Shown here: positions 1-26,092 of the stretch, piece after piece
Position numbering within the stretch: the first letter of the stretch is position 1
Layout: each line of letters opens with the position of its first letter
Origin: a bacterium
GTDB taxonomy: Bacteria > JAMCPX01
DNA: 26,092 nucleotides
Assembly: GCA_021789095.1 (NCBI GenBank)
Contig: JAJYJX010000009.1
Coordinates: 1 to 26,092 of the forward strand
Reading direction: 5' to 3'
Translations under genes and position numbers: made by a program
Notes under the pieces: model-generated
What the model was told of the DNA's origin: nothing
The model's database searches: none
Seen by the model: the letters and a program-made list of their open reading frames with translations, nothing else

Positions 1-334
1 CGATCTTCATGAGTTCGTATTCGACAAACTGGCAGATACTGTTATCCGGAAGTTCCTTGCCAGGATACATGACCTTCATCAAAAGGCAGGCCTGGTACGC
101 AACAGGGGAGTATGGACAGATGTTGTAATAAATGTCCCATGGGCCAAGCTCCCAATAGCACTTCTTGATCGCGGCCTCATACTTGTTCCAATCGGACCAC
201 AGATCAAACATGGTGATACCTGCATAATTTGCAGCAAAGTAATAAATCATGGGTGCAACCGGAACATTACCTGTATATTCCAATTTTATTGCCGACTGTA
301 ACAATTGCTCCGAATTTCTGGTATTCCCGTTCAT
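1..334 (-). CDS. URO-D (uroporphyrinogen decarboxylase)-family protein, partial
   Basis: The gene reads leftward off the window, so only the first 111 codons are present and the C-terminus is missing. The ATG at 334 overlaps the stop of the activator gene upstream (ATGA), and a GGAGGAGA ribosome binding site lies just before it. The visible protein has the N-terminal pattern of the URO-D superfamily: V-P-V-A-P-M-I-Y-Y-F-A-A, then Y-A-G-I-T and D-L-W-S-D-W-N-K, then W-E-L-G-P-W-D. Family members include true HemE and MtaA/MtbA-type methyl transferases acting with corrinoid proteins. Co-transcription with a 2-hydroxyacyl-CoA dehydratase-type system argues against haem synthesis. I infer a role with that system, possibly methyl or corrinoid chemistry, but the substrate is unknown. 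The metal-binding residues would lie in the missing part. Confidence 0.75.
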   Translation of the reverse strand, partial: MNGNTRNSEQLLQSAIKLEYTGNVPVAPMIYYFAANYAGITMFDLWSDWNKYEAAIKKCYWELGPWDIYYNICPYSPVAYQACLLMKVMYPGKELPDNSICQFVEYELMKI

Positions 335-1107
335 TTCTCCTCCTTTGCTATCAATGCCGCACCCAGTGCACCTATGATCTGCGGTTCATCGGGAACAAGT
401 ATATCGAACCCGATCCTGTCTTCAAGCCTTGCCACCAGCGCCCTGTTCTTTGCCATGCCGCCGCTCATTGCAACATCCTGGCCGATCCCGACCCTCTTGG
501 CCAGTGCAACGATCCTGTCTGCAATGGATTTTATGATAGCCCATGCTATATCAGCAACAGTATGTCCCTGTGATAACAGCGACACGACCTCTGATTCACC
601 GAACACGGTGCACGTGGAACTGAGGCTGAGTTCATTCTTGAAAGACAGCGCAGCATCAGAAAGTCCGTCCAGTGACAGGTTCAGCGCGTGTGCCATAACC
701 TCTACAAACCTTCCTGTGCCTGCAGCGCATTTGTCATTCATCGCAAAATCCAGAACCTTGCCGTTTTTCCCGAGCTTCATTGCCTTGCTGTCCTGTCCGC
801 CCACATCTATAAGCGTTGTTACGCCGGGGAATATGACAGACACGCCTTTCGCATGACAGCTTATTTCTGTTTTCTGCATGGTAGCTTCTGTGAATCTTTT
901 CCTGCTGTATCCCGTTGACACAATGGACAATACGTCCTCTCTTTTAAGACCTGCCTTGTTCAGGACCTGCTGGTATGCGCTCATGCCCGCAGCAAAGCTG
1001 TCCTGTCCGATCGGCATTACGTGGTAGCCGAGTATCCTGTTGTTTTCATCTACAACCACGGCCTTGGCTGTAAGAGAACCAACGTCAATACCTGCAAAAT
1101 ATTTCAT
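331..1107 (-). CDS. 2-hydroxyacyl-CoA dehydratase activator ATPase (BadF/BadG/HgdC family)
   Basis: 258 residues, the usual length of the homodimeric HgdC-type activator. This family hydrolyses ATP to push one low-potential electron from a [4Fe-4S] cluster, shared across the dimer, into a dehydratase or benzoyl-CoA reductase partner. The ASKHA fold motifs are complete: G-I-D-V-G-S at 6-11, S-T-G-Y at 64-67, D-V-G-G-Q-D at 101-106, and G-G-M-A-K-N at 216-221. The two cluster cysteines are C127 (K-C-A-A-G-T-G-R-F) and C166 (C-T-V-F-G-E-S-E), spaced as in HgdC. The gene overlaps its neighbours on both sides by 4 bases, so the operon is translationally coupled. A single short activator favours a dehydratase over class I benzoyl-CoA reductase, which uses two unequal activator subunits. 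Confidence 0.93.
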   Translation of the reverse strand: MKYFAGIDVGSLTAKAVVVDENNRILGYHVMPIGQDSFAAGMSAYQQVLNKAGLKREDVLSIVSTGYSRKRFTEATMQKTEISCHAKGVSVIFPGVTTLIDVGGQDSKAMKLGKNGKVLDFAMNDKCAAGTGRFVEVMAHALNLSLDGLSDAALSFKNELSLSSTCTVFGESEVVSLLSQGHTVADIAWAIIKSIADRIVALAKRVGIGQDVAMSGGMAKNRALVARLEDRIGFDILVPDEPQIIGALGAALIAKEEK

Positions 1108-2303
1108 CTATCAAAACTTTCCAGGAACGCCTCAGCCCTTGTTTCGAACTGTGCATCCGAGAAAACCCTTGGATCATTCATATCTGCTTCTATGATCAAT
1201 CCCGGCCTGCCTGTCCTTTTGGTCACTTCTTCTTTCACAATATACTGGCCAATGGAGTACGGCTTGCAGCTGCGGTCTGAATGGAAGACAAGGCCGTCCA
1301 GGGAAAATTCCTCGACCAGCTTGACAAGGTAGTCGGTGCGGTACTTGAAGCCCCTGTTTATGTAAGGTGAAAGGTATGCCCTTGCAAGCTCTTCAAGAGC
1401 GTGGTCGGTATCTATGTCACCCTGCATAGCTGCCCATGAATTCGTGTACGTTGATACAACAAGTGCTGCGCTGTGTTTTGCAAAGAACTCTGACAGGTAT
1501 TTAATCTTGTACCATATAGGCAGGTTGTCCCACAACAGCCTGATCTTCTCATCAGGTACCGAACCAAACCCCTGGTTGCTGAGTTCAACAAGCTCGTCAT
1601 AAAACCGGGTGTAATAATCAACGGCCTTCTGTGTGCCCCTGAGCGTGACAATCGGGGCAAGGTGTATGAACGTATCAAAAGAGTTTATAGGCGAAGGCTT
1701 TTTTTTGCCCATTGCAAGCACCTTTTCCCAGAGATCTGAAACCTGTGCTGCAAGAAAGAGCGTCTCCATGAATTTATCTTCGTTAAAAGGCTTTTTCAAA
1801 ACACCTGAGAGAAATCCTTTGAACGCTTCAAATTGTTTAACGACATAGTTTATCGCATCTTTCGTCATATCGTCATGCAGGTAAGGCATGTCTATTATGA
1901 AAAGGGGGACATTGTACTTTCTTGCATGGACATCGAACCATTTTACGACAGTGTGGCATATATTCGTGCCCACGATAAGCATGTCAGGCTTCGGCAGGCC
2001 GAGGATGGGGCCGCCCTGGGTCATGTCAGCGCCTATATCAGTCCTTGCATACGAGCAGATGTCCTGCGAATAGCCCGCTGCCTCGCTCACCTCCATCAGG
2101 TCTTTACTCATTCTTGTTATCGAACACATCGGCGCATAGTTCTCCGGATAAACGGGTATAACGCCCATCGCATACAGAAACTCAACAGGTCCGCCCGATG
2201 TAATCCACGCTACCGGTGTATTGTTGTAGGCCGCATTCTTTGCTTCAAGATAATATGCGGCCATTATTTCTTTCATGGTCTCTGCCACACGGAATTTCGT
2301 CAT
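1104..2303 (-). CDS. 2-hydroxyacyl-CoA dehydratase / benzoyl-CoA reductase-type subunit (HGD-D family), first of two
   Basis: 399 residues of the HGD-D (HgdB/BcrB/FldB-like) family, whose subunits each hold an Fe-S cluster and remove water from a 2-hydroxyacyl-CoA, or reduce an aromatic ring, after ATP-driven one-electron activation. Likely cluster ligands are C83 (D-I-C-S-Y-A-R), C116 (T-N-I-C-H-T-V-V-K-W-F) and C346 (R-S-C-K-P-Y-S-I-G-Q); C60 is an extra cysteine. The C-terminal G-L-I-I-E-A-D-M-N-D-P-R with a following E-T-R-A-E-A-F is the family signature. The start at 2303 has GGAGG seven bases upstream, inside the preceding gene, and overlaps it by 4 bases. Substrate is undetermined. Alternatives are aromatic-ring reduction or a double-cubane-type ATP-dependent reductase. 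Confidence 0.9.
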   Translation of the reverse strand: MTKFRVAETMKEIMAAYYLEAKNAAYNNTPVAWITSGGPVEFLYAMGVIPVYPENYAPMCSITRMSKDLMEVSEAAGYSQDICSYARTDIGADMTQGGPILGLPKPDMLIVGTNICHTVVKWFDVHARKYNVPLFIIDMPYLHDDMTKDAINYVVKQFEAFKGFLSGVLKKPFNEDKFMETLFLAAQVSDLWEKVLAMGKKKPSPINSFDTFIHLAPIVTLRGTQKAVDYYTRFYDELVELSNQGFGSVPDEKIRLLWDNLPIWYKIKYLSEFFAKHSAALVVSTYTNSWAAMQGDIDTDHALEELARAYLSPYINRGFKYRTDYLVKLVEEFSLDGLVFHSDRSCKPYSIGQYIVKEEVTKRTGRPGLIIEADMNDPRVFSDAQFETRAEAFLESFDR

Positions 2304-3412
2304 ATCTGAACCTCCATAAGTTCCTTGAATGCCTGGAGCCTCGTCTTTATACCTTCAAAACTTGCCATCTGAAGCTCGACCTCAAAGCTGGTAACAGGAA
2401 TATTGTTTTCCTTCAGATAAGATGTAATATCAGGACGTTCAAATGCCTCGGGTTCACAGAACTTTATCTGCCACATAATTACCCCTGCCCTGTTTGATCG
2501 TGCCTTGTCAAGCAGGTAACTGCGCCTGTCTTTTGAGGGATCGAAAAGTGTTGAGCACGGGCTGCCTCCGAATACAAAATTATCCAAGCTCTTTGCATCG
2601 GTGCCCTTCAGTGCGCCTTTCGAGAAACGTCGTGTGCCGCTTGTCAGATCATCATCAACGATGTGCAGTCCGATCTCGTCAAATGCCTTTGTGAGCTCCA
2701 GCGGCTCGGGTGTAATGCCGGATATTATGACCCTGTCCGCGACATCTTTCACGTCCATGCTGCCCAGTGTCTTTACAACCGGTCCGAGCATGCCTGTATA
2801 CTCTTCGGGCGGTAGGAATGACCCTGCCTTCACTATGGAATAAAATTCATACGCCGATAGTGCACCGGGGTTGCGCCGCCTTATGTCATAGAGGTTATTT
2901 ATCAGCGTATTCAGCCTTTCATGAAGCATCAGAGCCTTTTTCAGGCCGTCCTTGGTGAATTTATTGCCTGTTACCCTTTCAAGTTCCGATATTGACCTGT
3001 CAATCTGCTCCTTGAGGTGCTCCTGCCTCAAAGTGACCGATGAGATAAACGGTATCAGAAAGATAATTACGGGTTTGTCAGGAAACAAATTCTTAAAGAC
3101 TTCGGCAAGGTTTTGCTGATTGTCGCACATGGTTGTAAACACAAAGGCGTCAACATAATCCATCTCGCCGTTGAGCGCCTGTTCCAGTATTGTTCTTGTT
3201 GTTGTGCATGAGAACGACTGCATATAGGTGTCCGACCTTGACAGGGGCATCTGCGTTCCGCGGAAATGAACAGGATATGCGCCAAGTGCAGTAATGACCT
3301 CACTCGGGAAATATTCGGGCATTACGCCGATGATCTTTCTGCCGGTCTTTTTCTTCCACTTCCTTGCCAGATTCGCGCTCTCACGGTTTGCTTTAAAGAA
3401 TTCTTCAAACAT
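2300..3412 (-). CDS. 2-hydroxyacyl-CoA dehydratase / benzoyl-CoA reductase-type subunit (HGD-D family), second of two
   Basis: 370 residues, first gene of the operon. It belongs to the same HGD-D family as its downstream neighbour but is clearly divergent from it, consistent with a heterodimer (HgdAB/FldBC/BcrBC style). Cluster-ligand candidates are C69 (Q-S-F-S-C-T-T-T-R), C96 (T-T-M-C-D-N-Q-Q) and C319 (I-K-F-C-E-P-E-A-F-E); C286 lies in a G-G-S-P-C-S loop. The E-G-I-K-T-R-L-Q-A-F tail is typical. The ATG at 3412 has AAGGAGA at 3423-3417. Paired with the activator at 331-1107 it should form a complete ATP-dependent low-potential enzyme working in the cytoplasm under anoxic conditions. Confidence 0.9.
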   Translation of the reverse strand: MFEEFFKANRESANLARKWKKKTGRKIIGVMPEYFPSEVITALGAYPVHFRGTQMPLSRSDTYMQSFSCTTTRTILEQALNGEMDYVDAFVFTTMCDNQQNLAEVFKNLFPDKPVIIFLIPFISSVTLRQEHLKEQIDRSISELERVTGNKFTKDGLKKALMLHERLNTLINNLYDIRRRNPGALSAYEFYSIVKAGSFLPPEEYTGMLGPVVKTLGSMDVKDVADRVIISGITPEPLELTKAFDEIGLHIVDDDLTSGTRRFSKGALKGTDAKSLDNFVFGGSPCSTLFDPSKDRRSYLLDKARSNRAGVIMWQIKFCEPEAFERPDITSYLKENNIPVTSFEVELQMASFEGIKTRLQAFKELMEVQI

Positions 3413-3437
3413 ACTGTCTCCTTGGTATCTGCTTCAT

Positions 3438-3466
3438 ATTATGTCTTAATTTATAATTGATATAAA
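3438..3466 (-). promoter_or_regulatory. Candidate sigma-70-type promoter of the dehydratase operon
   Basis: On the minus strand, TTTATA (3466-3461), a 17-base spacer and CATAAT (3443-3438) precede the first operon gene by about 26 bases. The -10 matches five of six consensus bases and the -35 four of six. A TTGACT at 3472-3467 overlaps this site but has no good -10 at the right distance. The rest of the gap (3473-3626) shows nothing I recognise. Confidence 0.4.
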
Positions 3467-3626
3467 AGTCAACTTCCGCTCACCCTTCTGCTGCGCATGG
3501 ATTATAGGTGCTTCACGCGGCCTTCGAGCCCTTTCACGGCAAGGACTGGTTGATTTTGCATTTTAACCCGGTATGCATAAACATTACTTTTGATACGGAA
3601 CGGCATACATGTCAAGGGAGCCGTCC

Positions 3627-4787
3627 TTACAGCCAGTGCCTTATGAAATAGAACAGCTTTTCCAGAATCTTTTCACGCAAAGACCGTTTGCCCCATTCAC
3701 CGGGATCGATCTTGCTGCAATAGTTCATGTCCTCCACAAACATTGCCTTCATTGCCCTGCCAAAGTCCTCGTTTATAACCATGACATTAACCTCCAGGTT
3801 ATGCGTTATGCTTATACGGTCGATGTTGAACGATCCGACTGTGCTCCAGATATCATCTATGACGGCGGTCTTTGAATGCAATACGGTGTTCTGCCATTCG
3901 AATATCTTCACACCCCATTTCAGAAGTCTTGCATAAAGGGAGCGGCTTGCGTAAAGCACTGCAGTAATGTCCGATATTTTCGGCAGGATCAACCATACAT
4001 CTACGCCGCGCTTTTTCGCATTCTTCAGGACCCGCAGTATACCGCGATCGGGTAAAAAATATGCGTTTTCTATGCATATATACTTCTTTGCATGTTTTAT
4101 CGCCTTCATATATGCGCGCCTTATGATCCTTCTATGCTTCCTTTCCTTGCTGCCAAGGATCTTGACCATAATATCCCCCCTGGCCTCGATGTGCGGGAAA
4201 AACTGTTTGCCGTTTATCATGTCACCGCCCCTGCTAACCCATGATGAAACAAAAAGCCGTTGAAGGTCCCTTACACCCGGGCCTTCGATAAGGAGCCCGG
4301 TATCGCGCCAGTTTCCTGTATTCTCACCTGCTGATGCATACTCGTCGGTAATGTTGATCCCGCCTGCAAAACCGGTTTTCCCGTCAATAATGATCATTTT
4401 CCTGTGATCCCTCTGCCACCAGCCCCACTGCCTTGACCCGAAAGGCATGTATGGATTGAATTCCAGTACCTTTATGCCGTTACTCTTCATATAATAAAAA
4501 AGTTCGGGATCCGTGTCCATTGAACCTATGGAATCGTAGATAAGCCTTACTTCGCAGCCCTGCATCTGTTTCTGTACAAGGCTTTTTGCAAATCCCCATC
4601 CTGTTGCGTCGCTGCTTATCTTGTAAAACTCAAGATTGATCGTTTTCCTGGCGCCCTCTATTGCTTCAAGCATGGCAGGAAAAGCCTGTGCACCGTTTTT
4701 AAGAATCTTTACTCGGTTGTGCGGTACTGACTCTTTGATGGATGTCTGGATCCATTTCTCCCTTTTTACCGCAGATTTTTCACTCAC
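3627..4787 (-). CDS. Phospholipase D-like protein, cardiolipin synthase ClsB type
   Basis: 386 residues with two HKD phosphodiesterase motifs: H128-x-K130-x4-D135 followed by G-x-x-G-G-x-N, and H304-x-K306-x4-D311 followed by G-S-x-N. This pair is diagnostic of the PLD superfamily. Length, inter-motif spacing and the lack of N-terminal membrane helices resemble ClsB rather than ClsA, which begins with two helices. ClsB-type enzymes make cardiolipin or phosphatidylglycerol by phosphatidyl transfer at the inner membrane. The start is GTG at 4787, with GGGAG eight bases upstream; an ATG slightly further up (4809) is out of frame and closed by a stop. It stands alone, and could also be a lipase or nuclease of the superfamily. 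Confidence 0.87.
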   Translation of the reverse strand: MSEKSAVKREKWIQTSIKESVPHNRVKILKNGAQAFPAMLEAIEGARKTINLEFYKISSDATGWGFAKSLVQKQMQGCEVRLIYDSIGSMDTDPELFYYMKSNGIKVLEFNPYMPFGSRQWGWWQRDHRKMIIIDGKTGFAGGINITDEYASAGENTGNWRDTGLLIEGPGVRDLQRLFVSSWVSRGGDMINGKQFFPHIEARGDIMVKILGSKERKHRRIIRRAYMKAIKHAKKYICIENAYFLPDRGILRVLKNAKKRGVDVWLILPKISDITAVLYASRSLYARLLKWGVKIFEWQNTVLHSKTAVIDDIWSTVGSFNIDRISITHNLEVNVMVINEDFGRAMKAMFVEDMNYCSKIDPGEWGKRSLREKILEKLFYFIRHWL

Positions 4788-4864
4788 TCCACAAACTCCC
4801 TTTCCCCATTTTCACGAGGACAAGATTTTCAAATGTATTTTTTGGAGTTAATCATACTTATGCT

Positions 4865-5614
4865 TTACCATATAAACCTGGATGCAATAATAAGATTGTT
4901 GAAGTAACGCGTGTATGAGACATAGGTCAGGGCACTGCCCGAGTAACCAACATATAAAACAGGCCGTCCAACAAACCCTGCAGCCTCAAATACAGGAATC
5001 GCGACTGTATAGCTCGTTAACCACTCCGGCCTGCCGCCTGCAACCTCGGCACCCGGAGAAACAGCCATACGTGTTGATGCCCCGTATACTACATCAACGC
5101 TGATCTCAGGGTTGAACCGGTTGAACATATGTGTATACGCACTGGCGCCAAGTGAAGGTCCGGAAAGGTAATAATTATAATAGGTCGACCATAGATACGC
5201 ATATCCCGGATTAAACCATACATCCGCATATTGCGCATGAACGAGCCTTAGGTCTGCACTGGCATGCACCCACGTTATCTCCTCCATGCCCTGATCAACA
5301 TAAAGGGAGAAGTTACTACGATCCGGTGAGACCCATATATACGTTGAGTTGAATACCTGTGTTGTTACATCGCCGTTGATCTTCAGCCAGTCGGCAACAC
5401 CGTATGCCGCGCTCAAAGACATGATGAGATTTGCTGATGATCTGTCCGGTACGTCCTGAATCATGCCTCCTGCACCTATGGCTGGTGTTATCGAAAACAA
5501 TCCCTTGCTGGAGCCACGCGATTGAAAAGAAGGGCTCTGCTCAGCAGAGCCCTTTTGAGAAAATATCAATGTAACAGCCATTATGATGAATAGCTTAAAA
5601 AACGGCAGCAGCAA
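4865..5614 (-). CDS. Predicted outer-membrane beta-barrel protein of unknown function
   Basis: About 250 residues. From a TTG at 5614 the N-terminus reads as a signal peptide: short region with one lysine, hydrophobic core L-F-I-I-M-A-V-T-L-I-F, then S-Q-K-G-S-A before E-Q. The rest alternates hydrophobic and polar residues with many Tyr/Trp/Gly, ending in an aromatic (F-I-W), as in outer-membrane barrels. The frame is open up to an ATG at 5668, but codons 5668-5595 overlap the conserved end of the paralogue remnant upstream. I therefore prefer an internal start (TTG 5614 or a CTG just after it, with GGCGGA nearby); the start is uncertain. No family assigned. Function may be transport or structural. 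Confidence 0.65.
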   Translation of the reverse strand: MLLPFFKLFIIMAVTLIFSQKGSAEQSPSFQSRGSSKGLFSITPAIGAGGMIQDVPDRSSANLIMSLSAAYGVADWLKINGDVTTQVFNSTYIWVSPDRSNFSLYVDQGMEEITWVHASADLRLVHAQYADVWFNPGYAYLWSTYYNYYLSGPSLGASAYTHMFNRFNPEISVDVVYGASTRMAVSPGAEVAGGRPEWLTSYTVAIPVFEAAGFVGRPVLYVGYSGSALTYVSYTRYFNNLIIASRFIW

Positions 5615-5804
5615 ATCCGCCGTTATAAAACCTATTCGCGTCCTTGAATGTGAGTAGTCTGCCATCATAGCCTGTCTCTATTGATATACCCTTAGACAGA
5701 CGAAATGCAAGTCCTACCGGATACAGCAAAAGGCTGTACGGCGTTCCAAGCATTGAGTTTGTAATTGTACCCTGTTTTAGCTTGATCTTTGTTGCTGAGG
5801 TCAT
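5595..5804 (-). pseudogene. Truncated C-terminal remnant of a paralogous outer-membrane barrel protein
   Basis: A 69-codon open stretch without signal peptide that ends in phenylalanine. Its last ~43 residues align without a gap to the C-terminus of the barrel protein just downstream. Shared positions include P-V, G-Y-x-G-x-x-L-T followed by F/Y, R followed by two aromatics and N, and a near-terminal F. Further up, S-A-T-K-I-K-L-K-Q-G matches A-S-T-R-M-A-V-S-P-G of the same protein. The frame is closed by TAG two codons before the ATG at 5804, and only 51 bases separate it from the divergent glycosyltransferase gene. I read it as the 3-prime end of a tandem duplicate that lost its N-terminal two thirds. 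Confidence 0.6.
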
Positions 5805-5855
5805 GTAAAGCTATATGCATGGGAGTGCAGAACAAATATAAACCCAAAAGTTCAC

Positions 5856-6962
5856 ATGAAAACCGGCATTAATTTTATTTCATTCCGTTCTTATCAGGGC
5901 ACAGAGATCTTTGCCGTGCATTTGCTCTCGGAGCTCATCAGTATTGATAAGCACGGGACATACATTATTTTCGGCTCAAAACACCTGCCCGACCAAATGA
6001 AATTAAAGGCCGGCAATACATCTCTTGAAACAGTCCACCTAAATCCGGAAAACACTATAAGCATGGGACTGTACCAGCAGATAATACTGCCGGTTAAACT
6101 CACTGCAAAAGGCATAAAACAATTTTATGCGCCCCTGCCCTCTGTGCCGGTCCTTTATCCCGGTAAAAAGATCATTACGATCCATGACTGCTCCTACGAC
6201 AGGTTTGATGAATACAAAAGCACCCTCAGCAGGCTGTACATCAAATCCATGTATATCGCAGGCAAATACTTCTGCGATACAATCATCACCGACTCCAATT
6301 TTGCAAAAGAAGAACTCATAAGCCTTTATCATATGAAGCCGGACAGGATAAAGGTCATCTATCCCGGCATACCCGCTCTACCGCAGGTTGATGAAGCGTT
6401 CATCAATACAACAAAAATGCAATTCAACATAACCCGCCCCTATTTCCTTTATGTGGGCATTACAAGACCAAGAAAGAACCTGCCTGGATTATTGAAGGCA
6501 TTCAAACTCTTTATGAATAAACACGGCGGCATGCAGCTTGTGCTTGCGGGCAAAATAGATACATCATTTATTAATATAAAAAAAGAGACCCATGCACTGG
6601 GCATTGAAGACAATGTGGTACAAACCGATTTTGTATCGGACAAGCAGAAGGCGGCTTTATACAGGGGCAGCATTTGTTTAGTGTTCCCTTCATATTATGA
6701 AGGCTTTGGCATACCCGTGATCGAGGCACAGAGCCTTGGTACACCGGTTCTTACATCGAATACATCGTCCCTGCCGGAGGCTGCAGGAGGCGGAGCACTG
6801 TACATCAATCCGTACGATACAGATGATATCGCAGGCGGAATGGAAAAGTTGCTGGGCAGCGAACTCAGGAATAAAATTATACAAAAAGGATTCAAGAACG
6901 TCGAAAGGTTTTCATGGAAACAAGCTGCTTTACAACTTTTAAGCATACTGAACCCTCAATGA
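5856..6962 (+). CDS. GT4-family glycosyltransferase
   Basis: 368 residues in two Rossmann halves (GT-B fold). The retaining GT4 signature E282-G-F-G-I-P-V-I-E290 (EX7E) is intact, preceded by V-F-P-S-Y-Y. The nucleotide-sugar half begins with Y-V-G-I-T-R-P-R-K-N at 199-208, and the acceptor half contains I-I-T-I-H-D-C-S near 107. It should add a sugar to a growing polysaccharide on the cytoplasmic face of the inner membrane. Donor and acceptor cannot be told from sequence. No good ribosome binding site precedes the ATG at 5856, but there is no other in-frame start nearby. It is the first gene of the plus-strand polysaccharide run and overlaps the next gene by 4 bases. Confidence 0.9.
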   Translation: MKTGINFISFRSYQGTEIFAVHLLSELISIDKHGTYIIFGSKHLPDQMKLKAGNTSLETVHLNPENTISMGLYQQIILPVKLTAKGIKQFYAPLPSVPVLYPGKKIITIHDCSYDRFDEYKSTLSRLYIKSMYIAGKYFCDTIITDSNFAKEELISLYHMKPDRIKVIYPGIPALPQVDEAFINTTKMQFNITRPYFLYVGITRPRKNLPGLLKAFKLFMNKHGGMQLVLAGKIDTSFINIKKETHALGIEDNVVQTDFVSDKQKAALYRGSICLVFPSYYEGFGIPVIEAQSLGTPVLTSNTSSLPEAAGGGALYINPYDTDDIAGGMEKLLGSELRNKIIQKGFKNVERFSWKQAALQLLSILNPQ

Positions 6963-8077
6963 AGATCCTTCAGATAAACAAACTGTACCATCCGGTAATA
7001 GGCGGCATAGAAACGGCAGTCCGGCAAATTGCAGAAGGCATGAACAGTACAGACGGTTTCAAGATCGATGTGCTTGTGTGCAACAACACGTTCAAGACCG
7101 TCGATGAGAATATAAACGGTGTTAGCGTTATTCGCGCATCAAGCCCGGGCATTCTCTTCAGCATGCCCGTATCGACAAGCTTTATCCTGTTATTAAAAAA
7201 CATGTGGGCAGAATACGATATTTTACACGTCCACCTGCCCTTCCCCCTTGCAGAGCTGGCACTGTGGCTTGTCAGGCCGAAGAACGGGATCATAATCACC
7301 TACCACAGCGACATTGTAAGGCAGAGGTTTATTTCCTCATCGATCGGCTGGCTGCATACCTGGGTTTTGAACCGCGCGGAAAGGATCGTTGTCTCAAGTC
7401 CGAATATTATTAAAAGTTCCCCCCTTCTCGGCGATTTTGGTTCAAAGTGCGATGTAATTCCATTCGGGGTCGACATTGATAGATTCAATCCTCACAGGGG
7501 GTCAAGGCATAAAATAGAACAGATAAAAAGAGAATACGGGGGAAAGATCGTCCTGTTCATCGGGCGGCTGGTCTACTACAAGGGTCTGGAGTACCTGATA
7601 AGGGCAATGAAAGGCATAGATGCAAGGCTGCTCATTATAGGCGAAGGCCCTCTCAAGAAAACACTCGCCAACGAGGTCCGCAAAAACGGGCTTGAAAACT
7701 CGGTGTCATTCATCCCGTATCAGCCCCATGAAGAGCTCATAAACTTCTATCTTGCATCGTCGGCATTCGTTTTGCCGTCTGTTTACAGAAGCGAGGCCTT
7801 CGGCATAACAATACTTGAGGCAATGGCATGCGGCCTGCCGGTTATTTCAACCGAACTTTGTACGGGAACATCCTATGCAAACCAGGACGGCGTTACCGGC
7901 TTTGTAGTGCCGCCAGGAGACAGTCGTGCTATAAATACCGCATTGAAAAAGCTGCTCTCTGATCACACATTATTATCAGGCATGGGCAGCGCAGCGCGCA
8001 GGAGGGTCGAAACGAACTTTACGATAAATGATATGTTGAACGGATATAAAAAGTTGTATAAACTTAAATCTTTATGA
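6959..8077 (+). CDS. GT4-family glycosyltransferase (second)
   Basis: 372 residues from the ATG at 6959, which overlaps the preceding stop as ATGA. An ATG at 6914 in the same frame would add 15 residues lacking family similarity, so I reject it. Motifs: acceptor-side G-G-I-E-T-A at 15-20, H-V-H-L-P-F at 90-95, Y-H-S-D-I-V at 115-120, donor-side F-I-G-R-L-V-Y-Y-K-G at 200-209, G-E-G-P at 228-231, and the EX7E motif E279-A-F-G-I-T-I-L-E287 followed by A-M-A-C-G-L-P-V-I. This is typical of mannosyl- or glucosyltransferases of surface polysaccharide clusters. It shares only general family features with the GT4 upstream, so the two probably form different linkages. Confidence 0.9.
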   Translation: MKILQINKLYHPVIGGIETAVRQIAEGMNSTDGFKIDVLVCNNTFKTVDENINGVSVIRASSPGILFSMPVSTSFILLLKNMWAEYDILHVHLPFPLAELALWLVRPKNGIIITYHSDIVRQRFISSSIGWLHTWVLNRAERIVVSSPNIIKSSPLLGDFGSKCDVIPFGVDIDRFNPHRGSRHKIEQIKREYGGKIVLFIGRLVYYKGLEYLIRAMKGIDARLLIIGEGPLKKTLANEVRKNGLENSVSFIPYQPHEELINFYLASSAFVLPSVYRSEAFGITILEAMACGLPVISTELCTGTSYANQDGVTGFVVPPGDSRAINTALKKLLSDHTLLSGMGSAARRRVETNFTINDMLNGYKKLYKLKSL

Positions 8078-9387
8078 ACGTACTGTCAAAGCTAAAGCTT
8101 ATTATACTCGCAGCAGGTGATATCCTGATCATGTATCTTTCTCTTACCATGACATTGTCTTTAAGATACGGGAGGGATTTCTACCAGCAGCTTATAGCAT
8201 ATCACCTGCTGCCGTTCAGCATACTTTTTGTTCTGTGGATCTCGCTGTTCTCTATAGGCGGGCTCTACAATCTTAAAAACCTGAAAAACAACCTTGCATT
8301 CAAGAAAAATTTCTCTCTCATACTGTTTGCAAGTTTCCTGATAGGGATAATCTTCTTTTATCTCATTCCCGCATTCGGTGTCTCTCCAAAAACAAACCTC
8401 CTGGTGTTTTTTATACTATTCGGCATCATAAACTACGCATGGAGGCATAGCTACAATATCATTCTTGTGACAACAATGACGCCGCTGAACATAACCATAC
8501 TCGGTATGAACAGGGATGTTGATGTGCTCGTAAATTATATCAAGAGTAATCCGCAGCTTGGTTACAGGATCAAGCAGCGGATTGATACTATAGACAAGGG
8601 CTTTGAACATACCCTTAAAGACACAAACCTTCTGATAATACCCGATTACATCAAAAGGGACAAAACATTGATAAAGGCCGTATACAACACCCTGTTCAAG
8701 GGCATTAATATCAAGGACGTATCCACATTCTACGAGGAAATATTCGGTAAGATACCCATAAGCGAGCTGGAGGAATCATGGCTGATAGATCATCTTGCAG
8801 CTCAGCATACCCTTTTTGATTCGGCCAAAAGGCCTGCAGAGCTTGTACTGGCCGTTCTTGCAATACTTGTCCTTTCACCCGTTATAGCTGTAATAGTATT
8901 GCTGATAAAGCTGACATCCGGCAGCAGTGTTATCTATAAGCAGGAAAGGATCGGCAGGTATGAAAAAAAATTTGTGCTGTTCAAATTCAGGACCATGGTG
9001 CCGGATGCAGAAGCAGACGGGCCCAGATGGGCAGAGGGCGGCGACAGGCGCATTACAAGGGTGGGACGTTTTTTACGCCGTACGCACCTTGATGAAATGC
9101 CGCAGCTGATCAATGTCATAAAAGGCAACATATCGTTCGTAGGTCCAAGACCGGAAAGGCCCGAATTCGTGGAACAATTAAAGAAAAAAATCCCTTATTA
9201 CGAGATAAGGCATATTGTAAACCCCGGTATTACAGGCTGGGCGCAGATCAATTATAAGTATGCTTCTTCTGTTGACGACACATACGAAAAACTTCAGTTC
9301 GACATATACTACCTCAAGAAACGCTCGCTTGTTTTTGACCTGATTATAATATTGAAAACGGTTAAAACCTTGTTTATAAATCCATAA
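8074..9387 (+). CDS. Polyprenyl-phosphate sugar-1-phosphate transferase (WbaP/WcaJ type)
   Basis: 437 residues. Four N-terminal membrane helices (about 8-30, 45-65, 80-101, 108-124) are followed by a nucleotide-binding-like middle domain. A further hydrophobic segment (256-280) leads into the catalytic bacterial sugar transferase domain. Catalytic-domain marks: Y-K-Q-E-R-I-G at 288-294, F-K-F-R-T-M at 303-308, R-R-T-H-L-D-E-M-P-Q-L at 335-345, and F-V-G-P-R-P-E-R-P at 355-363. It moves a sugar-1-phosphate from a nucleotide sugar to undecaprenyl phosphate, the first committed step of exopolysaccharide or O-antigen repeat assembly. Start overlaps the upstream stop by 4 bases. The sugar is unknown. 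Confidence 0.93.
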   Translation: MNVLSKLKLIILAAGDILIMYLSLTMTLSLRYGRDFYQQLIAYHLLPFSILFVLWISLFSIGGLYNLKNLKNNLAFKKNFSLILFASFLIGIIFFYLIPAFGVSPKTNLLVFFILFGIINYAWRHSYNIILVTTMTPLNITILGMNRDVDVLVNYIKSNPQLGYRIKQRIDTIDKGFEHTLKDTNLLIIPDYIKRDKTLIKAVYNTLFKGINIKDVSTFYEEIFGKIPISELEESWLIDHLAAQHTLFDSAKRPAELVLAVLAILVLSPVIAVIVLLIKLTSGSSVIYKQERIGRYEKKFVLFKFRTMVPDAEADGPRWAEGGDRRITRVGRFLRRTHLDEMPQLINVIKGNISFVGPRPERPEFVEQLKKKIPYYEIRHIVNPGITGWAQINYKYASSVDDTYEKLQFDIYYLKKRSLVFDLIIILKTVKTLFINP

Positions 9388-9398
9388 AAGGAGCTGGC

Positions 9399-10799
9399 AT
9401 GCAAAAGATTTCATTCGGAACAGAAGGGTTCAGAGGCATAATAGGCTATGATTTCACATTTCAGACCGTTGAGAGGATTGCAAATGCAATAGCGGCCTAT
9501 GTCCTTGAGAATAACGGCAAAAAAATCCTCGTCGGTTATGATACGCGGTTCTTATCGAAAGAGTTCGCAGAACATGCCGCAAGCACGGCTTCAAAGCACG
9601 GTCTGGAAGTACTCATCTCGGACAGTTATTGCCCGTCGCCCGTACTGTCTTACGCAACAAAAAGCCTGAATTTCAACGGCGGCATCATGATCACGGCCAG
9701 CCACAATCCGCCGGCTTATAACGGAATAAAGTTCAAATCCCACTACGGCGGAGCAGTCCCCGACGAGGTTACAAACAGGCTTTCAGTGCTTTTGGGTAAG
9801 ACCACGTCATCGGATTCGCCTCCAGGGTATTACAACAAAACCATCGACATAAAATACATATACAAACATGATATGGAGAGGTTCATCAGCAGGGAACTGC
9901 ACACTGTAAAAAGACTTAAAGTGGTGATCGATCCAATGCACGGCGCAGGGCTGGGCTTTTTATCAGACATCTTTAAAGATCTGGGACACGATGTAATTGA
10001 GATAAGAAACGAGGTCAATCCGTATTTTGGCGGGACCAATCCCGAACCCGTTGAGGACAACCTTCAACCCCTGAAGCAGGCCGTTGTGAATAACGGGGCT
10101 GATATCGGCATTGCACTGGACGGAGATGCAGACAGGATAGCCCTTGTGGATGAACAGGGCGAATACGTGGATGCACACAGGGTTTTCGGACTGCTCATCA
10201 TGTACCTTGTAGAGGAGATGGGGTTTAACGGCGATGTGGCGAAAACAGTATCAAGCACGGAGATGATCGATAAGCTATGCACGCATTACAACCTCAGGCT
10301 CCATGTAACAAAGATCGGCTTCAAGCATATATGCGGGTTGATGCAGCATGAGAATGTCATGATCGGAGGAGAAGAAAGCGGCGGCATAGGTATTGCGTCC
10401 CACATACCTGAAAGGGACGGCCTGCTTGCGGGCATACTGATAACACAGATGATGCTGAAAAGGAAAAAAGCCCTGCGGGAACTTATTGAGACACTGTATG
10501 CTGTTACAGGCAGGTACTACTACAAGAGGAAAGACCTGCATTTAAATAACGCCGGTATGATCTGCGATGTCATCATAAATAACAGAAACAGGCTGCTTGA
10601 TCATTTTGGCGCTTATGAGATGAACAACATGGACGGATGCAAGTTCACATTTAAAGACGGCGGGTTTTTGATGGCCAGGGCTTCGGGCACCGAGCCAGTT
10701 CTCAGGATCTATGCCGAGCTTAAAGAAAAAGATAAGACTGAAATGATCGTGGATGAATTCATAAAAAGGCTTGAAGTCATTACAGGAGGACATGTATGA
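9399..10799 (+). CDS. Phosphoglucomutase/phosphomannomutase family enzyme
   Basis: 466 residues, the standard alpha-D-phosphohexomutase length. All four active-site loops are present: phosphoserine loop T-A-S-H-N-P with S101; metal loop D241-G-D243-A-D245-R; sugar-specificity loop G-E-E-S-G-G at 324-329; and phosphate-binding loop R-A-S-G-T-E-P at 427-433. It interconverts hexose 6- and 1-phosphates through a 1,6-bisphosphate intermediate, feeding nucleotide-sugar synthesis for the glycosyltransferases just upstream. AAAAGGAG precedes the ATG at 9399. The G-E-E-S-G-G loop suits glucose/mannose phosphates rather than the phosphoglucosamine of GlmM, but the exact sugar remains open. Its stop overlaps the yicC start by 4 bases. 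Confidence 0.92.
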   Translation: MQKISFGTEGFRGIIGYDFTFQTVERIANAIAAYVLENNGKKILVGYDTRFLSKEFAEHAASTASKHGLEVLISDSYCPSPVLSYATKSLNFNGGIMITASHNPPAYNGIKFKSHYGGAVPDEVTNRLSVLLGKTTSSDSPPGYYNKTIDIKYIYKHDMERFISRELHTVKRLKVVIDPMHGAGLGFLSDIFKDLGHDVIEIRNEVNPYFGGTNPEPVEDNLQPLKQAVVNNGADIGIALDGDADRIALVDEQGEYVDAHRVFGLLIMYLVEEMGFNGDVAKTVSSTEMIDKLCTHYNLRLHVTKIGFKHICGLMQHENVMIGGEESGGIGIASHIPERDGLLAGILITQMMLKRKKALRELIETLYAVTGRYYYKRKDLHLNNAGMICDVIINNRNRLLDHFGAYEMNNMDGCKFTFKDGGFLMARASGTEPVLRIYAELKEKDKTEMIVDEFIKRLEVITGGHV

Positions 10800-11668
10800 A
10801 AAGCATGACGGGTTATGGAATATCAACAGGCATCGTGGAAGGCTTTGGAGTTTCGTGCGAACTGAAAACGCTCAATGGAAGGTATCTCGATGTCAATGTC
10901 AGACTACCGAAGGAGCTGTCGATGTTTGAGGTCCCGCTCATAGGGGTGCTCAAGAGCAAGTTCTCAAGGGGCAGCATCTTCCTTAATGTGACCATAAAGA
11001 GTTACGAGTACAAGCAGAGGTGGCCTTTTACCATTGACAGCAAAAAGGCAGGCCTCTACATCGAGCTTCTCAGAACGATAAAAAAGGCACTTCGTTTAAG
11101 AGGGCGTATAACAGTTGACGTATTTTCCCATTCGCCAGAACTCTTTTTAAAGGAGGACAAGCCGGTTTCAGAAAATGCTGTCAACGACATAATCAATATT
11201 GTTGAAGAAGCGGCAAAAAAAGCAATCCTTATGCGAGACTCAGAAGGCGACGAGATAAAAAAAGAGATACAGGCGCTCGTGGACAATATAAGCTCCATCA
11301 TAAGAAACATAGAGGAAAAGATACCTGCAATGGTTGAACAATACAGGCATAAGATCGCTGAGTTCATGAATAGCTTTAAACAGTCGTCGGATACGCAGGT
11401 GTCATCCGAAGCGGTTATAGGGAGCTACATCGACAAGATAGATATAAATGAAGAGGTAAAAAGGATTCAATCGCATATAAAAGCCTTTACACAGATTCTT
11501 GATACCAGGGGGGCGATCGGGAAGAAGCTGGAATTCTTCACCCAGGAATTCATCCGCGAACTGAACACAATCGCCGCGAAGGCCGGCGGGGCTAATATAA
11601 CAATCAATGTAATAGAAGCAAAGAATGCGGTCGAAAGGATAAAGGAGCTTTCCCAGAACGTAGAATAG
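10796..11668 (+). CDS. yicC: YicC/YloC-family protein (endoribonuclease family)
   Basis: 290 residues beginning M-K-S-M-T-G-Y-G, the near-invariant N-terminus of the family. It ends in the family C-terminal domain (F-T-Q-E-F-I-R-E-L-N-T-I-A-A-K-A near 246-261), preceded by a helical, partly coiled-coil middle. The E. coli member has been linked to RNA cleavage and small-RNA turnover; the role in other phyla is less clear. The start overlaps the phosphohexomutase stop as ATGA, with AGGAGG seven bases before it. yicC followed by gmk is a widely conserved order in bacteria, which supports both assignments. Confidence 0.92.
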   Translation: MKSMTGYGISTGIVEGFGVSCELKTLNGRYLDVNVRLPKELSMFEVPLIGVLKSKFSRGSIFLNVTIKSYEYKQRWPFTIDSKKAGLYIELLRTIKKALRLRGRITVDVFSHSPELFLKEDKPVSENAVNDIINIVEEAAKKAILMRDSEGDEIKKEIQALVDNISSIIRNIEEKIPAMVEQYRHKIAEFMNSFKQSSDTQVSSEAVIGSYIDKIDINEEVKRIQSHIKAFTQILDTRGAIGKKLEFFTQEFIRELNTIAAKAGGANITINVIEAKNAVERIKELSQNVE

Positions 11669-11707
11669 CGGGGAAAGCAGAGAGTAGCAGGGATAGAGGG
11701 AATACGT

Positions 11708-12274
11708 ATGGACAAGAAGGGACTCATTATTATTATATCAGGACCTTCGGGTGTGGGCAAGACGACCATAACGCACAAAATCCTCGATAAAATAAGCGGG
11801 GTCAGACAGTGTATCACCTGTACGACGCGCAGCAGGCGGCCTGATGAGAAGGACGGCGTCGACTATTATTTTGTCGACGACACGACCTTCACCGGGCTGA
11901 TAAACGATAACCAGCTTGCAGAATGGGCCGTTATAAACGGATACAAATACGGTACCCCGAAGCCCGAGATCGAGAAGATCGCTTCGTCAGGCAACGATGC
12001 AGTGCTTGTTATTGATGTACAGGGCGCGAAATCGATCAAGTCCCTGTACCCGTCCGCTCTCTCCATATTCATAAAGCCCCCGTCTATAGACGTACTGAAG
12101 GAGAGACTTGAGTCAAGGGGAGAAAAAGACCGCGTCGATATGCGCCTTGACAGGGTCAAGACAGAGCTGGAACAGGCGCAGGGCTATGATTACGTGCTTG
12201 TCAATGACACCCTGGACAAGGTCGTAGCTTCTCTGAAACAGATCATAGAAAAGGCACGAAGCCAAAAACTTTAA
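11708..12274 (+). CDS. gmk: Guanylate kinase
   Basis: 188 residues; phosphorylates GMP to GDP with ATP. The P-loop G-P-S-G-V-G-K-T lies at 12-19. The GMP-binding T-T-R-S-R-R-P-D-E-x-D-G-V-D-Y-Y-F-V segment follows near 40-57 and the Y-G-T-P loop near 80. The lid with R-x-x-D-R-V-D-M-R-L is near 135-148. AGAGGGAATACGT precedes the ATG. Many bacteria keep a small remA or rpoZ gene around here; neither is seen. Its TAA shares bases with the stop of the convergent dcd gene. Confidence 0.96.
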
Positions 12275-12825
12275 ACCTTCGGTATGGTGATACCCTGCTG
12301 TCTCTGATACTTGCCCTTCCTGTCGCCGTACGATATCTCGCATATCTCATCGCTCTCGAAGAACAGTATCTGGGCAATGCCCTCGTTTGCATATATCCTT
12401 GCAGGAAGCGGCGTTGTATTGGAGATCTCAAGCGTTATATAGCCTTCCCATTCAGGTTCAAGGGGCGTGACATTAGTAATGATTCCGCAGCGTGCATAGG
12501 TTGACTTGCCGACACATATGGTCATGACGTTCCTGGGCACCCTGAAGTATTCCATGGACCTGCCCAGTGCAAAAGAATTGGGCGGTATAATGCAGACATC
12601 ACCTCTGAAATCCACAAACGATTTTGTATCAAACGCCTTCGGATCAACTATTGCAGTATTGATATTGGTAAAGATCTTGAACTCGTCCGCTATCCTGATG
12701 TCGTAGCCGTATGAAGAAAGGCCGAACGATATAACGCCTATAGAAACCTGTTTTTCCGCAAAAGGCTCGATCATCTTATGTTCTCTTGCCATCTTCCTTA
12801 TCCATGTATCGGATTTTATGCTCAT
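12271..12825 (-). CDS. dcd: dCTP deaminase
   Basis: 184 residues of the trimeric dCTP deaminase/dUTPase fold. Visible motifs: G-Y-D-I-R at 40-44, V-G-K-S-T-Y-A-R at 105-112 with R112, and the catalytic segment [10 protein letters not shown] with E127 as probable proton shuttle. The C-terminal [11 protein letters not shown] closes over the triphosphate. It converts dCTP to dUTP for thymidylate synthesis. A bifunctional form that also releases pyrophosphate exists in related proteins and cannot be excluded. GGAGG lies eight bases before the ATG. The neighbour gmk is convergent with overlapping stops. Confidence 0.93.
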
Positions 12826-12890
12826 ATATTTCCTCCATTGAAACGGTTTAAACAGTTAAGCAGGAAAAAGCAATAAGAAAATTTGTTGAA

Positions 12891-12908
12891 GAAGGAAGAG
12901 TTTCCTTC
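12891..12908 (-). terminator. Possible terminator hairpin after the metallophosphoesterase gene
   Basis: On the minus strand, just past the stop codon, GAAGGAA and TTCCTTC form a perfect 7-base-pair stem around a 4-base loop. The tract after it is T-rich but interrupted (TTCAACAAATTTTC), so a classical U-run is weak. Confidence 0.35.
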
Positions 12909-12910
12909 CC

Positions 12911-14056
12911 TTAATCCGTATATCTTTGTTGCGATTTCAAGTCGATTATTGTAACCTCCGGAGGTGCGAGGAAACGCATCGGCGGGCCCCATGTGCCTGC
13001 TCCCCTGCTAACGTACAGGCCCGAGTTACTGCCGAGCTTCAGATAACCTGTATCAATGATGTAGGCAAGCTTTGTAAAAAGACTTAATGGAAAGATTTGG
13101 CCTTTGTGCGTATGACCTGAAAGCTGGAGATCGAAAAGACCCGAACCTTCTTTGTCAAGTACAGGCCTGTGCTTCAGGAACAGCGTGAACAGGTTATTGT
13201 GGAACCCCGAGAGCAGCGCCTTCTCGGACACCTGCCTGTACACTCCAAAAGGCTTGCCTGCAGGATCATCAACCCCTGCAATATTGATCAATCCGTTTAC
13301 CGTAACTCCATGGCCCCTCAATACAACAAAGCCGGCATTCCTTGTAAAATCCATGGCATGTTCAATACCCGCATAAAACTCGTGGTTGCCTGTTATAGCA
13401 AATTCCCCGTACCTTGGGTTGATCTCTTTTATCATCTCAGCAAGCCCTGCCAGACTGTCGATCTGTGCATCAACAAGATCGCCTGTGGATATAAGAATAT
13501 CGGGATTTGCCTCTTTGGCCTTATCGAGGATGTTCCTTAATCTATCCTCCCTTACAATCAACCCGATATGCACATCGGATATCTGGACTATTCTCAATCT
13601 GTCAACGCCTGCAGGCAGCTTTGACGTACTGATTACCAGCCTTTCGGTATGAATGTTTCTTGCCTCGAAATAACCGTACACACCTATAGTAAGGGAGATA
13701 ATAAGCGGTATATAAAAAGAAAACTTCGCAGAAGGAGTAATGTAAAAAAGTTCCTTATGGCTTATCAGGGCAGCCATGTACACAAAGAAGCGGAAGGCAT
13801 CGATTATAAAGACTGCACATACAAATAAAAACAACAAACCCATCCATGTGTAGCCCGTGTAAGACACCAACTTCGCAATGAATTCGTAATGGTGTTTTTC
13901 TGAAAAATATATAATAAGCGGAGACGCAGTCATAACAAGCATGAAAGCAGCAAGAGGCACCCCCGCGCTTAAACCAAAGCCCAAGGCCGCCCTTGCCTTC
14001 AAAAACACATACAGGTGCGCCGATGCATATATCAAAAAGAAAATGGACAGGAACAC
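12911..14056 (-). CDS. Membrane-anchored metallophosphoesterase (YkuE-like)
   Basis: 381 residues. The first ~131 carry four hydrophobic segments (about 2-19, 31-51, 70-97, 112-130), followed by a calcineurin-like phosphoesterase domain. All metal-binding motifs are present: D161-x-H163, G-D193-x-x-D196, G-N-H-E at 223-226, H297 and G-H-T-H at 314-317. YkuE-like relatives are membrane-associated phosphoesterases; some act on UDP-sugar lipids such as UDP-2,3-diacylglucosamine. I infer a membrane or envelope substrate, not a specific one. The start is GTG at 14056 with GAGAGG ten bases upstream; no in-frame ATG fits before the first helix. Confidence 0.85.
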   Translation of the reverse strand: MFLSIFFLIYASAHLYVFLKARAALGFGLSAGVPLAAFMLVMTASPLIIYFSEKHHYEFIAKLVSYTGYTWMGLLFLFVCAVFIIDAFRFFVYMAALISHKELFYITPSAKFSFYIPLIISLTIGVYGYFEARNIHTERLVISTSKLPAGVDRLRIVQISDVHIGLIVREDRLRNILDKAKEANPDILISTGDLVDAQIDSLAGLAEMIKEINPRYGEFAITGNHEFYAGIEHAMDFTRNAGFVVLRGHGVTVNGLINIAGVDDPAGKPFGVYRQVSEKALLSGFHNNLFTLFLKHRPVLDKEGSGLFDLQLSGHTHKGQIFPLSLFTKLAYIIDTGYLKLGSNSGLYVSRGAGTWGPPMRFLAPPEVTIIDLKSQQRYTD

Positions 14057-14108
14057 GCTTATTATACCTCTCTGTTCTTGATCTTCATATCAAAATCTCC
14101 GTGGCTAG

Positions 14109-14137
14109 CCCCGTTAATGCGGACGTCCCTAACGGGG
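14109..14137. repeat. GC-rich hairpin, REP-like palindromic element candidate
   Basis: CCCCGTTA (14109-14116) and TAACGGGG (14130-14137) are exact inverted repeats around a 13-base loop. The loop contains the 8-base palindrome GGACGTCC (14121-14128). CTA and TAG flank the arms with one unpaired G on the left. No U-run follows on either strand, so a terminator is unlikely. Confidence 0.5.
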
Positions 14138-14257
14138 TAGATTTAATTACTTGTTTACGGCCTTATGGTGTTTTTGTCAAAGATTATTAAACGGTTGCAG
14201 GCTTACTGCCGGCATAAAAATATCATTTACTTTTTTGTTGCAGCATGCTTATATACT

Positions 14258-14330
14258 ACTTAATTAAAACGTGTGCGGATCTTCATTGAATATGTCTGAT
14301 TTGTGAAGAGCGGGGCATGATGAATTAAGT
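14258..14330 (+). promoter_or_regulatory. Nested inverted repeats upstream of the TonB-dependent receptor gene
   Basis: ACTTAATT (14258-14265) pairs with AATTAAGT (14323-14330), and inside it TCTTCA (14280-14285) pairs with TGAAGA (14304-14309). The set ends 43 bases before the receptor start. It could be a structured leader or an operator region; no known regulator box is recognisable. Confidence 0.35.
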
Positions 14331-14373
14331 AAGCACGACATCCCTGTTCCTTTAATAAAAGGAGGTTAAAGTT

Positions 14374-16716
14374 ATGAGGCGAGGGATAATTTTCACGGCT
14401 TTATTACTGATAGCACTCAGCAGCAATGTTATGGCTGAACAGCCGCTTATATCGTTTAAATTCTTTCACAACCCGATACTCACTGCAGCACCCGGGAACT
14501 CCATAGATGTATCTGCAACAATTGATCCTGTTGACAAGGTAGCCTATGCATCTCTTCTCTATAAAACACCCTCTGACAAATTTTATAAGGCTGTCTTTCT
14601 GAAACGGACTTCCGGTGATACATTCTCAGGCACTATACCAGAGACTGATGTAATCGCTCCCAAGATTATGTACTATATAACCGTAATGGATACGAACGGC
14701 CAGTCCCACCTGTTATTCATGAGTCAGGACAACCCCCAGATTATCGCAGTTGGCGCCGAAAGCGCAGAATCTGCAGCAGAGGCGGCTGCCGCAGAACAGG
14801 AGCTGGCACTGTTCAGTTCAGAGGACATCGTTTATTCCGCTGCAAGGCACGAACAGAAAATCAGCCAGGCACCGGCATCTGTCAGCATCATAACAGCCAA
14901 TGACATAAAGTACAGTACAGGTTATTCGCTTTCAGACGTGTTCAGGAATGTTCCGGGTATGGATGTTGGCTACATAAGCGAGGCGTACCCGCTTTTTAAC
15001 GCTCGGGGCTACGGTACACAGGAGAACAATCTTATGCTTGTTCTTGTCAACGGCAGGGTCCTGAACAACAATTTTTACGGCCCTGCATTTATAGAAAGTC
15101 TGCCCATTCCTCTCGCAGATATCGACAGGATAGAGGTCATCAGCGGCGCAAGTTCCTCTCTGTATGGTGCTGACGCTGTTACAGGCATTATCAGCATAAC
15201 AACAAAAAAACCACAAGGAAGTCCCACTTTTACAATCGGAGGACTCACTGGGCTTATAACAGAAAAACCGGCCAAATTCATGGCAACTTGTGATTCATAC
15301 GTGGAAGCCCAGGGACAGACAGGTACAACGGGGTTTATCAGCGCTATAGGCTATAAAACGGGTACTGATTTTGAAACCCCGGGCCATAACTCTGCATTTG
15401 TTCCCAAGGCATGGCTTTATGTTGATCATGAATATTCCAAAGACCTGAAGGTATCCCTTGAGGCCGGATGGGACAGGCCCACGTTCTTAATGTTCACGCT
15501 GCTGCAAAACCTGTGGACAGATGCTGAAGAAACGTATATAAAGCCGTCTGTTGAGTACAAGAGCTTGAAGATAGATGCGTACTGGTTCCAATTGAATGTG
15601 AACGTACCGCTGTTTATCACGCCCTTCGGCACAACCATAAACCTTACCTCAGACAAGCTTTCCGGTACTAACAATATCTATAATCTTGATCTTCAGTACA
15701 CCCTGCCCGAGATACCTTACAATAATGTTATTGTAGGCTTGAATACGGTCTATAACACCTATTCCTTTGCACAACTTGAATCAAGCTATAACGGTGTTGA
15801 CCTGACAAAAGAACTGCTGTACGGAGGGTTTCTCCATGATGAGATAGGACCTCTTTCCAATTTCATGCTCACCCTTGACGGCAGATACGATCATTTTTCC
15901 GTTACACCGTCGGAATTCAGTTACAGGGCAAACCTCGCCTACTCTATAACACCGGATCAGACAATCAGGACATCATACGGCACCGCATTCAGAAAACCTA
16001 TTTACGTGGAAGCGCAGTTTATACCAAGGGCAATACCCGGATTACTTCCAACCACCGGGCCGCTCATAGGCAATCCAAATATCCGCAACGAGACTATACG
16101 TACCACGGAGTTTGGATACGTAGGCCAATGGGGTACACACGTCAGAACAGATCTTACGGTTTATTATCAGGAATATGTGGATAAAATCAATTTCGAGTAT
16201 ACCCTGAACCCCTTAAGCTTCCAATTCAAAAACTCAGGAACTAGGTATGTTTCACACGGCGGCTATGCGAGTATTGAGTACGCACCTGTTAAAGCAGTAA
16301 AGACTTATGCAAATTACTCGTACCTTTACAGGGAAGACAATCTTACAGGCACGGTCGGAAACTATACAACAGAGAACTGCAGCATTGGTGCACGCTATGC
16401 ATTAACAGACAGGCTTTTTGTAAATGTCGACGGGCACTACGTCTCAGACAGGACCACCAATATTTCTAATCCTCAGCCTCTTTATTCAAACTACGTGGTG
16501 CAGCTGCCTGCCTATATCATAGTCAATACAAAGGTAGGGTATACAATTGTGCCCAAGACTTTTGAACTCGGCGCCTTTGTATTCAACGTATTCAATGACA
16601 TACACCATGAGTATCCCTACATATACCAGCCAAACAATGCTCTTACCCAGAGTACGGTATTCGGCGGAGAAGAGATCGGCAGGATGCTGCTGGTCTATGC
16701 GAATTTATACTTCTGA
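14374..16716 (+). CDS. TonB-dependent outer-membrane receptor with extra N-terminal domain
   Basis: 780 residues. A signal peptide (1-21, ending N-V-M-A before E-Q) is followed by a ~100-residue beta-rich, Ig-like segment (about 25-125) with A-P-G-N-S-I-D-V and M-Y-Y-I-T-V-M-D-T-N-G. An Ala/Glu-rich linker (126-146) comes next. A TonB-box-like E-D-I-V-Y-S-A-A-R (150-158) leads into the plug (about 165-280), with R-G-Y-G at 211-214, L-V-L-V-N-G-R at 222-228, D-R-I-E-V-I-S-G-A-S-S at 251-261 and L-Y-G-A-D-A at 263-268. A 22-strand-type barrel fills the rest, ending in Y-F. Such receptors import iron chelates, cobalamin or other scarce ligands using TonB energy. Ligand unknown; no transport partners lie nearby. 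Confidence 0.92.
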   Translation: MRRGIIFTALLLIALSSNVMAEQPLISFKFFHNPILTAAPGNSIDVSATIDPVDKVAYASLLYKTPSDKFYKAVFLKRTSGDTFSGTIPETDVIAPKIMYYITVMDTNGQSHLLFMSQDNPQIIAVGAESAESAAEAAAAEQELALFSSEDIVYSAARHEQKISQAPASVSIITANDIKYSTGYSLSDVFRNVPGMDVGYISEAYPLFNARGYGTQENNLMLVLVNGRVLNNNFYGPAFIESLPIPLADIDRIEVISGASSSLYGADAVTGIISITTKKPQGSPTFTIGGLTGLITEKPAKFMATCDSYVEAQGQTGTTGFISAIGYKTGTDFETPGHNSAFVPKAWLYVDHEYSKDLKVSLEAGWDRPTFLMFTLLQNLWTDAEETYIKPSVEYKSLKIDAYWFQLNVNVPLFITPFGTTINLTSDKLSGTNNIYNLDLQYTLPEIPYNNVIVGLNTVYNTYSFAQLESSYNGVDLTKELLYGGFLHDEIGPLSNFMLTLDGRYDHFSVTPSEFSYRANLAYSITPDQTIRTSYGTAFRKPIYVEAQFIPRAIPGLLPTTGPLIGNPNIRNETIRTTEFGYVGQWGTHVRTDLTVYYQEYVDKINFEYTLNPLSFQFKNSGTRYVSHGGYASIEYAPVKAVKTYANYSYLYREDNLTGTVGNYTTENCSIGARYALTDRLFVNVDGHYVSDRTTNISNPQPLYSNYVVQLPAYIIVNTKVGYTIVPKTFELGAFVFNVFNDIHHEYPYIYQPNNALTQSTVFGGEEIGRMLLVYANLYF

Positions 16717-16764
16717 TAAAATGAATGCCTTTTGTACAAAACAGTATAATTTTACAGAAGCAAC

Positions 16765-17475
16765 ATGAGAACACATATTGAATCACTCGTTGAATACATG
16801 AAGTACCTGAAAGAACTGGGATACGACGGTTTTCCTTTAGCCGGTACCCCGGCTAAAGCACAGGCCGAAGATGTGGACATGTATGACAGCAGGCAGCTGT
16901 CCTTAACCAATATACGCCTTGCTGTTGAGCAGTGCACGAAATGCAGGCTCAGCAGCACAAGGACACACACAGTCCCGGGTGAAGGAAGCTGCAATGCCGG
17001 GCTCATGTTTATAGGCGAGGCTCCCGGCTATGACGAAGATCAACAGGGCAGGCCGTTCGTCGGAAGGGCGGGCAAACTTCTCACTGACATCATAAATGCA
17101 ATGGGTATGCAAAGGGAGGATGTATTCATAGCAAATGTCATAAAGTGCAGGCCGCCGGAAAACAGGGACCCGTCGGATGATGAGATATCAGAATGTTCTC
17201 CTTACCTGTTCAACCAAATTGATATAATCAAACCCAAGGTAATAGTTACGCTGGGCAGGCACTCCACAACAACGATACTCGGGCTTCATACCACGGTAAA
17301 AATATCGGAGTTACGGGGTAATTTCTTTCATTATAAAGGTATAAAGGTCATGCCGACATTCCATCCCGCATACCTTTTGCGCAATGAAAAAGACAAAAGG
17401 CTTGTATGGAATGACATGAAACTTGTCTTGAAAGAACTCGGCAGACCTGCTCCTGAAAGCAGAAACAAAAAATAA
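16765..17475 (+). CDS. Family 4 (type) uracil-DNA glycosylase, Fe-S containing
   Basis: 236 residues. The four [4Fe-4S] cysteines of this class are present: C57-x-x-C60, C128 (V-I-K-C-R-P-P) and C144. The catalytic loop is G-E-A-P-G at 84-88 with D90-E-D, and the DNA-intercalating loop is H200-P-A-Y-L-L-R-N. It removes uracil from DNA. About 50 residues precede the core, a common N-terminal extension. AGAAG is the only weak ribosome binding site before the ATG at 16765; a TATAAT at 16745-16750 hints at a local promoter with a very short leader. Four bases separate it from the NfeD gene. Confidence 0.92.
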   Translation: MRTHIESLVEYMKYLKELGYDGFPLAGTPAKAQAEDVDMYDSRQLSLTNIRLAVEQCTKCRLSSTRTHTVPGEGSCNAGLMFIGEAPGYDEDQQGRPFVGRAGKLLTDIINAMGMQREDVFIANVIKCRPPENRDPSDDEISECSPYLFNQIDIIKPKVIVTLGRHSTTTILGLHTTVKISELRGNFFHYKGIKVMPTFHPAYLLRNEKDKRLVWNDMKLVLKELGRPAPESRNKK

Positions 17476-17479
17476 TATC

Positions 17480-18754
17480 ATGAAGAGGACCGTAGTTGCC
17501 ATACCCCTTTTGTTTTTATCCCTGTTATCCAGAACGCCTTATCACATAGATGAGATATCGATAGACGGTCCGATAGGGCCGGCTTACGCATACTTCGTAT
17601 CCGATTCCGTAAAAAAAGCCCAAGCAGACGGTGCCAATGCACTGCTTATCACAATTGATACTCCGGGCGGGCTTGATACATCAATGAGGATAATCGTTAA
17701 GTCTATCGAGGAAGCGAAGCTTCCCGTTATTACCTATATCTATCCCTCGGGTTCAAGGGCCGCTTCGGCAGGGGTATTTATCGTCATGTCATCGGATGTC
17801 GCTGCAATGGCGCCAGGCACAAACATAGGCGCTGCACACCCTGTTACAATAGGTGAGAAGCTTGGCAAGGAAATGGAAAAAAAGGTAACAAACGATGCTG
17901 TTGCCTACATAACGAGCCTTGCGGCACAAAAAGGCAGGAACGCGCAGTGGGCTGCCAATGCCGTAAGAAAAAGTGTATCCGTCCCGGCAGATGAAGCTTT
18001 AAAGCTCCACGTTGTTGACTTTACGGCAACAACCATCCGGGAACTGTTTGCAAAGATAGACGGAAAAAAGATCGGTAAGGCAAACGGAACATACATACTG
18101 CACACAAAGGACGCTGTGATAAATAAACTCACCATGAGCTTCAGAAACAGGGTACTGCTGGCCATAAGCGACCCTAATATTGCCTATATATTCATGATTA
18201 TCGGCATGTGGGGCATATTTTTTGAGCTTGCAAGCCCCGGGGCGATATTTCCGGGTGTAATCGGTGCCCTTTCATTGATACTTGCTTTTGTTGCATTTCA
18301 GACCATACCTGTTAATTATGGTGGTATACTCTTGATACTGCTTTCAATTATATTATTTATACTGGAGGTGAAGATTGTGAGCCATGGAATGCTTGCAGTG
18401 GGTGGTATAATCTCTTTCGTGCTGGGTTCTCTTTTGCTGTTTGACACATCTTCGGCTTCATACAATGTTTCATGGACACTTATAGTAACGGCGTCCGTGC
18501 TTACAGCATTGTTTTTTATTGTTGCGCTGGGGCTTGCGCTAAAAGTAAGGTTGAAAAAACCGCAAACAGGTAAAGAGGGGCTTATAGGCCACAGCGGCCT
18601 TGTGAAGGATGTTAACGGCGATAAATTAAAGGTTTTCCTGGATGGCGCATACTGGGATGCCCATTCCGATCAAAAAGATATAAAAACCGGCGACACAATT
18701 ATTGTGGACGACGTAGAGAGCGATATGTTACTTAAAATAAAAAAGGAGGAATAA
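17480..18754 (+). CDS. NfeD-family membrane serine protease (long form)
   Basis: 424 residues. After a hydrophobic N-terminus (5-17) comes a ClpP-like protease domain with I-D-T-P-G-G at 59-64, nucleophile S96 in S-R-A-A-S-A-G and probable base K135 in K-K-V-T-N-D-A. This Ser-Lys dyad arrangement is that of the archaeal PH1510 protease. Several membrane helices follow (about 234-251, 258-273, 281-298, 303-321, 331-355), then an OB-fold NfeD C-terminal domain (365-415). PH1510 cleaves the hydrophobic tail of its partner stomatin. Here the slipin gene follows after three bases, the standard NfeD-stomatin pairing, implying a role in membrane-protein quality control. Confidence 0.93.
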   Translation: MKRTVVAIPLLFLSLLSRTPYHIDEISIDGPIGPAYAYFVSDSVKKAQADGANALLITIDTPGGLDTSMRIIVKSIEEAKLPVITYIYPSGSRAASAGVFIVMSSDVAAMAPGTNIGAAHPVTIGEKLGKEMEKKVTNDAVAYITSLAAQKGRNAQWAANAVRKSVSVPADEALKLHVVDFTATTIRELFAKIDGKKIGKANGTYILHTKDAVINKLTMSFRNRVLLAISDPNIAYIFMIIGMWGIFFELASPGAIFPGVIGALSLILAFVAFQTIPVNYGGILLILLSIILFILEVKIVSHGMLAVGGIISFVLGSLLLFDTSSASYNVSWTLIVTASVLTALFFIVALGLALKVRLKKPQTGKEGLIGHSGLVKDVNGDKLKVFLDGAYWDAHSDQKDIKTGDTIIVDDVESDMLLKIKKEE

Positions 18755-18757
18755 CTT

Positions 18758-19513
18758 ATGGTAAGTATTGTTACAATTATAATTGTTTTCGTTGCTCTGG
18801 TGATAGTGTCAGGCGTAAAGATCCTCAAAGAGTACGACAGGGCCGTGATATTCAGGCTGGGAAGATTGATAGGCGCAAAAGGTCCGGGTATACTATATGT
18901 AATCCCTTTCATAGATAAAATGTTCAAGGTGAGTACAAGGGTCGTAACACTCGATGTGCCGTCTCAGGATGTAATCACAAGAGACAACGTTTCTATCAAG
19001 GTCAACGCAGTAGTGTATTTTAAGGTCATAGACCCGAACAAGGCGATCACAGAGGTGGAAAATTACCTCTTTGCAACATCGCAGATTGCACAAACAACAC
19101 TGAGAAGCGTCTGTGGTCAGGGCGAGCTTGATAAACTGTTGGCTGAGAGGGAAAAGATCAATATGGAACTTCAGGAGATCATAGACAAGCACACATCGCC
19201 CTGGGGCGTAAAAGTATCAACTGTCGAGGTAAAACAGATCGACCTGCCGCAGGATATGCAGAGGGCGATGGCAAGACAGGCTGAAGCAGAAAGGGACAGA
19301 AGGGCAAAGGTAATAAACGCAGAAGGTGAACTCCAGGCTTCCCAGAAGTATTCTGAAGCAGCCGCAATCCTCAGCAAAGAGCCTGCTTCACTGCAGTTGA
19401 GGTACCTGAATACCCTGTCTGAGATCGCAACTGAAAACAACTCCACCGTCATATTCCCGTTACCGCTGGACATTCTCAGCGCTTTCATGAAGAAACTGCA
19501 GGAGAACAAATAG
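18758..19513 (+). CDS. Slipin/stomatin-like SPFH-domain protein
   Basis: 251 residues. One N-terminal membrane segment (about 2-20) is followed by the SPFH/PHB domain: [12 protein letters not shown] at 25-36, [10 protein letters not shown] at 42-51, [14 protein letters not shown] helical, Ala/Glu-rich coiled-coil stretch (about 160-205) and a final hydrophobic stretch complete the protein. Slipins oligomerise in membranes and organise local microdomains. The AAGGAGG before the ATG and the adjacent NfeD protease gene indicate a joint unit. The hydrophobic C-terminal stretch ([10 protein letters not shown] near 236-245) is the sort of segment NfeD proteases cut in the archaeal case. Confidence 0.94.
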
Positions 19514-19594
19514 GATCCGGACAGCCCTGCTAATGTTGGTCCTCATGCCCGGTATGACATCATGAGAAAAATAATATCGTAGTGGGGGGACAGA

Positions 19595-20443
19595 ATGGGC
19601 AGAATAGTAAAAGAAGAAGCATACATAGAATCTGCAGGACAGCGCATACACCTCGATATATTCAACAATACGGGAGAAAGTAAAACAATTGCTTTTTTCC
19701 CGGGAACAGGTGCAGCTTCCGAATTCTATGCAACGTTTCTTGAAGCACTTGCATATCAGGGCTTTAATGTTGTGGGCATTGATCCCGTGGGACATGGACA
19801 CTCCTCCGGCAAACGGGGCGATTTCACTGTAGATCAGTTGCTCACAAACTTGCTGGACACTGTATCATACATAAAAACGAAATTTGTAGGCAAAATAGGC
19901 ATCATGGGCAGCAGCCAGGGAGGCATTGTTGTATATTATGCTGCTCTCGAAGGCCTGACAGTTAACGCGGTAGTAGCTCACAACGCAGCACTCGTTTATA
20001 AGGAATTTTTAAATATTGTCAGGCACCCGGGGTTCTGCAGGAGGACGCTGCCTGTTATTGATTATCTGGCAAAGCACTTCCCTTCCATGAAACTCCCGAC
20101 ATCAACATACCTTAACTGGCACAAAGTGTTCAACAATCAAAAGATGCTGAAGATATTTAAGGGGGATAAATTATTTGCGGGTTACTATACCATAAGGGCA
20201 ATGTTTTCCTTAAAGGACTACATACCGAAGCTTAAGGGTCTGCCCATGCCCCCTACAATGATCATAACAGGCTCAGAGGACGGGATCATTTCCAAGGATG
20301 TTTCCGAAAGGGCCTTCTACGAACTAAAGGGAAATCTGCATACCTATGTCGAGATAGAGGGTGCAAGCCATATGCTTCCGCTTGAATACATGTCGCAGAT
20401 CATGCCGAGGATCGTTGACTGGTTTTCAACAAGGCTTGAGTAA
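19595..20443 (+). CDS. Alpha/beta hydrolase, lipase/esterase-like (S33 hydrolase-4 type)
   Basis: 282 residues with no signal peptide. The catalytic triad is readable: nucleophile elbow G-S-S107-Q-G-G, acid D229 in G-S-E-D-G, and H259 in G-A-S-H-M-L-P. The oxyanion region F-P-G-T-G-A at 35-40 and the G-H-G-H-S-S-G-K-R-G segment at 67-76 resemble monoacylglycerol lipase and related lysophospholipase-like enzymes. It probably hydrolyses an ester, perhaps of a lipid. GGGGGGA lies four bases before the ATG. It sits 58 bases upstream of the SCP2-glycyl radical enzyme on the same strand and may be co-transcribed, although a candidate promoter lies between them. Confidence 0.85.
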   Translation: MGRIVKEEAYIESAGQRIHLDIFNNTGESKTIAFFPGTGAASEFYATFLEALAYQGFNVVGIDPVGHGHSSGKRGDFTVDQLLTNLLDTVSYIKTKFVGKIGIMGSSQGGIVVYYAALEGLTVNAVVAHNAALVYKEFLNIVRHPGFCRRTLPVIDYLAKHFPSMKLPTSTYLNWHKVFNNQKMLKIFKGDKLFAGYYTIRAMFSLKDYIPKLKGLPMPPTMIITGSEDGIISKDVSERAFYELKGNLHTYVEIEGASHMLPLEYMSQIMPRIVDWFSTRLE

Positions 20444-20455
20444 TAATACAAGCAC

Positions 20456-20484
20456 TTGCAAATAAGCCGCCATTTTATTATACT
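20456..20484 (+). promoter_or_regulatory. Candidate sigma-70-type promoter of the glycyl radical enzyme gene
   Basis: TTGCAA (20456-20461), a 17-base spacer and TATACT (20479-20484). The predicted transcript would start near 20491, at the ribosome binding site AAGAGG, leaving a leader of only about ten bases. This is a weakness of the call. Confidence 0.45.
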
Positions 20485-20501
20485 TTTCCCAAGAGGTGCG
20501 T

Positions 20502-23486
20502 ATGGAACAAAGAGAAAGAAAATCCCTGCTCACAACCCCTTTTATCCTGCAAAACTTGATGTATTTAATCTTAACGGCCATGTCACTCAAGTTTACGTTC
20601 AGCAGGAAGTTCAAAAGACTGATCAAGAACGAGTATGATACATTTAACAGGACGATTGCCATCCAGACCCGGGATAAATCCGTAAAGCTGTACATGGTAT
20701 TCCATGACGGCAAAATGAGTGTAAAACACGGTATACCGGATAAGGCCGATGTAACCATAATATATAAAAGTCCTGAAATAATTAAACAATTCGCCACCCT
20801 TTCCCCTGAGGATATGCTCAATTACCTGCTTACCAACAAGTTTACATTCAAAGGCAACCTCAGCCATCTGTCCAGGTTTGCATACCTGCTGAACAACTTT
20901 GTACCGCCCAAAAACAGCAAGCCCGTGACAAATACGGTGACAAAATCACTGACTGAAAATGAAGAGAAAAAAGAAAAGACCAGACCGCTCATCTCCAGCA
21001 GGGGACAACTCACAGCAAGACAATCCGATAATGTAAAATACCTTGAAGAACCCTACCTGCAGTCATTCACAATAGCTGATTTTCCGGACCTTGAGATACA
21101 AAGGGAACTCCACTTCTCTGTAAAGCCTTCTGTTTGCACTGAGCGGGCAAGGCTCATAACGGAATATCTTATGGAAACAGGGTTTGAGCATGACAGCAAC
21201 GGCAGGAGCCGCACCCCGATACTCAGGCAGGCGCACGCACTCAACTACATCCTGACGCACAAAAGGCCTGTCATAAGAAGCAACAGCCTGCTCGCGGGCG
21301 CAACCACATCAAAGGATGTTGGTGTCATACTATATCCCGAGGGACACGGTATCACGCTCTGGCCGGAACTGAAAACGATATCCGCAAGGAAGATACAGCC
21401 TTATGATATAGATGAAAAGGACAGAGAACTGCTTGATAAAAAGGTATTTCCATTCTGGTCTGACCGCAATGTAAGGGAATACGCAAGAAGAACGAATAAT
21501 TTTCCAAGATACCAGGAACTCGACGAGAAGTTTGTGCTTTATTTTATGTGGAAAACAGTCGCACTGTCACATACCGTACCTGACTTCCCGAGAATGCTTG
21601 CCCACGGCATCATGCCTGTTATAGAGGAAGCGGTAAAGAGGAACAATGCAGCTGCGGATGAAAACAGGAGGCACTTTTACAGCGCCATAGAGACCTCACT
21701 GCAGGGTGTGCTGAACTATGCAAAGCACCTCGAAGAGGAAGCACAAAGGCTGGCTGCACAGGCAGGAAAACAGGGTGCTGACACCAAAACCATAGAACAC
21801 TATAAAAGACTTGCTGATGTTTTGCACAGGGTACCGGCCCGCGGCGCAAGAACACTCGATGAGGCAGTACAGTCATTGTGGATTCTTTGGATCGCACTGC
21901 ATAACGAAAGCACGAATGCGGGTTTATCCCTGGGCCATCTCGATCTATGGCTTCAGCCTTACTTTGAATCGGACATGCAAAAGCTAAAGACGAAACAGGA
22001 AAGGGAAGCTTATGTAAGGCATGCCATAGAACTGATAGGTAATTTCTTCTTCAGATGCCAGGACCACCTTCCGCTTGTTGCTGATGTAGGGAACAAGCTG
22101 TTTGGCGGTTCTTCATCGGACCAGGCAATCACGCTCGGCGGTGTGGATGAAAACGGCAACAGCGCGGTCTGCGATATGACCTACATCTTTCTCAAGGTCA
22201 CAGAAATGCTGACGATACGTGATCCGAATATGAATGCGCGGTACTGTCCGGGCATAAACTCCGACACATACCTGAAAAGGCTTGTCGAGGTAAACATGGT
22301 TACATCTGCAACACCGTCGATCCACAACGATAATGCAATGATACAATCTCTGAAGAGTGTCAATTTCAAAGAAGAAGATGCAAGGCTGTGGTGCGCAACA
22401 GGGTGCGTTGAACCAACCATACCCGGAAAACACTTCGGGCACACCAACAGTATGATGTTCAATATGGTTGCTGCACTTGAAATGGCATTAAACAACGGTA
22501 TACATCCGCTGATAGATGAACAGGTAGGACCAAAAACCGGGTCAATCGAAGAGGACGCTTTCCCTGTTTTTGAAGACTTCTTTCACTCATTTGAACAGCA
22601 GGTGGGCTTTCTGGCGGATCAGACGATAAATTACAACAACAGCCTTGGCAAGGCACACCAGGTTATAAGGCCCACACCTATACTTTCATCCATGTTTGAA
22701 GGACCAATGGACAGGGCAATAGATCTTACAGAAGGCGGCGCTGTGTACAACACATCGGGCGTAGCCTGCATAGGCCTTACAGATATCGTGGACAGCCTTA
22801 TGACCATTAAAAAGCTGGTTTATGACGAAAAGAAAACAGACTTCAAAACACTGCATAAGGCTGTCGCCAGCAACTTCGAGGGCTATGAAAAGCTGTATAC
22901 TATGATCCAGAACAGGGTTCCAAAATTCGGCTCGGACAACCCGGAAGTAAATCAACTTGCACAGAGGGTTGTTACCATGGTGTTTGATATATTTTATAAC
23001 AGGACCAATTACAGGGGCGGTCACTACCTTGTAGGGTTCTGGAGCATGTCAAACCATGTTGCATTCGGCAACCTTTCAGGCGCACTGCCGAGCGGCAGGC
23101 TCAGGTTCAAACCATTCACTCCCGGATTGACTCCTGAAAATGCGAAGGGTGTTGACCTGCTTTCGAGCATCAGGACAATCGCCGGGTTAAAGCCGGAAAA
23201 GATGCCCAACAATATCGCATTTAATGTAAAGATAGCACCCGATTCTCGGGACACACACGAAGAAACAGTCGACCAGATCACGGCCTACACGAAATCATAC
23301 TTTGAACTTGGAGGCATGCAGATACAGTTCAATATTGTCACGACAGAGACGCTTAAGGACGCAATGGTACATCCTGAAAATTACCGGAACCTTCTCGTCA
23401 GGATTTCAGGATATAATGCATACTTTGTTGAGTTAAACAGGGATATGCAGCTTGAGCTCATCGAAAGACAGCAGATGAGGGTATAA
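20502..23486 (+). CDS. Glycyl radical enzyme (dehydratase/lyase branch) with N-terminal SCP2-like domain
   Basis: 994 residues from the ATG at 20502 (AAGAGG five bases before it; a GTG at 20496 would add two residues). Residues ~11-30 form a hydrophobic helix. Residues ~45-132 look like an SCP2 sterol-carrier fold: L-Y-M-V-F-H-D-G-K, A-D-V-T-I-I-Y and F-K-G-N-L. A charged linker (~137-180) follows. The PFL-like barrel spans ~200-860, with thiyl C635 and partner E637 in G-C-V-E-P. The glycyl radical motif is R-I-S-G970-Y-N-A-Y-F. Cys-Val-Glu is the signature of glycerol/diol dehydratase, choline lyase and hydroxyproline dehydratase, not pyruvate formate-lyase. Usual family members lack the first ~190 residues. 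Substrate unknown; a hydrophobic or membrane-held one is inferred. Confidence 0.93.
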   Translation: MEQRERKSLLTTPFILQNLMYLILTAMSLKFTFSRKFKRLIKNEYDTFNRTIAIQTRDKSVKLYMVFHDGKMSVKHGIPDKADVTIIYKSPEIIKQFATLSPEDMLNYLLTNKFTFKGNLSHLSRFAYLLNNFVPPKNSKPVTNTVTKSLTENEEKKEKTRPLISSRGQLTARQSDNVKYLEEPYLQSFTIADFPDLEIQRELHFSVKPSVCTERARLITEYLMETGFEHDSNGRSRTPILRQAHALNYILTHKRPVIRSNSLLAGATTSKDVGVILYPEGHGITLWPELKTISARKIQPYDIDEKDRELLDKKVFPFWSDRNVREYARRTNNFPRYQELDEKFVLYFMWKTVALSHTVPDFPRMLAHGIMPVIEEAVKRNNAAADENRRHFYSAIETSLQGVLNYAKHLEEEAQRLAAQAGKQGADTKTIEHYKRLADVLHRVPARGARTLDEAVQSLWILWIALHNESTNAGLSLGHLDLWLQPYFESDMQKLKTKQEREAYVRHAIELIGNFFFRCQDHLPLVADVGNKLFGGSSSDQAITLGGVDENGNSAVCDMTYIFLKVTEMLTIRDPNMNARYCPGINSDTYLKRLVEVNMVTSATPSIHNDNAMIQSLKSVNFKEEDARLWCATGCVEPTIPGKHFGHTNSMMFNMVAALEMALNNGIHPLIDEQVGPKTGSIEEDAFPVFEDFFHSFEQQVGFLADQTINYNNSLGKAHQVIRPTPILSSMFEGPMDRAIDLTEGGAVYNTSGVACIGLTDIVDSLMTIKKLVYDEKKTDFKTLHKAVASNFEGYEKLYTMIQNRVPKFGSDNPEVNQLAQRVVTMVFDIFYNRTNYRGGHYLVGFWSMSNHVAFGNLSGALPSGRLRFKPFTPGLTPENAKGVDLLSSIRTIAGLKPEKMPNNIAFNVKIAPDSRDTHEETVDQITAYTKSYFELGGMQIQFNIVTTETLKDAMVHPENYRNLLVRISGYNAYFVELNRDMQLELIERQQMRV

Positions 23487-24448
23487 TGGAGCATGTGCTG
23501 CAGTTCAAGGTATACGAACAGCCTCACTCAAGGGATCATGCCCTTATTGTCGACCTTAAGAGGAATTCCCTTGATGACGGTCCGGGTATACGTACATTGG
23601 TTTTCTTCAAGGGGTGCCCGTTGCGGTGCATCTGGTGCCATAATCCTGAGACAAAGCACGCATACCAGGAACTCATGTTCGATGCAAAACAATGCATATC
23701 GTGCGGTGATTGTGCCGTGGTGTGCACTACCAAAGCTCACGTAAAAGCCATTGATCTGTCCGATCCAAAAAGGATCAACCGCGATACATGCACAAAATGC
23801 ATGGAGTGCATAGAAGTTTGCCCGTCCGGTGCGCTTAAAATAGCCGGTAAACTCTACACAACAAATGAACTGTACCTTGAAATCATGAAGGACGAGCCAT
23901 TTTACAGGTATTCTTCGGGCGGCGTAACCTTCTCCGGCGGTGAACCTACAGTATACATGCATTTTTTATCATCACTTGCACAAAGATTGAAAACCGCCGG
24001 TGTCCATCTAAACATAGAGACATGCGGTGTGTACAACCACGAACTATTCAGACAGTTATTGCTGCCTTACCTTGACATGGTATTTTTTGATATAAAATTT
24101 ATAGATCCCTTTATGCATAGAAAATATACAGGCAGGTCCAATACTGACATACTGGAAAATTTTCTTAAGCTGTGTAACCAGAACAGTATACCGGTAACAC
24201 CACGTGTACCGTTAATACCGGATATAACAGCAACAGAGCAAAACCTTTCAGCTATAGCAGATTTTCTGGGACACTACGGCATAAAGAAACTGGAACTGCT
24301 CTCTTACAATCCGCTATGGACGGATAAAGCTTCTGGCCTGGGGCACACGCTCGATTACACCAGGAAAAGGTTCATGGACAAAGAAGAAATAAATAAGATA
24401 AAACAAATATTTGCAGATTTTGACACCGGGAAATTCAGCTCCTCTTGA
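23486..24448 (+). CDS. Glycyl radical enzyme activase (radical SAM)
   Basis: 320 residues. The radical SAM cluster motif is C44-x3-C48-x2-C51 in F-F-K-G-C-P-L-R-C-I-W-C-H-N-P-E. An inserted ferredoxin-like domain carries two further sets, C70/C73/C76/C80 and C102/C105/C108/C112. G-G-E at 151-153 contacts SAM. It cleaves SAM and abstracts hydrogen from the glycine of its partner enzyme, here G970 of the gene immediately upstream. The two auxiliary clusters are typical of activases for the dehydratase/lyase branch and absent from the pyruvate formate-lyase activase. The start shares one base with the upstream stop (TAATG), so the pair is translationally coupled. Confidence 0.95.
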   Translation: MEHVLQFKVYEQPHSRDHALIVDLKRNSLDDGPGIRTLVFFKGCPLRCIWCHNPETKHAYQELMFDAKQCISCGDCAVVCTTKAHVKAIDLSDPKRINRDTCTKCMECIEVCPSGALKIAGKLYTTNELYLEIMKDEPFYRYSSGGVTFSGGEPTVYMHFLSSLAQRLKTAGVHLNIETCGVYNHELFRQLLLPYLDMVFFDIKFIDPFMHRKYTGRSNTDILENFLKLCNQNSIPVTPRVPLIPDITATEQNLSAIADFLGHYGIKKLELLSYNPLWTDKASGLGHTLDYTRKRFMDKEEINKIKQIFADFDTGKFSSS

Positions 24449-24473
24449 CTTCTGAGAAATCAATGTATATAAT
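24445..24473 (+). promoter_or_regulatory. Strong sigma-70-type promoter of rpoH
   Basis: TTGACT (24445-24450), exactly 17 bases, then a perfect TATAAT (24468-24473). The -35 hexamer covers the TGA stop codon of the activase gene (24446-24448). The predicted start near 24480 gives a leader of about 19 bases containing the AAGGAGGAGG ribosome binding site. Confidence 0.8.
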
Positions 24474-24498
24474 TGTTCGTTCTAAGGAGGAGGTAAAT

Positions 24499-25311
24499 AT
24501 GCAGATGGTATTGAACGACAATCTTACAAAATACCTTGCGCAGATAGATAGATATTCTCTTTTGTCCCCTGAGGAAGAAAAGAGGCTGGCAATAAGGTAC
24601 TATGAAAAGAAAGATATACGCGCGGCGCACAAACTGGTAACGTCGAACATGAGATTTGTCGTAAAAATAGCGCTGGAATACAGGCATTACAATGTGAAGC
24701 TTATGGACCTGATCCAGGAAGGCAATCTTGGCCTGATGATGGCTGTAAAAAAATTCAATCCTTACAAGGGTTTCAGGCTTATCTCTTATGCCGTATGGTG
24801 GATCAGGGCTTATATTCAGAATTACATAATGAAGACATGGAGCTTGGTTAAGATAGGGACTACGCAGCTTCAGAGAAAGCTGTTCTATTCATTGAACAAG
24901 ACACACTCAGAGAACAACGCGGACGTGCTGATAGACGAAAGCAAGATAGAGAAAAAAGCCAGGGAATTTGAGAACAGGCTTAGACTGAGGGATGTTTCTC
25001 TTGATATTACCCTGGATCAGGAAAGCAGGGAATCACATCTTGACCAGCTTGTAGATGAGGAAGAAAACCTTGAAGAGCGCATAAGCAAGCAGGAAGAAGA
25101 CGCAGTTCTAAGGCAAACAGTAAGTCGTGCTGTGAAGGTCTTACCGGAAAGAGAGCAGTACATAATCAAATACAGGGTAATGTCAGACAACCCGCTTTCT
25201 TTGCAGGAGATCGGAGAGAAATACCACATATCCAAGGAGCGGGTAAGGCAGCTTGAACAAAAAGCACTGGCTAAACTCAAATATTCTATAGTTCCTGCAA
25301 TAGCATCATAA
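24499..25311 (+). CDS. rpoH: RNA polymerase sigma factor RpoH (sigma-32 type)
   Basis: 270 residues from the ATG at 24499, which has an exceptionally good AAGGAGGAGG site. An in-frame ATG at 24445 lies on the promoter and would add 18 unrelated residues. Region 2 is clear: N-M-R-F-V-V-K-I-A at 50-58, D-L-I-Q-E-G-N-L-G-L at 70-79, then F-R-L-I-S-Y-A-V-W-W-I-R at 92-103. The RpoH box is Q-R-K-L-F at 125-129. The region 4.2 helix-turn-helix is S-L-Q-E-I-G-E-K-Y-H-I-S-K-E-R-V-R-Q-L-E at 234-253. It directs transcription of heat-shock genes. The sequence matches RpoH rather than RpoD, which is larger and has region 1.1. Confidence 0.92.
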   Translation: MQMVLNDNLTKYLAQIDRYSLLSPEEEKRLAIRYYEKKDIRAAHKLVTSNMRFVVKIALEYRHYNVKLMDLIQEGNLGLMMAVKKFNPYKGFRLISYAVWWIRAYIQNYIMKTWSLVKIGTTQLQRKLFYSLNKTHSENNADVLIDESKIEKKAREFENRLRLRDVSLDITLDQESRESHLDQLVDEEENLEERISKQEEDAVLRQTVSRAVKVLPEREQYIIKYRVMSDNPLSLQEIGEKYHISKERVRQLEQKALAKLKYSIVPAIAS

Positions 25312-25332
25312 CAAAATAGAGAACCTATACCT

Positions 25333-25370
25333 ATAGGTGGCAGAATGGATTTCTGCCACCTATTTCTTTT
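25333..25370 (+). terminator. Rho-independent terminator after rpoH
   Basis: ATAGGTGGCAGAA (25333-25345) and TTCTGCCACCTAT (25351-25363) form a perfect 13-base-pair stem with a 5-base loop, followed by TTCTTTT. It starts 21 bases after the rpoH stop and separates rpoH from divIVA. Confidence 0.9.
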
Positions 25371-25374
25371 ATAA

Positions 25375-25404
25375 TTGGACATTTTCAACCAATTGGTGTA
25401 TATT
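25375..25404 (+). promoter_or_regulatory. Candidate divIVA promoter with a palindrome in the spacer
   Basis: TTGGAC (25375-25380), an 18-base spacer and TATATT (25399-25404), immediately after the rpoH terminator. The spacer contains the 10-base palindrome ACCAATTGGT (25388-25397), a possible operator. Confidence 0.55.
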
Positions 25405-25426
25405 TTTGCCTAAGGAGGTAAATGTT

Positions 25427-25945
25427 ATGAAACTGACCCCGCTTGATATTCAGCAACAGCAGTTCAGGAAAAAGATTTTAAACGGCTACGATAAGCGTGA
25501 GGTTGATATGTTTATGGAGCTTGTGCGCAATGAGATGGAAGAATTGATCACCGAGAACATGGGCATAAAGCAGCAGATCAAGGAAAAAACATTAACCCTC
25601 AACGAGTACAGGGACAGGGAACAGACCATAAAGGAGACAATGATCACAACCCAGCGTTTAAAAGATGATATACGTGCAAACTCCGTAAAAGAGGCACAGC
25701 TTATTATCGCGGACGCCAAGATTAAGGCAGAGGAGATCATAAACAGTGCACAAAACAGGTACATGGAGATCATAAACGAGATAAAAGAGTTAAGAAGGCA
25801 GAAGATACAGCTTGAGGCAAGCCTTAGGGCTGTGCTCGAAACACATCTAAAGATGCTTGACACTGAAACGGCGAAGGAACAAAAAGACATAGACGATACA
25901 CTTGCCGTCATGATGAATAAATCAAAAAGCTCTAATGCAAGATAA
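25427..25945 (+). CDS. DivIVA-domain coiled-coil protein
   Basis: 172 residues from the ATG at 25427, preceded by TAAGGAGG; an in-frame ATG at 25337 lies in the terminator and is rejected. The N-terminus L-T-P-L-D-I-x5-F-R-K-K-x3[10 protein letters not shown] is the DivIVA membrane-binding and early coiled-coil signature. Residues ~25-150 are almost wholly charged and helical with heptad-like spacing. DivIVA proteins bind curved membrane and recruit division, polarity or envelope-growth factors. In Gram-negative deltaproteobacterial relatives the role is poorly defined. The next gene (YggU/DUF167) overlaps its end by 11 bases, a common neighbour pairing. Confidence 0.9.
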
Positions 25946-26092
25946 CATTGAGCATTTTTATGTCTATGTAAAACCCTTGTCGAAAACAAGCGAGATAAGA
26001 AAGACAGATAACAGCTTAAAGGCCTACCTTAAATCCCCGCCTATTGACGGAAAAGCCAATGAGGAATTATTATATCTATTAAGCCGCTACTT
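25935..26092 (+). CDS. DUF167 / YggU-family protein, partial
   Basis: Starts at the ATG at 25935 inside the end of divIVA in another frame and runs off the window after 52 complete codons. The visible part matches the small YggU fold: [12 protein letters not shown] near 8-19, L-K-A-Y-L-K-S-P-P at 28-36 and the signature [11 protein letters not shown] at 36-46. The family is about 75-100 residues long and of unknown function. It is often found beside yggT and divIVA. Confidence 0.85.

Follow-up and report, generated by a model that had tools for sequence, protein, structure and literature searches.

What would a glycyl radical enzyme (GRE) do with a lipid-carrier domain? To our knowledge, characterized GREs, hydrocarbon-activating fumarate adders aside, act on small polar metabolites. 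In the window, the whole stretch of 26,092 nucleotides of bacterial DNA analyzed here, a single gene joins an SCP2 domain to a GRE. The most likely explanation from our analysis is that the SCP2 domain would hold a hydrophobic molecule for the radical site, where the glutamate of the CXE motif would support elimination to a carbonyl. The gene and its parts were located as follows.

20492..20497, + strand: Shine-Dalgarno-like AGAGGT in the sequence upstream of the ATG at 20502
20502..23486, + strand: SCP2-GRE fusion gene, 994 aa, ATG at 20502, stop codon at 23484-23486
20535..20909, + strand: SCP2 domain, residues 12-136, from profile matches and the predicted fold
20910..21029, + strand: flexible linker, residues about 137-176, of low pLDDT and fast evolving
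21084..23471, + strand: GRE barrel and glycyl radical domain, residues 195-990, from Pfam and the predicted structure

The fusion had been claimed in a preliminary description made from the DNA alone, and the Pfam profiles bear it out. When the full-length protein was scanned, SCP2 (PF02036) matched residues 47-129 with 20.5 bits, just below the gathering cut-off of 21.3, and residues 1-148 scanned alone gave 24.9 bits, above the cut-off. The PFL-like (E 1.1e-159) and Gly_radical (E 6.6e-23) domains, both above cut-off, together spanned residues 199-976. Among 48 homologous N-termini and stand-alone proteins, 30 matched SCP2 at E <= 0.1, and a profile of those 48 sequences searched against the PDB returned rabbit and human SCP2 on top, with modest E values of 0.005-0.008. 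No match was found against the PDB when residues 1-163 were used as a single-sequence phmmer query. An AlphaFold model of residues 1-148 (pLDDT 78.5) was then submitted to the fold search that the preliminary description had proposed as a check, and the answer was SCP2: human SCP-2L (8af3) aligned with Z 13.0 and an rmsd of 2.5 A over 110 residues within 12-136, followed at Z 11-12.5 by mosquito SCP2, UbiJ, and alkylsulfatases through their SCP2 domains. Residues 12-136 are thus predicted to fold as SCP2. The domain had been placed at residues ~45-132; its identity holds, and its borders have to be moved to about 12-136. The gene call, Pfam scores, profile matches, and predicted fold together make the SCP2-GRE observation more than chance.

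The model of the whole protein (mean pLDDT 84.8, pTM 0.88) gave pLDDT values below 50 for residues 138-167, which suggests that the SCP2 domain sits on a flexible tether. Comparison of four sequences of the window's own family gave pN/pS values of 0.08-0.32 for the SCP2 domain and 0.12-0.19 for the enzyme, unlike the linker with 0.52-0.75; between the window and L093 the values were 0.132 for the SCP2 domain and 0.134 for the enzyme. Judged from these ratios, the SCP2 domain is under purifying selection nearly as strong as that on the enzyme within the family. In genome G004 (L095 10554-11036, the same place as in L003, L032, and L080), an in-frame TGA lies within the linker, so that the SCP2 reading frame stops and the GRE frame continues. 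This TGA may be a sequencing error, a read-through codon, or a natural split.

The fusion was found in 5 of the 9 sampled genomes of the window's own family and, with phyla separated by tool-assigned kinship groups, in 4/7 genomes of a second phylum, all seven of a third, and one of the two of a fourth group. It was present in 1 of 400 sampled Chloroflexota genomes and is therefore rare there. Within the phylum of a Lokiarchaeota genome, matches that extend into the N-terminal domain were counted in 32 of 227 genomes, three of which had two copies. Plasmids yielded no close relative of the fusion, the best identity being 28-30%. With 44 loci in the retrieved set, and with purifying selection, an assembly artifact was ruled out as the source of the fusion.

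Unfused sister GREs were examined for a separate SCP2 protein. An SCP2-like gene adjoins the enzyme in 11 of the 12 such GREs in the tree described below. These free-standing genes encode 136-188 residues, and several lie directly before the activase gene, i.e., between GRE and activase. In L119 and L121 one gene separates the GRE from the SCP2-like gene; it encodes a transglutaminase-like, apparently exported protein (L119 5511-6821, - strand; L121 11143-12468, + strand), and a GntR/FadR-type regulator is located upstream at both loci. Two further SCP2-linked cases, L126 and L042, were detected by profile. The one in L126 (1564-2616, - strand) is an SCP2-like region inside a protein of 351 residues; this protein is membrane-like at its N-terminus and adjoins an archaeal GRE. 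A profile built from the stand-alone proteins only reached SCP2 at E 1.1, ranked under unrelated matches; their link to SCP2 comes from their similarity to the fused domain, the fused-only and free-standing-only profiles aligning in hhalign with a probability of 99.5% and E 9e-23. The SCP2-GRE pairing is a conserved system over several bacterial phyla and the Asgard archaea and not an isolated fusion.

The tree was built from 70 GREs, with the SCP2 columns excluded and BssA, MasD, and HPD not included. The 27 fused sequences formed one branch (SH-aLRT 100), as did these 27 together with 11 linked enzymes and L127, in which no SCP2 was detected (SH-aLRT 100). No SCP2 was detected for the outside neighbors in this tree, the Archaeoglobus fulgidus PflD group included. 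The simplest reading, with rooting and support taken from a quick search, would be that an SCP2 partner was gained once and that a single fusion came later.

The SCP2 fold could instead be a structural or regulatory module, serving in dimerization, protection of the glycyl radical, or activase docking, and carrying no lipid, as in the acetyltransferase Eis. SCP2 folds can lose lipid binding, Eis chains with their C-terminal SCP2-like domain appeared in the same fold list with Z about 7, and the position of several sister SCP2-like genes directly before the activase gene would also suit such a module. We nonetheless consider it unlikely, since lipid-binding SCP2 and alkylsulfatase SCP2 domains match far better (Z 11-13) than Eis, and since some 40 residues of flexible linker are better suited to a mobile carrier than to a rigid scaffold.

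Less probable still is that SCP2 provides only a reversible membrane anchor, keeping a GRE with a soluble substrate close to a partner in the membrane, for example a transporter or an electron carrier. The first helix is hydrophobic in the window family, and the membrane-like N-terminus of the 351-residue protein in one sister locus points the same way. The preliminary description had read a hydrophobic helix preceding the SCP2 domain. That helix, however, is the first one of the SCP2 fold itself; its maximal KD19 hydrophobicity is 1.48 in the window protein and near 0 in most archaeal homologues. A transmembrane anchor was ruled out, as the helix is part of the fold and does not resemble a TM segment, and separate anchoring in the membrane through it is not supported.

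The key residues of the catalytic half were mapped as follows.

21570..21572, + strand: H357, invariant counterpart of glycerol dehydratase (GDH) H164
22404..22412, + strand: C635-V636-E637, eliminase-type CXE motif, invariant across the fused clade
23409..23411, + strand: G970, the glycyl radical site within VRISGYNAYF, from Pfam and the alignment

As had been proposed, C635, E637, and G970 mark a complete GRE: all three were invariant in an alignment of 38 homologues, and the fusion protein is, on this evidence, a complete GRE with catalytic cysteine and glycyl radical loop. The best structural matches to the predicted enzyme were GDH, A. fulgidus PflD, propanediol dehydratase, and CutC (Z 43-44), followed in the fold search by MasD (Z 37), BssA (Z 36), and PFL (Z 32). 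GRE eliminases are marked by the conserved CXE motif, and aldehydes are the products of most of them (PMC7077986). Motif and fold together support the earlier reading of an eliminase, and 1,2-elimination is the predicted reaction. Pyruvate formate-lyase was rejected as an identity because the adjacent active-site cysteines are missing, G634-C635 standing where E. coli PflB has C-C. The window GRE reached none of the NCBIfam equivalog cut-offs for CutC, HypD, HpsG/HpfG, HPD, indoleacetate decarboxylase, and PFL; its best score was 391.6 bits for CutC against a cut-off of 1050, with all others far below. Among the characterized clades that could be tested with NCBIfam and the 70-GRE tree, the catalytic domain was placed in none. 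The above considerations suggest that the window protein is an eliminase-type GRE to which a conserved SCP2 partner belongs.

Of the residues that hold the diol in GDH (H164, H281, S282, and D447), the window enzyme has H357, A473, G474, and N649 in their places, and only H164 is kept. Across the fused clade, H281 is replaced by A/S/V/M/T, S282 by G/A, and D447 by N/G; Y640 is tryptophan across the clade and phenylalanine in L042. At the H281, S282, and D447 positions the new residues are thus small or apolar, and the replacements would fit a less polar, roomier pocket.

Activation of a hydrocarbon, alkane or alkylbenzene, by addition to fumarate has been proposed for A. fulgidus PflD and for Hermodarchaeota homologues, but has very little probability here. 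In its favor, PflD is the closest PDB sequence (385 bits), belongs to the nearest outgroups of the tree, and has been suggested to be an alkylsuccinate synthase, Asgard archaeal GREs being discussed as putative alkyl- or benzylsuccinate synthases from PflD similarity (PMC8163825). Against it, that assignment is disputed, pflD-type genes having been excluded as not fumarate-adding (PMC6776118), the CXE eliminase motif is retained, MasD (191 bits) and BssA (150 bits) match more weakly in sequence and in fold, and none of the small iron-sulfur subunits of fumarate-adding synthases was seen among the scanned neighbor genes. An identity as an X-succinate/alkylsuccinate synthase was set aside on the motif, the scores, and the folds. 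The chain of PDB 8iof carries two names: the sequence matches list it as benzylsuccinate synthase alpha subunit, the structure matches as N-methyl-cis-4-hydroxy-D-proline dehydratase.

We return to the eliminase with its lipid carrier. Our proposal, held with somewhat better than even confidence, is an eliminase-type GRE whose substrate, delivered by SCP2, is hydrophobic: an alcohol, a diol, or a molecule like a glycerol lipid. The SCP2 domain, tethered or as a separate subunit in the sister systems, would extract the substrate from the membrane, shield its tail, and offer the polar end to the active site, which lies buried. The radical would be installed on G970 by the co-transcribed activase, from where it would move to C635, and C635 would take a hydrogen from the hydroxyl-bearing carbon. 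With the help of H357, E637 would remove the hydroxyl proton, and a neighboring group would leave to give an aldehyde or ketone for use by downstream enzymes. Lipid binding, the hand-over, the class of substrate, and the aldehyde product are what we infer. Presentation of a lipid by SCP2 is supported indirectly by the adjacent SCP2 gene in the unfused sisters, the disordered tether, and the lost polar pocket residues.

Known systems resemble the window protein in part. B12-independent GDH and 1,2-propanediol dehydratase share with its GRE the barrel fold (Z 44), the CXE motif, the His164 equivalent, and a dedicated radical SAM activase; identity is 28%, H281, S282, D447, and Y640 are replaced in the window GRE, and the N-terminal SCP2 domain sets it apart. 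A. fulgidus PflD (PDB 2f3o), of putative function, has 776 aa, is without an SCP2 domain, and keeps D at the GDH D447 position. The alkylsulfatases SdsA1/PisA1 are, like the window protein, enzymes with a fused SCP2 domain, and theirs act on aliphatic substrates; their SCP2 domain is C-terminal, and their catalytic domain is a metallo-beta-lactamase hydrolase. The SCP2 domains of human MFE-2/SCP-2L, UbiJ, and UbiT have the same fold as the window domain, at an identity under 20%; they serve ubiquinone or fatty-acid enzymes, none of them a radical enzyme. Two of them are a precedent for the holding role proposed here: UbiJ binds hydrophobic intermediates of ubiquinone on behalf of its enzymes, and the same has been proposed for UbiT under anoxic conditions, with a UbiT-UbiU fusion occurring in nature (PMC6747719).

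Examination of the genes next to the fusion gave the following features.

19595..20443, + strand: alpha/beta hydrolase gene (Hydrolase_4), directly upstream of the fusion gene
23486..24448, + strand: radical SAM activase gene (TIGR02494), its start codon sharing one base with the GRE stop codon
24445..25311, + strand: sigma-32-like factor gene, downstream of the activase gene, conserved only inside the own family

The 3' neighbor of the fusion gene is thus a radical SAM activase, the partner that marks members of the GRE superfamily. It scored 302.6 bits in the NCBIfam scan against a cut-off of 174.35, and the overlap of its start codon with the GRE stop codon makes it very probable that both are translated together. 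The pairing of hydrolase and fusion is absent as a conserved feature in sister genomes, so the hydrolase is possibly unrelated. The sigma-32-like factor is probably an operon neighbor and not part of the system. It is followed in the window by a DivIVA gene (24445-25942 for the two); similar sigma factor and DivIVA genes come after the activase in G001, and a sigma factor does in G004. This stretch is an operon extension specific to the family.

Some loci of the Lokiarchaeota phylum have a gene for aldehyde ferredoxin oxidoreductase (AOR) no more than three genes downstream; it was that close and on the same strand in 6 of 33 archaeal loci. On the opposite side, many of these relatives have genes like those for carotenoid desaturase and ferredoxin reductase. 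All three neighbors are confined to close relatives, and they are compatible with an eliminase and carbonyl mechanism. Weighing against the lipid-fed eliminase are this limit of the AOR link and the own-family neighborhood (hydrolase, sigma factor, and DivIVA), which varies and tells little about the substrate. In the second phylum a sugar-kinase-family gene adjoins the GRE in two loci; an assignment as glycerol kinase was set aside as too unspecific, the best score being XylB and under every FGGY equivalog cut-off.

A bolder and doubtful extension is that the whole branch, in several bacterial phyla and the Asgard archaea, could be an unrecognized GRE clade for radical elimination on membrane-derived lipids, with SCP2 as carrier, by which microbes without oxygen would gain an oxygen-free route into such lipids; examples of substrates would be mono-alkyl or mono-acyl glycerols from ether or ester lipids. 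If the eliminase reading is true, a conserved lipid-carrier partner, fused or next door, would bring substrates insoluble in water within reach of elimination by GREs, and could account for some of the lipid turnover in anaerobic sediments. The SCP2 linkage also gives a concrete handle on Asgard archaeal GREs, some of which may carry a default annotation as pyruvate formate-lyase or alkylsuccinate synthase. No publication pairing SCP2 with a GRE or pyruvate formate-lyase was found in the open-access library searched; Pfam or InterPro may nevertheless already contain the architecture as an undescribed entry.

Two further observations concern the window and its family. On the - strand of the window, positions 331-3412 hold three genes in a row that resemble 2-hydroxyacyl-CoA dehydratase / benzoyl-CoA reductase systems: one for a BadF-type ATPase and two for HGD-D subunits. 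A second, unrelated GRE, missing from the window's assembly, is present in sister genomes of the own family (L019-L023; open frames of 707-867 aa), with the motif CVEPT in L023 and CIEI in L022.
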